Notes under the pieces: generated by a model
The model's input: only the letters and a program-made list of their open reading frames with translations
Databases searched by the model: none
What the model was told of the DNA's origin: nothing
Translations under genes and position numbers: made by a program
Assembly: GCA_017984635.1 (NCBI GenBank)
Contig: JAGNZC010000006.1
Location: forward strand, 1-64,000
Source: Crocinitomicaceae bacterium
GTDB lineage: Bacteria > Bacteroidota > Bacteroidia > Flavobacteriales_D > Crocinitomicaceae
Direction: 5' to 3'
Length of the DNA stretch: 64,000 nucleotides
Part shown: piece after piece, positions 1-64,000 of the stretch
Numbering within the stretch: the first letter of the stretch is position 1
Layout of the letters: each line of letters begins with the position of its first letter

Positions 1-2
1 GG

Positions 3-1103
3 GTAGGTGGTTGTCCTTTAGGATATAAGAACGGTAGAAATCATATTAATCGTCCTGTTATTCTTCCAGAAGGAGGGATAAAAGAAAAGTATGTAAAGGA
101 AGCTTTCAAACTCTTTTCAACTGGATTTTATGCAGTAGAAGATTTAAGGAAAAAATTAAACTCAAGAGAATTATATGTAAGCAGAAATTCATTTTGGAAC
201 CTATTACACAATAAAGTTTACATAGGGTTAATCTTTGTTCCAGCCATTAAAAATGAACCTGAGGAATATGTAAAAGGTCAACACATTCCCATAATTGATG
301 AAGGAACTTTTTACAAATGTCAAGAGGTATTTGAAAGAAGAAAGAAAAAGACAACAACAGCTTTAAAAGCAGTCAGAGATGAATTTCCTTTACGCGGTCA
401 TTTAATTTGTCCTAAATGTGGTAAAATGCTTACTGGTTCTTCTTCCAAAGGAAAACAAGGAGTACGTTATCCTTATTACCATTGTGGGAAAGGTTGTAAA
501 GAACGACAAAGTGCAGAGAAAGTAAATGATTCATTTGTGAAATTGTTAAACACACTAAATTTCAAACCTAATCGATTACAATTATTGGGGGAAATAATAA
601 AAGATAAATATGCAAATAGCACAGAAGAATCTAAACAGGAACTTTTTCGAACTCAACAAAAAATAGATAAATCTAAACAGCGTTTAGCGAATGCACGTAT
701 GTTAATGTTGGATGGTGATATCACAGCAAACGAGTACAAAGAATTGAAAAATGAGATTGAAAATTCTATCTTAATTGAAACAAGAAACATGATTGAAATT
801 TCGAATTCAATTAGTTCTATTGACAAAAAAATTGTGCGAAACTTAGAATTGCTCTCAAACATCAAAAACACTTATACAGAAAGGGATACAGAGATAAAAC
901 GTAGGATAATAAGTTCGATGTTTCCTGAAAAATTAATTTTTGAAAAAAATTCAGTTCGAACTCTTTTTACGAACCAACTCGTATCGCTAATACTCAATGA
1001 TGGCAAGCCTTCCAGGAATTCAAAAAAAGAAAAGCACACCGAATTTGGCGTGCTTTCCCTTGAAGTGGAGTCGGAGGGGTTCGAACCCTCGTCCAAACGA
1101 TGA
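3..1103 (+). CDS. Large serine recombinase, C-terminal part (5' end outside window)
   Basis: The frame is open from the window edge, so the N-terminal catalytic domain and start are missing. What remains is a Recombinase domain (begins VGGCPLGYKNGRN), then a zinc ribbon with CPKCGK and CGKGCKE cysteine pairs, then a Lys/Glu-rich coiled coil. This is the usual C-terminal order of large serine integrases, which insert or excise phages and islands. The last 28 or so residues are encoded by the antisense of the ssrA terminator and ssrA 3' end, and the TGA stop lies inside ssrA. That tail (ending VESEGFEPSSKR) is host RNA-gene sequence read as protein and is unlikely to be ancestral to the enzyme. 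Family assignment is firm; whether it is active cannot be judged. Confidence 0.88.
   Translation, partial: VGGCPLGYKNGRNHINRPVILPEGGIKEKYVKEAFKLFSTGFYAVEDLRKKLNSRELYVSRNSFWNLLHNKVYIGLIFVPAIKNEPEEYVKGQHIPIIDEGTFYKCQEVFERRKKKTTTALKAVRDEFPLRGHLICPKCGKMLTGSSSKGKQGVRYPYYHCGKGCKERQSAEKVNDSFVKLLNTLNFKPNRLQLLGEIIKDKYANSTEESKQELFRTQQKIDKSKQRLANARMLMLDGDITANEYKELKNEIENSILIETRNMIEISNSISSIDKKIVRNLELLSNIKNTYTERDTEIKRRIISSMFPEKLIFEKNSVRTLFTNQLVSLILNDGKPSRNSKKEKHTEFGVLSLEVESEGFEPSSKR
1021..1056 (-). terminator. Rho-independent terminator of ssrA
   Basis: Arms AAAGCAC (1031-1037) and GTGCTTT (1050-1056) pair, with a further CC/GG pair after one mismatch and a 6-base loop. On the minus strand the hairpin is followed by a T-rich tract (plus-strand A run 1022-1033). 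It lies just downstream of the tmRNA 3' end and inside the recombinase reading frame on the other strand. Confidence 0.8.
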
Positions 1104-1465
1104 GTTTTCAAGCTTTCTACATGCTTAGTTCATAATTGGTTTTCGATGAAGAGACGGACATGAACACCCAAGCTCAACACTTAAATTCTGTTGTCTTACA
1201 CCTGCTTAGAATTGTCACAGTTGCCAGCTCAAAAGTTTGAACTCTCGAATATCAAACCTAATGAGCAGAGGCTTGAAGAGAGTACTTGTCGATCCTACTA
1301 TGCTTCAAATCGATTAAGCCAATTAACATTCCGTTAATTAAGCAGCAAGTGCGTATGACGTGTTGTCAATTATAGTTCGAAGCAAGATATTATAGAGGTT
1401 CACTCCAACCCTCTGCATGCTGACACTTGACTACCGCTACCGCTGTCAAATCCAAAAACGACCCC
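1066..1465 (-). ncRNA. ssrA: tmRNA (transfer-messenger RNA)
   Basis: Rescues stalled ribosomes by trans-translation. The acceptor stem forms between GGGGTCG (5', at 1465) and CGACTCC (3', 1067-1073), including a G3-U pair as needed for alanine charging. The T-arm carries GGTTCGAACC. The 5' domain shows the tmRNA-typical TTTGACAGCG, and the 3' part matches the conserved CATGTAGAAAGC and GTTTGGACGAGGG stretches I know from Bacteroidota tmRNAs. The tag frame (1338-1367, minus) reads D-N-T-S-Y-A-L-A-A then TAA. The terminal CCA is not encoded. Length about 400 nt. Confidence 0.95.
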
Positions 1466-1476
1466 AATCGTTGTGT

Positions 1477-1510
1477 CAAAGTTACGCAAAACTTTACCTT
1501 GTTTGAAAAA
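1477..1510 (-). promoter_or_regulatory. Probable ssrA promoter
   Basis: On the minus strand TAACTTTG (1484 to 1477) matches the Bacteroidota -7 box TAnnTTTG exactly. A TTTTTC tract lies 20 bp upstream at the -33 position. The box ends 11 nt before the mature tmRNA 5' end, which is compatible with a short leader removed by RNase P. The -33 match is weak. Confidence 0.5.
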
Positions 1511-1515
1511 ATCAA

Positions 1516-1550
1516 TAAAATAAAAAAGGCCGACCCATTGATCGACCTTT
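1516..1550 (-). terminator. Rho-independent terminator of the nuo operon
   Basis: On the minus strand, AAAGGTCGA and TCGGCCTTT form a 9-bp stem (1542-1550 with 1525-1533, one G-U pair) around an 8-base loop, followed by a T-rich run. It begins about 20 nt after the nuoN stop codon, so it should end the long nuo transcript just before the ssrA promoter. Confidence 0.8.
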
Positions 1551-1568
1551 TCAACTATCTTTAATTCC

Positions 1569-2933
1569 TTAATAAGCGATGTAGCCACCAATCAACAATG
1601 CGATTGCACAGATTAACAACACAATCGTTTGTAAAATCGATGGTTTTAATTTTTTAACGGTTGACTCGTTTTCTTCTTTTGCCATTGCTGTCATAAAGAA
1701 ACGCAAGTAATACACCATTCCTATTCCAGAAGTAGCGATTGCTGTAATCACCAAGACAGGATATTGTTTAAATGCCGCTGCAAAAACCATGTATTTACCA
1801 AAGAAACCCGCTAATGGCGGAACGCCTGCTAATGATAATAAACTGACAGTTAAAACAAAGCCAATAAACGGGTTTTTACGCCCTACCCCTCTGAATCCTT
1901 CGATGGAATCGTTTTCATCGTTTACAAGCAAGGAAATGATGATCAACGCAATGATTGCGAAACCATAACCATAGATGTACATCCATAAATTCCACGTACT
2001 CCAATTGCTTTGGTTCATAATCGCAATTAATGCATAACCCGCATTGGCAATACTTGAAAATGCTAATAATCGTTTGAAACGTGTTTGTGCTAAAGCAGAT
2101 AAATTTCCTACTACTACTGTTAATAAGATAATACCAAACAATGCTCCCGACCACAACGGATAGGCTCCCCAAAAAGTGAACGTGAACAATTTTAAGAACG
2201 CAAATAAACCTGCTAATTTAACGACAGCAGCCATAAAACCTGTGACGATAGTTGGCGCACCTCCGTAAACATCTGGACTCCAAAAGTGGAAAGGTGCTGC
2301 TCCTACTTTGAATAAGAAAGCCGCCATCATAATTAAAATCCCAACATTCAATAATGCTCCTTTTGCTGATCCATCTATAATAGCTGCGCTGATTTCATTG
2401 ATTTTGAATGAACCAGTTGCTCCGTAAACCCATGCTGTTCCAAATAACAAAATACCTGTAGCTAATGAACCTGTAAAGAAATACTTTAGAGATGCTTCAG
2501 TCGATAAAATGTCTCTTTTTTTACTTCCTACCATTACGTAGATTGGAATGGAAAGAATTTCTAATCCTAGGAAGAACATGAATAAATCAGTAAACGCAAT
2601 CATACAAATAGCGCCAACTAATGAGAAAATCAATAAGGAAATGTATTCTCCTGTGTGTTCAACTTCTTGTTTGAAATAACTGTACCCACCTGCAACAATA
2701 AGTAAAACAAATGAGATCGCTAAACTACTATACAAAATGGAAGGCTTATCAAACAACAAACCTTCATAGTTTAGTTGAATAAAACCTGTTCCAGTCCACC
2801 ACTGATTAATCATCAATGCCAAAGCACTCGATAAACCAATCATTGCTGTTGCAAGCACAAGCACTGGCTTCTTAGCCATTGCAATAAACATGGAAATCAA
2901 TCCTGTTACAAAAACGATAATTAATGCGTCCAT
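1569..2933 (-). CDS. nuoN: NADH-quinone oxidoreductase subunit N
   Basis: 454-residue, almost wholly hydrophobic protein with about 14 membrane segments. It is one of the three antiporter-like proton-pumping subunits of the complex I membrane arm. The conserved Lys-bearing helix region with GAAPFHFWSPDVYGGAP and the later GVPPLAGFFGK motif are both present. It is the last gene of the nuo operon, with a 1-nt gap after nuoM and the terminator immediately downstream. Length and motifs are normal for the family. Confidence 0.95.
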   Translation of the reverse strand: MDALIIVFVTGLISMFIAMAKKPVLVLATAMIGLSSALALMINQWWTGTGFIQLNYEGLLFDKPSILYSSLAISFVLLIVAGGYSYFKQEVEHTGEYISLLIFSLVGAICMIAFTDLFMFFLGLEILSIPIYVMVGSKKRDILSTEASLKYFFTGSLATGILLFGTAWVYGATGSFKINEISAAIIDGSAKGALLNVGILIMMAAFLFKVGAAPFHFWSPDVYGGAPTIVTGFMAAVVKLAGLFAFLKLFTFTFWGAYPLWSGALFGIILLTVVVGNLSALAQTRFKRLLAFSSIANAGYALIAIMNQSNWSTWNLWMYIYGYGFAIIALIIISLLVNDENDSIEGFRGVGRKNPFIGFVLTVSLLSLAGVPPLAGFFGKYMVFAAAFKQYPVLVITAIATSGIGMVYYLRFFMTAMAKEENESTVKKLKPSILQTIVLLICAIALLIGGYIAY

Positions 2934-2934
2934 A

Positions 2935-4374
2935 TTACGGTACTAAATTATTTGATGCTTGTATTAAACCTTTAAGGTTTTCCAAGCTTGGTCCAACAAA
3001 ATTTATAATTGCTTGAGGATACACCCCAAAAAATACGATTAAGATTGTAATCAAGAAGAAAGCCGCTGTTTCATTCCATGTCAAATCTTTAAATGGATGA
3101 GTTGTTCCAGCTCCATTCATTGAAACTTGATACGCTCTAAAGGTGTAAACTGCTCCGAACACCAAAGTTGTTCCTGCAATTAATCCAACTACCCAGTTGT
3201 AGTTGTATAAACTTTTCAATAATAAAAACTCACCAATGAAACCAGATGTAAATGGAACAGATACAGATGCAAAGGCAATCACAGCAAACCAAAATGCAAA
3301 ACGAGGTGCTACTTTTGCTACCCCACCCATTTGCGAAATGTCTCTTGTTCCAAAACGATCTTCTAAAATTCCTGCTGCTAAAAACAAGCCAACCGCTACT
3401 AAACTGTGGTTCAACATTTGGACAAAAGCAGCGGATAAAGTAGCTGTATCAAACAACATGATTCCAGCTGCAATCAATCCAACGTGACTAATAGATGCAA
3501 AGGCAAAAATACGTTTGATGTCGTTTTGTTTAATGGCAATAATAGCTGCATAAACAATTCCAATTAATCCAAGTGTAATTACTAAAAATTGCATTTCACC
3601 TAGAGCTTCTGGAGCTAAAGGAATCATCCAACGAATCATTCCAAACAAGGCCATTTTCAACATCAAACCTGATAATAACATTGTTCCGGCCATTGGCGCG
3701 TTGGTGTACGTTGCTGGTTGCCACGTGTGAAAAGGAAACAATGGGATTTTAATCGCAAATGCTAAAAAGAAACCTCCCATGATCCAACAAGCCGATTTAG
3801 CTGTCAATTGAACCGCAACTAAACTTTCGTGAGAAAAATCAGCAGCTTGCGTTCCTAAAGCCATCAAGGATAACAACATCGCTAAAGAACCAACAAACGT
3901 GTAAATGAAAAATTTAATCAATGATTTTTTGCTATCAGTTGCTCCGTACCACAATGCAATTAAGAAAATTGGCACCAATGTTAATTCCCAGAATACGTAG
4001 AATAAAATTCCATCCAATGCTGTGAAAACGCCTACTAAAGCAAATTGCATCAACAAAACCATCGCATTGAATCCGCGTTCATTTGCGACACTTCTATTTA
4101 AATTACTTAATAAGATGATAGGAACAAGTGCATTCGTCAATAAAACCATGAATAAGCCCATTCCGTCGTAACCCATTTTAAAAGTCATTCCGAAAGAAGT
4201 AACTAATTCAGGATCGTATACTAGAACAGTTGAACCAGATTGGAAAACAACTGCTTTTGCAAGTGTTGCAACCAACGATGCAACCGCTCCAGCTAGACCA
4301 ATGTATTTCACCAAATTTTTAGGCGAAATAGCTGCTACAAGAGCAAAAACTAAAGGTATAATATACAATTCCAA
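2935..4374 (-). CDS. nuoM: NADH-quinone oxidoreductase subunit M
   Basis: 479-residue polytopic protein of the antiporter-like (Mrp/Nuo) family and the middle proton-pumping subunit of complex I. It shows the characteristic KIPLFPFHTWQPATYTNAP and GFIGEFLLL motifs. The frame begins at TTG (4374), three bases after the nuoL stop. No in-frame ATG occurs until well inside the conserved region, so the TTG start appears genuine. Member of the fourteen-gene nuo operon. Confidence 0.95.
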   Translation of the reverse strand: MELYIIPLVFALVAAISPKNLVKYIGLAGAVASLVATLAKAVVFQSGSTVLVYDPELVTSFGMTFKMGYDGMGLFMVLLTNALVPIILLSNLNRSVANERGFNAMVLLMQFALVGVFTALDGILFYVFWELTLVPIFLIALWYGATDSKKSLIKFFIYTFVGSLAMLLSLMALGTQAADFSHESLVAVQLTAKSACWIMGGFFLAFAIKIPLFPFHTWQPATYTNAPMAGTMLLSGLMLKMALFGMIRWMIPLAPEALGEMQFLVITLGLIGIVYAAIIAIKQNDIKRIFAFASISHVGLIAAGIMLFDTATLSAAFVQMLNHSLVAVGLFLAAGILEDRFGTRDISQMGGVAKVAPRFAFWFAVIAFASVSVPFTSGFIGEFLLLKSLYNYNWVVGLIAGTTLVFGAVYTFRAYQVSMNGAGTTHPFKDLTWNETAAFFLITILIVFFGVYPQAIINFVGPSLENLKGLIQASNNLVP

Positions 4375-4377
4375 AAC

Positions 4378-6297
4378 TTAAAATTTTAAAAGGTAATACA
4401 CAACTAAACCAACAATCCCTAGGACCATCCAAAGCAAATAATTCGAAACATATCCTGTTTGCCATTTGCGCACTAAATCTCCTGTTTTACCAATAGCAGT
4501 CGTGAAAACCGAAATGGATTTGTTTAAAACAGCAAGTTCAATGAATTGGTGACTCATTTTTCCGATCCACTCAATTGGTTGTACAAACAATTTGTTATAC
4601 ACTTCGTCGAAGTACAATTTTTTATTAGATGCTAATTCCCAACCGGTTAATTCGCTGTCCGCTTTCGCTAAACTTCCTCGTTTAACGTAAACTACAAACG
4701 AAGCAATCAAAATACAGATCGTCATTACCACTGCAGTACCCATCAATAACATCGCTTGACTTGTTTCTAAATGAACCGCAGGAATCAATTCCAAACCACG
4801 TGTGTTGTGTTCTAAGAAATGAGACAACCAATGCGCTCCCTTGTGCAAGAACAAACCTGGTAAATTCAATAAACCACCGAATACCGATAAAATCGCTAAT
4901 ACAATTAATGGCAATGTCATATTCAAAGGACTTTCATGCAAATGGTGTTTTGCTTCTGCAGAACCTCTGAATTCACCATGGAATACTAAGAAATACATTC
5001 TAAACATGTAAATCGCAGTTAAGGCAACAGAAAACATCAATACTGCATAAATTACGCCATTGTGCATAACTGCGTGCGCTAAGATTTCATCTTTCGAGTA
5101 AAACCCTGATAAAAGAGGGAAACCTGCAATTGCTAATGTTCCAATTAAAAATGTAAGGTGCGTAATTGGAATGAATTTTTTCAAGCCTCCCATTTTACGA
5201 ATGTCTTGTTCGTCAGACATCGCATGGATAACACTTCCTGAACCTAAGAACAATAAAGCTTTGAAAAATGCGTGTGTCGTTACGTGGAACATTGCAGCAG
5301 TGTATGCACCCATTCCCAATGCGACAAACAACAATCCTAATTGAGAAACTGTTGAGTAGGCTAATACTTTTTTGATATCATTTTGACGCATTGCGATAAA
5401 CGCGGCAACAAGAGACGTTGCCAAACCTACGTACAACATGATATCTTGCGTTGTTGGCGCTAATTCAAATAAGTAATTAGAACGAACCACTAAGAAAATA
5501 CCTGCCGTTACCATCGTTGCTGCGTGAATCAAGGCAGAAACTGGTGTTGGCCCCGCCATCGCATCTGGCAACCAAGTAAACAATGGAATTTGAGCCGATT
5601 TACCTGTTGCTCCAATAAATAGCATCAAAGTAATTCCAAGCATCATCCAATCAGATGGAATCAATTTATCCACTAAAATCTTGTTCGCTAGTTCATTGTA
5701 TTCCAATGTTCCAAATTGATTTAAAATCAAAAACAAGGCAACTAACAAACCTAAATCACCAATACGGTTCATGATGAAAGCCTTACGCGCTGCAATGCTA
5801 TTCAACATTCCTTTTTCTAAGTCGCTGTAGTGGAATCCGATCAATAAGTATGAACAAATACCAACGCCTTCCCAGCCAAAGAACAACATGAAATAGTTGC
5901 TTCCTAAAACCAAGATTAACATGGCGAAGATGAACAAGTTCAAGTACGTAAAGAATTTATAATATCCTTTATCGTGACTCATGTATCCCATTGAAAATAA
6001 ATGAATCAAAGCCCCTACACCCGTTACAACTAAAGTCATCCAAATTGATAATGAATCTACTTGTAAACGTGCGTTTAAAGTGATGTTCTCTAAATTCAAT
6101 ACTTGAAACAAGTGAATGATTTGTGTGTCGTGCAAACGATTAAACACCATGAATGCCAATCCAAATGCAGTAAACATAACAACTGTTGCGAGTGTTCCGA
6201 CAATTTTCTTTGGTAAATATTTACCAGCTGTACCATTGACAAATGCCCCAATAAGTGGCAATGCCATGATCATCAATATTAATTTATCTATCGTCAT
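4378..6297 (-). CDS. nuoL: NADH-quinone oxidoreductase subunit L
   Basis: 639 residues, the distal proton-pumping subunit of complex I. It carries the family signatures GATGKSAQIPLFTWLPDAM and GPTPVSALIHAATMV, and a long C-terminal amphipathic region ending in a final membrane helix, as expected of the lateral helix that clamps the membrane arm. Two nt separate it from nuoK and three from nuoM, so translation is tightly coupled. Confidence 0.96.
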   Translation of the reverse strand: MTIDKLILMIMALPLIGAFVNGTAGKYLPKKIVGTLATVVMFTAFGLAFMVFNRLHDTQIIHLFQVLNLENITLNARLQVDSLSIWMTLVVTGVGALIHLFSMGYMSHDKGYYKFFTYLNLFIFAMLILVLGSNYFMLFFGWEGVGICSYLLIGFHYSDLEKGMLNSIAARKAFIMNRIGDLGLLVALFLILNQFGTLEYNELANKILVDKLIPSDWMMLGITLMLFIGATGKSAQIPLFTWLPDAMAGPTPVSALIHAATMVTAGIFLVVRSNYLFELAPTTQDIMLYVGLATSLVAAFIAMRQNDIKKVLAYSTVSQLGLLFVALGMGAYTAAMFHVTTHAFFKALLFLGSGSVIHAMSDEQDIRKMGGLKKFIPITHLTFLIGTLAIAGFPLLSGFYSKDEILAHAVMHNGVIYAVLMFSVALTAIYMFRMYFLVFHGEFRGSAEAKHHLHESPLNMTLPLIVLAILSVFGGLLNLPGLFLHKGAHWLSHFLEHNTRGLELIPAVHLETSQAMLLMGTAVVMTICILIASFVVYVKRGSLAKADSELTGWELASNKKLYFDEVYNKLFVQPIEWIGKMSHQFIELAVLNKSISVFTTAIGKTGDLVRKWQTGYVSNYLLWMVLGIVGLVVYYLLKF

Positions 6298-6299
6298 TT

Positions 6300-6629
6300 T
6301 TACCCTTTTAATTTGTTGAACAATCCAACATCCGTTGTACGAATATTACGGTAAGCCATTACTAAAATCGATAAACCAACTGTTGCTTCAGCTGCTGCTA
6401 CCACCATAATAAAGAATACAAAAATTTGTCCATCTGCTTTACCAAAATAGGTTGAGAACGCCACCATCAATAAATTCACAGCGTTCAACATCAATTCGAT
6501 ACACATTAACAAAATGATTGCGTTGCGACGAACCATTACTCCTATTGCGCCAATTACAAATAATATAGTCGACAATACGATGTAATATTCGATCGAAACA
6601 CCTGCGTTAAAAATACTTCCTAATACCAT
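6300..6629 (-). CDS. nuoK: NADH-quinone oxidoreductase subunit K
   Basis: 109-residue protein with three membrane helices, homologous to MrpC/ND4L. The helix-2 and helix-3 acidic residues expected for proton transfer are visible in LLMCIELMLNAVNL and AAAEATVGLS. The length is normal. It sits between nuoJ (2-nt gap) and nuoL (2-nt gap). Confidence 0.95.
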   Translation of the reverse strand: MVLGSIFNAGVSIEYYIVLSTILFVIGAIGVMVRRNAIILLMCIELMLNAVNLLMVAFSTYFGKADGQIFVFFIMVVAAAEATVGLSILVMAYRNIRTTDVGLFNKLKG

Positions 6630-6631
6630 GT

Positions 6632-7147
6632 TTAATCAATTACTTGTTTTTCACGTTTTGCCAAAAGTACTGCTCCAACCATCGATGCGATGAATAAAAC
6701 AGATGATACTTCAAATGGTAAAACATATTTAGAGAATAATAATTGTCCTAAATTCTGAACCAATCCTTCGTTGTTTTGTGCTGTAGGAGCTGCCGCTTCA
6801 CCAAGTGCAATACCATCTTTCAATGCTGCAATTAAAACAGTGAATAAAATTCCACCCGCTACTACCGAAGCAATTTTTACTAAGATGTGCGTTTTAGGTT
6901 CAGAATCTTTGTCCAAGTTCAATAACATCAATACAAAAAGGAACAAAACCATGATTGCACCAGCGTAAACAATGATATTTACGACTGCTAAGAATTGTGC
7001 ATTCATCAAAATATAATTCGATGAAATCAAGAAAAAAGTTAGTACTAAATATAGTACACTTCTTACAGGGTGGCGACTAATAACGACCATTAAAGCAGCG
7101 CCGATCGTTAATCCACCTAAAATTGTTGTAATCGTTTCTAAACTCAT
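6632..7147 (-). CDS. nuoJ: NADH-quinone oxidoreductase subunit J
   Basis: 171-residue, five-helix membrane subunit (ND6-like) of complex I. The helix-3 segment VNIIVYAGAIMVLFLFVLMLL is typical of the family, where a pi-bulge links the quinone site to the pumping subunits. Its start overlaps the nuoI stop by 4 nt, indicating translational coupling. Confidence 0.94.
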   Translation of the reverse strand: MSLETITTILGGLTIGAALMVVISRHPVRSVLYLVLTFFLISSNYILMNAQFLAVVNIIVYAGAIMVLFLFVLMLLNLDKDSEPKTHILVKIASVVAGGILFTVLIAALKDGIALGEAAAPTAQNNEGLVQNLGQLLFSKYVLPFEVSSVLFIASMVGAVLLAKREKQVID

Positions 7148-7686
7148 TTTTCAGTTCTTTTACCAGTGTGTTGTCTTTTCGTGATATCGATACGATCATT
7201 TATATCTTCCACCAAACGATCTTTTCCATATACAAATGAATCGCGCTCAAAATTAGTTGGCACAATTCGGTCTGTCAAGAAAACGGCCTCTTTTGGACAC
7301 GCTTCTTCACACAATCCACAGAAGATGCAACGCAACATATTTATTTCGTATGAAGCTGCATATTTTTCTTCTCTGTATAATTTCTCTTCACCTTTTTCAC
7401 GTTCTGCAGCAACCATTGTTATGGCTTCAGCAGGACAAGCAACAGCACACAATCCGCAAGCTGTACAATTTTCTCTTCCTTGCTCATCGCGTTTCAATAC
7501 ATGTTGACCTCTGTAAACAGGCGCAAATTCGCGCGTATGTTCAGGATATCTCAATGTATTATTTTTTCGGAATAAGTGTTTGAACGTAATCCACATACCT
7601 CCAAAAATAGCAGGTAAGTAAATTTTTTCTAGGAAGGTCATTTTCTTATTCGAAACGACTTTCTTTCTATTAGATAAACTTTGCAT
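7144..7686 (-). CDS. nuoI: NADH-quinone oxidoreductase subunit I
   Basis: 180-residue ferredoxin-like subunit carrying clusters N6a and N6b in the peripheral arm. Two CxxCxxCxxxCP motifs are seen: CTACGLCAVACP and CIFCGLCEEACP. The N-terminal helix-rich region (MTFLEKIYLPAIFGGMWITF) anchors it to the membrane arm. The gene lies 8 nt after nuoH and overlaps nuoJ. Confidence 0.96.
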   Translation of the reverse strand: MQSLSNRKKVVSNKKMTFLEKIYLPAIFGGMWITFKHLFRKNNTLRYPEHTREFAPVYRGQHVLKRDEQGRENCTACGLCAVACPAEAITMVAAEREKGEEKLYREEKYAASYEINMLRCIFCGLCEEACPKEAVFLTDRIVPTNFERDSFVYGKDRLVEDINDRIDITKRQHTGKRTEK

Positions 7687-7694
7687 AACGAATT

Positions 7695-8726
7695 CTATTT
7701 AAACCAACCTTCATTGAACGCAATGACAAGTCCAGTGATTAACATATTTATTATTGAAATTGGAATTAAACTTTTCCAACCTAAATGCATCAATTGATCA
7801 AAACGGAAACGTGGTATTGTCCAACGTATCCACATGAATACAAAAATGAAGAAAAACGTTTTTGTAAACATGGCAATAATTCCTAAAATAGCTAAGGTAT
7901 TTCCATCAAAATTATCCATTCCTGGGAAATTGAAACCTCCAAAAAATAAGACGGAAATAACAGCCGATGAAGTAAATAAACTCACGTATTCAGCAAATAA
8001 ATAGAATCCCATTTTCATAGAACCATATTCTGTGTGGTATCCACCAATTAATTCACTTTCACATTCAGGTAAATCGAATGGAGCACGATTTGTTTCTGCT
8101 AATGCACAAATAAAGAAGATTAAGAATGCTAATGGCTGATAAAACACGTTCCAGTTCATTCCATGTTGCGCATTGACAATATCTCTTAACGATAAACTTC
8201 CCGACATCATTACAATCGTAATGACAGTGATTCCCATCGCTAATTCGTAAGAAATCATTTGAGAACTTGCACGAATCGCTCCAAATAAGGAGAATTTATT
8301 ATTCGATGCCCATCCACCAATCATAATTCCGTAGACACCGATTGAAAGGAATCCCATGATGAATAAGATACCAATATTAATGTCTGAAACTTGTAATGCA
8401 ATTTGCTGTCCAAATAATTCTAAGTCAGTACTCCAAGGAATAACAGAACCTGTCATTAATGCTGTAAACATCGCAATTCCAGGCCCCATAATGAACAACC
8501 ATTTCTCGGCATTTGCTGGAATAAAATCTTCTTTAAAAAATAATTTTCCACCATCCGCTAAGGGCTGTAAAATACCAAAAGGCCCTGCTCTATCTGGTCC
8601 AATACGATCTTGAAACCATGCAGCAACTTTACGTTCAAAATAGGTTGCATAGGCAGCAATTCCCAATGTTACTCCAAAAAGAACAACAATCAACGCTAAT
8701 TTTTCTATTAACTCACTAATTTCCAT
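7695..8726 (-). CDS. nuoH: NADH-quinone oxidoreductase subunit H
   Basis: Eight-helix membrane subunit (ND1-like) that forms the quinone chamber together with NuoB and NuoD. The motifs ADGGKLFFKEDFIP, ETNRAPFDLPECESELIGGYHTEY and WIRWTIPRFRFDQLM are diagnostic. I place the start at the ATG ending at 8726 (MEISELIEKLAL, 343 aa), since the upstream extension in frame lies inside nuoG. With this start the gene still overlaps the nuoG end by 11 nt. Confidence 0.95.
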   Translation of the reverse strand: MEISELIEKLALIVVLFGVTLGIAAYATYFERKVAAWFQDRIGPDRAGPFGILQPLADGGKLFFKEDFIPANAEKWLFIMGPGIAMFTALMTGSVIPWSTDLELFGQQIALQVSDINIGILFIMGFLSIGVYGIMIGGWASNNKFSLFGAIRASSQMISYELAMGITVITIVMMSGSLSLRDIVNAQHGMNWNVFYQPLAFLIFFICALAETNRAPFDLPECESELIGGYHTEYGSMKMGFYLFAEYVSLFTSSAVISVLFFGGFNFPGMDNFDGNTLAILGIIAMFTKTFFFIFVFMWIRWTIPRFRFDQLMHLGWKSLIPISIINMLITGLVIAFNEGWFK

Positions 8727-9690
8727 TTGCAATCTTTTTTTGTGAATTTCCACGTGGACTTGTATAATGACCTTGAGAAATAACCGAATGACGGTTTATT
8801 TTACGAGGACCTTCAATCATCCAATGAGACAATTCTTTTTTATCAAAACGACATTCGTTGCAAATCCAAGCTGGTTTCCCATCTTCTTGATTTTCAACTT
8901 CTCCATATTGATCTTTACGAGCTGTTACACGGTAAATTTCATTTCCAAACATCCAAACAACTGCTTTTCCAGAACATTTTGTGCAACCACACGAAGCATC
9001 CATTGGTTTCAAGAACCAAACACGGCTTTTGAAACGGAATGTTTTATCGGTTAATGCTCCTACTGGACACACATCAATCATGTTTCCAGAGAATTCATTG
9101 TCAATAGCATTTTCAATATATGTACTGATTTCAGCATGCTCACCACGGTTCAAAACACCGTGAACACGTTTATCTGTCAATTGATTCGCAATATGCACGC
9201 AACGGTAACACAAAATACAACGATTCATGTGTAATTTGATTTTGTTACCGATATCAATTGGATCGTACGTTCTACGTTCTTCTTCGTAACGTGTTCCACT
9301 ACCACCGTGTTCAAACCCTAAATCTTGCAAGTTGCATTCTCCGGCTTGGTCACAAACAGGGCAATCCAATGGGTGATTGATCAATAAAAACTCAACAACT
9401 GCTCCACGGTTATCGTGTACTTTTTCACTTGTTTTGTTTTTTACAACCATTCCATCTTGAACAGGTGTAGAACACGATGCCACTAATTTAGGCATTGGAC
9501 GTGGGTCGCGCTCAGAACCAGCAGCAACTTCCACTAAACATGTTCTGCATTTCCCACCTGTACCAGGCAATTTACTGTAATAGCACATTGCTGGTGGAAC
9601 AACATTTCCTCCAATTTGACGCGCAGCATTCAGAATCGATGTTCCTTCTTCTACTTCAATTTGGATGTCGTCAATGGTAACTTTTACCAT
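8716..9690 (-). CDS. nuoG: NADH-quinone oxidoreductase subunit G, short form without molybdopterin domain
   Basis: 324 residues against roughly 700-900 in E. coli or Thermus. Present are the N-terminal [2Fe-2S] ferredoxin domain (CYYSKLPGTGGKCRTC), the His-Cys3 cluster motif HPLDCPVCDQAGEC, a [4Fe-4S] site (CILCYRC and CPVGAL), and a CGCTKC/CNEC cysteine-rich region. The molybdopterin-oxidoreductase-like C-terminal domain is absent. The reading frame ends cleanly and nuoH starts inside it. I therefore read this as the short NuoG type found in many Flavobacteriales and not as a truncation. Function: electron transfer from NuoE/F towards NuoI. Confidence 0.93.
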   Translation of the reverse strand: MVKVTIDDIQIEVEEGTSILNAARQIGGNVVPPAMCYYSKLPGTGGKCRTCLVEVAAGSERDPRPMPKLVASCSTPVQDGMVVKNKTSEKVHDNRGAVVEFLLINHPLDCPVCDQAGECNLQDLGFEHGGSGTRYEEERRTYDPIDIGNKIKLHMNRCILCYRCVHIANQLTDKRVHGVLNRGEHAEISTYIENAIDNEFSGNMIDVCPVGALTDKTFRFKSRVWFLKPMDASCGCTKCSGKAVVWMFGNEIYRVTARKDQYGEVENQEDGKPAWICNECRFDKKELSHWMIEGPRKINRHSVISQGHYTSPRGNSQKKIANGN

Positions 9691-9734
9691 AATTTTTGTT
9701 TTTAATGCTAATTATTAATACTGTTTACAAAAGC

Positions 9735-11069
9735 TTACATAGAAGCTTTTAATAAGCCATAATTTCTTGTTTGTGCTTCTTCTTTGTTCGTTACGTGCCA
9801 TTCAAACTCTTCTCTAAAGTGACGAATCGCAGCAGCAACTGGCCAAGCAGCAGCATCTCCTAATGGACAAATTGTATTTCCTTCGATTTTTTTGTTGATT
9901 TCAGCCAACAAATCAATGTCGCGCATGTTTCCTTGTCCATGTTCTAAACGGTTCAATACTTTTTCCATCCAACCTGTACCTTCACGGCATGGAGAACATT
10001 GTCCGCATGATTCGTGCGCATAAAAACGTGCAAATGTCCATGTGTTTCTCACGATACATTGGTCTTCATCAAATACGATAAATCCACCAGAACCCAACAT
10101 AGAACCAGTTGCAAATCCTCCATCAGCCAAACTTTCGTAAGACATCAAACGATCCAAACCTTCAGCTGTTTTGGTAACCAAATGTGCTGGTAAAATTGGA
10201 ACAGATGAACCTCCAGGGATACATGCTTTTAGTTTTTTCCCGTTGGCAATTCCGCGGCAATAATCATCACCGTAAATGAATTCTTCAACCGATAATCCTA
10301 ATTCTATTTCGTAAACTCCTGGTCGAGCTAAATTTCCACTCGCAGAAATCAATTTTGTACCTGTACTTTTTCCAATTCCGATTTTAGCATATTCATCGCC
10401 ACCATCATTAATAATTGGTACTACTGCAGCAATACTTTCAACGTTGTTTACAACCGTTGGACAACCCCATAAACCTTTAACAGCTGGGAATGGTGGTTTC
10501 ATACGTGGATTTCCACGTTTACCTTCCAATGATTCAATCAACGCTGTTTCTTCACCACAAATATAAGCTCCACCACCTGGTGCAACGCGTAAGTCCAAAT
10601 CGTAACCTGAACCTAAAATATTTTTTCCTAACCAGCCATTTGCATAGGCTTCAGAGATTGCTTTTTCTAAAATTTCTAATACCCACATGTATTCACCGCG
10701 GATATAGATAAATGAAAGATTAGCACCCAATGCAAAACTAGAAACAATCATTCCTTCGATCAACAAATGAGGAATTTTCTCCATTAAGTAGCGATCTTTG
10801 AACGTTCCTGGTTCACTTTCATCGGCGTTGCACAACAAATATCTTGGCACACCATCTGGTTTTGCTAAAAAAGACCATTTCATTCCAGTTGGGAATCCAG
10901 CGCCACCGCGTCCTCTCAATCCTGATTTTTGAACTTCTTCCACAATTTCTTGTGGGGTCATTTTTTTCAATGCTTTTTCAACTGAACGATAACCACCATT
11001 TTTTCGGTAAACGTCATACGTCTCAATTCCGGGCACATTATCATGTTCTAAAAGAATCCTTCTTGCCAT
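9735..11069 (-). CDS. nuoF: NADH-quinone oxidoreductase subunit F
   Basis: 444-residue NADH- and FMN-binding subunit, the electron entry point of complex I. The glycine-rich nucleotide site GLRGRGGAGFPTGMKW lies near residue 50. The FMN-associated GGGAYICGEETALIESLEGK follows, and the N3 [4Fe-4S] motif SCGQCSPCREG lies near residue 350. It is placed between nuoE (12-nt gap) and nuoG in the operon. Confidence 0.97.
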   Translation of the reverse strand: MARRILLEHDNVPGIETYDVYRKNGGYRSVEKALKKMTPQEIVEEVQKSGLRGRGGAGFPTGMKWSFLAKPDGVPRYLLCNADESEPGTFKDRYLMEKIPHLLIEGMIVSSFALGANLSFIYIRGEYMWVLEILEKAISEAYANGWLGKNILGSGYDLDLRVAPGGGAYICGEETALIESLEGKRGNPRMKPPFPAVKGLWGCPTVVNNVESIAAVVPIINDGGDEYAKIGIGKSTGTKLISASGNLARPGVYEIELGLSVEEFIYGDDYCRGIANGKKLKACIPGGSSVPILPAHLVTKTAEGLDRLMSYESLADGGFATGSMLGSGGFIVFDEDQCIVRNTWTFARFYAHESCGQCSPCREGTGWMEKVLNRLEHGQGNMRDIDLLAEINKKIEGNTICPLGDAAAWPVAAAIRHFREEFEWHVTNKEEAQTRNYGLLKASM

Positions 11070-11081
11070 GGGTTCTATTCC

Positions 11082-11621
11082 TTATTTTGGCAACTCACCT
11101 GAACGGTAAGCAGCAATTAATTCATTTACTTTCTCTTTTGTCAAATGTTCATGGAATTTTTTTCCACATTGCAACATTGGACCGTAACCACATGCCCCTA
11201 AACATTCAGCTGTTTTTAAGGTAAACATCCCGTCTTTCGTTGTTTCACCAACTTTAATGTCTAAGGTGTTTTCGATGTGTTCAATAATTTGATCACTTCC
11301 AACCAACATACATGGTCCAGTTCGGCAAACTTCAAATACAAATTTACCTGTTGGTTCCAAATTGAACATCGTATAAAAAGTTGCTACTTCATATACTTCA
11401 ATTGGTTGAATATTTAGCACTTCTGCTACGTAATCCATTGTTTCGATACTCAACCATCCGCCAAAAGTTTCTTCAGCAATGTGTAAAATTCGAATCAATG
11501 CACTTTTATGTTTTCCTTCAGGATATTGATTGATAATCCCTTGTACTTCAGCCATTTTTTCAGCACTGAATACAGGTTTTTCAGAATGTCTTTTACTTAA
11601 ATCAACGTGTGTATTACTCAT
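11082..11621 (-). CDS. nuoE: NADH-quinone oxidoreductase subunit E
   Basis: 179-residue thioredoxin-like subunit holding the off-path [2Fe-2S] cluster N1a. The four ligand cysteines are in CRTGPCMLVGS and CLGACGYGPML. The N-terminal helical part (VQGIINQYPEGKHKSALIRIL) is the usual NuoE arrangement. Two nt separate it from nuoD. Confidence 0.96.
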   Translation of the reverse strand: MSNTHVDLSKRHSEKPVFSAEKMAEVQGIINQYPEGKHKSALIRILHIAEETFGGWLSIETMDYVAEVLNIQPIEVYEVATFYTMFNLEPTGKFVFEVCRTGPCMLVGSDQIIEHIENTLDIKVGETTKDGMFTLKTAECLGACGYGPMLQCGKKFHEHLTKEKVNELIAAYRSGELPK

Positions 11622-11623
11622 AA

Positions 11624-12880
11624 TTATGCGTCTAATTCTCCAGCAATCACATTCAAACTACTTAATGTCAATACAGCATCTGAGATACTTTGACCTGTAA
11701 TCATTTCAGGATAAGCTTGGTAATAAATAAAACAAGGTCTTCTAAATTGTAAACGATAAGGTGAACGTCCGCCATCACTGATTAAGTAATAACCTAATTC
11801 GCCATTTCCACCTTCAACACTGTGGTAAACTTCCCCTACAGGAATTGGTGTTTCACCCATTACAATTTTAAAGTGATAAATCAACGCTTCCATGTTATTA
11901 TAAACTGCTTCTTTTGGAGGCAAATAAAACTCTGGAATATCCGCTTTATAATCACCTTCAGGCATATTTTTGTACGCTTGTTCGATGATTCGTAAACTTT
12001 GACGAATTTCTTCTTGACGAACTTGGAAACGATCGTAGGTATCACCTTGTGTTCCAACAGGAACAATGAAATCAAAATCTTCATACGAAGAATAAGGATT
12101 CATCACACGTACATCGTAATCAATACCTGCAGCTCTTAAATTAGGACCTGCAAATGAATAATCCAAAGCGCGTTGCGCAGATATTGGTCCTGCACCTATT
12201 GTACGATCCATAAAAATACGATTACGCGACAATAGAGCGTCAAACTCATTGAAAACCTTTGGGAATTCTTTTAAGAAATCGTTTAATTTTTGATGAAATG
12301 CTGGTGAGAAATCTCTTTCAAAACCACCAATTCGTCCAATATTAGTTGTTAAACGAGCACCACAAACTTCTTCGTATAGCTCATATATTTTTTCTCTTTG
12401 TTGGAAAACGTAGGTAAAACCAGTCAAGGCACCTGTATCTACACCAATGACAGAATTACATACCAAATGATCTGCAATACGCGCTAATTCCATGATGATC
12501 ACACGCATGTAATCTACACGTTTTGGTATTTCAGCACCAATCAATTTTTCCACTGTCATGTGCCACCCCATGTTATTTATAGGTGACGAACAATAATTCA
12601 ATCGATCGGTAATGGGTGTAATTTGGTTAAATGGTCTACGTTCTGCTAGTTTTTCAAAAGCTCTGTGAATGTATCCAACCGTTTGTTCGGATGATAAAAT
12701 TTTCTCTCCATCAACTTTCAATACATTTTGAAAAATACCGTGAGTTGCAGGATGCGTTGGACCTAAATTTAAGGTAGAAATATCTCCATCAATCGTTTCG
12801 GTTGAGCGACCAACATAAATTTCTTCGTGTAATTTTTCTTCTTTCATACCAGGTAAATTATCTTCCGAAGAAGCGATCAT
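11624..12880 (-). CDS. nuoD: NADH-quinone oxidoreductase subunit D
   Basis: 49-kDa-type subunit, homologous to the large subunit of [NiFe] hydrogenases, that forms the quinone-binding pocket with NuoB. The family start of fold LNLGPTHPATHGIFQN and the conserved ending VIAGELDA are present. The start is ambiguous. A GTG at 12892 and an ATG at 12880 overlap the end of nuoC; a further ATG at 12847 begins 10 nt after the nuoC stop and would still leave the whole conserved domain. I list the ATG at 12880. Confidence 0.94.
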   Translation of the reverse strand: MIASSEDNLPGMKEEKLHEEIYVGRSTETIDGDISTLNLGPTHPATHGIFQNVLKVDGEKILSSEQTVGYIHRAFEKLAERRPFNQITPITDRLNYCSSPINNMGWHMTVEKLIGAEIPKRVDYMRVIIMELARIADHLVCNSVIGVDTGALTGFTYVFQQREKIYELYEEVCGARLTTNIGRIGGFERDFSPAFHQKLNDFLKEFPKVFNEFDALLSRNRIFMDRTIGAGPISAQRALDYSFAGPNLRAAGIDYDVRVMNPYSSYEDFDFIVPVGTQGDTYDRFQVRQEEIRQSLRIIEQAYKNMPEGDYKADIPEFYLPPKEAVYNNMEALIYHFKIVMGETPIPVGEVYHSVEGGNGELGYYLISDGGRSPYRLQFRRPCFIYYQAYPEMITGQSISDAVLTLSSLNVIAGELDA

Positions 12881-13367
12881 CTTTATCTTCACGCGTTGCG
12901 TCTTCCAAATGGAATTCTTTACGCATTGGGAAATAGTCCATTGTATCTTCGTTTAAGATGCGCACCAAATTAGGGTGACCTTCAAACTGAATTCCATAAA
13001 AATCAAACGTTTCACGTTCCATCCAATTAGCTCCGTTGTGAATAGCTACAATGGAAGCAATTGTTGGATTTTCAATCGACAAAAACGTTTTGATACGGAT
13101 TCTGAAATTGTTGGTTAAACTATGGATGTGGTAAACAACCGCTAATTCTCTTCCTTCGTTTTGAGGATAATGAACACCCCCTAAATTGGTTAAATAAGCA
13201 ATGGCTAACGTAGGTTCATCTTTGATCCAAGCAATGATATCGTAACAACTTGAAGGTGAAACTTCGATAGTTAACAAATCATAGGGCGTATCTGCAGTAA
13301 TGATGGCTTCTCCAAATTGTTTTTGCAACAATTCAAGTACCATTTCATTGTTCAAATTACTCTGCAT
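12858..13367 (-). CDS. nuoC: NADH-quinone oxidoreductase subunit C
   Basis: About 169-residue 30-kDa-type subunit of the peripheral arm. The signature [26 protein letters not shown] matches the family (split here only by description, residues about 115-140). An upstream in-frame TTG exists at 13376; I chose the ATG at 13367, which overlaps the nuoB end by 11 nt. NuoC and NuoD are separate genes here, unlike the fused E. coli NuoCD. Confidence 0.93.
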
Positions 13368-13902
13368 TTGATTCAATATTATAAGATTCTAATAAATGCT
13401 TGTACTCATCAGAGTAACGTCTTCTCAATGATTCTGTTTTCACTAATTTGTGAATATTCATGATACCATCAATGATTTGTTCAGGTCTTGGTGGACATCC
13501 AGGCACGTAAACATCCACTGGAATGATACGGTCAATTCCTTGCAACACACTGTAAGTGTCAAAGATTCCACCAGAACAAGCACAAGCACCAACTGAAAGC
13601 ACCCATTTAGGTTCTGACATTTGTTCGTACACTTGTTTCAAAACTGGACCTAATTTTTTAGAAATGGTTCCTGCAACAATTAACAAATCCGCTTGACGAG
13701 GAGAAAACGACATACGTTCCATTCCAAATCGCGCTAAATCGTAGTTACTTCCCATAGAAGCCATGTATTCAATCCCACAACAAGAAGTCGCAAAAGGCAA
13801 TGGCCAAACTGAATTGGCACGCGCAGAAGCAATAACTTTATCTAGTGTTGTTAATTGAAATCCTTCACCGTTGATTACATCAACATCGTTTATTTTTCCC
13901 AT
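13357..13902 (-). CDS. nuoB: NADH-quinone oxidoreductase subunit B
   Basis: 181-residue subunit carrying cluster N2, the last iron-sulfur centre before quinone. The tandem cysteines in [13 protein letters not shown], then GACACSGG and [11 protein letters not shown] supply the four ligands. Its start overlaps the nuoA end by 13 nt. Length and motifs are normal. Confidence 0.96.
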
Positions 13903-14258
13903 TCTAATGCTCCTTTTTTAAGTACATAGAAAAAGCCAATTAAGAAAAAGGCTACAAATAATATTACTGCTAATAAGCCTTCTAATTGAAGTGCTTTAAA
14001 ATTTACGGCATACGGATAGAAGAAGATAACTTCCACATCAAACAACACGAATAAAATGGCTGTCATAAAATAACGAACCGAAACAGGAAAACGAGCATTT
14101 CCTTGTGATTCAATACCACATTCCCAGTTGGAATCTTTTTTCTTAGATTTTAAACGAGGCCCTAAATAATGTGTAATAAATAACACAAAAGCCACAAAAC
14201 CACCAATAACTCCTATTTGAAGTAATATTGGTAAATAATCTATCCCTGTTGAATTCAT
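13890..14258 (-). CDS. nuoA: NADH-quinone oxidoreductase subunit A
   Basis: 122-residue, three-helix membrane subunit (ND3-like). The loop between helices 1 and 2 contains the conserved WECGIES segment whose cysteine lies near the quinone site, and helix 2 shows [21 protein letters not shown]. It is the first gene of the nuo operon; a promoter-like box lies 49-56 nt upstream. Confidence 0.95.
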
Positions 14259-14306
14259 TTCTTCCTTCTATTTTAAACTAAAAAATTGATTTTAAAAAAT
14301 CACCTG

Positions 14307-14337
14307 CAAATTTATTGTTTCCTTTTGTCTTAATGAA
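14307..14337 (-). promoter_or_regulatory. Probable nuo operon promoter
   Basis: On the minus strand TAAATTTG (14314 to 14307) matches the TAnnTTTG -7 box exactly, and TTC sits 20 bp upstream at the -33 position. It is the only good match in the nuoA-trmN6 intergenic region, and would give a leader of about 45 nt. Confidence 0.5.
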
Positions 14338-14402
14338 CTATTTTGGAAGATAATTTTAAAAAAAATGCAATTATTTTAAGATCTATAAATTAAAACAAAT
14401 GA

Positions 14403-15113
14403 TCACTTGTTTTGTTCGGTTAGTTTCTTTGCATGAAAATCGGCTGTCAACGCAATGTATTCACTTGAATAATTACCGTTTTCTGTACGAATACAAATGG
14501 TTTTAACCTGTAATCGAATCGTTTTTTTTTGAAATGCTAAAATCACTCGAACAGGTTTACCAGGCTTCCCTTCAATGTTGATTTGATGGGAATAATGTAA
14601 TTGATTTATTTTACCTAATTCACAAATAGAATCTACATCTTGAAATGGCGCAATGAGCCAAAAAACACCATTCTCAGTTAATAAGCGTTCAACTTTTTCA
14701 AACAATTGCTCAAAAGGCAAGAAAACCGAATGTTTACTTTGGGCTGTTAATGCATGATTGCTTAATAAACTATTTTGATAAAATGGAGGATTGCTAACTA
14801 TTAAATCGTATTGTTGGTCGGCTTGCCAAGTTAAAAAATCTTCCGCAATACATGTTAGATTTTTATTCCATTTTGAGTTAGAGAAGTTGGAACGACAATC
14901 AATTACTGAAGCAGCATCAATTTCAATTGCATGGATTTGTAAAGAAGGATTTTGCTGTGCAAGCATTAAACTAATAACTCCAGTTCCTGCTCCAATATCC
15001 AAACAAGAAGTAGCGTTTTCAGCAGAAACACACGCACCTAATAACATAGCGTCCGTTCCAACTTTCAAAGCTGAATTAGCTTGTTGAACCGAAAAATGTT
15101 TGAACTGAAACAT
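14403..15113 (-). CDS. trmN6: tRNA1(Val) adenine(37)-N6-methyltransferase-like protein
   Basis: 236-residue SAM-dependent methyltransferase. Motif I is visible as CLDIGAGTGVISLMLAQ (around residue 40), and the catalytic N6-adenine motif NPPF occurs in LIVSNPPFYQNS. This combination and the short length match the YfiC/TrmN6 family, which methylates A37 of tRNA1(Val). It lies 15 nt downstream of rimM with the same orientation, so it probably belongs to the rpsP-rimM transcript. Substrate is inferred from the family. Confidence 0.85.
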   Translation of the reverse strand: MFQFKHFSVQQANSALKVGTDAMLLGACVSAENATSCLDIGAGTGVISLMLAQQNPSLQIHAIEIDAASVIDCRSNFSNSKWNKNLTCIAEDFLTWQADQQYDLIVSNPPFYQNSLLSNHALTAQSKHSVFLPFEQLFEKVERLLTENGVFWLIAPFQDVDSICELGKINQLHYSHQINIEGKPGKPVRVILAFQKKTIRLQVKTICIRTENGNYSSEYIALTADFHAKKLTEQNK

Positions 15114-15128
15114 ATTGTTTCAAAGAAT

Positions 15129-15656
15129 TTATTGTAAATAAAGTTCTATCAATCCAGCAGGCGCTGTAATGTGTAATGTTTTGTTAGCGCGGTCAACTTT
15201 TTGAACTAACCCTTCAATCAAGGGAACCAATACCTCTTTCGAACCATTCATGATTTGAATCAGCGGATTCACTTGTAAATCAATGATGGATTCCAATATA
15301 CCCACTTCACCAAACAAGGAATCCATTACTTTGTAACCAACCACTTCATGGTCGTAAAAGTTATTTCCTGATAATTTCGGTAAAATTTGAGCTGGAAGAA
15401 ATAAGTTTTTTCTTAATAAGATTCGCGCATCATTTTCGGAAGTAACTCCTTCAAATTTTACAGCTGCGAAACCTTTGTTTTTTAATTTAAACGCCGTAAC
15501 AAAGAAAGGCGTCAATTGTCCGTTTATCTCGATAAAAACGGCGTCTAATGTTTCGTAATCTTCTGGATTCGTAACATCTAAAAACAGCGAAACTTCACCT
15601 TTAAATCCGTGAAGTTTCGCTACATATCCTAAATGAAAGCAATCTGCTTTTTCCAT
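15129..15656 (-). CDS. rimM: Ribosome maturation factor RimM
   Basis: 175 residues: an N-terminal RimM barrel (YVAKLHGFKGEVSLFLDVTNPEDY) followed by a C-terminal PRC-barrel (VVGYKVMDSLFGEVGILESI). RimM binds S19 and assists 16S rRNA 3' domain assembly in the 30S subunit. It directly follows rpsP (12-nt gap), the usual rpsP-rimM pairing, although trmD is not next to it here. Confidence 0.94.
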   Translation of the reverse strand: MEKADCFHLGYVAKLHGFKGEVSLFLDVTNPEDYETLDAVFIEINGQLTPFFVTAFKLKNKGFAAVKFEGVTSENDARILLRKNLFLPAQILPKLSGNNFYDHEVVGYKVMDSLFGEVGILESIIDLQVNPLIQIMNGSKEVLVPLIEGLVQKVDRANKTLHITAPAGLIELYLQ

Positions 15657-15668
15657 TCAGTAGTATTT

Positions 15669-16301
15669 TTATTCTGCTGCTGGAGCCTCTTCACCTGCTT
15701 CTTCAGCTGGTGCTTCTGTTGCTTCCTCTGCTGCTGGAGTTTCCTCAACTTCCGGAGTTGCTTCAACAACTTCTTCAGTTTCAACTGCAGTTTCTTCCGC
15801 TGCCTCTTCAGCTACTGGAGCCTCTTCAACTTCTTCAACAACTGGTGCGTTTTTAGCTTCTACTGCTGCTGCTTTCGCTGCATTCGCAACTTCTTCAGCT
15901 TTCATACGTGCTGCTTTATCAGCTGCTTCGTTTTTCGCTAATGAATCAACTTTTCCAGAAACTTTCGCATCTTTTTCAGCTAACCATGCAGCAAATTTTG
16001 CTTCTGCTTGCTCTGTCGTCAATGCACCTTTTTTAACACCGTTTAATAAGTGATTTTTGTGCAATACTCCTTTGTACGATAAAATCGCACGTGCAGTTTC
16101 TGACATTTCAGCTCCAACTTGAACCCAGTGTAACGTTTTGTCGAAATTGATTTCGATTGTTGCAGGATTTGTGTTTGGATTGTATGTTCCTAATTTTTCG
16201 ATGAATTTACCATCTCTTTTTGCTCTGCTGTCCGCAGCTACCAAGTGAAAGAAAGCTTTGTTTTTCTTTCCGTGTCTTTGCAATCTAATACGAGTTGCCA
16301 T
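15669..16301 (-). CDS. rpsP: 30S ribosomal protein bS16 with long Ala/Glu-rich C-terminal tail
   Basis: Residues 1-80 are a typical bS16 (MATRIRLQRHGKKNKAFFHL, then RDGKFIEKLGTYNPN). The next 130 residues are a Lys/Ala segment, then a strongly acidic Ala/Glu/Val/Thr/Pro tail, making the protein 210 residues against about 80-90 in E. coli. Tails of this kind occur in other flavobacterial bS16 proteins. The tail is low-complexity and probably disordered. The opposite-strand Cys/Phe reading frame over it is only its shadow. Confidence 0.95.
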   Translation of the reverse strand: MATRIRLQRHGKKNKAFFHLVAADSRAKRDGKFIEKLGTYNPNTNPATIEINFDKTLHWVQVGAEMSETARAILSYKGVLHKNHLLNGVKKGALTTEQAEAKFAAWLAEKDAKVSGKVDSLAKNEAADKAARMKAEEVANAAKAAAVEAKNAPVVEEVEEAPVAEEAAEETAVETEEVVEATPEVEETPAAEEATEAPAEEAGEEAPAAE

Positions 16302-16318
16302 AATGAAATTTACAATGT

Positions 16319-16333
16319 GAGGTACGAAACCTC
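16319..16333 (-). promoter_or_regulatory. Small hairpin in the rpsP 5' leader
   Basis: GAGGT and ACCTC form a 5-bp stem with a 5-base loop in the short leader between the rpsP promoter and its start codon. There is no T run, so it is not a terminator. It might take part in autoregulation by bS16; this is inference only. Confidence 0.3.
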
Positions 16334-16357
16334 GGTTTATAATATAATTTTAGGGTG

Positions 16358-16387
16358 CAAATATATGGTTTTATTTTTAATTCACAA
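16358..16387 (-). promoter_or_regulatory. Promoter of rpsP-rimM-trmN6
   Basis: On the minus strand TTG (16387 to 16385), a 19-bp spacer and TATATTTG (16365 to 16358) make a perfect match to the Bacteroidota housekeeping promoter TTG-N19-TAnnTTTG. It lies about 57 nt upstream of the rpsP ATG. Confidence 0.75.
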
Positions 16388-16495
16388 CTAGTTAACGCTT
16401 CAAAGTGAAATTTTCGTCTTAGCAATTCATTTCTACTCCTGTTGATTTCAACTTATTCACATATATTTTTTCTATTTTTGACCAAAACAAGTACT

Positions 16496-18850
16496 ATGAA
16501 TCGTTTCAATCTTATTCTGATCGCTTTCGGATTTTTCACCTTTTCAACGTTTAGTCAGCTTTCTGAAAAAAGTAAACTGAAGTTAGAAGAAATCATGAAA
16601 GGCAATGAATACATTGGGCATCAACCAGAAAATTTTCAATGGAATTTAAACAGCGACCAAATTTATTTTGATTGGAACAAAGAAAACAATCCACTTCCTT
16701 CAACTTATGTGTTTAAATTAAATGAATACAATCCAATTCTAACGAAAAATAACTTCTACAAAATCGAACAACAAGAACGGGCAAAACAAGTAGTGAATCA
16801 AAGTAAGTTCACAACCATTTTTTACAGTTATCAGGGCGGACTTTGGAAACACACAAAAAAGACGTCAAGTGATCAACTCGTATTTAAAACAACTGAATCA
16901 CTGACAATTATACAACGCTCGTCAGAAAACACTGTCTTTTTTCAATTAGGAAACAATGTCTATTCGTATGCCGAAGCAACTGGCTCTATTCGCCAACTTA
17001 CTGATTTCAAAAAAGAAGTCAACAAATCAAAAGAAATTGATTCTTCATTTATTATGAAAGAGGAATACAACTTATTTGAAATCACGAAAACTCAAGCAAA
17101 ATTAGATGTCTATCGCAAAAAAAAGCAACAAAAAGATACATTCCAACCCAAAGAAATAGCATTTGGTTCTACTAATTTAGAGAATCTTCAAGTTGCAAAC
17201 AATGGTGCATTCATCACTTTTCGCTTAAGTGATTACCCTGATGAAAAACCGACAGAAGTAGCGCATTACCTTGCGAAAAACGGACAATCTTTCCATGAAA
17301 ACTCACGGCCAAAAGTAGCATTGCAACAACCTACACAGCAACTTGGGGTTTACAACTTAATAAAAGACACCGTCTATTTTTTAGATTTCTCCAAACTAAC
17401 AGGGATTTATGAGCAACCTGCATATTTAAAGGATACAACAGCAGCAAAAACAAGACGAAAGTTAGCCTTGCATTCGTTCAATTTTGCTCCAAATCAATCG
17501 TTGGCGTTGATTGATGTGCGGGCATACGACAACAAAGATCGTTGGTTGGTTATCGCTGATCTGACGAATGGAACTATTAGAGAAATCGATCGTCAGCACG
17601 ATGATGCCTGGATTGGTGGGCCTGGAATTGATTCATGGGATGAGTCTGAAGGAACATTGGGTTGGATAAATGATGAAACGGTTTATTTTCAATCTGAAAA
17701 AACAGGGTATTCTCATTTGTACAGCTTTCAATTAAAATCGAATGTTCTAACTGCATTAACAGAAGGAAAATGGGAAGTACACAAAGCTGTTCTTGCTGCA
17801 GATGGCAAAAAATTCTACTTAACAACAAACCAAACACATCCTGGAAATCGTTCGTTTTACCATTTTATAATTGCAAACAAACAACTAATACCTATTTTGA
17901 CAAACGATGGTTATTATGATGTGGAAGTTTCTCCCAATGAAAAACAACTAGCCATCCGTTACTCTTTTAAAAACAAACCTTGGGATTTGTATTATGCCGC
18001 CAACAAAGCTGGTGCAACCTGTTACCAAATTACGCATTCAACAACTCAGAAATTTGAAGATTACAACTGGCGAACACCAGAAGTAATTAAAATTAAAGCG
18101 TCAGATGGCGTTGAAATTTACGCTCGTTTGTACAAAGCAAATCCGGACAAAAACACGAAAGCTGCAGTTCAATTTGTGCATGGAGCTGGTTACTTGCAAA
18201 ATGCACACAATTATTGGAGCAATTATGCAAGAGAATATATGTTTCACAACCTTTTAGCAGATGAAGGTGTGACTGTTTTGGACATTGATTATAGAGCAAG
18301 TGAAGGATACGGCAGAGATTATCGAACAGCCATTTACCGCGAAATGGGCGGAAGGGATTTACAAGATCAATTGGAGGGTAAAAAATATTTAGTCCAAAAC
18401 GAAGGAATTGACAGCAATCGTGTTGGAATTTATGGTGGATCGTATGGTGGTTTTATCACTTTAATGGCATTGCTAAAAACCCCCAATACCTTCAATTGCG
18501 GTGCTGCTTTGCGTTCTGTAACAGATTGGGCACATTACAACAATGATTACACTGCCAATATTTTAAATTATCCAGAAACAGATCCGGATGCTTACCGTAA
18601 AAGTTCTCCAATTTATTATGCTGAAAATTTAAAAAATCGCTTGTTATTATTACACGGAATGATTGATGACAATGTTCAATTCCAAGATGTGGTGCGCTTG
18701 AGTCAACGCTTTATTGAATTGAAAAAAACAAATTGGGACATTGCCATCTACCCTATTGAAAGACATGGATTCGTGAACGCAACTTCTTGGTTCGATGAAT
18801 ACAGACGCATTTACGAATTATTTCAAACTGAATTACAGCTTAAAAAATGA
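16496..18850 (+). CDS. Secreted S9 family prolyl peptidase (DPP-IV-like)
   Basis: 784 residues from the ATG at 16496; an upstream TTG in frame would only add an unconvincing leader. The N-terminus is a signal peptide (MNRFNLILIAFGFFTFSTFSQ). A beta-propeller-like DPPIV N-terminal region covers about residues 80-550. The alpha/beta hydrolase catalytic domain follows, with nucleophile GGSYGG (Ser649), acid in HGMIDDN and His in ERHGFVN. It probably removes dipeptides or small peptides in the periplasm. The stop overlaps the following GNAT gene by 4 nt. The length is slightly above typical bacterial DPP-IV proteins. Confidence 0.9.
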   Translation: MNRFNLILIAFGFFTFSTFSQLSEKSKLKLEEIMKGNEYIGHQPENFQWNLNSDQIYFDWNKENNPLPSTYVFKLNEYNPILTKNNFYKIEQQERAKQVVNQSKFTTIFYSYQGGLWKHTKKTSSDQLVFKTTESLTIIQRSSENTVFFQLGNNVYSYAEATGSIRQLTDFKKEVNKSKEIDSSFIMKEEYNLFEITKTQAKLDVYRKKKQQKDTFQPKEIAFGSTNLENLQVANNGAFITFRLSDYPDEKPTEVAHYLAKNGQSFHENSRPKVALQQPTQQLGVYNLIKDTVYFLDFSKLTGIYEQPAYLKDTTAAKTRRKLALHSFNFAPNQSLALIDVRAYDNKDRWLVIADLTNGTIREIDRQHDDAWIGGPGIDSWDESEGTLGWINDETVYFQSEKTGYSHLYSFQLKSNVLTALTEGKWEVHKAVLAADGKKFYLTTNQTHPGNRSFYHFIIANKQLIPILTNDGYYDVEVSPNEKQLAIRYSFKNKPWDLYYAANKAGATCYQITHSTTQKFEDYNWRTPEVIKIKASDGVEIYARLYKANPDKNTKAAVQFVHGAGYLQNAHNYWSNYAREYMFHNLLADEGVTVLDIDYRASEGYGRDYRTAIYREMGGRDLQDQLEGKKYLVQNEGIDSNRVGIYGGSYGGFITLMALLKTPNTFNCGAALRSVTDWAHYNNDYTANILNYPETDPDAYRKSSPIYYAENLKNRLLLLHGMIDDNVQFQDVVRLSQRFIELKKTNWDIAIYPIERHGFVNATSWFDEYRRIYELFQTELQLKK

Positions 18851-19287
18851 TACTCAAAGAACTCAAATCAATGGAAGAAATGCTGGAACAACTTCCTGTT
18901 TTACAAGAATTATACCCAAGTCTAACCAAAGAGGCGTATGAAAAGGACCTCATCAACATGCTTCCAAACAATCAATATGGCCAGTTAGCCGTTTTTGATG
19001 GGACAACTTGTTTGGGTCTAACCGGTTTTTGGATTGGAACGAAATTATGGTGCGGTAAATACTTGGAAATCGACAATTTAATTGTTTCTGAAAAACAACG
19101 ATCTACTGGTGTTGGGAAGATTATGTTTGATTACCTCGCAGCAAAAGCAACACAAGAAAATTGTACCATGATGGCCTTGGATTCATACACCTCCAATTTT
19201 AAAGCACACAAATTCTTTTACAACCAATCGTTTGCTCCAAAAGGCTTTCATTTTATTCGTGTATTGAAAAATGAGGGGATTCGATAA
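18847..19287 (+). CDS. GNAT family N-acetyltransferase
   Basis: 146 residues. The GNAT core is recognisable: beta4 LEIDNLIVSEKQRSTGVGKIMFDY contains the acetyl-CoA loop (described here as residues about 77-100), followed by MALDSYTSNFKAHKFFYNQSF. The substrate cannot be told. ATGA overlap with the peptidase upstream suggests co-translation. Confidence 0.85.
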   Translation: MILKELKSMEEMLEQLPVLQELYPSLTKEAYEKDLINMLPNNQYGQLAVFDGTTCLGLTGFWIGTKLWCGKYLEIDNLIVSEKQRSTGVGKIMFDYLAAKATQENCTMMALDSYTSNFKAHKFFYNQSFAPKGFHFIRVLKNEGIR

Positions 19288-19296
19288 CTAATTTAT

Positions 19297-20043
19297 TCAA
19301 AACCCTTCCTCGTTTTTAATCAAAACATATTTTTTCTTTGCTTCGTTTCTAGAACAAGCATTAAAATGCCACCATTCTGTTGGTAAATTCCTGAATCCTT
19401 GCGACTGCATCACTTTTCGCAATAACTTTCGGTTTTCAATGTGTTGCGCTGTTAATTCGCCCGTTTGTAAAAAATGTGCTTCGTTTTCTGGATACGCAAT
19501 TAAACGTATATCATCGAAACCAGCGCCCATGTCTAATGGCTCTCCTTTTTCATTGGTTATAGTCAAATCAACTGCTGCACCATAATTATGTAAACTACCA
19601 TTTTTAGGGTTAGAAACAAATTTAATGCGTTGAGCAAATGGAATGGAATCCAAACTTTCCCACATCTCTTGTTGCACAGAAACGGGACGCGTAGCATCAT
19701 ACACCAATAAATGATATCCTGGTTTTAGTTGCTCCAAATAACGTTGACAAGCAACCAATCGTTCTGCAACTTCTTTCACTAAATAAGCTTTCTCAATGGA
19801 ATGGTACAATTGCTTATGCATGAAATTATCAGTAGATGTATATTTTAAATCGACTAAAATTGAAGGGGCAATGTCGTTGAGCGCTACTAATCCTTTTTCT
19901 GTTATTAAAGCAGTTGTTTTAGGAAGAACAATTTCTTTTTCTGGTGGTTCATTCGCTGGTTGCCCAAGTTGTTTCTTTGGACTTGGAATAGCCGTACATT
20001 GACTAAAAAGAAATAAAAGGATCCCTGCTTGCAAACATTTCAT
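19297..20043 (-). CDS. VanX-type D-Ala-D-Ala dipeptidase lipoprotein (M15D)
   Basis: 248 residues from the ATG at 20043. The N-terminus is a lipoprotein signal (MKCLQAGILLFLFSQC), which places the enzyme in the cell envelope. Zinc-site motifs of the M15D family are present: SLHNYGAAVDLTI (His and Asp) and EWWHFN (Glu and His). The family hydrolyses D-Ala-D-Ala; in a Gram-negative envelope it more likely serves peptidoglycan turnover than vancomycin resistance (inference). It converges with the GNAT gene and is divergent from the aminotransferase. Confidence 0.88.
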   Translation of the reverse strand: MKCLQAGILLFLFSQCTAIPSPKKQLGQPANEPPEKEIVLPKTTALITEKGLVALNDIAPSILVDLKYTSTDNFMHKQLYHSIEKAYLVKEVAERLVACQRYLEQLKPGYHLLVYDATRPVSVQQEMWESLDSIPFAQRIKFVSNPKNGSLHNYGAAVDLTITNEKGEPLDMGAGFDDIRLIAYPENEAHFLQTGELTAQHIENRKLLRKVMQSQGFRNLPTEWWHFNACSRNEAKKKYVLIKNEEGF

Positions 20044-20123
20044 GTAACAAAGTTCTAAAAAGAATTGATAGCTGCAACTCCATTCAAACAAATGAATTAA
20101 ATTTGTGGAAATTTTTAGAAATT

Positions 20124-21320
20124 ATGCCAAAATTGTCGCAAAAGGCTATTGACATGCCTGCATCACCAATTAGAAAATTGGTTCCATATGCTGAAACAGC
20201 AAAAAAACAAGGTAAAATTGTTTATCATTTAAACATTGGTCAGCCAGACATTGAAACACCTGAAGTAGCTTTAAACGCGATCAAAAACATGGATCGTAAA
20301 GTGATCGAATACAGTCACTCTGCTGGTTTTGAGAGCTACAGAAATGGTTTGTCTGCTTATTACAAGAAAACTGGAATCGATGTGAATCCTGAAGATATCA
20401 TCATTACAACAGGTGGTTCTGAAGCCTTGATTTTTGGTTTTATGGCTACGTGCGATTTAGGTGACGAAGTAATCATTCCTGAACCTTTTTATGCGAATTA
20501 CAATGGTTTTGCGGTGATGGCTGGCTTGAATGTTGTACCGGTAACTTCTACGATTGAAACAGGTTTTGCCTTGCCTCCAGTAGAGGAAATTGAAAAGAAA
20601 ATTACAGCAAAAACAAAAGCAATCGTTATTTGTAACCCTGGAAATCCAACAGGCTATTTGTATTCGAAAGAAGAATTGGAACAATTAGCTGCGATTGTAA
20701 AAAAACACGACTTAGTTTTGTTTGCAGATGAAGTGTACCGTGAATTCTGTTACGATGGAGCCGTTCCATTTTCAGTGATGAATTTAGAAGGTATCCAAGA
20801 TAATGTAATCATGATTGATTCCGTTTCGAAACGTTACTCTATGTGTGGTGCGCGTATTGGTGCATTGATTTCAAAAAATGCGGAAATTATTGCTGCAGTA
20901 TTGAAATTTGGACAAGCACGTTTATCGCCACCAACCATTGATCAAATCGCTTCTGAAGCAGCATTGAATACACCACAATCTTATTTTGACAATGTTGTTT
21001 CTGAATATGTTCAACGAAGAAACATCATGGTGGATGGTTTGAATGCCATTCCGGGTGTTTTTTGCCCAAAGCCTAGTGGAGCATTCTACTGTGTTGCTAA
21101 ATTCCCAGTTGACAATGCAGAGAAATTCTGCCAATGGCTATTAGAAGAATTCGAATACGAAGGTCAAACGGTTATGATGGCGCCTGCAAATGGTTTCTAC
21201 TCAACGAAAGGTGCAGGTTTGCAAGAAGCCCGAATTGCCTATGTATTGAATCAAGATTCTTTACGTAAAGCAGTGAAATGTTTGGAAGAAGCTTTAAAAG
21301 TATATCCAGGAAGAATTTAA
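20124..21320 (+). CDS. Class I pyridoxal-phosphate aminotransferase (aspartate aminotransferase-like)
   Basis: 398 residues from the ATG at 20124; an earlier in-frame TTG is unlikely. Fold type I signatures are NIGQPDIETP near the N-terminus, TTGGSEALIFGF, the NPGNPTGYLYSKEEL segment and the PLP-binding lysine in SVSKRYSMCGAR (Lys236). The family includes aspartate and related aminotransferases; the exact amino acid substrate cannot be fixed. A short gene-free gap follows, and the next gene is on the other strand. Confidence 0.88.
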   Translation: MPKLSQKAIDMPASPIRKLVPYAETAKKQGKIVYHLNIGQPDIETPEVALNAIKNMDRKVIEYSHSAGFESYRNGLSAYYKKTGIDVNPEDIIITTGGSEALIFGFMATCDLGDEVIIPEPFYANYNGFAVMAGLNVVPVTSTIETGFALPPVEEIEKKITAKTKAIVICNPGNPTGYLYSKEELEQLAAIVKKHDLVLFADEVYREFCYDGAVPFSVMNLEGIQDNVIMIDSVSKRYSMCGARIGALISKNAEIIAAVLKFGQARLSPPTIDQIASEAALNTPQSYFDNVVSEYVQRRNIMVDGLNAIPGVFCPKPSGAFYCVAKFPVDNAEKFCQWLLEEFEYEGQTVMMAPANGFYSTKGAGLQEARIAYVLNQDSLRKAVKCLEEALKVYPGRI

Positions 21321-21371
21321 TCCAAAATAATCGAATTAAAAGGTGGCATTTGTCTCCTTTTTTTATGCCTT

Positions 21372-22031
21372 TTAAATCGAGTTCAATACAATTTTATTGC
21401 GCTTCAATGTAATCGTCCCTCTAATTTCTAATTGTTTTAACAAGCGTGAAATTACAACACGGGAAGAATGCAAATCTTCCGCTATTTGCTGATGCGTATG
21501 ATGTATTTCTAAGCTTCCAAGTAATTTCGCTTGATCAGTTAGGTATTTCAACAAGCGTTCGTCTAAACGCATAAAGGCAATAGCATCAATGGTTTCCATC
21601 AATTCAGTCAAACGAACGTGGTAACTTTGTAAAATATATTCTCGCCAAGATTTGTATTTGTGCATCCATAATTCCATCATTTCAGTTGGTAACATCAACA
21701 AAACAGAATCTTCCATACTTGTAGCACGGATTTCACTTTTCATTTGACGCACACAACATTGCAAAGTCATGGCGCAGGTATCCCCACCCTCAATGTAATA
21801 CAACAACAATTCATCGCCGTTGTCATTTTCGCGAGAAATTTTAATAGAACCACTTAAAATAATTGGAATTGACGTCATTGCGTCACCAACATTAATCAAA
21901 ATCTCATCAATGGTAGTCGTTCTAATTTGTCCTACACGATTGATTTCTTGAATTAATTCTTCTTCTAATAAATAACCAATAGAATCATGAATGAGTTGAC
22001 TCTTGGTAATGTTTGATGGCATCTTTGTCAT
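21372..22031 (-). CDS. Crp/Fnr family transcriptional regulator (TCAMTLQCC type)
   Basis: 219 residues: a cNMP-binding-like domain (GDAMTSIPIILSGSIKISREND) and a C-terminal HTH_Crp domain (HTHQQIAEDLHSSRVVISRLLKQLE). The Cys-bearing loop GDTCAMTLQCC has a pattern I recall from Bacteroidota Crp/Fnr proteins; it is not the FNR cluster arrangement. The Glu that reads the TGA core in CRP and FNR is Val here, so its DNA site should differ. The start overlaps the upstream DUF983 gene by 47 nt; a second ATG lies at 22022. Ligand unknown. Confidence 0.85.
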   Translation of the reverse strand: MTKMPSNITKSQLIHDSIGYLLEEELIQEINRVGQIRTTTIDEILINVGDAMTSIPIILSGSIKISRENDNGDELLLYYIEGGDTCAMTLQCCVRQMKSEIRATSMEDSVLLMLPTEMMELWMHKYKSWREYILQSYHVRLTELMETIDAIAFMRLDERLLKYLTDQAKLLGSLEIHHTHQQIAEDLHSSRVVISRLLKQLEIRGTITLKRNKIVLNSI

Positions 22032-22389
22032 ATTTAATAAAAAGATTTGCCCAAATTATTTTAGACAAAGCGTAAATATATGGAGATAAGACGATCGTTC
22101 CAACAATAATACTTCCAATTTGCCAAGCCAAAGAAACATTTTCAAAAAACAAGTTAAATGAAACCCAAAAAGTAACAAACAATGCAACACCTAAAGCATA
22201 GGCGACATACATTGCTCCGTAATAAAATCCTGGTTCTTTCTCATATTTTAAACCACATTTATCACAATGTTCATGAATATCACCCACTTTAGATAAATCA
22301 TATGGATGAGAAACAAAAAATTTCCCTTCATTGCATTTGGGACATTTTGACTTGAAAATACTGTATAAACGTGAACCTTTACCAACCAT
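21985..22389 (-). CDS. DUF983 family membrane protein with zinc ribbon
   Basis: 134 residues. An N-terminal zinc-ribbon-like region has CPKC (Cys16, Cys19) and CDKC (Cys42, Cys45), followed by GFYYGAMYVAYALGV and two membrane helices (about 57-80 and 88-110). This is the DUF983 layout; function is unknown. In some bacteria the family is found near cytochrome oxidase genes, and here it is 4.7 kb from the cbb3 genes. The 3' end overlaps the following regulator. Confidence 0.85.
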   Translation of the reverse strand: MVGKGSRLYSIFKSKCPKCNEGKFFVSHPYDLSKVGDIHEHCDKCGLKYEKEPGFYYGAMYVAYALGVALFVTFWVSFNLFFENVSLAWQIGSIIVGTIVLSPYIYALSKIIWANLFIKYDKDAIKHYQESTHS

Positions 22390-22435
22390 GACTTATCATT
22401 TTTTGACAAAGTTAGCGATTTAGAATTGGAATTGT

Positions 22436-22449
22436 GTAACGAAAGTTAC
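22436..22449. promoter_or_regulatory. Perfect dyad GTAAC-N4-GTTAC upstream of the DUF983-regulator pair
   Basis: GTAACGAAAGTTAC is a perfect inverted repeat with a 4-base centre, the architecture of Crp/Fnr-family operators. It lies 47 nt upstream of the DUF983 start and abuts the stop codon of the upstream fnr-like gene. Which regulator binds is unknown. Confidence 0.45.
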
Positions 22450-23139
22450 TTATTTACCCGCGATTTGAAGCAACTTATCTTTATTGATGATTTCTAGTTT
22501 TCGTGTGTGAATTTCAAGTATCCCCTCCTCTTTGAAATCTTTCAATAAACGTATTAAAGTTTCTGTGGCTGTACCAATAAAATTGGCCATGTCTTCACGT
22601 GTTAAATTGATTTGTTCGTCTCCATAAATATCTGCTAAAATGATCAACGAAAAAGCAAGACGCTCACGAACCGATTTCTGTGCCATATTTGTTATAAACA
22701 TAGCTCGATCTCCTAGTTCTTTCGACAATTCTTTCATGATTCCATTTCGCAAAGTTGGATTGGTATCGATCATGTTTAAGAAGTCTTCTTTATTGATAAA
22801 ACAAATGTTACATTCCTCTAGTGTTGAGGCTGATACTTTGAACGGTTCCTCACTAAACATTGAACGAAAACCAATGATTTCTCCTTCTTTAGCAATGTGA
22901 ATAATTTGCTCTTTTCCTTCGTCACCACGTGCAAAAATTTTTACTTTCCCTTGGTTCAAACAATAAACTCCTCTTGGAAAACTCCCTTCTAAAAATAAAG
23001 GTTGATTTTTTTTGTAGTAAGCGCTTGATTTTAAATTGTCTACATCTGATGCATCACACTCGCAATAATTTCCAAAAATCGAGTCTTTTCGAGCCGAACA
23101 AGAGGAACAACTGAGATTTTTATGCGATTTATCTAACAT
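22450..23139 (-). CDS. FNR-like Crp family regulator with N-terminal cysteines
   Basis: 229 residues. Cysteines at 11, 14, 26 and 28, plus Cys110 and Cys113 in EECNIC, resemble the [4Fe-4S] ligand pattern of FNR (three near the N-terminus and one in the beta-barrel). The cNMP-like domain follows, then HTH_Crp with recognition helix TETLIRLLKDF. Compared with E. coli FNR (VETISRLL) the Glu and Arg are kept and Ser is replaced by Ile. It is divergent from hemN and 4 kb from the cbb3 operon, so an oxygen-responsive regulator of that set is likely (inference). Confidence 0.85.
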   Translation of the reverse strand: MLDKSHKNLSCSSCSARKDSIFGNYCECDASDVDNLKSSAYYKKNQPLFLEGSFPRGVYCLNQGKVKIFARGDEGKEQIIHIAKEGEIIGFRSMFSEEPFKVSASTLEECNICFINKEDFLNMIDTNPTLRNGIMKELSKELGDRAMFITNMAQKSVRERLAFSLIILADIYGDEQINLTREDMANFIGTATETLIRLLKDFKEEGILEIHTRKLEIINKDKLLQIAGK

Positions 23140-23199
23140 TTTTGAATCAATTAAAATTGGTCTATGTAAAGATACAATTTATTTTTAGTTATCAATAAC

Positions 23200-23211
23200 T
23201 GACGATTGTCA
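23200..23211. promoter_or_regulatory. Fnr-type operator TGAC-N4-GTCA in the fnr-hemN intergenic region
   Basis: TGACGATTGTCA is a perfect dyad with a 4-base centre. Its midpoint (23205.5) is about 41.5 bp upstream of the transcription start expected from the -7 box TAATTTTG at 23235-23242. That is the spacing used by FNR as a class II activator. Confidence 0.5.
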
Positions 23212-23234
23212 TTTTTTCAGTTTTTTTTTCACCT

Positions 23235-23242
23235 TAATTTTG
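23235..23242 (+). promoter_or_regulatory. -7 box of the hemN promoter
   Basis: TAATTTTG fits TAnnTTTG exactly and lies 18 nt upstream of the hemN ATG. Only a T run stands at the -33 position, consistent with dependence on an activator bound at the dyad at 23200-23211. Confidence 0.5.
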
Positions 23243-23260
23243 CGAATTATATCCTCACAA

Positions 23261-24622
23261 ATGGAACAATTCATCAAAAAATACAACGTCCCAGGACCTC
23301 GTTATACTTCCTATCCAACTGTTCCATTTTGGAAAAATGATCAACTTTCTGAAAATGAATGGATTGATTCAATAAATACAAATTACAATTTCTTTCAATC
23401 TTCAGACGTCAGTGTATACATACATTTACCCTTTTGTGAAAGTTTATGCACTTTTTGTGGTTGCCACAAGCGCATCACTAAAAATCATGCAGTTGAAACG
23501 CCTTACTTGGAAGCAGTTTTAAAAGAATGGTCGCTTTATTTAGAAAAATTACCGTTCCATCCCAACATTAAAGAACTTCATTTTGGTGGCGGAACTCCTA
23601 CTTTTTTTTCTGCACAAAATTTAAGACACTTAGTGGAAGAACTTTTCCAAGCGAAAGAAGTTGATCCCTCATCTATTGAATTAAGTTTTGAAGCGCATCC
23701 AAACAATACGACCAACGAACAATTAACTGAATTGTATGATTTTGGCTTTCGCCGATTGAGTTTAGGGATTCAAGATTACAATCCGGAAGTACAAAAAGCA
23801 ATTCACCGCATACAATCGTTTGAACAAGTAAAAAAAGTACACGAAGCAGCACGTGCAATTGGTTATACTTCTATTAGTCACGATCTTGTTTTTGGTTTAC
23901 CCAAACAAACGTTAGAAGCAATCATTGACACCGTAAATAAAACCTTGGAATTGAAACCCGATCGTATTTCGTTGTACAGTTATGCGCACGTTCCGTGGAT
24001 AAAGGGAAATGGGCAACGTGGTTTCGATGAAAACGATTTACCGCAAAGCGAAGTCAAACGTGCCTTATATGAAAAAGCAAAGCAATTGCTGGAAATAAAT
24101 GGGTACAAAGAAATTGGTATGGATCATTTTGCGTTAGATCACGATGATTTAGCAAAAGCTTTCCAAGAAAAAAAGCTGCACCGCAATTTCATGGGATACA
24201 CAACAAAAGCTACATCGTGCATGATTGGATTAGGCATGTCTGCCATTTCTGATAGCTGGTTTGGTTTTGCACAAAACGATAAATCTGTAGAAGGTTATAT
24301 AGCATTGTTAGAAGAAAATAAGTTACCCATTTTTAGAGGACATTTACTTTCTGATTTAGAAGTTGAAATTCGTGGATATATTTTGGATTTGATGTGTCAC
24401 TTTGAGACTGAATTTTCAGCAAGTTCAACATTTACTTTTATCCACGAAGAAATCAAAGAACGCTTAACGGATTTAATTAACGATGGCTTGGTTGAAGTTA
24501 TAGATGATAAGGTGATTGTCACAGAAAAAGGCATTCCATTTGTGCGAAACTGTTGTATGGCATTTGATCAAGATTTAAAAAACCATCCCATTTCAGAACG
24601 CCTCTTTTCAAAAACGATATGA
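23261..24622 (+). CDS. hemN: Oxygen-independent coproporphyrinogen III oxidase
   Basis: 453 residues from the ATG at 23261 (an upstream in-frame TTG is rejected, since it lies on the promoter). The family N-terminus KYNVPGPRYTSYPTVPFW is followed by the radical-SAM cysteines Cys59, Cys63 and Cys66 plus Cys68 in CESLCTFCGC, and the glycine-rich HFGGGTPTF. It oxidatively decarboxylates coproporphyrinogen III to protoporphyrinogen IX without oxygen, supplying haem under low oxygen. The stop overlaps the ccoI start by 4 nt. Confidence 0.96.
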   Translation: MEQFIKKYNVPGPRYTSYPTVPFWKNDQLSENEWIDSINTNYNFFQSSDVSVYIHLPFCESLCTFCGCHKRITKNHAVETPYLEAVLKEWSLYLEKLPFHPNIKELHFGGGTPTFFSAQNLRHLVEELFQAKEVDPSSIELSFEAHPNNTTNEQLTELYDFGFRRLSLGIQDYNPEVQKAIHRIQSFEQVKKVHEAARAIGYTSISHDLVFGLPKQTLEAIIDTVNKTLELKPDRISLYSYAHVPWIKGNGQRGFDENDLPQSEVKRALYEKAKQLLEINGYKEIGMDHFALDHDDLAKAFQEKKLHRNFMGYTTKATSCMIGLGMSAISDSWFGFAQNDKSVEGYIALLEENKLPIFRGHLLSDLEVEIRGYILDLMCHFETEFSASSTFTFIHEEIKERLTDLINDGLVEVIDDKVIVTEKGIPFVRNCCMAFDQDLKNHPISERLFSKTI

Positions 24623-26973
24623 CCAAAGACAGTTGTTATCATTGTGGTGATGAAATCATTGGAAAAGCAATCAGCTTTGACCAACATGATTTTTGTTGCA
24701 ACGGATGCAAAAGTGTCTATCAATTATTGAATGAGAATCAACTAGGAAGTTTTTATACCTTAGAAGCAAAAGGCGGTTCTAAACCTAGTGAAAGCAATCA
24801 ACACAAATACACGTTTTTAGAAGTGGAAAGCATCCGCAATAAATTTATTGCATTTGAAGATGAAAACAGTGCCAAAATCATCCTTTTCTTACCTCAAATT
24901 CATTGCTCTTCGTGTATTTATTTGTTAGAAAACTTAGCCAAATTATTACCATCCGTTTACAGTTGTCAAGTTAATTTCGCGAAACGAGAAGCAAGTATAA
25001 CGTTTAACCCAATAGAAATTACATTGGCTGAATTGGCCATTTTCTTAGATAAAATTGGTTACGCTCCCAACTTTGGGAACAGAAATCAAACAGAAAAGAA
25101 ATTAGATAAAATCTTTCTTTACAAATTGGGTGTTGCAGGATTTGCCTTTGGAAGTATCATGTTGTGGAGTTTTCCAGAATATTTAGGAATGGATGACACA
25201 GATGCAAAGGTGCGCAATTTCACAGCTTATTTATCTTTAGGAATGTCATTGCCCGTTTTATTTTTCTCTGCAAGTGATTACTTCATTTCAGCCTTCAAAG
25301 CACTTCGCTATAAAAGCTTAAACTTAGATGTTCCAATAACAATTGGCATCATTGCTCTGTATTTACAGAGTTTTTTCAGCATCATTAATGCTGAAGGACC
25401 AGGTTATATGGATTCTTTTGCTGGATTTATTTTTTTCTTATTGATTGGAAAATGGTTTCAAAATAAAACATACAAATCATTGTCGTTTGAGCGCGATTAC
25501 ACCTCTTACTTTCCGGTAGCAGCGACAAGAATTACTAATCAAAAAGAAGAAATTGTTGAAATTGAAGCGCTAAACATTGGTGATGTCATTTTAATTAGAA
25601 ACGAAGAAATTATTCCATGTGATGCTACATTACTTTCACCTGAAGCTAACATCGATTATAGTTTTGTTACCGGTGAAGCAACATTGATTTCCAAACATGA
25701 AAATGATTTCTTGTATGCTGGAGGTAAATTAGCTGGTAAAGCCATCCAATTAAAAGTACTCAAAGAAAGCAATAGAAGCCATTTAACCCAATTGTGGAAC
25801 GATGTGATTTCAGAAAAAGAAGTTACTACGACATTCAAAGTACAAGACAAACTTTCTATTTATTTTCTCGTCATTATTTTAATCATTTCTGGAATAGCTT
25901 CATTGGCTTGGTCTTTCATTGATAGCCATCGCGTGACACAAATTGTTGTTTCGATTTTGATTGTTGCTTGTCCATGCGCATTGGCTTTATCTGCTCCTTT
26001 CACTTTTGGAAATACGATGAGAGCACTGGGACGAAAAGGCTTATACTTGAAAAATACGCGTGTTGTGGAACAATTGAATGAAATTACAGACATCGTATTT
26101 GACAAAACAGGTACTTTGACAAGTAGTTCTTTTCACACAATTGAATACCGTGGTGACCAATTATCAGAAAATGAATTGTCATTATTAGTAACGCTTGCCA
26201 ACTCTTCTACTCACCCACTTTCGCGTGGAATTGTAAAAAACTACCCACAATTTAAAACTTCAGAAATCGAAATTGTAAACTTTGAAGAAATACAAGGAAA
26301 AGGGATTTCAGGTAATATTGTTAAAAAACAGGTAAAAATTGGAAGCGCTGCATTTACAGGTCAACAAGAACATGAAAAAAATGAAACTTCTACCTATATT
26401 TCAATTGACAATACAATTTTTGGAAGGTTTATTTTTACTAGTCAAATTAGAACTGGAATTGAAGTTTTATTAAAATCATTACCAGAATATAACCTTCATC
26501 TGTTATCAGGCGATACTGAAAAAGATAAACGAGTATTTACTGAATTATTCCCTAAAAACAGCACTTTAATATTTGAACAAACACCTCAAGATAAATTAAG
26601 TTACATCCAAGTATTGAATGGACTTGGTAAAAAAGTACTGATGATTGGTGACGGGTTAAATGACTCTGGAGCGCTTGGAATCGCACATGTGGGAATTGCT
26701 GTTTCAGAAGACGTTTTTCGATTTACTCCATCTTCGGATGCTATTATTGAAGCGTCAAAATTAGGAGAATTGAATCGATTGATTTCCATTTCAAAATTCG
26801 CGAAAACAATATTAACTACCTGCTTAGTTTTTTCATTAGCCTATAATGTTGTTGGTTTAAGCATTGCAATCTCAGGAAATTTAACCCCTTTGGTGGCTGC
26901 CATTTTAATGCCGATTAGTTCAATAACAATCGTGTTAATCACTACCTTCATGATGCGCTTTAAAGCAAATTGA
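24619..26973 (+). CDS. ccoI: Copper-translocating P-type ATPase for cbb3 oxidase assembly
   Basis: 784 residues. An N-terminal metal-binding region has CYHC (Cys6, Cys9) and CCNGC (Cys26-30); an HMA domain follows with CSSC (Cys96, Cys99). The ATPase core contains the TGEA loop, the transmembrane metal motif Cys451-Pro-Cys453 and the phosphorylation motif DKTGTLT at Asp495. The first 40 residues with the extra cysteines mark the FixI/CcoI subgroup, which exports copper for CuB of cbb3 oxidase. It is co-translated with hemN and is followed by ccoS after 110 nt. Confidence 0.93.
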   Translation: MTKDSCYHCGDEIIGKAISFDQHDFCCNGCKSVYQLLNENQLGSFYTLEAKGGSKPSESNQHKYTFLEVESIRNKFIAFEDENSAKIILFLPQIHCSSCIYLLENLAKLLPSVYSCQVNFAKREASITFNPIEITLAELAIFLDKIGYAPNFGNRNQTEKKLDKIFLYKLGVAGFAFGSIMLWSFPEYLGMDDTDAKVRNFTAYLSLGMSLPVLFFSASDYFISAFKALRYKSLNLDVPITIGIIALYLQSFFSIINAEGPGYMDSFAGFIFFLLIGKWFQNKTYKSLSFERDYTSYFPVAATRITNQKEEIVEIEALNIGDVILIRNEEIIPCDATLLSPEANIDYSFVTGEATLISKHENDFLYAGGKLAGKAIQLKVLKESNRSHLTQLWNDVISEKEVTTTFKVQDKLSIYFLVIILIISGIASLAWSFIDSHRVTQIVVSILIVACPCALALSAPFTFGNTMRALGRKGLYLKNTRVVEQLNEITDIVFDKTGTLTSSSFHTIEYRGDQLSENELSLLVTLANSSTHPLSRGIVKNYPQFKTSEIEIVNFEEIQGKGISGNIVKKQVKIGSAAFTGQQEHEKNETSTYISIDNTIFGRFIFTSQIRTGIEVLLKSLPEYNLHLLSGDTEKDKRVFTELFPKNSTLIFEQTPQDKLSYIQVLNGLGKKVLMIGDGLNDSGALGIAHVGIAVSEDVFRFTPSSDAIIEASKLGELNRLISISKFAKTILTTCLVFSLAYNVVGLSIAISGNLTPLVAAILMPISSITIVLITTFMMRFKAN

Positions 26974-27014
26974 TTAGTTTTTTAATCAATAGATTAAGTC
27001 GCTTTTCAAAAACA

Positions 27015-27026
27015 TGACAAAAATCA
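27015..27026. promoter_or_regulatory. Fnr-type operator TGAC-N4-ATCA upstream of ccoS
   Basis: TGACAAAAATCA differs from the hemN site by one base in the right half-site. It lies about 58 nt upstream of the ccoS ATG and about 40 bp before the start expected if TAAATTAT (27049-27056) is the -7 element. That -7 match is imperfect. Confidence 0.4.
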
Positions 27027-27083
27027 GTTTTTAGTACGATTTCGCTCATAAATTATCCATGACATTTTTGTGACATTTGCACT

Positions 27084-27269
27084 ATGGGAATGATTTACAT
27101 AATGCTAATCGTGAGTTTAATTGTCGCCTTGTTTTTTTTAATCTCATTTTTTTGGGCAACAAAAACCGGACAATTCGACGATGATTACACGCCTTCCGTG
27201 CGCATTCTCTTTGAAGATGAAATAAATCAAGAATCAAATCAAAAAACAAATGGAGGTACAGAAGTTTAG
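27084..27269 (+). CDS. ccoS: cbb3-type cytochrome oxidase assembly protein CcoS
   Basis: 61 residues with one N-terminal membrane helix (IYIMLIVSLIVALFFLISFFW) followed by the family motif ATKTGQFDDDYTPSVRILFEDE (residues about 30-51). CcoS is needed for cofactor insertion into cbb3 oxidase. The 3' end overlaps the start of ccoNO by 20 nt. Confidence 0.93.
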   Translation: MGMIYIMLIVSLIVALFFLISFFWATKTGQFDDDYTPSVRILFEDEINQESNQKTNGGTEV

Positions 27270-29424
27270 TTACGACAACAAGATCGTAAAGTATTTCGCG
27301 TATGCAACTGTAATCTGGGGGATTACAGGAATGTTGGTCGGTTTAATTGCAGCTTTGCAGTTAGCGTTTCCAGAATTTTTCAACGACTATTTAGGTTTTA
27401 GTTTTCTTTCCTTCGGAAGAATTCGACCATTGCATACCAATGCAGTGATTTTTGCCTTTGTAGGAAACGGTATTTTTATGGGAATTCATTATTCCTTACA
27501 ACGTTTGTTGAAAACACGAATGTGGAGTGATAAATTAAGTTACATCAACTTTTGGGGATGGCAATTTATCATTTTGTGCGCTGTTTTAACGTTACCGTTT
27601 GGAATTACTTCATCGAAAGAATATGCTGAACTTGAGTGGTGGATTGATATATTAATCGCTGGAATTTGGGTGGTTTTCGGTTGGAACATGTTTGCAACAA
27701 TTCTAAACAGAAGAGTAAAACATTTATACGTTGCTATTTGGTTCTACATCGCAACGTTTGTAACGGTTGCAATTCTTCATATTTTTAATTCATTTGAATT
27801 ACCGGTATCATTCTTTAAAAGTTATTCTTGGTATGCAGGTGTTCAAGATGCCTTAGTTCAATGGTGGTATGGACACAACGCTGTTGCCTTCTTCTTAACA
27901 ACGCCTTATTTAGGATTGATGTATTATTTTGTTCCAAAAGCGGCGAATCGTCCGGTTTATTCATATCGTTTATCAATTATCCACTTTTGGGCTTTGATTT
28001 TCTTATACATTTGGGCAGGACCACATCACTTATTGTATACATCATTGCCAGATTGGGCACAAAGTTTAGGCGTTGTCTTTTCTGTCATGTTGATTGCTCC
28101 TTCTTGGGGAGGAATGTTGAACGGATTATTAACCATGCGTGGTGCTTGGGACCGTGTTCGTGATGATGTTTTGTTGAAATTTATGGTGGTTGCTTTAACG
28201 TGTTACGGTATGGCAACATTTGAAGGACCAATGCTTTCGTTGAAAAATGTAAACATGATTTCTCACTTTACAGACTGGACAATCGCACACGTTCACGTTG
28301 GTGGTTTAGGCTGGAATGGAATGATGACATTTGGGATGCTATATTGGTTATTCCCTAAAATGTTTAGAACGGAATTGTACTCCAAAAAATTAGCGAATCA
28401 ACATTTCTGGATCGCAACATTAGGAATTATATTGTATGCGATTCCAATGTACATTGCAGGATTCATGCAAGGATTGATGTGGCAAGATTTCAATCCAGAT
28501 GGAACGTTAGTAAACGCTGACTTCTTGAAAATGGTTGATGCAATGAAACCTTATTACATTTTAAGATCTTTAGGTGGTTTACTCTATATCATTGGAGCAG
28601 TAATGATGTTCTACAACTTAATTAAAACTGCTAAAAAAGGTGATTTCTTAGCAAATGAAGAAGCTGAAGCACCAATGTTACAAAAAGTAGAACTAACAAA
28701 AACCAAAGGTGAATATTGGCATCGCGCGATTGAACGTCGTCCAATACGTTTCATGATTTTAAGCATTGTCGTTGTTGGAATTGGTGGATTGGTTGAAATC
28801 ATCCCTACCATGATTGTAAAAAGCAATGTTCCAACGATTGCAAGTGTAAAACCATACACTCCATTAGAATTAGAAGGCCGTGATTTATATGTGAAAGAAG
28901 GTTGTTACAACTGTCACTCACAAATGATTCGCCCGTTGCGTTATGAAACAGCTCGTTATGGTGAATATTCTAAATCAGGAGAATTTGTGTACGATCACCC
29001 ATTCCAATGGGGTTCAAAACGAACAGGTCCGGATTTAGCGCGTGAAGGAGGCTTAAGAAGTAACTTCTGGCACTACCAACACATGATTCGTCCGAAAGTG
29101 GTTTCGCAAGGTTCTATCATGCCAGCTTATGTTTGGATGAAGGAAAATGATTTAGATGTTTCGTTGATTGAGAAAAAAATCAGAGCAATGCAAACGTTGG
29201 GTGTTCCTTACAAAAAAGGATACGACAAACAAGCATTGAAAGATTTAAAAGCGCAAGCTGAAATCATTGCAACGGATATCGTGAACAACCTTCCGAAAGA
29301 AATGCAAAAATCGTTGAATATCCCGACTGAAATTCAAAAATTGAAGAAAAAGGAAATCGTTGCGATTATTGCTTACTTACAACGATTAGGAACAGATATC
29401 AAAGCAAAAACAGCTAATAAATAA
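27250..29424 (+). CDS. ccoNO: cbb3 cytochrome oxidase subunits I and II fused (CcoN-CcoO)
   Basis: 724 residues. Residues 1 to about 470 are CcoN, with haem and CuB ligand regions RPLHTNAVIF, WWYGHNAVAFF, WAGPHHLLYTSLPDW and HFTDWTIAHVHVGGLGW. From about residue 500 a membrane anchor leads into CcoO, with the mono-haem motif CYNCH and PLRYETARYGEYS. The fusion is common in Bacteroidota. This is the catalytic core that reduces oxygen to water with high affinity. It is read as one uninterrupted frame and is followed after 4 nt by ccoQ. Confidence 0.96.
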   Translation: MEVQKFSYDNKIVKYFAYATVIWGITGMLVGLIAALQLAFPEFFNDYLGFSFLSFGRIRPLHTNAVIFAFVGNGIFMGIHYSLQRLLKTRMWSDKLSYINFWGWQFIILCAVLTLPFGITSSKEYAELEWWIDILIAGIWVVFGWNMFATILNRRVKHLYVAIWFYIATFVTVAILHIFNSFELPVSFFKSYSWYAGVQDALVQWWYGHNAVAFFLTTPYLGLMYYFVPKAANRPVYSYRLSIIHFWALIFLYIWAGPHHLLYTSLPDWAQSLGVVFSVMLIAPSWGGMLNGLLTMRGAWDRVRDDVLLKFMVVALTCYGMATFEGPMLSLKNVNMISHFTDWTIAHVHVGGLGWNGMMTFGMLYWLFPKMFRTELYSKKLANQHFWIATLGIILYAIPMYIAGFMQGLMWQDFNPDGTLVNADFLKMVDAMKPYYILRSLGGLLYIIGAVMMFYNLIKTAKKGDFLANEEAEAPMLQKVELTKTKGEYWHRAIERRPIRFMILSIVVVGIGGLVEIIPTMIVKSNVPTIASVKPYTPLELEGRDLYVKEGCYNCHSQMIRPLRYETARYGEYSKSGEFVYDHPFQWGSKRTGPDLAREGGLRSNFWHYQHMIRPKVVSQGSIMPAYVWMKENDLDVSLIEKKIRAMQTLGVPYKKGYDKQALKDLKAQAEIIATDIVNNLPKEMQKSLNIPTEIQKLKKKEIVAIIAYLQRLGTDIKAKTANK

Positions 29425-29428
29425 GACT

Positions 29429-29635
29429 ATGTTACGATTCATCAAACACAATTTAACGACGATCGATGGAGTTTCCATTTTTCCAATGATTTCGCTGCTG
29501 ATTTTTGTACTATTCTTCGCACTTGTTCTAACTAGAACTTATCGAATGAGTAAAGCAAGTGTAAACGAATTAAGCGGTATTCCATTGGAAGACGAAGTAG
29601 AAATGAATCAAGAAAATAAAATAGACATCCTTTAA
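29429..29635 (+). CDS. ccoQ: cbb3 oxidase small subunit CcoQ
   Basis: 68-residue protein with a single membrane helix (about residues 18-40) and the short soluble tail typical of CcoQ/FixQ (RTYRMSKASVNELSGIPLEDE lies just after it). The position between ccoNO and ccoP supports the call. It stabilises the oxidase complex. Confidence 0.88.
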   Translation: MLRFIKHNLTTIDGVSIFPMISLLIFVLFFALVLTRTYRMSKASVNELSGIPLEDEVEMNQENKIDIL

Positions 29636-29645
29636 TCAAAAAAAG

Positions 29646-31079
29646 ATGAAAAAGTACATCAAAATAAGCGTCGCTGCAATTGCCTTATTAATGGGCACAC
29701 AGCACATCAGCGCACAAGATGGCGCAGGACTTTTTAAAGCAAAATGCAATACCTGCCACATGGTCGATAAAAATTCGACTGGACCTTTATTAAAAGGCGC
29801 AAAACAAAAATGGACAGATGCTGGTGAAGGGGAATTAATTTACGAATGGGTAAAAAATCCACAAGCCTTAATCGCTTCAGGAAAAAGTCAAATGGCCAAT
29901 GCGATAAAATCGTTTAGTCCAACAGACATGACACCTCAATTAGTTACCAATGAAGAATTAGATGCCATTTTAAACTATGTGGATACATACACACCACCTG
30001 TGGCAGATACAACTGCAACTACAGATGGAGCTACAACTGCAACTGAAGTGGTGTTAAAACCAGATTATACTGAAAATTTAACCTTGTTCTATTGGTTATT
30101 TACTGGGATTGTTGTTTTAATAATTGCCATTTTAATTATTTCTAACTCAATTAAAACATTGATTAAGTCTGATTATTTCAAGAAGAAATTAGAAGAACAA
30201 GCTGCTAAAAAATCTAGTACAAATACTACAATTATTGCTGTTTTATTAGCCGTTGGAAGTTTAATGTCCTGGAACAATTCATATGCACTTACGTTTATGA
30301 AAGCGGGTGAAGCCGAAAAAGGAATGCCTTGGTTAATGGTAGAAAATTCTGACATCTATTTCATGATATCTGTGAATATACTGCTATTAGGTGTTTTAAT
30401 TTACTTGAAAAGAATGTTCAATGATTTCATGCAAATGGCACGACCACAAAAAGTGGTAGAAAAACCTGTGGCTGAAAAAATGAAAAAAATCAATTCAATT
30501 TTAACAGATGCTGTGGCGATTGAAGAAGAACACACGATTTTAATGCACCATGAATACGATGGCATTCGCGAATTAGATAACAATTTACCACCTTGGTGGG
30601 TTTGGGGATTTTATGCAACAATTATTTTTGCGGTTGTTTACATTGTGAATTTCCACTTATTGCAAACATCTGATTTACAAATTAAAGCCTACGACAAAGA
30701 AATGGCAAAAGCAAAAGTCGACATCGATGCATACCTTTCAAAAATGGCCATGAATGTCGATGAAACCAATGCAACGCAATTAACAGATGCAACAGCAATC
30801 GCTTCTGGTAAAGCGATTTTCGAAACGAATTGTATTGCTTGCCACAAATCTAAAGGTGAAGGAGATATCGGCCCGAACTTAACAGATGAATACTGGATAT
30901 ATGGTCCCGATGTTAAAAATCTCTTTAAAACCATCAAACTAGGAACCGCCAACGGAATGCCTGAACATGCTTCTAAATTGAATCCTGTTCAAATTCAACA
31001 AGTGGCCTCCTTTGTGCTTTCTCTTCCTTACACAGCCGGAAAAGAACCAGCAGGGGAAAAATACGCTAAGAAAAAATAA
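29646..31079 (+). CDS. ccoP: cbb3 oxidase cytochrome c subunit CcoP with extra N-terminal cytochrome c domain
   Basis: 477 residues. There is a signal peptide (1-23), then a class I cytochrome c domain with CNTCH (Cys34-His38), then membrane helices near 148-168, 195-215 and 237-255. The CcoP anchor LDNNLPPWWVWGFYATIIF (about 312-335) and a C-terminal cytochrome c with CIACH (Cys396-His400) follow. Proteobacterial CcoP has two tandem c-haems after one helix; here the two haem domains stand on either side of the membrane region. It ends the core oxidase gene set, with a strong terminator 9 nt after the stop. Confidence 0.92.
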   Translation: MKKYIKISVAAIALLMGTQHISAQDGAGLFKAKCNTCHMVDKNSTGPLLKGAKQKWTDAGEGELIYEWVKNPQALIASGKSQMANAIKSFSPTDMTPQLVTNEELDAILNYVDTYTPPVADTTATTDGATTATEVVLKPDYTENLTLFYWLFTGIVVLIIAILIISNSIKTLIKSDYFKKKLEEQAAKKSSTNTTIIAVLLAVGSLMSWNNSYALTFMKAGEAEKGMPWLMVENSDIYFMISVNILLLGVLIYLKRMFNDFMQMARPQKVVEKPVAEKMKKINSILTDAVAIEEEHTILMHHEYDGIRELDNNLPPWWVWGFYATIIFAVVYIVNFHLLQTSDLQIKAYDKEMAKAKVDIDAYLSKMAMNVDETNATQLTDATAIASGKAIFETNCIACHKSKGEGDIGPNLTDEYWIYGPDVKNLFKTIKLGTANGMPEHASKLNPVQIQQVASFVLSLPYTAGKEPAGEKYAKKK

Positions 31080-31087
31080 AAAACACG

Positions 31088-31119
31088 AAAGCACGGAAAG
31101 AGATTTCCGTGCTTTTTTT
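31088..31119 (+). terminator. Rho-independent terminator after ccoP
   Basis: AAAGCACGGAAA (31088-31099) and TTTCCGTGCTTT (31104-31115) form a perfect 12-bp stem with loop GAGA, followed by a T run to 31119. It separates the ccoS-ccoNO-ccoQ-ccoP transcript from ccoG. Confidence 0.92.
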
Positions 31120-31167
31120 CAATAACTTGCTATACAATCTCATACACACCATTTAAATTTCACAATT

Positions 31168-32565
31168 ATGCAAGATCAAGAAGGAAGTTTCAGAGACCGC
31201 ATTGCTACAGTCAACGAAAAAGGAAAAAGAGTTTGGATTTTCCCTAAAAAACCTGTTGGAAAATACTACAACAAACGTAAAATTGTAAGTTACGTTCTAT
31301 TAATCTTATTATTTGGTGCTCCACATGTGAAAATTAACGGACATCAATCATTGCTTTTTAACATCATCGATCGCAAGTTTAACATTCTTGGAAAAGTCTT
31401 TTGGCCACAAGACATGTATTTGTTCGCACTTACTTTAATTGTTGGAGTTGTATTTGTTATTCTCTTTACCATTATTTATGGCCGTATTTTTTGCGGGTGG
31501 ATGTGCCCTCAAACCATTTTTATGGAAATGGTTTTTAGACGCATTGAATATTGGATTGAGGGCGATTGGACACACCAAAAGAAATTGCGTGAATCTGAAT
31601 GGACGAAAGAGAAAATCTTAAAGAAATTTAGCAAACATTTAATCTTTTGGATCATTTCTTTCTTAATTGCCAACACCTTTCTAGCCTATATTATTGGGTC
31701 GGATGAATTATTTAAAATTCAAACAGATCCAGCTGGAAAACACTTGGGAGGTTTAATTAGTATCGTCATTTTCACGACAGTTTTCTACTTAGTTTATGCA
31801 AAATTGCGCGAACAAGTTTGTACAACAATTTGTCCATATGGAAGATTACAAGGGGTTTTATTAGATAAAAACTCCATGGTTGTTGCGTATGACCATAAAC
31901 GTGGTGAAGGAAGAGCAAAATTCAAAAAAGACGAAGACCGTAAAGCGGTTGGAAAAGGAGATTGCATTGATTGTATGCAATGTGTGCACGTCTGCCCTAC
32001 CGGAATTGACATTCGAAATGGTACGCAACTAGAATGTATAAATTGTACAGCTTGCATTGATTCCTGTGATTCAATCATGGAAGGCGTAGGTTTAGAAAAA
32101 GGTTTAATTCGTTTTGTTTCTGAAGAAAGCATCGAAAAAAGAACGGGTTTCGAATGGACAAGAAGAGTGAAAGCGTATACCATTTTATTAGGAGGTTTGC
32201 TGGCTGTTTTAATTGTATTAATGGCAACGCGAAAAGATTTAGACACAACAATCATGCACCAACGAGGAACAACCTTCCAAATGACAGATGATGGGTATGT
32301 TTCTAATATTTTTGAAATAAACGTCATCAATAAAACAACCAAAACGTATAAAATTAAATTAACTTTGGAAGACAAAGAAGGTGTAATAGAAATGGTTGTA
32401 AAACACCTTACTTTGAAAAAAGAATCGGGACTTAAAGAACGTTTCATTGTGAAATTACCCTTGAGTAAAATTGAAAATGGATTACACATCTTACATGTGA
32501 ATGTAGTTGGAAATGGAGAAATCATTGAAACAGTTAAAACCAAGTTCATTGGTCCAATGTTATAA
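31168..32565 (+). CDS. ccoG: cytochrome c oxidase accessory protein CcoG (FixG family)
   Basis: 465 residues. N-terminal membrane helices contain FCGWMCPQTIFMEM, the polyferredoxin-type membrane motif. Two [4Fe-4S] sites follow in CIDCMQCVHVCP and CINCTACIDSCD. A last helix (about 333-350) leads to a C-terminal Ig-like FixG domain. CcoG reduces copper for cbb3 assembly. It starts 88 nt after the ccoP stop, beyond a terminator, so it may have its own promoter or rely on read-through. Confidence 0.95.
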   Translation: MQDQEGSFRDRIATVNEKGKRVWIFPKKPVGKYYNKRKIVSYVLLILLFGAPHVKINGHQSLLFNIIDRKFNILGKVFWPQDMYLFALTLIVGVVFVILFTIIYGRIFCGWMCPQTIFMEMVFRRIEYWIEGDWTHQKKLRESEWTKEKILKKFSKHLIFWIISFLIANTFLAYIIGSDELFKIQTDPAGKHLGGLISIVIFTTVFYLVYAKLREQVCTTICPYGRLQGVLLDKNSMVVAYDHKRGEGRAKFKKDEDRKAVGKGDCIDCMQCVHVCPTGIDIRNGTQLECINCTACIDSCDSIMEGVGLEKGLIRFVSEESIEKRTGFEWTRRVKAYTILLGGLLAVLIVLMATRKDLDTTIMHQRGTTFQMTDDGYVSNIFEINVINKTTKTYKIKLTLEDKEGVIEMVVKHLTLKKESGLKERFIVKLPLSKIENGLHILHVNVVGNGEIIETVKTKFIGPML

Positions 32566-32581
32566 TTAAGAAAAATATACT

Positions 32582-33004
32582 ATGAATTGGGGGAAAGGAA
32601 TTATTGTCGCATTAGCACTATTTGTTGGGTTTATCTTATTTTTAGTCATCACATTGATGCGTCAAGATGTTGACTTAGTAAGTGAAGATTATTACAAACA
32701 AGAAATTGACTACGAAGCTCGTATTCAAAAAGAACAAAATGGTTTAAATAGTGCCGCCAAAATTAAAATCGTAGATCAAAAATCATTTGTAATCATTCAA
32801 CTACCTGATAGTATTGCCTTGACGAATGTTCTCGTTAACTTGAAACGTCCTAACGATGAAAAATTAGACAAATCATTTAAAATTGAAGGAACAAAAACCT
32901 TTATGCTTCCTAAAGCTTCTTTAGAAAAAGGGAAATACGATCTTACAATTGAATACACTATGGATCAAAAAGATTGTTTATTGCAGCAAAAAATCATTAT
33001 CTAA
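32582..33004 (+). CDS. ccoH: cbb3 oxidase assembly protein CcoH (FixH family)
   Basis: 140 residues: one N-terminal membrane helix (GIIVALALFVGFILFLVITL) followed by VDLVSEDYYKQEIDYEARI, the conserved FixH stretch, and a small beta domain. It lies 16 nt downstream of ccoG. CcoH interacts with the copper ATPase and the assembling oxidase. Confidence 0.9.
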   Translation: MNWGKGIIVALALFVGFILFLVITLMRQDVDLVSEDYYKQEIDYEARIQKEQNGLNSAAKIKIVDQKSFVIIQLPDSIALTNVLVNLKRPNDEKLDKSFKIEGTKTFMLPKASLEKGKYDLTIEYTMDQKDCLLQQKIII

Positions 33005-33005
33005 T

Positions 33006-33746
33006 TTGAGTGATTTTTTACTATATGGCTTTATTTTAGGACTTACATCCAACTTTCATTGCATTGGAATGTGTGGACCAATTGCATTAGCGATTCCTGT
33101 TCACCGTAAAAACAATTGGACGATTCTATCCGGTTTACTTCAATATAATGTTGGTAGAATATTCACCTATTCAATGTTAGGAGCAATCATAGGAACGATT
33201 GGTTTTTCAATAGAAATCGTTGGAATCATGCAATCAATTAGCATACTAACTGGAATTGGAATGATTCTCTTTGCATGGCGAAAATGGATTACTTTAAAAG
33301 TACCATTCAATATTGGTTTCACAAGATTAAATGTTTTTATCAGTAGAAATATTGGTCGGATTATCTCTTCGCAAAACCCATTCAAATTGATTGTATTAGG
33401 AATTTTAAATGGTTTACTGCCTTGTGGAATGATTTACATCGCATTAATGAATGCCCTCTTAGGTGGAAACCCTTTTAACAGTGCCATTGCCATGACCTTT
33501 TTCGGCTTGGGAACATTACCAGCGATGTTATTCGTTGGATTTGCAGGTAACAGTATTTCAAATGCCTTACGCCAAAAAATGAATAAATGGGTGCCGTATC
33601 TGTTAACACTTGTTGGATTACTGATGGTTTTAAGAGGAATGAATTTAGATATTCCGATGATAAGTCCTGGTGTGAAAATAAAAAAAACAATTGAAAAAAA
33701 TAAACCAACCATTGAAGTAAAATGCTGTTACAAACCAACTAAGTAA
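33006..33746 (+). CDS. TauE/SafE-like sulfite-exporter family membrane protein
   Basis: About 246 residues with six or so helices. The N-terminal motif GFILGLTSNFHCIGMCGPIALAIP and a second NGLLPCGMIYIALMNALLGG are typical of the cco-linked branch of this family (residues about 8-30 and 138-157). I place the start at TTG 33006, one base after the ccoH stop, because the family fold begins right there; another in-frame TTG at 32949 would add residues overlapping ccoH. The role is probably metal or sulfur handling in oxidase assembly, unproven. Confidence 0.82.
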   Translation: MSDFLLYGFILGLTSNFHCIGMCGPIALAIPVHRKNNWTILSGLLQYNVGRIFTYSMLGAIIGTIGFSIEIVGIMQSISILTGIGMILFAWRKWITLKVPFNIGFTRLNVFISRNIGRIISSQNPFKLIVLGILNGLLPCGMIYIALMNALLGGNPFNSAIAMTFFGLGTLPAMLFVGFAGNSISNALRQKMNKWVPYLLTLVGLLMVLRGMNLDIPMISPGVKIKKTIEKNKPTIEVKCCYKPTK

Positions 33747-33914
33747 TTATACGTAGTTAAACATCTTTATTACTACTTAATTAGAATTAAGATTTAGATA
33801 TGTAACAGAATTCTTTCATTTTTTAAAATATCTTTAAAAAAGCAACGAAAATAAATCAAAGTTTAGTTGTTGATTTTCAAAAACACAATAGTAGTTTTAA
33901 TTAGGTTTAGGTAT
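33747..33914. other. AT-rich intergenic stretch without a gene
   Basis: No convincing reading frame, tRNA or repeat is seen. The terminator at 33915-33941 follows, so this is either a 3' untranslated region of the ccoG-ccoH operon or holds the start of a short untranslated RNA. Confidence 0.4.
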
Positions 33915-33941
33915 AAGAGTCATGTTCACATGGCTCTTTTT
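33915..33941 (+). terminator. Rho-independent terminator upstream of the cysteine desulfurase gene
   Basis: AAGAGTCATG (33915-33924) and CATGGCTCTT (33929-33938) pair over 10 bp with one G-U and loop TTCA, then T run. It is 170 nt after the TauE-like gene and 74 nt before the next start codon. Confidence 0.75.
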
Positions 33942-34014
33942 AATTGTAATTGTTTTTTAAGTTGCACTTCAAAACATTTCGAACATTTATGTATCTTCGC
34001 AAAAAGTAAATTTT

Positions 34015-35154
34015 ATGCGTGTATATTTAGATAATGCAGCTACAACTCCAATTGCGAAAGAAGTGGTTGAAGCGATGATTCCGGTTTTAGAAAATGGATT
34101 TGGAAACCCATCTTCTACGCACTTTTTTGGTCGTCAAACAAAAGCATTAATCGAAACATCGCGCAGAACAGTTGCTAAATTACTTAATTGCCAAGCCTCT
34201 GAAATTATTTTTACTTCTGGTGGAACGGAAGCCGACAATATGGCATTGTTCTCATCCGTTCAATTAATGGGTGTAAAACATATCATCACAACAACCATTG
34301 AACACCACGCTGTAGGTCATACAGCTGAAGCAATTGAAAAAGCTGGTCTTGCTAAAGTTAGCTACGTTAAAATTGACGAAAAAGGGCATGTTGATTTAGC
34401 TGATTTAGAACGTTTGCTTCAAATAGGTGAAAAAACATTGGTTTCTTTGATGCACGCCAACAATGAAATTGCAACCTTACTTCCATTAAAAAAAGTAAGT
34501 GAATTGTGTAGAAAATATAACGCTTTATTTCATTCAGATACGGTACAAACAATGGGACATTATGCATTTGATTTAGCAGATTTGGATATTGATTTCATTA
34601 CATGTGCAGCACACAAATTTCACGGTCCGAAAGGAATCGGTTTTTTATACGTGAATAAAAACGCAAAAGTGGAGGCATTGATACATGGTGGCGCACAAGA
34701 ACGTGGTTTTCGTGGTGGCACAGAAAATGTATACGGAATTGTTGGTTTAGCGAAAGCAATGGAATTAGCTTATGAGGATGTGCAAGCGCATCAAACGCAT
34801 GTTCAACAGTTAAAATCCTATATGATTGAACAATTGAAAGCATCTTTTGACTCAATTTCATTCCATGGAGAAACGGCTCCAGAACGTTCCTTATATACCG
34901 TCTTGAATGTTTGTTTTCCAAAAACGGATAAAGCTGGCATGTTATTGTTCACACTTGATTTAAAAGGTGTAGCAGTAAGTGGTGGAAGTGCTTGTTCTTC
35001 AGGAGCAGCTAAAGGATCGCATGTATTGGAAGGAATAAATGCGGACATGACACGACCAAATACCCGTTTTTCATTTTCTAGATATACCACGAAAGAAGAA
35101 ATCGATTATGCTTTGGAACAAATAAGAATTGTTTTTGAAAAAACATTGGCATAA
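34015..35154 (+). CDS. Cysteine desulfurase (IscS/NifS family)
   Basis: 379-residue fold type I PLP enzyme. The N-terminus YLDNAATTPIAKEVVEAM, the PLP lysine in CAAHKFHGPKGIG (Lys201) and the persulfide-forming cysteine in SGGSACSSGA (Cys327) are all present. It mobilises sulfur from cysteine for Fe-S clusters or thiolated tRNA. Length and the loop around Cys327 fit group I (IscS/NifS-like). No other isc gene is adjacent, so the exact role cannot be fixed. Confidence 0.92.
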   Translation: MRVYLDNAATTPIAKEVVEAMIPVLENGFGNPSSTHFFGRQTKALIETSRRTVAKLLNCQASEIIFTSGGTEADNMALFSSVQLMGVKHIITTTIEHHAVGHTAEAIEKAGLAKVSYVKIDEKGHVDLADLERLLQIGEKTLVSLMHANNEIATLLPLKKVSELCRKYNALFHSDTVQTMGHYAFDLADLDIDFITCAAHKFHGPKGIGFLYVNKNAKVEALIHGGAQERGFRGGTENVYGIVGLAKAMELAYEDVQAHQTHVQQLKSYMIEQLKASFDSISFHGETAPERSLYTVLNVCFPKTDKAGMLLFTLDLKGVAVSGGSACSSGAAKGSHVLEGINADMTRPNTRFSFSRYTTKEEIDYALEQIRIVFEKTLA

Positions 35155-35163
35155 CCAATTATT

Positions 35164-36291
35164 TTGAGTCAATCAAAAAAAAATATTATTTGCTTAAGTT
35201 CTTGGTTTCCTTCTGATGATCAACCGTTTCTCGGGAATTTTATTCAACGACAACTGGAACTATTAGGGACTAATTATTCGATTCAATTCATTCAAACAGT
35301 TGCAGTAAAGCACCAAAAAACGATTGAAGTTGTTCAACTTCAAAAAAATAATTTCATTGAAATTAAAGCAACTTACCCTATTGTAAAATCGAAACTATTA
35401 AAAAAATACTACCAAACGAAAGCGCTTAAAAAAGCGCTATTACAGGTGGACAATCCTCAGTTACTATTAAGTTTTACATTTTTTCCGAAAATTTGGCAAT
35501 TTTTACTCGTTAAAAAAAGACTAAATATTCCTTGGATTCACATTGAGCATGGATCCTATTTTAGAAAAGAAATACAATCTAACTGGACCTTTTTACAACG
35601 TTTCTGGATAAAGAAAGCTTATCAACAAACAGATAAGATTCTCTCTGTATCAGCGTTTTTAGCAAAAGATATGCAAACGGTTGATTCAGTAAAACAAATT
35701 AAAATCATCAAAAATCATATCGATACTCACTTGTTTTCATGGAAAGAAAAAGAAAATAAAAGCGGTATACATTTTTTACACATTTCAACTTTAGATGAAA
35801 AGACTAAAAATCCGAAAGGAATATTCGATGCATTTAAAATACTATCTAATACAACCCCTGATTTTTTATTAACGATTGTTTCAGACGAACCAACAGAAAA
35901 ATGGGAATCGTATGTTAAGCAATTAGAGATTTCTGATAAAGTATGTTTTGTACCGCCGCAGAATTGGGAAAATTTACCGGCTTTTTATCACGAAGCAGAT
36001 GCTTTTGTTTTAAATTCAACCTACGAAACATTTTCAATTGTCTTAGCAGAAGCTTGGGCAACCGGAACACCAACAATCTCAACACCTGTTGGAATTGCCT
36101 ACAATGCTCCATCCTATCTTGGGTTAAATGTAGAACCAAATAATACGCGTTCTTTAGCTGCAGCATTAATTGAATTCACAACCACAAAAAATCAATTTAA
36201 TGCATCAAAAATAAATTCGTATGCTCAACAGTTTGATTCGAAAATAGTATTAGCTGAATTGACTGCTGAAATCGACCAACTTTTATCCTAA
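35164..36291 (+). CDS. Glycosyltransferase family 4-like protein
   Basis: 375 residues, starting at TTG (35164), ten bases after the upstream stop; no upstream ATG is available. The N-terminal GT-B half begins IICLSSWFPSDDQPFLGNF. The C-terminal half carries the donor-site region DAFVLNSTYETFSIVLAEAWATGTP with the E-x7-E pattern (residues about 279-303). Sugar donor and acceptor are unknown; surface polysaccharide or lipid glycosylation is usual for this family. Confidence 0.85.
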   Translation: MSQSKKNIICLSSWFPSDDQPFLGNFIQRQLELLGTNYSIQFIQTVAVKHQKTIEVVQLQKNNFIEIKATYPIVKSKLLKKYYQTKALKKALLQVDNPQLLLSFTFFPKIWQFLLVKKRLNIPWIHIEHGSYFRKEIQSNWTFLQRFWIKKAYQQTDKILSVSAFLAKDMQTVDSVKQIKIIKNHIDTHLFSWKEKENKSGIHFLHISTLDEKTKNPKGIFDAFKILSNTTPDFLLTIVSDEPTEKWESYVKQLEISDKVCFVPPQNWENLPAFYHEADAFVLNSTYETFSIVLAEAWATGTPTISTPVGIAYNAPSYLGLNVEPNNTRSLAAALIEFTTTKNQFNASKINSYAQQFDSKIVLAELTAEIDQLLS

Positions 36292-36737
36292 TGCATAGAA
36301 CTGAAATTCAACAATTGCTTTTATCTGCATTAACAGAAAAAAGAGCTTATTTTCAAACGCTAATTGATGGTATTGTAACTGAAATGGCTGGTAATGCGAA
36401 AAGTTCTGCTGGTGACAAGCATGAAACCAGTATGTCAATGGCGCAAAATGAACAAGAAAAAATAGGTAATCAATTACTTGAACTTGAAAAACAAATCGAA
36501 ATTGTAAAGCGAATATCTGTTGAAAATCAATCCAAAAAAATTGGCATCGGTAGTGTGATTAAAACCTGTGAAAACACATTTTACCTCAGTATAGGCTTTG
36601 GAAAAATAACGTACTCTAATCAATTAGTTTTTTGCATTTCCCCGAATGCTCCTTTAGGACAACTATTTTTAGGAAAAGCAGTCAACGATGAAGTTGTCTT
36701 TAATCAACAAGTCCACAAAATTAGTGCGATTTATTGA
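36291..36737 (+). CDS. GreA/GreB-like protein with N-terminal coiled coil
   Basis: 148 residues. Residues 1-75 are helical and charged (EIQQLLLSALTEKRAYFQTL, then QNEQEKIGNQLLELEKQIEI), resembling a coiled-coil hairpin. The C-terminal part SPNAPLGQLFLGKAVNDEVVF strongly resembles the FKBP-like Gre domain (SPiaraLlGkkvGDeV). I infer an RNA polymerase secondary-channel protein or a Gre relative, although length and acidic tip differ from classical GreA. Such proteins are sometimes labelled 3-oxoacyl-ACP synthase in databases, which the sequence does not support. It overlaps the glycosyltransferase stop by 1 nt. Confidence 0.6.
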   Translation: MHRTEIQQLLLSALTEKRAYFQTLIDGIVTEMAGNAKSSAGDKHETSMSMAQNEQEKIGNQLLELEKQIEIVKRISVENQSKKIGIGSVIKTCENTFYLSIGFGKITYSNQLVFCISPNAPLGQLFLGKAVNDEVVFNQQVHKISAIY

Positions 36738-36742
36738 TGTAT

Positions 36743-38566
36743 TTACTTCACCAACTCAACAAAACCTGTCCCATTCAACGCTTCGTTTTGAATTCCTGTA
36801 GCTGTATATCGGTAAAAATAAACCCCTGGTTTTGCTAATTCGCCCTCTTGTGTCTTACCATCCCAAACAGCATCTAAATCACTGCTTTGAAACACAACAT
36901 TTCCCCAACGATTTAAAATCACAACTTCAAATTTTGTTATATTAATTAAATCAAAATAATACACATCATTTGCCCCGTCTCCATTTGGGCTAAATACATT
37001 GTATGGAATAACATCAATTGGAACAATAATTGGCTCAGGAATAACATTTACTGTTAAAAACGCAGTATCTGTACAATTTCCATTTGTTGCAACTAGAGAA
37101 ACAAGATACGATCCAACTGTATTGTATGTCTGGTTTTGACTTGATAAATCTGTCGTTGTAGTTGTATTTGTATTGCCAAAATCCCACTGAAAATTAGATG
37201 AACCTGTACTTGAATTTTGAAAATCAACTGATAATGGAGCATACCCTGAAAGTGGAGAACCTGAAAGAATTGCATTTGGCGGATTATTTGGCACCACTTC
37301 AATAGAGTCATAACGGAAACAACCATTTACATTTACTTGTATGTAATACCAACCAACTGGCAAATTATCCCAAGAAGAAGCATTAAATGTTGTTGTACTA
37401 TTCGCTCCTGGTCCAGACCACTGAAATTGAGGTGGAACAGCATACGCTGGATCATTTGGATTCGACGGGTCTAAAAGTGTATACACAAAACCATTGCTAG
37501 CACCACAATCAGATGGTTGCATGACAATTGTATCAAAATTCCAATTCATCGATTTAATAGTAACCAACACATTATCTGTAGAAATACAACCATTAGTTGA
37601 AACACCTGTTAATGTGTATGTTCCAGAATTCAACGGATTCGTTGTTGCCCCAATTGTATTGTTACTCCATGAAAAAGTTGTTCCAGGTAAATTAGATGTT
37701 CCTATTAATTGACCTGTTTCATTCGCACAAAATATAATATCAGCACCTGCATTAACTGTTGTTGTATCAAAAGCAATATGAATGGAATCAACTGCTAAAC
37801 AAACAGGTGCGAAAAACACATCGTCTAGTGCAAAATCATTTCCTCCAGCTGCAAGCGCTAAATTCACAATTTTTAAATTAGCAACAGTTGAAGTGCCAGA
37901 ATTCCATAATCCAGAATTTTCAATCCAGGCACAAGATGTAGTATTACAAACCAAAGGGTCAGATATAGCAACATTGTTTATAAAAAGTTGTAATTGAGAA
38001 GGATTATTAGTCGGCTCCACAGACGATTGCCAAAAAGAGAATAGGTAATCTGTATTTGGAGTAATCGTCACTGTTTGTTGCCAAACAGCTGTGTTCCCAG
38101 TTGTTGCACCATTCACAACTAACATGTTTCCTGTACCAGGAGAATGATCGTTACAAGCTCCAAAATTCGTATGAACTAAATTGGGTGATGTGGTAATTGC
38201 ATAAGTTGAAGGGTTAGAAAGTAAGCCATAAGCCCCGCCATTTCCTGGAATGTATTGCGTTGTAAATGAGTTGGCAGTATTCGTTGTTCCTGCTTGAAAA
38301 TTTCCATTTAAAACGATATTAGCTCCAATATTACCCGTTTCGACTTTGTACCAACCAGAATCAGCAACCGTAATTTGATTTACATGGCTCCCACCCGTCC
38401 AATTATAAAATTGGTAACCAGATGGTGCTGATAAGGTCAAGGTGTTTCCGTTACACAAAACTGTATCGTTCCCTAAATTAACTATGGGTTCATTTCCAGT
38501 ACATTGAGCAAATGTATCTGTGGTCAAAAAGAGTAGAATAATTGAAATGAATAATGAAAATTTCAT
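36743..38566 (-). CDS. Secreted multi-domain protein with PKD domain and T9SS type B (gliding motility-associated) C-terminal domain
   Basis: 607 residues. A signal peptide ends near TFAQC. Ig-like segments follow (NLGNDTVLCNGNTLTLSAP), then a jelly-roll-like domain (about 85-255, ending NDFALDDVFF). A PKD domain (APLSVDFQNSSTGSSNFQWDFG) precedes the C-terminal sorting domain YNVFSPNGDGANDVY to FVELVK. The last is the CHU_C type B signal recognised by the type IX secretion system. The protein is expected at the cell surface or outside; ligand unknown. It converges with the Gre-like gene 6 nt away. Confidence 0.9.
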   Translation of the reverse strand: MKFSLFISIILLFLTTDTFAQCTGNEPIVNLGNDTVLCNGNTLTLSAPSGYQFYNWTGGSHVNQITVADSGWYKVETGNIGANIVLNGNFQAGTTNTANSFTTQYIPGNGGAYGLLSNPSTYAITTSPNLVHTNFGACNDHSPGTGNMLVVNGATTGNTAVWQQTVTITPNTDYLFSFWQSSVEPTNNPSQLQLFINNVAISDPLVCNTTSCAWIENSGLWNSGTSTVANLKIVNLALAAGGNDFALDDVFFAPVCLAVDSIHIAFDTTTVNAGADIIFCANETGQLIGTSNLPGTTFSWSNNTIGATTNPLNSGTYTLTGVSTNGCISTDNVLVTIKSMNWNFDTIVMQPSDCGASNGFVYTLLDPSNPNDPAYAVPPQFQWSGPGANSTTTFNASSWDNLPVGWYYIQVNVNGCFRYDSIEVVPNNPPNAILSGSPLSGYAPLSVDFQNSSTGSSNFQWDFGNTNTTTTTDLSSQNQTYNTVGSYLVSLVATNGNCTDTAFLTVNVIPEPIIVPIDVIPYNVFSPNGDGANDVYYFDLINITKFEVVILNRWGNVVFQSSDLDAVWDGKTQEGELAKPGVYFYRYTATGIQNEALNGTGFVELVK

Positions 38567-38623
38567 ACTAATATTATTTATAGCGCTAAAACAATAGACG
38601 TAAATGTATAGAAAATAGTTGTA

Positions 38624-39340
38624 TTAACTTAAATCTGAAAAATTTTGAATACCAATTGTTCGTTCAACAGTAAATCCTTCTGCATATTTTACTCCAATTG
38701 GACGACCAAATTGCAACATTCTTCCTTTGATAAAATCAAAAAATTCTTCTCCAGAAATCGGTGTTGTCGGTTCTGAAGAGTTGGGATCGTAAAACTGTGT
38801 TTTAAATGCTTTAATTGCGTCAATTTTTCGATCTATAAAGGGCGTTACATCAACAACGAAATCTGGTTGTTTGAACTGATCTTGAATGTAATGATACACT
38901 GCTTTTGGTCGATGAGCAGCTTGATTTTCGCTTTGATATGTCGTTTCTATTTTTCTTAATCCTGCTAAAAAGCAAGCTTCTGAAACCAATTTCGCAGCTT
39001 TACCATGATCTGGATGTCGGTCTTCGATTGCATTTGCCAATACAATTTCAGGTTGAAAATGACGAATTTGTTCGATGATTAAACGCAATGACGTTTCATT
39101 TTGCTCAAAAAAACCATCCGCTAACTTTAAATTGACACGCGCTGAAACTCCCATAATGCTAGATGCATCAGCTGCTTCACTATAGCGTGTTTCAATGGTA
39201 CCTCGAGAACCCAATTCTCCTTGCGTTAAATCAACAATAGCAACTGTTTTCCCTAATGAAATATGATGCATAATAGTTCCTGAAGCGGATAATTCAATAT
39301 CATCAGGATGTGCTGCAAATGCTAAAATATCTACTTTCAT
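38624..39340 (-). CDS. bshB1: Bacillithiol biosynthesis deacetylase BshB1
   Basis: 238-residue PIG-L/LmbE family zinc deacetylase. Metal-site motif AHPDDIEL is at the N-terminus and the second site DRHPDHGKAA is near residue 110. Motifs QGELGSRGT and the C-terminal KGRMLQFGRPIGVKYAEGF are specific to BshB1. It deacetylates GlcNAc-malate to GlcN-malate in bacillithiol synthesis. The other bsh genes are not in the window. Confidence 0.93.
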   Translation of the reverse strand: MKVDILAFAAHPDDIELSASGTIMHHISLGKTVAIVDLTQGELGSRGTIETRYSEAADASSIMGVSARVNLKLADGFFEQNETSLRLIIEQIRHFQPEIVLANAIEDRHPDHGKAAKLVSEACFLAGLRKIETTYQSENQAAHRPKAVYHYIQDQFKQPDFVVDVTPFIDRKIDAIKAFKTQFYDPNSSEPTTPISGEEFFDFIKGRMLQFGRPIGVKYAEGFTVERTIGIQNFSDLS

Positions 39341-39378
39341 GTTAGTTAGTTTTGAGTTTTGAGGTGAAATTTAGACAA

Positions 39379-39425
39379 CACTTCGATTTAATCTTAAAGT
39401 CTTTCATCCTTAAATCTTTATATCT
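39379..39425. repeat. Degenerate AATCTTAAAGTCTT-type repeat upstream of bshB1
   Basis: The stretch with AATCTTAAAGTCTTTCATCC and then TTAAATCTTTATATCT is made of the same short words as the larger repeat at 59501-59655. It lies in the 96-bp gap between ccsBA and bshB1. Confidence 0.45.
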
Positions 39426-39436
39426 AATAGAACTTA

Positions 39437-42400
39437 TTAATCATGTGTCAAATTAGCTTTCATTGTTTTTGCATATGAATGATTTCTCACTGCAGCTACA
39501 ACTGTGAACACAACAAATAAACCAGTTGCAATCCAAATGCTGTTTGGTATCGTTCCTAATCCATCACCTTGTGCATACGAATGCAACCCAACTAAATAGA
39601 AATTCACCCCGAAAAATGTGAATAAGATTGCTGTGTAACCCCATAAACTAACTGCGTTGAATAAGAATTTGCCTTTCAATGCAGGAATGTAGCGTAAATG
39701 TAGAATTACAGCATAGACTAAAACAGAAACTAACGCCCATGTTTCTTTTGGATCCCAACCCCAATATCTTCCCCAGGATTCATTGGCCCAAATTCCACCT
39801 AAAAATGTTCCAATGGTCAACATAAACAAACCAATCGTAATTGTCATTTCAGAAACATAGGTAATTTCATTGATGTTCAAGGTTACGATTTGACCATTTT
39901 TCTGGTTTCTAAATAGGTAAAGTGTTAAATTGAAAAAACCTAAAATGGCACCCAATCCTAAAAAGCCATAACTTCCAGTAATGATTGCCACGTGTATCAT
40001 CAACCAATACGATTTCAAAACAGGTTGCAATGGTGTGATTTCTGGATCTAACAAATTCATTTCAGAAACAAAAATCATTAAAAATGCCAAGATCGCTGTT
40101 CCAGCTAAAATAACTGGGTTCTTTTTCGCGAATAAAAATCCTGCAATCATTGTTACCCAGCCGATAAATACAATGGCTTCGTATCCGTTACTCCATGGCG
40201 CGTGACCAGAAATGTACCATCTAAATCCTAAACCTGTTCCATGATAGACAAAAATCACAACTAACAAAGCTGTAAATAGTTTGGAGATAATTTGATACCT
40301 GCGGTTACTTCTTACTGTTGGTTTAACAAAAATTCGAATGAAGAATAGCACCAACAAAACAAATCCAATCACCAAATAAGAATTCATTGCATTTTTGAAA
40401 ATAGTCATTTTGTTGTAACTCACCTCCAATTTAACAGCTGTTTCGGTTGGAACAATTTTGGAAGAAGTTGCACGTTGAAACGCAATCAACTCTTTTAATG
40501 TAGAAGAAACTTTTGAGTAACTCCCAGATTTTGCAGCTTTATCTAATCCTGCAATGTATTTCAACGCCAATTGAGATGAAACAGAATCTTTCTGCATCAA
40601 TTCCATCGTCAAAGGAACATACCACTTATTGCTTGCATCTGCTTTCAACGGAATAATTTTCATGTTTTGCCAGGTAAAAATCGATTCCACAACTTGAAAA
40701 CGTTCGGCAACTTTAATCAATTTTTTATCAAATTCATTGCGTTTCGATTCCATTCGCTGAAAGGCAGTTTGGTATTCTTTTAATAATTTAAATTGGCCTG
40801 TTTGACGATCTGCTAAATCTTGGAAAGAGGCATATTCTCCTGTTAATTTAAATGCAGCTCTTAAATTGGAAGGTACTTGAATTACTTTTTTGGCCATCCA
40901 ATGTTGCGGATACATATGCATACTCATGATGGTTTGCACAGCGTTGTAATTCTCAAATTTATTTTTGCGGTGAATTTTACGTAAAAACTCATCACATAAG
41001 GTATGAAAAGGAACAATTCTTCCTTCAAAATTTTGAACGAGCAATTCAGCTAATTCGTTAGAATGCTCTTTCGAAACGACTCTGAAAACTGCTTTTGCTG
41101 GTGTTGACGCATGGTCGTGATTTGCTTGAGCATTCGCCAATGAAAAACCTGAAACACTAATTAATAAAACAAGTGTTTTTAGCAAAGCCTCTCTTTTTTC
41201 TCTCGACTTTTTTAACAAGTCATTCAATTCTTTGAAACGACCTGCCGGAGCAAACAACGATAATACCATTCCAATTGTCATTAATAAATACCCTAAATAC
41301 GTAATATTCGTTCCCCACCAATCAGCATTAACACTTAACCTTGTTCCTTCTTCATTTTCAGGAGTTTTCGGATCATCTAAATCATAAGCTGATTGAAAGA
41401 ATCTAAATCCTTGGTAATCCATTACATGATTCATAAAAATACGTTGGTTACGTTTGTAGTTGTTTTTCTGATCAACGATAGTTACTTCACTCGCAAATGA
41501 AGAAGGCGCTTCACTTCCAGGATATCGATCTAATTGAAAATCTCTACAAGCGATGGCAAATGGCAATGGAATTTTTGTAGAACCGTATTCCATTTCATAC
41601 GTTAATCCATTCAAATTAAACACTACATGTTCTGGAATTTCTCCCATTCCACCTTTCAATTGAACGATTTTAGTTGTGTTTCCATCACTTACTTTTACTG
41701 TTAAATAATCTGCACCCACTTTTTTATTTCCAGAAGGCATCAACATCATTTTAGCGTGTGGGACGGCTTGTTTGAAAACAATTTGTTGGTTATTCACTTG
41801 GTAAAGTGTCGTTGTGTAAAAAGGAACGATACTATCAGCAGGCACAGCAGTGAACAATTCATCTGGAACAGGCTTTCCTGACTGACGTGCTTTTTGCATT
41901 TCTGCCATTGGTAAATAACGTAAAGGCATTTTGGATTGCAGCATGATCTTGCCATTCTTCTCAAACAGTTGGATGCCTGGCATGGCATCTTTTTTCTCAA
42001 AAGAAATGGCTACCTCTCCTGCTAATAAGAAATTTCCTTTCGTCAAGAAATTAGATTTCATTCCTTCGGTGATAATCTCTAAAGCAGAACCTTTGATCGA
42101 ATCGTTCATCACCAATGAATCAATCATTTTCTTTTTAAAATCAACATACTCAATTGTTAACTCATTTTTATGATTCGGAAAATTCAAGTCAATCGAGAAA
42201 TCATTATTCGTTTGTGGCGACATGAAAACTTTCTCACTGTATGTCATTTGCAATTTCCCATCATTTATTTTCATCCAAAGCATTGGATCCGACGAATAAA
42301 TAAAATCGGATTGTTTTCCTTCTGAAATCTTCATCAATCCTTCAAAGGAATAATAACGCGTCACTCCTGCCCCAATTAAAATGATGATAAACGATAAATG

Positions 42401-42643
42401 GAAAAACAACATCGCCATTTTGGTGCGTTGAACCATTTTATAACGAATGATATTAGCGATTAAGTTCAATCCTAAATAAATCAACAACAATTCAAACCAT
42501 TTCGCATTGTAAACGATGATTTTAGCTGTTTGAATATCGTATTGCGCTTCTAAAAAAGTACCTGCAGCAATTGCAAATAAAAAGACAAGCATGGCAAGCG
42601 CCATCATGCGCATTGAAAAAAACGATTTTGAAAACTTTTCCAT
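39437..42643 (-). CDS. ccsBA: Fused cytochrome c biogenesis protein (ResB-CcsA, CcsBA)
   Basis: 1068 residues from the ATG at 42643 (a TTG further up is rejected). The N-terminal ResB-like half has helices near 12-30 and 45-62 and a large periplasmic domain. A middle segment contains a second helix group and a long helical domain. The C-terminal CcsA half carries the haem-handling WWD motif WGRYWGWDPKETWA near residue 960, with flanking His-bearing helices. The system II fusion exports haem and attaches it to c-type cytochromes such as CcoO and CcoP. Confidence 0.94.
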   Translation of the reverse strand: MEKFSKSFFSMRMMALAMLVFLFAIAAGTFLEAQYDIQTAKIIVYNAKWFELLLIYLGLNLIANIIRYKMVQRTKMAMLFFHLSFIIILIGAGVTRYYSFEGLMKISEGKQSDFIYSSDPMLWMKINDGKLQMTYSEKVFMSPQTNNDFSIDLNFPNHKNELTIEYVDFKKKMIDSLVMNDSIKGSALEIITEGMKSNFLTKGNFLLAGEVAISFEKKDAMPGIQLFEKNGKIMLQSKMPLRYLPMAEMQKARQSGKPVPDELFTAVPADSIVPFYTTTLYQVNNQQIVFKQAVPHAKMMLMPSGNKKVGADYLTVKVSDGNTTKIVQLKGGMGEIPEHVVFNLNGLTYEMEYGSTKIPLPFAIACRDFQLDRYPGSEAPSSFASEVTIVDQKNNYKRNQRIFMNHVMDYQGFRFFQSAYDLDDPKTPENEEGTRLSVNADWWGTNITYLGYLLMTIGMVLSLFAPAGRFKELNDLLKKSREKREALLKTLVLLISVSGFSLANAQANHDHASTPAKAVFRVVSKEHSNELAELLVQNFEGRIVPFHTLCDEFLRKIHRKNKFENYNAVQTIMSMHMYPQHWMAKKVIQVPSNLRAAFKLTGEYASFQDLADRQTGQFKLLKEYQTAFQRMESKRNEFDKKLIKVAERFQVVESIFTWQNMKIIPLKADASNKWYVPLTMELMQKDSVSSQLALKYIAGLDKAAKSGSYSKVSSTLKELIAFQRATSSKIVPTETAVKLEVSYNKMTIFKNAMNSYLVIGFVLLVLFFIRIFVKPTVRSNRRYQIISKLFTALLVVIFVYHGTGLGFRWYISGHAPWSNGYEAIVFIGWVTMIAGFLFAKKNPVILAGTAILAFLMIFVSEMNLLDPEITPLQPVLKSYWLMIHVAIITGSYGFLGLGAILGFFNLTLYLFRNQKNGQIVTLNINEITYVSEMTITIGLFMLTIGTFLGGIWANESWGRYWGWDPKETWALVSVLVYAVILHLRYIPALKGKFLFNAVSLWGYTAILFTFFGVNFYLVGLHSYAQGDGLGTIPNSIWIATGLFVVFTVVAAVRNHSYAKTMKANLTHD

Positions 42644-42667
42644 TTTAGAGCGAAAATTAGTTGGGTA

Positions 42668-42675
42668 CAAAAATA
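42668..42675 (-). promoter_or_regulatory. -7 box upstream of ccsBA
   Basis: On the minus strand TATTTTTG fits TAnnTTTG and lies 24 nt before the ccsBA ATG. No clear TTG is seen 19 bp upstream, so the call is tentative. Confidence 0.4.
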
Positions 42676-42772
42676 CACAATGAAGCGCTTAAAAGAGAAA
42701 AATTAGTTGTAAAAAATCATTGATCGGATAAATTAAAATCAGAAAGCAATTCGTAATCCGTTAATGCAAATA

Positions 42773-42835
42773 TAAAAAAGCGTAATTGTAGCTTCTCAAT
42801 CCAATTTACTTGAATTGAAAAGCTACAATAATTAC
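42773..42835 (-). terminator. Long hairpin terminator after the exported-protein cassette
   Basis: Arms GTAATTGTAGCTTCTCAAT (from 42782) and ATTGAAAAGCTACAATAATTAC (to 42835, 22 bases described as 42814-42835) pair with few mismatches and a small bulge. On the minus strand the hairpin is followed by CTTTTTTAT. It ends transcription of 44149-42855 before ccsBA. Confidence 0.75.
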
Positions 42836-42854
42836 AACTAAATTTGAGCTATAC

Positions 42855-43247
42855 TCAAGGAATGATAACAACCATTACATCTTTTGATGTCTTCGCTCCA
42901 TTGTCGTTTAAATTTACTTCAACAGTAACTCTTACATGAGTTGTATCCGTTAAATTATTTACCCAATGCTCATGGAAAACGTACGCTGATTTTTTAACGG
43001 TTGTTGCAGCCGAATAAAGCACTTCATTGGTTGTTTGATCAACCATTTTCAATGAATACCCATTTAGCATTTCAGCTGCTTGAATGGTTCCTTCAGCGTG
43101 AATTTCTTCACCTAAACTGATGGTGTCATTTACAGCTGGATAAACAAAATTAATGCTTGCTGAAGTGGCAAAAGTTGCTGTTTCTTTTTCGCAACTAATA
43201 ATTGATAATGCGAGAAAAAGCAGCGTAATATATGTTCCTATTTTCAT
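42855..43247 (-). CDS. Small lipoprotein of unknown function (beta-sandwich-like)
   Basis: 130 residues. A lipoprotein signal ends at Cys19 (LALSIISCEKE). The rest is beta-rich (INFVYPAVNDTISLGEEIHAEG and later THVRVTVEVNL), with a HEHWVNN segment that could bind metal. It may belong to the DUF4625 group, but I am not certain. The start overlaps the 3' end of the upstream barrel gene by 4 nt, so the two are co-translated. Confidence 0.7.
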   Translation of the reverse strand: MKIGTYITLLFLALSIISCEKETATFATSASINFVYPAVNDTISLGEEIHAEGTIQAAEMLNGYSLKMVDQTTNEVLYSAATTVKKSAYVFHEHWVNNLTDTTHVRVTVEVNLNDNGAKTSKDVMVVIIP

Positions 43248-44149
43248 TTTTTATTGTTTTTAATTAAATAATTCAAACCTACACTTGCGCTTGTATGTTG
43301 AAGCACAGCGCCGTTTCGACTTGATTGTTGCACTGGCTGTTGAACAGAAACTGTCCAAAGCCAATTGTAGGTAAATAAATTCAAACTTGATTTCAAGGCT
43401 AAGACATGACCTTTCGTGTCGATTACTGGGTCAATATTACCTTCAATACTTGTTGATTCGAAATGATCTAAAACAGCACCAAGCGCAAAAATAAGGCGGT
43501 ATTGTTTCAGCTTTTTACTGAAGTACAATTGTGTGTTCAATTGTGTAGAATTACCATATTTAAACGCATACTTATCTGTTCCTTTTAAGGAATAACTCAA
43601 TTCAGATTGCCATCCAACTTTACTTGTAAACTGATGCGTATAGGTCGATATCACTAAATAATCAAGCGAACCTGTTCCGGGGTACAGATTTTTCAAATTC
43701 GAGGAACTTGCTACGTTTTTACCAAGTGGGAATTTGAGTCCAAATCCAAGCGTTAAAAAGTGTTGATCCAAACCATTGGTATCTTTTTTATGTAAAAGAA
43801 TACCATTGAGTACTAAATTCGGATCGCCAATCCCATTAATCGATTCACTTCCAGTGTCATGTGACTGATAAGAAAATTGATAGGGAATGCTACCCAACAA
43901 TTGAAAACGCTTATTTAATTGAGCTCTAAATCTTAACTCTTGCAAAAAAACCGATTCATTTGAATGTTGAATCCCATACAAATAGGACGAAAAATGTCGG
44001 TAAGTACTTTTGAATCCAATCGTATGAAACTTTGTTGCTGCCAAGATTCCAATCGAAACATTACTACCAACACCTCCACAAATATCACATGCAACAACAC
44101 GTTTACTCATTATCGCAACAAGGAATAGACTTAAAATGATTGCTTTCAT
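43244..44149 (-). CDS. Exported CDICGG-motif protein, probable outer-membrane beta-barrel
   Basis: 301 residues. The signal peptide runs to about Ala20, and the mature part begins CDICGGVGSNVSIGILAATKFHTIG. Repeated alternating strands with terminal aromatic residues (YRHFSSYLYG, FRAQLNKRFQLLGSIPY, HQFTSKVGWQSELSYSL) suggest a beta-barrel. Similar proteins with an N-terminal CDICGCG motif occur in Bacteroidota as putative transporters. The two N-terminal cysteines suggest a metal or redox function (inference). Confidence 0.65.
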   Translation of the reverse strand: MKAIILSLFLVAIMSKRVVACDICGGVGSNVSIGILAATKFHTIGFKSTYRHFSSYLYGIQHSNESVFLQELRFRAQLNKRFQLLGSIPYQFSYQSHDTGSESINGIGDPNLVLNGILLHKKDTNGLDQHFLTLGFGLKFPLGKNVASSSNLKNLYPGTGSLDYLVISTYTHQFTSKVGWQSELSYSLKGTDKYAFKYGNSTQLNTQLYFSKKLKQYRLIFALGAVLDHFESTSIEGNIDPVIDTKGHVLALKSSLNLFTYNWLWTVSVQQPVQQSSRNGAVLQHTSASVGLNYLIKNNKK

Positions 44150-44364
44150 TTTTTTAACTTTACATCACGCAAAAAGTAAGTGATTGTAATTCAACAAATT
44201 TTAGGGGTTTGTTTAGCTATTAACCTGAGTTCGATTATTACATATCGTTATGTGTTTCCTTTTCAAAATAATAACAACACGGAACCAACAACTTGAACGA
44301 ATACAAGCAATATTAATTCCTAAAAGAAAATAACTAAACAGAAGGGTATTATTACCCAAATAAA

Positions 44365-44763
44365 TTAAGCAAACGTGGGTGGATGAAAGAATGGTTGGTG
44401 ATAGTCAAAACGATATTTGTTTGAATACATTACGAAAGTTTTTGGACTTTTTTCTTGGAGAACATGAGTGAATTTGATCTCAAAAGTTCCTTCAGAAAGA
44501 AAACAAGTGCTTTCAATAATTTTCAACGAGGGAAACGAATGTTGTTGCTTGTCTTTTTTCGCTGCTAATTCATCATCCGCTTTTTGTAACTGTTTCGCTA
44601 AGTAACATTTACCATTACATTTTAATTCAGGGCGATTTTTGTTTTCACATTCTAAGGCTGTGATTTCGGCTTGATTCAAACGGAAATTCACTTGCCAATA
44701 CATACTGTAGATTACTTTACTAAGTAAAATCGAAATCAGCAATATTGACTTTAATATCTTCAT
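44365..44763 (-). CDS. Exported cysteine-containing protein of unknown function
   Basis: 132 residues with an N-terminal signal or anchor (ILLISILLSKVIYS). The conserved-looking core is ALECENKNRPELKCNGKCYL with three cysteines, and the C-terminus is FHPPTFA. I recognise the pattern from Bacteroidota genomes but know no function. It is 215 nt upstream of the CDICGG-barrel gene on the same strand; the gap shows no gene, only a weak promoter-like sequence near 44170. Confidence 0.7.
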   Translation of the reverse strand: MKILKSILLISILLSKVIYSMYWQVNFRLNQAEITALECENKNRPELKCNGKCYLAKQLQKADDELAAKKDKQQHSFPSLKIIESTCFLSEGTFEIKFTHVLQEKSPKTFVMYSNKYRFDYHQPFFHPPTFA

Positions 44764-44876
44764 GTTTGATCTAACAAAAGTACTAAAAAGTTAAGTGAAT
44801 CGAATTATTTTAACTCTATTTTGAAATTTATTTTTAAGTCGTTCAATTATACAATTTTAACTCAAAAAAAAATAGG

Positions 44877-45239
44877 TTAATAGTTATTCAGCGCTAACAA
44901 AACCAAGGTACACGCCTCTTCTATTTCAATTCCTGCTTGTTTTAACAAAGGATAAAAAGCTGGATTTTCTGTTCCAGGATTAAACACAATGCGTTTTGGT
45001 TTCAACTCCAAAATTGCTTGATAATACGCCTCTTGTCTTGAAGGATTTATGTATAATGTAATTGTATCTATATCCCAATTTGGATTCCAAGAAGTCTCAA
45101 AAACAACATTTCCAACAATTCCAGCTTTTGGCGAAAAAGCAATCACTTCATTTCCAGATTCAACTAAACGCTCAATCGCTTTATATGCGTAGCGTTCAGG
45201 ATTTGAACTTGCTCCTAGAACTAACGTTCGTTTAGCCAT
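44877..45239 (-). CDS. CoA-binding domain protein (YccU-like)
   Basis: 120 residues. A Rossmann-type CoA-binding domain covers the whole protein: [21 protein letters not shown] at the N-terminus and [35 protein letters not shown] near the end (residues about 80-114). Function is unassigned. It overlaps the purC end by 8 nt. Confidence 0.83.
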
Positions 45240-46185
45240 TATACGTTGACAAAAAATCCGTTACATTTTTCTGGATACGTGCTTCAATGTTCGATGTGTC
45301 CGCTTTTTCAAATGTATTTCCAGTAATCATTTCATACAATTCAATGTAACGATCCGTCACAACAGTCACAAATTCATCTGGCATTACAGGCATCGTCTGA
45401 CCATCCAATCCTTGGAAATTATTTTCAATTAACCATTGACGCACAAATTCTTTCGATAATTGTTTTTGCGGTTCGTTATTATCTTGTCTTTCTTGGTAAC
45501 CATCAGCATAAAAATAACGGGAAGAATCTGGTGTATGAATTTCATCAATTAAGATCACTTCTCCGTTACGAATTCCGAATTCATATTTTGTGTCCACTAA
45601 AATCAAACCTCTCGCAGCAGCCATTTCTGTTCCACGTTGAAACAAAGCACGTGTGTACTCTTCCATTTTAACATAGATTGCTTCAGGAACAATTCCATTA
45701 GCCAAGATGTCTTCACGTGAAATATCTTCATCGTGACCTTCTTCTGCTTTAGAAGCTGGCGTTATAATTGGAGTTGGAAAACGATCATTTTCTTTCATTC
45801 CTTCTGGCAAAGCAACACCGCAAAGTGTGCGTTTACCTAATTTGTATTCACGTGCTGAATGTCCAGCTAAATAGCCACGAATGACCATTTCAACACGAAC
45901 GGGTTCACATGCATAACCAATTGCAACAGCAGGATCTGGCGTAGCAATTAACCAATTTGGAACAATATCTTTCGTAGCATTTAAAAACAAGGTTGCAACT
46001 TGATTCAAGACTTGACCTTTGTGCGGAATTCCTTTTGGCAAAATGTGATCAAATGCAGAGATTCGATCCGATGCAACCATTACAAGTAAATCATTTTCAA
46101 TTGTATAAACGTCTCTCACTTTTCCTTTGTATACCGCTTTTTGTCCTGGAAAAACATAATCTGTTTTAATTATAGCATTACTCAT
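45232..46185 (-). CDS. purC: Phosphoribosylaminoimidazole-succinocarboxamide synthase (SAICAR synthetase)
   Basis: 317 residues. The N-terminal [27 protein letters not shown] (residues about 19-45) is the ATP-binding SAICAR synthetase motif, and [14 protein letters not shown] and LVDTKYEFG complete the signature. It joins aspartate to CAIR in purine synthesis. The gene lies 24 nt after phoH in the same operon. The length is of the longer, eukaryote-like/bacteroidetal type. Confidence 0.95.
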
Positions 46186-46209
46186 TTTACTTGTTTTTTG
46201 ACTATTAAA

Positions 46210-47181
46210 TTATTTATTATCTTCTTTTTCTTTGCGCTCTGCAACATCAAATGCTTCAATGATTCGTTTCACTAATTCGTGACGAATAACATCGTTTTGG
46301 TTTAAGCGAACAACTCCGATTCCCTCTACCCCTTTCAACACGTCTAGAGCATAAGCTAAACCTGATTTTTGTTTATGAGGTAAATCAATCTGAGACATAT
46401 CACCTGTTATCACAAATTTTGCCGTCATTCCCATGCGCGTTAAAAACATTTTCATTTGCATGGTCGTTGTGTTTTGCGCTTCATCTAAAATCACAAAAGC
46501 TTTATCCAAGGTTCTCCCACGCATAAATGCCAAAGGAGCAATTTCAATGATACCAAATTCAATCATATCTGCCAATTTCTCCGGCGGAATCATATCGCGC
46601 AGGGCATCGTACAAAGGCATCATGTATGGATCTAATTTCTCTTTTAAATCTCCTGGTAAAAAACCAAGATTTTCACCCGCTTCAACAGCTGGACGTGTCA
46701 ACACAATGCGTTTTACTTCTTTTGCTTTCAATGCTTTTACAGCTAAGGCAACTGCAGTGTACGTTTTTCCTGTTCCCGCAGGACCAACGGCAAAAACCAT
46801 GTCGTTTTTACTAACCGCTTCCACCAAACTTTTTTGGTTGATGGTACGCGCACGAACTTTTAAACCACCATTTCCATGAACAATGATTTCTGCATCGTGA
46901 ATTTTACCGATCATTTTCTCTCCTTCATCAGAAAGTAAATTCGCAATGTCGTTTTCAGTTACGAGGTTGTATTTATGGTAATGCTGAACAATTAAATTGA
47001 ATTTTTCTTCAAAGCGTTGAATCAATGCACCTTCTCCGATTACGGTCATTTCGCTGCCTCTGGCCGTGACCTTTAACGTTGGAAAAAATGCTGCTAAACG
47101 TTTCAAATTTAAGTTATTAACCCCTAAAACTTCAACAGGATTCAGTCCTTTGATTTCTATTTTTTTCTCGTTCAAATTCAA
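46210..47181 (-). CDS. PhoH family ATPase
   Basis: 323 residues. The P-loop FAVGPAGTGKTYTAVALAVKAL and the Walker B-like AFVILDEAQNTT are diagnostic of PhoH, with an N-terminal KH-like part (ARGSEMTVIGEGALIQRFEEKF). PhoH-type ATPases are thought to act on RNA. The start is a TTG at 47181; the first in-frame ATG lies inside the conserved region, so a non-ATG start is required. Confidence 0.93.
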   Translation of the reverse strand: MNLNEKKIEIKGLNPVEVLGVNNLNLKRLAAFFPTLKVTARGSEMTVIGEGALIQRFEEKFNLIVQHYHKYNLVTENDIANLLSDEGEKMIGKIHDAEIIVHGNGGLKVRARTINQKSLVEAVSKNDMVFAVGPAGTGKTYTAVALAVKALKAKEVKRIVLTRPAVEAGENLGFLPGDLKEKLDPYMMPLYDALRDMIPPEKLADMIEFGIIEIAPLAFMRGRTLDKAFVILDEAQNTTTMQMKMFLTRMGMTAKFVITGDMSQIDLPHKQKSGLAYALDVLKGVEGIGVVRLNQNDVIRHELVKRIIEAFDVAERKEKEDNK

Positions 47182-47221
47182 AAAATTGCGTTCATTTCAC
47201 GTTACATAAAGCGATAAAGCT

Positions 47222-47240
47222 TATTTTTGGGTCAAAATTA
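47222..47240. promoter_or_regulatory. Divergent -7 boxes between phoH and the SAM hydrolase gene
   Basis: TATTTTTG on plus (47222-47229) and TAATTTTG on minus (47240 to 47233) both fit TAnnTTTG and lie only 3 bp apart. Neither has a clear TTG 19 bp upstream. If used, the two polymerases would exclude each other. Confidence 0.35.
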
Positions 47241-47279
47241 AAAAATATTTCTTCTAAATCATCTACTGAATAGACAGAT

Positions 47280-48137
47280 ATGCAAATAATTACACTAACA
47301 ACAGATATGGGCCTGAAGGATCATTATGTAGCAGCTGTCAAAGGCACGCTTTATAAATCCAACCCTGGTGTAACTATTGTAGATATTTCGCACGAAGTTA
47401 GACCTTTCGATGTTGCAGAAGCGGCCTATTATTTGCGTTCATGTTTTGAAGATTTTCCAGAAGGTACGATTCACATTATTGGTGTGGATGCTGAACCAAT
47501 GGTGAATTTTGGTGGTTCGGAAGGTTCGTTTCCTTCTATTTTAGTTTTCAAAGGACATTATTTTGTTGGCAATGACAATGGGTTTTTTGGTTCATTCTTA
47601 CAAGAAAACACGCCAGATGCTTTTTACAGAATTGACGATGTGTTGTCTAAAATATCTTTGTTTAAATTTCCAACAAAGAATATTTTTGCGCCAATTGCCT
47701 CGAGAATAGTTGCGGGAGATGCGCTAGATTCATTTGCTTCAGCTTATACACATTACAAGAAAGCGTTGGAATCAAATGCCATTATTGAAACGAATTTGAT
47801 CAAAGGAAAAGTGGTACACGTTGATAATTTTGGAAACATCATCACCGATGTTCATAAAACATTGATTGAACGCTTTGCAAAAGACATTCCATTCACGATT
47901 TATTACCGCAACAAAGATTATTACATTGAAGAAATTTCAGCGACCTACAATTCTGTTCCAGTTGGTGAAAAAGTGGCCTTATTCAACGACCGAGGATTTT
48001 TAGAAATCGCCATAAACCGAGGTGCAAATGGAAGTAATGGTGGCGCAGAAAAATTATTTGGTGTCCGTATCGGAGATGTTGTTCGTGTAGAATTCACCCC
48101 GAAAGGATCTCATACTACATTAGACAGTCTTTTTTAA
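47280..48137 (+). CDS. SAM hydrolase (SAM hydroxide adenosyltransferase, DUF62 family)
   Basis: 285 residues. ITLTTDMGLKDHYVAAVKG at the N-terminus supplies the metal/SAM-site Asp, and NNGFFGSF, HVDNFGNIITD and the C-terminal NRGANGSNGGAEKLFG match the fluorinase/chlorinase superfamily. Members lacking the halide-binding loop hydrolyse SAM to adenosine and methionine; a halogenase role is unlikely here. The stop codon shares one base with the next start. Confidence 0.88.
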   Translation: MQIITLTTDMGLKDHYVAAVKGTLYKSNPGVTIVDISHEVRPFDVAEAAYYLRSCFEDFPEGTIHIIGVDAEPMVNFGGSEGSFPSILVFKGHYFVGNDNGFFGSFLQENTPDAFYRIDDVLSKISLFKFPTKNIFAPIASRIVAGDALDSFASAYTHYKKALESNAIIETNLIKGKVVHVDNFGNIITDVHKTLIERFAKDIPFTIYYRNKDYYIEEISATYNSVPVGEKVALFNDRGFLEIAINRGANGSNGGAEKLFGVRIGDVVRVEFTPKGSHTTLDSLF

Positions 48138-48457
48138 TGATTCGCATTGTAAAACTCCAATTCCAGCCAGACAAAATAGCAGATTTTTTATCTTTTTTTG
48201 ATGGAATTAAAGAAAAAGTAAACACCTTCCCTGGCTGCAACGGCATGCAATTATTGCAAGATCTAGAAAACCCATGCATCGTATTTACTTATAGTAATTG
48301 GAATTCTCCCAATGATTTAGAAAACTATCGTACTTCAGAAACTTTTATTGGAATTTGGTCAACTATTAAACCCTGGTTTGCTGAAAAAGCTAGTGCTTGG
48401 AGCGTTGATGCGTATTTTGATGGGTTTGCCTCGGAATTTGAAAATCCAATTAAGTGA
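48137..48457 (+). CDS. Antibiotic biosynthesis monooxygenase (ABM) domain protein
   Basis: 106 residues. The dimeric alpha/beta-barrel ABM fold is suggested by IRIVKLQFQPDKIADFLSFF, PGCNGMQLLQD and the W-rich YSNWNSPNDLENYRTSETF. Such proteins act as small monooxygenases or haem-degrading enzymes; the substrate is unknown. It is coupled to the SAM hydrolase gene by TAATG. Confidence 0.8.
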   Translation: MIRIVKLQFQPDKIADFLSFFDGIKEKVNTFPGCNGMQLLQDLENPCIVFTYSNWNSPNDLENYRTSETFIGIWSTIKPWFAEKASAWSVDAYFDGFASEFENPIK

Positions 48458-48494
48458 GAGTTGATAATTTTAGGTGATAACTCTTCACTTTTTT
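48454..48494 (+). terminator. Probable terminator after the ABM gene
   Basis: GTGAGAGTT (48454-48462) pairs with AACTCTTCAC (48479-48488) with a one-base bulge around an AT-rich loop, followed by six T. The hairpin begins at the ABM stop codon. It is weaker than the other terminators in the window. Confidence 0.5.
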
Positions 48495-48755
48495 ACAACA
48501 TTGCAATATTGTAAAGAATACAGTCTTACCAATCCTTTCAAGCTGTTTTTCAAACAAAACCCCTTTCAATCTCAACAAGTATTCTTAGTTTCAATACCCT
48601 GCAATCCAACCTTATAGAAACCAAGTTTTTCTCACAATTGAAAAAGCTAACTATCAAACGATAAGCAACTTATTAATAAATTTTAAAGTTTTTTTTCAAA
48701 AAATGCAATTTTTAAAATATTAATCTATCTTTACAGAAATTAATACATAATACAA
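48495..48755. other. AT-rich leader region upstream of the cold-shock gene
   Basis: No gene is seen. A near match to the -7 box, TATCTTTA (48726-48733), would give a short leader for the cold-shock gene. Otherwise I find no structure I can support. Confidence 0.35.
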
Positions 48756-48947
48756 ATGAGTAAAGGAGTTGTAAAATTCTTTAATGAAACAAAAGGTTTT
48801 GGTTTCATTATTGAGTCAGATTCAAACAAAGAGTACTTTGTACATGTTTCTGGTCTAGTTGACAAAGTTAAAGAAAATGACGAAGTCGAATTCGATCTTG
48901 AAGAAGGACGAAAAGGATTGAATGCAATGAATGTGAAGTTAGCGTAA
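48756..48947 (+). CDS. Cold-shock protein (CspA family)
   Basis: 63-residue single cold-shock domain. RNP1-like KGFGFI and RNP2-like YFVHVSGL motifs are present, giving a five-stranded nucleic-acid-binding barrel that acts as an RNA chaperone. It is monocistronic, with its own strong terminator. Confidence 0.95.
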   Translation: MSKGVVKFFNETKGFGFIIESDSNKEYFVHVSGLVDKVKENDEVEFDLEEGRKGLNAMNVKLA

Positions 48948-48973
48948 CTAATATATTTCATCAATTAATTCTT

Positions 48974-49003
48974 AAAAGTCTCGTTTTTTAACGAGACTTT
49001 TTT
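48974..49003 (+). terminator. Rho-independent terminator of the cold-shock gene
   Basis: AAAAGTCTCGTT (48974-48985) and AACGAGACTTTT (48990-49001) form a perfect 12-bp stem with a TTTT loop, followed by T residues. Confidence 0.9.
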
Positions 49004-49075
49004 GATTTTACAGGCTTTAATCAGATAAAATCACACCATTCAATCAACAAAATACAACCATTATCAAATAAGGCA

Positions 49076-49105
49076 TTGAAGTTTCAAAATGAAATCTTAA
49101 TTTTG
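49076..49105 (+). promoter_or_regulatory. Promoter of gldF
   Basis: TTG (49076-49078), a 19-bp spacer and TAATTTTG (49098-49105) match the Bacteroidota consensus exactly. It lies 23 nt before the gldF ATG, giving a short leader. Confidence 0.75.
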
Positions 49106-49128
49106 ATGCTTTAAATTAAACGCAAACA

Positions 49129-49860
49129 ATGAGAGCACTTTATTTTAAAGAAATAAAAAGTTTCCTAAGTTCAATCATCGGATATATTTTTATTTTAATC
49201 TATTTAATTGCCTCTGGGCTTTTTCATTGGGTTATTTCCTACAACACGAACCTGTTAGAAGGTGCTGAATCCGATATGATTCCGTTTTTCAACTTGTCCC
49301 CTATCATTTTCTTAATTTTAATACCTGCAATTACGATGCGTTCTATTGCAGAAGAACGAAGAACTGGAACGATTGAATTGTTGTTTACGCGCCCAATTTC
49401 GGACTTAAAAATCTTATTGGCGAAATATTTTGCTGGTGTAACCCTTTTAATTGTTGCGATTCTGCCAACAATTATCTATTACATTTCAATGTACAATTTA
49501 GGCGCACCTGTTGGTGTAATTGATGGCGGAGCAACCTTTACTTCTTATATTGGATTGGTGTTGATTGGTGCAGCTTTTGTTGCTATCGGAATATTCGCTT
49601 CATCTATTACCAGCAGTCAAATCGTAGCTTTTATATTGTCGATGTTTTTATGCTGGATCTTTTTTGATGGATTGCGCTTATTAGGATCCTTTAACTTAAT
49701 GGGTAAATTTGATTATGTAGTGCAATATGCAAGTTTATCACACCATTACGATGCTATCAAAAAAGGAGTAATCGACACGAGTGATGTGGTTTATTTCTTG
49801 ACATTTATTGGAATTTTTATTTATGCTGCTTTAACAGTCATCAAAACATTAAAAAAATAA
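49129..49860 (+). CDS. gldF: Gliding motility-associated ABC transporter permease GldF
   Basis: 243 residues with six membrane helices. The N-terminus FKEIKSFLSSIIGYIFI and the cytoplasmic loop ITMRSIAEERRTGTIELLFTRPISD (residues about 69-93) are typical of GldF. Together with GldG and the ATPase GldA (not in this window) it forms an ABC transporter linked to gliding. It lies 3 nt before gldG. Confidence 0.93.
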   Translation: MRALYFKEIKSFLSSIIGYIFILIYLIASGLFHWVISYNTNLLEGAESDMIPFFNLSPIIFLILIPAITMRSIAEERRTGTIELLFTRPISDLKILLAKYFAGVTLLIVAILPTIIYYISMYNLGAPVGVIDGGATFTSYIGLVLIGAAFVAIGIFASSITSSQIVAFILSMFLCWIFFDGLRLLGSFNLMGKFDYVVQYASLSHHYDAIKKGVIDTSDVVYFLTFIGIFIYAALTVIKTLKK

Positions 49861-49863
49861 AAA

Positions 49864-51648
49864 ATGGCAGATAAAAAAACGATTGGAAAAGGTATTTACA
49901 ACTGGACATTTTTATCCATTGTTATTGTAAGCGTTGTTATAATTAATATTATTGGCTCGTTCTTATTCACTCGAATAGATATGACCAAAGACAAGCGTTA
50001 TTCTTTAAATGAAGGCACGATTCATTTCTTAGAAGATACGAGTTATATTAAAAATAGAATTAGCATCAACATCTATCTAGAAGGGAATTTACCTGCTGAA
50101 ATCAAAAGTTTCAGAAATGTCATTGAAGACAAGTTAAAAGAATTCAAACAATATGCTGGCGACAGAATTGAATACACATTTATCAATCCCAATACAGGAA
50201 CTGAAGCAGAACAACAACAGTTGTTTGAAGGTTTATATGCCCGTGGTAAAGGATTGATTCCGATGGATGTTGTGTACATGAAAGATGGTGCTCAAAATCA
50301 ATTATTACTTTGGCCAGGTGCAACAATTACCTATGAAGGTTCAACCGTTCAAACGATTCAATTTTTACCTGGGACATCTCCTGGTAAACCAAATAACTTA
50401 GAGGGAATTACAGACATTCTTGAAAACTCAATCAATAACTTAGAGTACATTTTAGTGAGTTCGCTGCGTCGCTCAGTGATGGCGTTTAAACCAAGAATTG
50501 GATTTCTTCAAGGTCACGGTGAACTTACTTTTCAACAAACGCAACGTGCAAGAGCTTTAATTGCTCCATACTTTTCAATTGCAGATGTCACAATAAATGA
50601 CTCGATAGCTGCATTAAACAATATAGACGGTTTAATCATTGCGCATCCAACACAAAAATTCAGCCAAAAAGATTTATATGTAATTGATCAATTTGTGATG
50701 CGTGGCGGACGTTTAATGTGTTTCCTTGACGCGTTAAACCTCAACCAAGATTCCCTGAATAAAAATGGCGCAACACATACAACACGTTATGAAACGGGTA
50801 TCGAACGCATGCTATTTGATTATGGATTGAAATTAAACGATAACTTAGTAGTAGATGTGAATTGTGCTCAAAAACCCGTTCCATTTGCGAAACAATCAAT
50901 TATCCCTTGGTTTTTCCATGTATTGACGACTCCAACTAAACATCCAATTTCAAGAAATTTAGAACCCGTTTCGTTATTGTATGCCAACGAAGTGCAATTT
51001 GTTGGGAATAGCAGAAATAAAATGACACCCATCTTAACTTCATCTACCAATGCAAACGTGACTGGTTTAGCTCCAATGGTGAATTTAGCTATGCCGTTGA
51101 ATTATGGTCCTAATCCAGAATTAGTTGCTAATCCAACTGCTGAAATCAATAAAATTTGTTTGGCAGGTTTAGTTGAAGGAGCATTTGAATCACATTTTAA
51201 AAATAGGATTGTAGAAGAATTCGCTAATAATCCAATTGCGCAGTATAATGAAAAAAGTGTAAAAGATGGCAAAGTATTGCTCATTGGAAATGGAAGATTC
51301 ATTCAAAATGCATATGACTCAATGCCTGCCAAAGATGGCAAGACATTCATGTACCGTCCAAAATCATTCAATGACTTACGAATGGATGAAGGCTTAGCAC
51401 AAGTTGGAATTCCTTTGTATTTTGGAAACCAAGAATTTTTTCAAAACTTGACGGATTATATGTTGGGAGATAATTCTGTGCTAGGAATTCGTAGTCGTCA
51501 AATCGATATACATGCAATTGACAAAGAAAAAGTAAAAACAGATGGTACTTTTTATAAAGTAATGAACATACTTTTACCGGTAATACTGGTGTTAATTTTT
51601 GCTTTTATCATGTCTTACATACGCAAAAGAAAATACGCGAAATTATGA
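49864..51648 (+). CDS. gldG: Gliding motility-associated ABC transporter subunit GldG
   Basis: 594 residues: an N-terminal membrane helix (about 17-36), a large extracytoplasmic ABC-type-uncharacterised domain beginning RIDMTKDKRYSLNEGTIHFLE, and a C-terminal helix (VMNILLPVILVLIFAFIMSY). This is the GldG layout. Its stop overlaps the next start by 4 nt. Confidence 0.92.
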   Translation: MADKKTIGKGIYNWTFLSIVIVSVVIINIIGSFLFTRIDMTKDKRYSLNEGTIHFLEDTSYIKNRISINIYLEGNLPAEIKSFRNVIEDKLKEFKQYAGDRIEYTFINPNTGTEAEQQQLFEGLYARGKGLIPMDVVYMKDGAQNQLLLWPGATITYEGSTVQTIQFLPGTSPGKPNNLEGITDILENSINNLEYILVSSLRRSVMAFKPRIGFLQGHGELTFQQTQRARALIAPYFSIADVTINDSIAALNNIDGLIIAHPTQKFSQKDLYVIDQFVMRGGRLMCFLDALNLNQDSLNKNGATHTTRYETGIERMLFDYGLKLNDNLVVDVNCAQKPVPFAKQSIIPWFFHVLTTPTKHPISRNLEPVSLLYANEVQFVGNSRNKMTPILTSSTNANVTGLAPMVNLAMPLNYGPNPELVANPTAEINKICLAGLVEGAFESHFKNRIVEEFANNPIAQYNEKSVKDGKVLLIGNGRFIQNAYDSMPAKDGKTFMYRPKSFNDLRMDEGLAQVGIPLYFGNQEFFQNLTDYMLGDNSVLGIRSRQIDIHAIDKEKVKTDGTFYKVMNILLPVILVLIFAFIMSYIRKRKYAKL

Positions 51649-52694
51649 GAAAACTTATTGTTTTATTTGCTTTTTTAGCACTTGCCACAGCTTTAGGATT
51701 TTATGCGAAATCATTGGTGGAAAATCAAGGGAAATCTGATACTGAATTAATAGAATTTGCAATCAAGGATACTAGTTCTGTAGATAAAATAATTATTACA
51801 GATGCTTATTCAAATCGGATTGAACTACTTCGACACGACAAAATTTGGTCAGATAGCAAAGGAGAATGCATCACCCAAGAAAACGTTCATTATATTCTCG
51901 ACGCCTTCAAAAACATTGAATTCAAGGCTTATTTAGCAAAAGAAGCGCAAGCAAACTTCAATAAACGAATGATTGCACAACATACTAAAGTGGAAATTTT
52001 CCAACATGGAGAATGGGTGAAAACATGGTATATTGGTCCGCCATCACAAGATCATTATGGTCAAATAATGCTGCTTGATTCTGAAGAGGATGGAAAAAGT
52101 GATATTCCTGTTATGATGAGTATTCGTGGAACAAAGGGGATCATTGAGCCCCGTTTCTTTGCAGATAGTCGCTCTTGGAAATGCACCAATATTTTTGCAG
52201 TTCCTCTAGAAAGAATATCGAAAGTAGATGTTAAAATAATGGCTGACCCAAAATTAAGCTTTAGCGTAACAAAAGTTGGATCCATTCTTTCTGTTTTTCA
52301 AGCAGGAAAAAAATTAGAAAACGTTGACAATGGGATGATTTTTAGGTACTTGCAAAGCTACAAGAAAATTCATTTTGATTTAGCTAATTTCGAATTGAAT
52401 GAAAGACAAGTCGATAGTGTAAAACATGCAAAACCTTTCTCAACAATATCATTGACAGAAACTACTGGTAAAAAAACAAATTTGAGATTGTTTACACTGA
52501 AATCAAATGAACCAACAAAAAATGAATACGGAGAAGTATTAAATATTGATTATAATAAATTTTGGTGTCAACTTCCAAATGGGGATTTGGTAAAATGTCA
52601 ATATTTTGTATTTGACCCACTTTTAAAGGGCCACCTCTACTTTCCTTTTGATCTAAAAGGAACGCGTCTTGGCGCTTTACTCTCTCAACAGTAG
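51645..52694 (+). CDS. DUF4340-like protein downstream of gldG
   Basis: 349 residues with an N-terminal membrane anchor (LIVLFAFLALATALGFYA) and a beta-rich exported domain (SVDKIIITDAYSNRIEL, then VHYILDAFKNIEFKAYLA). The topology resembles DUF4340 proteins that accompany GldG-type ABC systems. Co-translation with gldG suggests a role with the same transporter. Function unknown. Confidence 0.7.
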   Translation: MRKLIVLFAFLALATALGFYAKSLVENQGKSDTELIEFAIKDTSSVDKIIITDAYSNRIELLRHDKIWSDSKGECITQENVHYILDAFKNIEFKAYLAKEAQANFNKRMIAQHTKVEIFQHGEWVKTWYIGPPSQDHYGQIMLLDSEEDGKSDIPVMMSIRGTKGIIEPRFFADSRSWKCTNIFAVPLERISKVDVKIMADPKLSFSVTKVGSILSVFQAGKKLENVDNGMIFRYLQSYKKIHFDLANFELNERQVDSVKHAKPFSTISLTETTGKKTNLRLFTLKSNEPTKNEYGEVLNIDYNKFWCQLPNGDLVKCQYFVFDPLLKGHLYFPFDLKGTRLGALLSQQ

Positions 52695-52760
52695 GGAAAA
52701 TTGTTAATAAAAATTTGATAAAATCAACTTCAAAGTAGTTAAAAATTAACTTACCTTTAA

Positions 52761-52768
52761 TAGCTTTG
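52761..52768 (+). promoter_or_regulatory. -7 box of the dnaN promoter
   Basis: TAGCTTTG fits TAnnTTTG and lies 17 nt before the dnaN ATG. The -33 region shows only AGTT at the right distance. Confidence 0.45.
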
Positions 52769-52785
52769 AAACAAATAAAAAAGAA

Positions 52786-53904
52786 ATGAATTTCATACTA
52801 TCTAGCACATCCTTATTAAAACATTTACAGAGTATCTCTGGTGTTTTAAGCACAAGTAATTCTTTGCCTATTTTAGATAATTTCTTATTTGAAATCACAG
52901 ATGGTCAATTGACTGTTTCTGCTTCAGATTTAGAAACGACCATGCGCACAACATTAGAAGTTGAAGCAAATGAATCTGGAAAAATTGCTGTGCCTGCAAA
53001 ATTAATTTTAGATGTGTTGAAAAACTTACCAGACCAACCATGTACTTTCTTAGTAGATAAAGCAACTTATTCTATTGAAATCGCTTACGATAATGGGAAA
53101 TCAAAAATGGTAGGTTACAATGGAGATGAATTCCCACGAGTTCCTGCAATTGAAAGAAGCAGCTCTATAAAAATTGCTGGTGAAATCATTTCTAAAGCAA
53201 TTAATAAAACATTATTTGCAACTGGAAACGACGACCTTCGTCCTGTAATGAGCGGAGTTTTCTGTCAATTTAGCCCAGAAGATATCACTTTTGTTGCTAC
53301 CGATGCACACAAATTAGTTCGCTACAGAAGAACAGATTCAGAAGCTTCAGGAAGCTCATCTTTTATTCTTCCAAAAAAACCTTTGAATTTGTTGAAATCA
53401 AATTTAACAGGAACAGAAGAAGTATTAATGGAATACAATGAATCGAATGCTGTGTTTACGTTTAACGATATCGTCTTGATTTGTCGTTTAATCGATGGTA
53501 AATATCCAAATTACGATGCTGTCATTCCTAAAGAAAATCCAAATGTATTAACAATTGATCGCGCTCAATTTTTGTCATCTATCAAACGTGTATCAATTTT
53601 CGCTAATAAAACTACGCACCAAGTGAAACTAAAATTAGCGGGTTCTGAATTAGCACTTTCTGCTGAGGATGTTGACTTCTCTAATGAATCAAACGAGCGT
53701 TTAACGTGTAATTATGTTGGTGACGACATGGAAATTGGTTTCAATTCTCGTTTTTTAATGGAAATGTTAAACAACATTGAAACAACTGAAATCCGTTTAG
53801 AAATGAGTGAACCATCTAGAGCTGGTTTATTAATGCCAGCTGTAAAAGACAATGAAAACGAAGATATATTAATGCTCGTTATGCCTGTTATGCTAAACAG
53901 ATAA
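52786..53904 (+). CDS. dnaN: DNA polymerase III beta subunit (sliding clamp)
   Basis: 372 residues with three repeated clamp domains. SGVLSTSNSLPILDNFLFEI starts domain 1, FVATDAHKLVRYRR is in domain 2, and the C-terminus ILMLVMPVML is the usual partner-binding end. It tethers the replicative polymerase to DNA. No dnaA or origin is next to it; the gldF-gldG-dnaN neighbourhood recurs in Flavobacteriia as far as I recall. Confidence 0.96.
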   Translation: MNFILSSTSLLKHLQSISGVLSTSNSLPILDNFLFEITDGQLTVSASDLETTMRTTLEVEANESGKIAVPAKLILDVLKNLPDQPCTFLVDKATYSIEIAYDNGKSKMVGYNGDEFPRVPAIERSSSIKIAGEIISKAINKTLFATGNDDLRPVMSGVFCQFSPEDITFVATDAHKLVRYRRTDSEASGSSSFILPKKPLNLLKSNLTGTEEVLMEYNESNAVFTFNDIVLICRLIDGKYPNYDAVIPKENPNVLTIDRAQFLSSIKRVSIFANKTTHQVKLKLAGSELALSAEDVDFSNESNERLTCNYVGDDMEIGFNSRFLMEMLNNIETTEIRLEMSEPSRAGLLMPAVKDNENEDILMLVMPVMLNR

Positions 53905-53975
53905 TTTTTTGAAACTTAATTGTTAAAATCCACTTTTAAAGTGGATTTTTTTTTGTTTTATTTGTACATTAGCTT

Positions 53976-54899
53976 ATGGAATCATCAAAAAATAATTTGT
54001 TCAAATTTATTGCAATTGGATACATCGTTAGTTCATTTTATAGCTGTGGCTTAAAATACGTTCCAACCGAAACTCGTGAAAGTTTTTTTCAAAAAAGACA
54101 AGTGGTAATAAGCAATTATATATTGACACAAATGAATGGTCAAACTTTGAGCTATAGTTCTATTGCTTATGGAAAAACAGATGTGTTAAAGCCAATTAGC
54201 TACAAATTATTAGATTCTTTGTATGAATTGAAATATAAGAATGAACAAAATTCATTGCTGGATAAAAAACTAGAAGAACGTATCAGCAATCAACGCCTCA
54301 TTGCTCTCAATGACACAGCAAAAGTATTATACGTTGAAAACCATGTTTTTTCGCTTGGAAATAAGGACACAATCGCATTTTACAATGCCCTTTTTCAAGT
54401 AACGAGTAATTTAAAAATCGATGATATTCAAATCAAACAAAGTGTTTCACTTCCAACAAAATACAATAATCTCTACCGAAGTTACTTATTCGAAGAGTCT
54501 TATTTAAATCCTGGTTCATCTGCCAGTGAAAATGAACTTTCATTTTATGGAAAATACAAAGATGAACTAGAAAATCGTTCCATAGCTGAACAAGATGCAT
54601 TTGTTTTGCATACCCTAAAATTAATGGAACTAGCAGCACAACTAAGATCGTCGAGTAACCGTGAATTATTGAACCAAATCACTATAAACAGTTTAAGTAA
54701 ACTTGTTTCTAATCCTCAAAAAATTCATGTTTTACCAATAAAAGAAAATACAAGTAAACTAGAAAATGGAAAAACTATAACGAATGGATTCCAAGTTTCC
54801 CTTACCTATTCTATTCTGGAAAATGAGAAAATATCCGATAAAATGATTCAATTTATTTTCAATCAATTTTTGGAATTAAAGGAAATCATCAAACTTTGA
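53976..54899 (+). CDS. Putative lipoprotein of unknown function
   Basis: 307 residues. An N-terminal hydrophobic stretch ends in the lipobox-like SSFYSCG (Cys24), pointing to membrane attachment. The rest is mostly helical and Asn/Ser-rich, with no motif I recognise. It converges on comEC, and the two genes overlap by 11 nt at their 3' ends. Confidence 0.65.
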   Translation: MESSKNNLFKFIAIGYIVSSFYSCGLKYVPTETRESFFQKRQVVISNYILTQMNGQTLSYSSIAYGKTDVLKPISYKLLDSLYELKYKNEQNSLLDKKLEERISNQRLIALNDTAKVLYVENHVFSLGNKDTIAFYNALFQVTSNLKIDDIQIKQSVSLPTKYNNLYRSYLFEESYLNPGSSASENELSFYGKYKDELENRSIAEQDAFVLHTLKLMELAAQLRSSSNRELLNQITINSLSKLVSNPQKIHVLPIKENTSKLENGKTITNGFQVSLTYSILENEKISDKMIQFIFNQFLELKEIIKL

Positions 54900-56862
54900 T
54901 ACGAAACGATCCTTCTCGTAACAACACCATATTTACCGCTTCAACCCAAGGCATTGCAATCTGTTGAATTTCAGATGTTGCATTTCGATTTCTAAAATTA
55001 ATTTCATACTTTTTCTCATTGACTGTAAGCAATTGTGTTTGATACGGAGTCCGTTCAATTTGAATTGATACATTTTTACTTTTCACCCTCCAATTAGAAG
55101 AATACAATGAATAATATGTAATTGGTCCTGGCAATAATTTTCTATAATTCTCAACAATGTATTTTACTTTTTTATCAAATTCCTTTGGCTTACAACTATA
55201 AAAACAATAGTATTGACGTTCTTTTCTTATGGTAATTATAAGGTTTCTCGCATTGAAAACGATACATTCATCGGTAATTAATTGATGATACCTTACAAAA
55301 GACAAATGAGCGATAAATCCAATGGAAACAGTATAACCAACAACAAAATGCCAACGTTTTTTAGCACCTAAAAACAAAAACAAAACAAGAAAAAATGCAA
55401 TGACAACTTCCAAAAAGGAAATTGAAAAACCATATGCAACAGCACCCGGCAAATCTTCCACCCATTCAATAAACCAAAGAGACGTGAAAACAATAAAACC
55501 GAGTACAATACCAATAAATTTAGCGATGACTTTTAAAGGAAAAACGACAAACAACAACAAACCTACACCCAAAATCAATCCCGAAGAAGCCATTAAACCT
55601 ATATTCGTTAAAATGAAATAATTAGGAAATTGATGAAAATAATACAAGGAAAGTGGTGTAGTAAAAAGTTGTGCAGCGAAACCAATTGCAGTTCCTTGCC
55701 AAATTTTCATGAGTAGTTTATTAGATGTGTAAAATAAAACTTCTATGGGTTTATAAACTAAAAAGATTCCCAACATTGCCAAAAAGGATAATTGAAAGCC
55801 AATGTCAAAAAGCGTAAATGGATTGATGAAAATTAAAACAAACCCTGTAAAAAACAAGGTATTTATAGCGGAATAATTTTTACCCATTAATTGCGCAACA
55901 ACTAAAACAGAAAACATGAAAACCGCTCTTAATACAGAAGGTGAAAGCCCTGTAATAAAAGCATAAAACCACATTAAAACAACAACTGTGAAAATCGCTT
56001 TTCGTTTACTTATAATACGTGGGAATTGACTAAAAACAACCATTAGTATTTGCATGATAATCCCAATGTGTAAGCCAGAAACAGCCAAAACATGCATCGC
56101 TCCAGTATTCGTGAAACTTGCGGTTATTTCACTATCAATCAACGATTTGTCACCTAAGATTAATGCTAAAGCAATCGCTAGATTTTTTCCAGACAAATTT
56201 TCTTCTAATGACTTTTTAAAGTACAGTCGGCTTTTTTCAACAAGAGAAGCAATGAACGAACGCTTTCCTTTTTGAGCAATAAAATAGTCCGCTGAATCTA
56301 TAAAAGCAATGAAACGAATTCCTTTTTTGCTCCAATAATTTTCAGCATCAAATTCTCCTGGATTATTACGATTTACTATTCGACTAAATTTTGTTTTACA
56401 AACCAATATATCTCCTGAGATGAATTCTGTTTTAGGTCGCTTCACAAAAAGCACAACCCGTTCATTTAGCAAAAATGTGTCTAAAGTTGTTTGAAATTGA
56501 TCGACTTTAGCAGTAAGCTTGACCCAATCTTTTTGTTGATTTCCAATTTCGCTTACCGTTAAAATAGCGTCTCCAATTTGCTGGTCTAATTCATTTGAAA
56601 ATTCAATTTTACCCGAAAAAGATTGCATGTTAAAATGCCCCATAAATACAAAATAAAGTAAAAATAGAACGAACAAAATCCTGTCCGAAGACTTTAAAAA
56701 ATAATATACCAAACAAATGGAAATCGTCAAGAAAAGTAACGTAATCGCAAAAAATGTGAATGAAAAATTAGTCACGAATCCAACATATGTGCCAATTGTA
56801 AAAGCACTGAAAAGATACAAAAACGGGATTCTATAAAATGTGCTAAATACGTGTGGTTTCAT
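54889..56862 (-). CDS. comEC: ComEC/Rec2-family competence protein without the metallo-beta-lactamase domain
   Basis: About 657 residues from the ATG at 56862 (another ATG at 56895 adds 11 residues). The N-terminal DUF4131-like part with two or three helices and an OB-like domain precedes the Competence domain, whose motif HVLAVSGLHIGIIMQIL and following helices are clear. The C-terminal beta-lactamase-like nuclease domain of Bacillus ComEC is absent; a short beta-rich tail takes its place. The family forms the inner-membrane DNA uptake channel. Confidence 0.88.
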   Translation of the reverse strand: MKPHVFSTFYRIPFLYLFSAFTIGTYVGFVTNFSFTFFAITLLFLTISICLVYYFLKSSDRILFVLFLLYFVFMGHFNMQSFSGKIEFSNELDQQIGDAILTVSEIGNQQKDWVKLTAKVDQFQTTLDTFLLNERVVLFVKRPKTEFISGDILVCKTKFSRIVNRNNPGEFDAENYWSKKGIRFIAFIDSADYFIAQKGKRSFIASLVEKSRLYFKKSLEENLSGKNLAIALALILGDKSLIDSEITASFTNTGAMHVLAVSGLHIGIIMQILMVVFSQFPRIISKRKAIFTVVVLMWFYAFITGLSPSVLRAVFMFSVLVVAQLMGKNYSAINTLFFTGFVLIFINPFTLFDIGFQLSFLAMLGIFLVYKPIEVLFYTSNKLLMKIWQGTAIGFAAQLFTTPLSLYYFHQFPNYFILTNIGLMASSGLILGVGLLLFVVFPLKVIAKFIGIVLGFIVFTSLWFIEWVEDLPGAVAYGFSISFLEVVIAFFLVLFLFLGAKKRWHFVVGYTVSIGFIAHLSFVRYHQLITDECIVFNARNLIITIRKERQYYCFYSCKPKEFDKKVKYIVENYRKLLPGPITYYSLYSSNWRVKSKNVSIQIERTPYQTQLLTVNEKKYEINFRNRNATSEIQQIAMPWVEAVNMVLLREGSFRIKV

Positions 56863-56967
56863 TTTTAATACTTTAAACTTAACAATAATATGCATTTACA
56901 CTTGATTTTCCAAATGTTTTTTTTGAATTAAGCAGGTATTATTTGCCTGATTTTTATGTATTATACC

Positions 56968-56975
56968 TATCTTTG
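56968..56975 (+). promoter_or_regulatory. -7 box of the thrS-infC-rpmI-rplT promoter
   Basis: TATCTTTG fits TAnnTTTG and lies 18 nt before the first thrS ATG. TTTG at 56942-56945 could be the -33 element with a slightly long 22-bp spacer. Confidence 0.45.
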
Positions 56976-56993
56976 TGTTCAAATTTTTTCAAA

Positions 56994-58937
56994 ATGATGA
57001 ATGTAACACTTCCTGATGGATCGGTTAAACAATACGAAAAAGGTACTTCTGCATTAGATATTGCCAAAAGTATTTCTGAGGGCCTTGCTAGAAATGTACT
57101 TGCCGCTAAAATTGACGGTAAAATCGTTGATGCTGTATTACCAATTGAAAACGATTGTTCATTGCAATTGTTAACCTGGAATGATCAAGAAGGAAAATCT
57201 ACCATGTGGCATTCATCTGCTCATATCATGGCTGAAGCATTGGAATTTTATTTCCCTGGAATTAAATTAGCAATTGGACCTCCTGTTGCCAATGGATTTT
57301 ACTATGATGTCGATTTCATGGAGCAAACGATTTCTGAAAAAGATTTAGAAAAAATCGAGCAAAAAATGAAAGAATTGGCAAAAGAAAAAAATGCTTTTGT
57401 CAGAAAAGAAGTGTCAAAATCAGACGCTATTGCTTATTTCACAGAAAAAGAAGATCCATATAAGTTAGAGTTAATCGAAGGATTAGACGACGGAACAATC
57501 ACATTCTATACGCAAGGAAATTTTACTGATTTATGCCGTGGACCACATATTCCAGATACAGGATTTGTGAAAGCAGTTAAATTAACTTCTATCGCAGGAG
57601 CGTATTGGAAAGGTGACGAAAACAACAAACAATTGACGCGTATTTATGGAATTACATTCCCTAAACAAGCCGAATTAACAGAATACTTAGAAAAAGTTGA
57701 AGAAGCGAAACGTCGTGATCACCGAAAATTAGGAAAAGAATTAGAATTGTTTACTTTTTCTCAAAAAGTGGGTCAAGGTTTACCATTGTGGCTACCAAAA
57801 GGTGCTGCATTGCGTGAACGTTTAGAAAACTTCTTGAAGAAAGCGCAACGTAAAGCAGGATACCAACAAGTAATTACGCCACACATCGGGAATAAAGAAT
57901 TGTATGTGACTTCTGGTCACTATGCAAAATATGGTGCTGATTCGTTTCAACCAATTAGAACGCCAGATCCAAATGAGGAGTTTTATTTGAAACCGATGAA
58001 TTGCCCACATCACTGTGAGATATTTAAATCAAAACCACGTTCTTACAAAGAATTGCCTGCTCGTTTTGCAGAATTTGGAACAGTTTACCGTTACGAACAA
58101 TCAGGCGAATTACATGGTTTAACGCGTGTGCGTGGTTTTACGCAAGATGATGCACATATCTTCTGTACACAAGAGCAAGTAAAAGACGAATTCAAAAAAG
58201 TAATTGACATTGTTTTATACGTTTTAAAAACATTGAATTTCCAAAATTTCAAAGCACAAATCTCACTGAGAGATCCCGAAAATCCAACAAAATATATTGG
58301 GAGCGATGAAAATTGGGTCAAAGCAGAAACCGCTATTATTGAGGCTGCTGCTGAAAAACAATTGGATACTGTTGTCGCGTATGGCGAAGCAGCTTTTTAT
58401 GGTCCTAAGTTGGATTTCATGGTGCAAGATGCATTAGGAAGAGAATGGCAATTAGGCACGATTCAAGTTGATTACAATTTACCAGAACGATTTGAATTAG
58501 AGTATACAGGGGCTGACAATCAAAAACACCGACCAGTCATGATTCACCGAGCTCCTTTTGGGTCAATGGAACGTTTTGTGGCGGTTTTACTAGAACATTG
58601 CGCTGGAGATTTCCCATTATGGCTTTCTACAGAACAATTTGCAATCTTACCAATTTCTGATAAATTCAATGCATATGCAGAAAAAGTTTCAGAATTGCTA
58701 AATAATTACGATATTCGCGGATTCGTTGACGATCGTAATGAGAAGATTGGCAAGAAAATACGTGACGCAGAAATGAAGAAAACGCCATTTATGCTGATTG
58801 TAGGAGAAAAAGAAGCTGAAAACAATGAAGTTTCTGTTCGCCAACGAAATGTAGGTGATAAAGGTTCAATTACAATTGATGCCTTGATTGCTTTAATACA
58901 ACAAACAATTGAAGATGAATTAGCATCTAATGTTTAA
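56994..58937 (+). CDS. thrS: Threonyl-tRNA synthetase
   Basis: 647 residues from the ATG at 56994 (a second ATG follows directly). Domains in order: TGS ([21 protein letters not shown]), the editing domain with [11 protein letters not shown], the class II catalytic core with [12 protein letters not shown] and [14 protein letters not shown], and the anticodon-binding domain at the end ([17 protein letters not shown]). It charges tRNA-Thr. It is first in a thrS-infC-rpmI-rplT set, as in many bacteria. Confidence 0.97.
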
Positions 58938-58945
58938 TTAATTGA

Positions 58946-59497
58946 ATGAGAAAAAACACAAGAAAACCTTTTGTTAAAAGGGAAGAAGCAGATCAACACA
59001 AGATCAACGAGAAAATTACTTCACGCGAGATTCGTTTGGTAATTGAAGGTGAAGAGCCAAAAGTAATGACAACTTCGGATGCGATTCGTTTAGCTGAAGA
59101 ACAAGAATTGGATTTGGTTGAAATTTCTCCAAATGCTGTTCCGCCGGTTTGTAAGATTATGGATTACCGTAAATTCTTATATAACCAAAAAAGAAAACAA
59201 AAAGAATTAAAAGCAAAACAAAGTAAAATCGTTTTGAAAGAAATTCGTTTTGGACCGAACACAGACGATCATGATTTCAATTTTAAATTGGCTCATGCAC
59301 GTAAGTTCTTAGAAGAAGGAAGTAAAGTAAAAGCTTATGTTTTCTTCCGCGGTAGAACAATTGTGTTTAAAGATAGAGGGGAAATCTTGTTATTGAAATT
59401 CGCTCAAGAATTAGGTGATATTGGTGCTGTTGAGCAACTACCTAAATTAGAAGGAAAGCGAATGATTATCATGATCAATCCTAAAAAGAATAAATAA
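58946..59497 (+). CDS. infC: Translation initiation factor IF-3
   Basis: 183 residues with both IF3 domains: N-domain [38 protein letters not shown] (about 34-71), a Lys-rich linker, and C-domain [26 protein letters not shown] (about 101-126). The start is ATG, not the AUU used for autoregulation in E. coli. It lies 8 nt after thrS. Confidence 0.96.
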
Positions 59498-59500
59498 AGT

Positions 59501-59655
59501 CTGAAAGACATAAAGATTTAAAGACGAAAAGACAAAACGACTGAAAGACAGGAAGACAAAAGACATAAAGATTTAAAGTCCCAAAGTCTTGAAATCTTAA
59601 AGTCCTAAAATCTTAAAGTCTTGAAGTCCTAAAATCTTAAAGCCCTAAAGTCTAA
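59501..59655. repeat. Degenerate AAAGAC/AAAGTC short-period repeats between infC and rpmI
   Basis: The left half is built of AAAGAC and AAAGATTTAAAG words, with AAAGACATAAAGATTTAAAG repeated exactly at 59504-59523 and 59559-59578. The right half is built of AAAGTC and AAATCTTAAAG words, with AAGTCCTAAAATCTTAAAG at 59600-59618 and 59624-59642. AAGATTTAAAG (59568-59578) can pair with CTTGAAATCTT (59588-59598) with one mismatch. The tract separates two genes of a normally compact ribosomal operon. Confidence 0.8.
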
Positions 59656-59695
59656 AAAGAAGCTATATAGAGTCAACCTTTAAAAACGAAGAGAG

Positions 59696-59893
59696 ATGCC
59701 AAAAATGAAAACTAAATCTAGTGCGAAGAAGCGATTCACGATCACTGGAAGCGGTAAAATCAAAAGAAAACACGCTTTTAAAAGTCACATCTTAACTAAG
59801 AAGTCGACGAAGCGTAAAAGAAATTTAACACATGCAGGTTTGGTTAACAAAGCCGATTTGTCAAATGTTAAATTACAATTATGTATGAAGTAA
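59696..59893 (+). CDS. rpmI: 50S ribosomal protein bL35
   Basis: 65-residue, very basic protein. [32 protein letters not shown] (residues 2-33) is the bL35 signature. It stands between infC and rplT as usual, but with an unusually long repeat-filled gap before it. Confidence 0.96.
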
Positions 59894-59909
59894 TCGTCAA
59901 TTGACGATT
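59892..59909. repeat. Perfect 18-bp palindrome at the rpmI stop codon
   Basis: AATCGTCAATTGACGATT is fully self-complementary and begins within the rpmI stop codon. No T run follows, so it is not an ordinary terminator. It sits in the rpmI-rplT gap, where RNA structure could modulate expression of rplT. Confidence 0.6.
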
Positions 59910-59993
59910 GTATACTTCGGTTTGTTTAACCCAGTAATGAGTACACAAGTCAACTGAAACAATGTTGCACTCCTTATTAAATAACTAGAAATT

Positions 59994-60341
59994 ATGCCAA
60001 GATCAGTAAATCACGTAGCATCAAGAGCTCGTAGAAAAAACTTGATGAAATTGGCCAAAGGTTACTTTGGTCGTAGAAAAAACGTTTGGACAGTTGCTAA
60101 AAATGCAGTTGAAAAAGGTTTAAATTATGCTTACGAAGGTCGTAAACAAAAGAAAAGAAACTTCCGTTCTTTGTGGATTACGCGTATTAACGCAGGTGCA
60201 CGTCAGCACGGAATGAGCTATTCTCAATTCATTGGAGCTGTACACAAAAGTGGCGTTGAATTGAACCGTAAGGTTCTTGCAGACTTAGCGATGAACCACC
60301 CTGAAGCTTTCAAGGCGGTTGTTGATGCAGTGAACAAGTAA
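59994..60341 (+). CDS. rplT: 50S ribosomal protein bL20
   Basis: 115-residue basic protein: [20 protein letters not shown] and [21 protein letters not shown] open the family fold, and the C-terminal globular part with [17 protein letters not shown] and the final AFKAVVDAV follows. It is an early 50S assembly protein and, in other bacteria, a repressor of its own operon. A terminator follows at once. Confidence 0.97.
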
Positions 60342-60363
60342 AAGTTATTCAACTCTATATAGT

Positions 60364-60391
60364 AAAATCCGCCTTTTGGGCGGATTTTTTT
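60364..60391 (+). terminator. Rho-independent terminator after rplT
   Basis: AAAATCCGCC (60364-60373) and GGCGGATTTT (60379-60388) form a perfect 10-bp stem with a 5-base loop, followed by T residues. Confidence 0.92.
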
Positions 60392-60464
60392 GTTTATTAT
60401 AAGTGAAATAACCTATTCTATTAAAAAAAAGTAAAGAATGTAAATGTCAGTCTGAACAATTCAT

Positions 60465-60472
60465 TACATTTG
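60465..60472 (+). promoter_or_regulatory. -7 box of the kup promoter
   Basis: TACATTTG fits TAnnTTTG and lies 14 nt before the kup ATG. The -33 element is not clear. Confidence 0.45.
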
Positions 60473-60486
60473 CCCAAATTATTTTT

Positions 60487-62472
60487 ATGTCAATGAGCAC
60501 AAACAAGGCATCTATTGCCGGAGTATTGATTACAATAGGTATTGTTTTTGGAGATATCGGTACTTCACCTCTCTATGTATTTCAAGCTATTACTGGAAAT
60601 GGTAAACATTTCGACCATGATTTGATTATGGGTGGTTTGTCAGCTGTAATTTGGACACTGATTTTACTTGCCACAATTAAGTACATCTATTTCGCATTAA
60701 ATGCTGACAATAAAGGTGAAGGTGGGATTTTCGCGCTCTATGCCCTACTCAAATCTAAACGCATCAAATGGATCATTATTCCTGCATTGATTGGTTGTGC
60801 AACTTTACTTGCTGATGGTTTTATTACACCAGCGATTTCTATTTCATCTGCTGTTGAAGGTATCAACAACATTTATCCAGACTTCCCGGTTCTACCAGTT
60901 GTTGTAGGGATTATCATTGCCATTTTCTCCGTTCAACAGTACGGTACGTCCGCAATTGGTAAAGCATTCGGTCCTATTATGGTCATCTGGTTTTTCTTTT
61001 TAGGTTATTTGGGAGTAATCAATATATCAAAAAATCCTGAAGTATTAAACGCAATCAACCCGTACTACGCATATAACCTAATAGTAAACGTAGAAAATGG
61101 TTTTTGGGTACTCGGTGCTGTCTTCTTGTGTACGACTGGAGCAGAAGCTTTGTATTCTGATTTAGGACATTGCGGAAAAGGAAACATCAGAATTAGTTGG
61201 TCAATCATGAGTATACTCTTAGTAACCAATTACTTTGGACAATCAGCACTTTGTTTAACAGATGGGTTTCACTTACTACCAAAACAAACAATTTTCTATG
61301 CAATGGTTCCAAAAGACCTATTGTATTTTGCGATCGGAATAGCAACAGCAGCCACCATCATTGCATCTCAAGCATTGATTACGGGAGTATTTACCTTAAT
61401 GAATGAAGCGATTAAATTAAACTTGTGGACCAACCTTCGCGTAAAATACCCAACAGATCACCAAGGACAAATTTACATTCCATTTATAAATTGGGTATTG
61501 ATGATTGGTTGTTTAGTTGTTATCGCTGTATTCCAAAAATCTTCAGCAATGGAGGCTTCGTACGGATTAGCGATTACAATCAACATGGTAATGTCATCCG
61601 TACTTTTAAGCTATCTTTTAATGCTTAAATACCCGAAAATGAAATACTTATACGTTGCAATTTTTGGTGTATTTATTATTATTGAAGGAATTTTCTTATT
61701 ATCGAATTTAGGAAAAATCATGCATGGTGGAGCCTTTACATTGATTCTATCAATTGGATTTTTCATTCTTCTATTTTTATACTACAAAGCAAGAATATTA
61801 CGAAAAAGCATTACAGAATACATTTCAATGAAAAATGTGATTCCATTATTAAATGCTGTTCAAGCGGATCCTTCAATACCTTATGAAGCATCCAATATTG
61901 TTTATCCTACTCGAAGCAATACGCCTAATAAATTAGATTCTACCGTTTTCTTTTCTTTGTTTCAAAAAAGACCAAGAAAAGCTGGTGTTTATTGGTTCTT
62001 ACACTTAGATATTTTAAGTGATCCTTGGGGTGTTCACTATACTGTAAATGAAGTGATCGATAAATCTTGTTATTACGTTACATTACAATTAGGATTCAAG
62101 GAAGAACACCGCGTTGAGTATATGATGCGTAAGATCTTCTGTAAAATGGTTGAAAAAGGAGAACTAAGTGGTGACAGTGTCTTCAAATGTGTTAGAGGAG
62201 AGTTTGATGAACCAGATTTTAAATTCATCGTATTAAATTCACGTGTAGCTACCGATAATAAATTAACAGCTTTTCAACGCATGTGTGTAAAAGCGTATCG
62301 TTTCATTAAATCTACTGGCTTGAAACCAGCAGAGGATTTCGGTTTAGACAAAACGAATGTACAAGTTGAATACATTCCGATCAGCGTTACAAAACAATAC
62401 GATCAAGAATTAGTAGAAGATTACGAAGATTATTCTAGAAGTGAATCCATTCGATTGACACGAGGAGAGTAA
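60487..62472 (+). CDS. kup: KUP/HAK/KT family potassium uptake protein
   Basis: 661 residues. The first helix motif GIVFGDIGTSPLYVFQAI is diagnostic of Kup, followed by ADNKGEGGIFALYALLKSK, GFITPAISISSAVEG and GAEALYSDLGHCGKGNIRISW (about 219-239). About 12 helices fill the first 440 residues, and a cytoplasmic C-terminal domain follows. It imports potassium with protons. It is monocistronic between two terminators. Confidence 0.95.
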   Translation: MSMSTNKASIAGVLITIGIVFGDIGTSPLYVFQAITGNGKHFDHDLIMGGLSAVIWTLILLATIKYIYFALNADNKGEGGIFALYALLKSKRIKWIIIPALIGCATLLADGFITPAISISSAVEGINNIYPDFPVLPVVVGIIIAIFSVQQYGTSAIGKAFGPIMVIWFFFLGYLGVINISKNPEVLNAINPYYAYNLIVNVENGFWVLGAVFLCTTGAEALYSDLGHCGKGNIRISWSIMSILLVTNYFGQSALCLTDGFHLLPKQTIFYAMVPKDLLYFAIGIATAATIIASQALITGVFTLMNEAIKLNLWTNLRVKYPTDHQGQIYIPFINWVLMIGCLVVIAVFQKSSAMEASYGLAITINMVMSSVLLSYLLMLKYPKMKYLYVAIFGVFIIIEGIFLLSNLGKIMHGGAFTLILSIGFFILLFLYYKARILRKSITEYISMKNVIPLLNAVQADPSIPYEASNIVYPTRSNTPNKLDSTVFFSLFQKRPRKAGVYWFLHLDILSDPWGVHYTVNEVIDKSCYYVTLQLGFKEEHRVEYMMRKIFCKMVEKGELSGDSVFKCVRGEFDEPDFKFIVLNSRVATDNKLTAFQRMCVKAYRFIKSTGLKPAEDFGLDKTNVQVEYIPISVTKQYDQELVEDYEDYSRSESIRLTRGE

Positions 62473-62490
62473 ACATTTTAAATACTTGTT

Positions 62491-62519
62491 AAAAGGCGAT
62501 TCAATGAATCGCCTTTTTT
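62491..62519. terminator. Bidirectional terminator between kup and the T9SS gene
   Basis: AAAAGGCGATTC (62491-62502) and GAATCGCCTTTT (62506-62517) form a 12-bp stem with a 3-base loop. T runs lie on both sides when read from each strand, so it can serve both converging genes. Confidence 0.88.
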
Positions 62520-62533
62520 ATGATGAATTCTAT

Positions 62534-64000
62534 TTAATCTATTATCACTTTCTTGATTGTTTTGCCTTTATTCGTTTCTAAATGAAAGAAATAAACACCC
62601 TTATTTAATTGCAAATCAAATTCATTGTTGTTTTTTGATTGAATCGGATTAAAAATAAATCGTCCATTTATATCATAAATTGATAACGCAAAAGGTGACA
62701 AGCTTTTAATAGTCACTTTTCCATCTGAAGGATTCGGGTAAAGCGTGAATTCATCTTCTGAAATAGAATTTACAGCTAATGTTACTTGATTACAGTTAAA
62801 AAGCGATTGACTTTCATAAAAAAGTTGAGCTGAATCTGCCAAATTGATTACTGTTTGAACATTCTCTAAATTATTCCCTGATCTTCCATAAAGTATCGCA
62901 AAATCCATGCAATCAGATTGATTTACATTAAAATTCATCGATTCAAGAACCATCAAACCTCTTCTATCACTTGCTATATTTTGATTGGTCGATTCCGTCC
63001 ATCCAACACCTGTTGTTGGGTTTCCATCAAACAAATAATCACATGGCACATTCGTTGCCCCTGCAGAATTTTCCCAACCTAAACCTCCTTGAAGCCAAGG
63101 ACTTCCATCAGACCATTTTGAATTTAAATAATTCCAAAATTGAGTTGGTTGATTAGACGCTGGATCACTATGAGGAAAACCATTTGTACCTGAAAAACAG
63201 CCAATTGCACCAACAGTTTTAGATAAACTAATGATACCACAGGCTGGTGGATTCTGTCCATATTGATTAGCATTTCCATTAGGCTCATCAATATTGTCCG
63301 CATTATAAAAATACATCATGTTTTTTGATGGTTTACACCCGAAATAATCGTCATTAAAATATCCTAAATCACCATCTACAAAGAATCCTACTTTGAAATC
63401 TGACAACTGTAAAGTTCCTCTGTTAAAAATACGCACATTTAAAAAAGTTGTATTATTTAAAAAATTTGTACTAGCATATTGATAAGCCATTATGTGCATT
63501 TCCATGTTCAATGCTTGTCCTCCAGATTGCGTATGAATATCTTTTGCATCATTTAAAATATAAAACAAAGCACTTTCTCCACGGATATCTGGATAATCAC
63601 CAGCATAAGGATTGTAAATATTATCTCCGTTCAAATCAACGAAAGGTGCTAAATTCGTAGCTACTCCAAGTGCTGCATCTCCATTACCCGGCCAATTTAA
63701 AATTGCTAGTTCTGGAACATATCCAGGATTTAAATAATTTGCCAAATGATTTTGAATTTGGAACTGCGTAACGTTCCAAAATTTATTGGAATATTTTTGA
63801 ATATACATTGAATCATTGTAGGCGTTCGATAATGAAATGGGGCCACTAAAGTAATCTCCACTTCCATATTTTGTTGCTGCTAAATGTAAACTCCCTAATT
63901 GATCAATACCACCAGCCCAGAATGATGCTGCAAAAATGGTGTTTGTATTACTAAGCTTCGGTATTTTGTAATGTGAATTATTTGAATTTGGATTGTTAAA
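62534..64000 (-). CDS. Secreted protein with T9SS type A sorting domain (N-terminus outside window)
   Basis: The frame stays open to the right edge of the window, so at least 488 residues are present and the start is missing. The visible N-terminal part (ending up to YNDSMYIQKYSNKFWNV) and the middle are Asn/Gly/Tyr-rich, with FVDLNGDNIYNPYAGDYPDIRG, a calcium-loop-like element. The C-terminus FTLYPNPSDGKVTIKSL to KGVYFFHLETNKGKTIKKVIID is a Por-type sorting domain for the type IX secretion system. The protein should be surface-exposed or released; activity unknown. Confidence 0.9.
   Translation of the reverse strand, partial: FNNPNSNNSHYKIPKLSNTNTIFAASFWAGGIDQLGSLHLAATKYGSGDYFSGPISLSNAYNDSMYIQKYSNKFWNVTQFQIQNHLANYLNPGYVPELAILNWPGNGDAALGVATNLAPFVDLNGDNIYNPYAGDYPDIRGESALFYILNDAKDIHTQSGGQALNMEMHIMAYQYASTNFLNNTTFLNVRIFNRGTLQLSDFKVGFFVDGDLGYFNDDYFGCKPSKNMMYFYNADNIDEPNGNANQYGQNPPACGIISLSKTVGAIGCFSGTNGFPHSDPASNQPTQFWNYLNSKWSDGSPWLQGGLGWENSAGATNVPCDYLFDGNPTTGVGWTESTNQNIASDRRGLMVLESMNFNVNQSDCMDFAILYGRSGNNLENVQTVINLADSAQLFYESQSLFNCNQVTLAVNSISEDEFTLYPNPSDGKVTIKSLSPFALSIYDINGRFIFNPIQSKNNNEFDLQLNKGVYFFHLETNKGKTIKKVIID

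Follow-up and report, generated by a model that had tools for sequence, protein, structure and literature searches.

The large serine recombinase gene at the left edge of the analyzed DNA very likely marks the attL end of a mobile island integrated at the 3′ end of the tmRNA gene ssrA, with an ssrA terminator brought in by the element itself. Here, the window denotes the whole stretch of 64,000 nucleotides, which starts at one end of contig C39 in a draft genome of 91 contigs (G000). The arrangement is not a single case, as comparison across genomes indicates that a clade of serine recombinases in the Bacteroidia shares it at the 3′ ends of RNA genes.

The recombinase gene and its missing N-terminus

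The recombinase frame is open on the plus strand from the third base of the window to a TGA at 1101-1103, which lies inside ssrA (Table 1). Its product carries the Pfam domains Recombinase (1.1e-9) and Zn_ribbon_recom (1.5e-5). A genome-wide search with the resolvase domain revealed a resolvase N-terminus on contig C27 of this genome, cut off by the contig end. When aligned with a full-length relative from genome G005, C27 accounts for residues 1-121 and the window for the last 366, leaving about 33 codons (~98 bp) unassembled and giving a total length of about 520 residues. The missing N-terminus very probably lies on C27, with protein homology as the sole basis for joining C27 to C39. Between catalytic motif and tail, the frame is interrupted only by the assembly gap. 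The order of domains, a Resolvase catalytic domain at the end of C27 followed by Recombinase and zinc ribbon in the window, is that of a large serine recombinase. The preliminary description was therefore right to use this name although the window itself is devoid of a catalytic domain, since the resolvase N-terminus aligns with the missing part.

The best NCBIfam relatives, determined for the G005 family member, are XisF (1.8e-31) and CcrB (9.3e-30), with scores of 104-110 bits that lie far below the curated CcrB and XisF equivalog cut-offs of 900 and 375. Neither the SCC cassettes of CcrB nor the fdxN element of XisF are known to target tRNA genes. The G005 protein is 58% identical, and its gene, at the end of contig C17 (L065), stops at a tRNA-like 3′ fragment adjoining an apparent 5S rRNA gene; no complete tRNA was recognized at this contig end.

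Table 1 Features of the recombinase-ssrA junction (window coordinates unless a contig is given).
Feature	Position	Strand	Basis
Large serine recombinase, C-terminal 366 codons	3..1103	+	Recombinase domain, zinc ribbon and C-terminal region; 5′ end lost at contig edge
N-terminal half of the recombinase (probable)	G000:C27:36167-36530		Alignment with full-length G005 relative
Intrinsic ssrA terminator within the recombinase coding frame, probably element-supplied	1021..1056	-	Moves with the recombinase; different in element-free congeners
ssrA (tmRNA), tag DNTSYALAA, 3′ end probably rebuilt at the junction	1065..1465	-	Rfam RF00023 at 8e-49
Putative attL core: ssrA 3′ end, acceptor stem to T-loop, common to attP and attB	1066..1088	.	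attR repeats of G061, G050 and G035; ssrA-type junction of G022
Last codons and stop of the recombinase frame, predicted as the part that can only be host sequence	1089..1103	+	Position of the core

A terminator embedded in a coding frame

The frame had been described as running through the ssrA terminator and 38 bases of ssrA on the opposite strand, and the open frame, the tmRNA call and the predicted fold all confirm this. The 38 bases of overlap (1066-1103) are counted from the unpaired discriminator A at 1066. On the ssrA strand, positions 1010-1072 fold into a hairpin followed by a U-run (−24.6 kcal/mol, z −4.86). As a whole, a single stretch of DNA encodes protein on one strand and the terminator of an RNA gene on the other. 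The ssrA gene is intact at the junction, as is characteristic of islands that sit at the 3′ end of an RNA gene and restore it.

We compared the junction with the ssrA 3′ regions of congeners. The recombinase lies beside ssrA in the window genome and in G019, that is, in 2 of the 17 congeneric ssrA loci with a 3′ flank, and is therefore not a fixed neighbor of ssrA. This bears out the earlier proposal of an element at the ssrA 3′ end, and most relatives lack this element. Among more distant genomes, G059 (contig C21) and the loci L054 and L055 also have the recombinase at ssrA. The remaining congeners carry unrelated sequence at the ssrA 3′ flank and, with the exception of G017, unrelated terminators; across the genus, the downstream flank of ssrA is too variable to define an ancestral empty site.

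The terminator follows the recombinase rather than the RNA gene. Its type (GCACxCC...GGTGTGC followed by a T-run) is found at ssrA only together with a window-type recombinase, and additionally in G017. The same combination of recombinase tail and terminator adjoins ssrA in G019, G059:C21, L054 and L055, tRNA-Phe in G059:C4, and the tRNA-like 3′ end in G005, so that within G059 one tail and terminator type meets ssrA on one contig and tRNA-Phe on another. Because it follows the recombinase across genomes and targets, the terminator appears to travel with the element, which indicates that it belongs to the element and not to the host.

Attachment sites and probable position of the crossover

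The far end was searched for in relatives with long contigs, leading to the identification of three attR repeats of 17-21 bp at distances of 15-32 kb. These are copies of the ends of tRNA-Val in G061 (19/19 bp, 15.4 kb away), tRNA-Asn in G050 (20/21 bp, 18.1 kb) and tRNA-Met in G035 (17/17 bp, 32 kb). All three extend from the RNA 3′ end to about the T-loop, stop at the RNA 3′ end and exclude the terminator, and a different terminator hairpin, the displaced one of the host, is present on the host side of each repeat. Since the repeats comprise the RNA end without the terminator and another hairpin stands beside attR, the crossover falls within the end of the RNA gene, with the new terminator provided by the element and that of the host displaced. 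We infer that recombination takes place within the last ~20 bases of the RNA gene, a position transferred from these relatives to the ssrA of the window. The host-encoded part of the recombinase would then comprise at most about the last 5-12 residues. A host-derived protein tail had been suggested previously. The joining of the integrase gene to host sequence stands for the final few codons, while the terminator and most of the tail, which recur at other targets, are probably supplied by the element.

In the preliminary description, a short direct repeat of ssrA flanking the island was named as support. In the window genome itself, BLAST and pattern searches of the draft assembly revealed no second copy of the ssrA end at up to 3 mismatches in 22 bases. 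The flanking repeat is thus seen in the three relatives with tRNA targets, but not for the ssrA end in this draft genome. The proposed extension of the element to the left, beyond the window, is also supported. C27 is colinear with a flank of G017, the closest relative, that directly abuts ssrA; the corresponding interval of G000 spans about 23 kb, with the recombinase at its end. A second family member in G000, on contig C83 (L002; L096/L097), overlaps tRNA-Met in antisense. At a distance of 22.6 kb upstream of this recombinase, the same tail and terminator recur as a remnant interrupted by stops, which suggests an older or tandem insertion.

Recurrence across the Bacteroidia

In a class-wide set of 70 genes with a Recombinase domain, 35 end at the 3′ end of an antisense tRNA or tmRNA, 33 of them overlapping; as these genes are the top of a score-ordered list, the fraction is not a population estimate. 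In the same 70 genes, there was no RNA gene at the 5′ end and no tRNA or tmRNA on the same strand at the 3′ end, and the overlap is therefore more than chance. In a set of 49 overlapping genes, 48 have a hairpin and T-run that resemble a terminator of the RNA strand and lie inside the recombinase frame. Over the last 120 bases, stops interrupt frame +1 in 45 of the 49 and frame +2 in all; since frame 0 is open by construction in this set, the informative values are how often stops occur in the two other frames and how much of the clade extends into an RNA gene. Of 27 cases that could be scored, 23 read through the T-loop in one common register (GFEP-like).

When the last 40 residues are left out of the tree, the arrangement is seen in 50 of 61 rows of one group, compared with 0 of 19 in the neighboring group. 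Support for the former is moderate (85), and part of its rows had been selected for their resemblance to the window protein. The tree implies at least 35 switches of target among about 20 RNA genes. Five rows (L054, L089, L133, L162 and L169) are probably mis-picked longest open reading frames or long branches and were left out of the conclusions.

Proposed integration mechanism

According to the model that we propose, a large serine recombinase of this Bacteroidia clade would recombine a short core that forms the 3′ terminus of an RNA gene; in the window, this is the 3′ strand of the ssrA acceptor stem and T-arm. The element would carry a copy of this core together with its own terminator, which is embedded in the recombinase gene near its 3′ end. 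Integration would rebuild a complete and terminated ssrA on the recombinase side and push the original terminator to attR. The recombinase gene has no stop codon before the core; it receives its stop from ssrA in the integrated state and would receive it from the other end of the element in the presumed circular form, and the last residues would consequently change with the integration state. Joining the element ends in silico illustrates this for the three relatives with both ends. In G061, the tail would read ...VGDVGFEPTTPCL when integrated and ...VGDVGLFYDPPAPNSEIK... when circular; in G050, GLEPRTL would be replaced by GLES, and in G035, TRLERATFGL by TRPPSNKELAEDIHNIQLF. Speculatively, the missing stop could be functional, such that integration swaps an element-end tail for an RNA-gene tail and thereby switches the stability or direction of the enzyme, with the block of core, terminator and tail having served to re-target the clade at least 35 times; we regard this extension as rather unlikely.

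Alternative explanations

The structure of the G017 locus (L068, end of G017:C34; L067, start of G017:C28) allows the junction to be read differently. G017 has the element-type ssrA terminator and no recombinase, is 98% identical to G000 through the terminator, and then diverges at TCAAAA, the same point as the left flank of G000. The crossover could accordingly have occurred to the left of the terminator, at a TCAAAA microhomology, in which case terminator and ssrA end would both be host sequence and G017 a true empty site. We consider this improbable, as the terminator type accompanies the recombinase across genera and targets and the attR repeats of relatives are RNA-gene ends rather than terminators. 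The pseudogene remnant of tail and terminator in the tRNA-Met region of G000 further demonstrates that such scars persist. A plain empty site is disfavored for G017, whose retained element-type terminator makes the scar of a lost island the likely interpretation.

It is hardly credible that the recombinase gene merely runs into a neighboring RNA gene by chance, with no integration at ssrA. A single overlap could be such an accident, and the G000 draft genome holds no repeat, yet the recurrence in half of the 70 genes with none at 5′ ends or on the same strand, the switching of targets and the attR repeats all contradict it. A site formed as proposed here whose recombinase and island have since decayed and become immobile, with only the rebuilt ssrA end retained, is possible, though clearly the less probable outcome. 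Such a relic would be compatible with our preferred explanation of its origin, and it would fit the lack of an attR in the draft genome, the lack of recognized transfer genes in the scanned cargo and the frequent decay seen in G017 and in the C83 remnant. Against it stands the recombinase frame, which is uninterrupted outside the assembly gap. No transfer genes were seen among the cargo genes scanned, and the mobility of the island is therefore presumed.

Relation to known systems

The preliminary description considered a serine recombinase at ssrA less usual than a tyrosine integrase, which is correct, but a direct precedent exists in DsiB of Dehalococcoides. This serine recombinase of ~540 residues is related to CcrB and is found in islands at the ssrA 3′ end with a direct repeat of ~20 bp (McMurdie et al. 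2011, PMC3146451). In every case, its gene runs across attL and reaches a stop only on the far side, within ssrA or a neighboring island, and tandem islands occur. The window recombinase likewise overlaps attL and stops in ssrA. In contrast, DsiB comes from a different phylum and has a small serine recombinase, DsiA, as its partner in a module of six genes (PMC3146451). A genome-wide Resolvase search identified no separate small recombinase on C27 or in the window, between which ~98 bp are missing and in which the left end of the island is not mapped; the region of the G050 relative does encode one. The DsiB report (PMC3146451) concerns ssrA only, whereas the Bacteroidia clade also uses about 20 tRNA genes, and we found no mention in it of an embedded, element-borne terminator such as that of the Bacteroidia clade.

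The window element resembles the tDNA islands collected by Islander, which have tyrosine integrases, in its integration at a tRNA or tmRNA 3′ end and in the restoration of the gene by the element (PMC4383910). In those islands a displaced fragment marks the far end, as it does in the three Bacteroidia relatives with tRNA targets. Unlike classical tDNA islands, the integrase here is a serine and not a tyrosine recombinase. Serine-recombinase IMEs of Firmicutes share the large serine recombinase and the short core, but are reported to disrupt dispensable genes and not to restore an RNA gene (PMC5704250).

In 2014, tRNA genes were stated not to be among the known targets of serine integrases (PMC4383910). 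The main text of a paper on the discovery of large serine recombinases (LSRs) does not mention tRNA (PMC10083194), and the TIGER 2025 resource gives totals in which integrase class is not crossed with target (PMC12424338). Within the literature covered, we found no description of a clade of serine integrases with many tRNA targets, and we do not claim to be the first to notice one. With about 20 RNA genes as targets, the Bacteroidia clade would be a natural series for studying how serine integrases change targets. As tRNA 3′ ends are conserved landing sites, it would also be a source of predictable integrase/attB pairs.

Carriers, cargo and tandem copies

An IMG/VR search with the window protein returned no relatives, and the phage and plasmid records among the rows listed contained only distant LSRs of <30% identity, so that no phage or plasmid carrier was identified. 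The part of the island on C27 encodes a two-component pair and several proteins with T9SS sorting tails.

Copies of the recombinase tail or terminator in G022:C10 (L069) and G021:C141 (L070) lead into a short core resembling that of ssrA and then into unrelated sequence, with no adjoining ssrA gene, and are probably internal junctions of tandem islands. In G050:C9 (L103/L104), the 18 kb between the tRNA-Asn repeats encode a small serine recombinase (213 aa) along with an apparent type I restriction-modification system and a toxin-antitoxin-like pair, identities that were read from the sequences and are not database matches. This region is a candidate defense island of the recombinase family.
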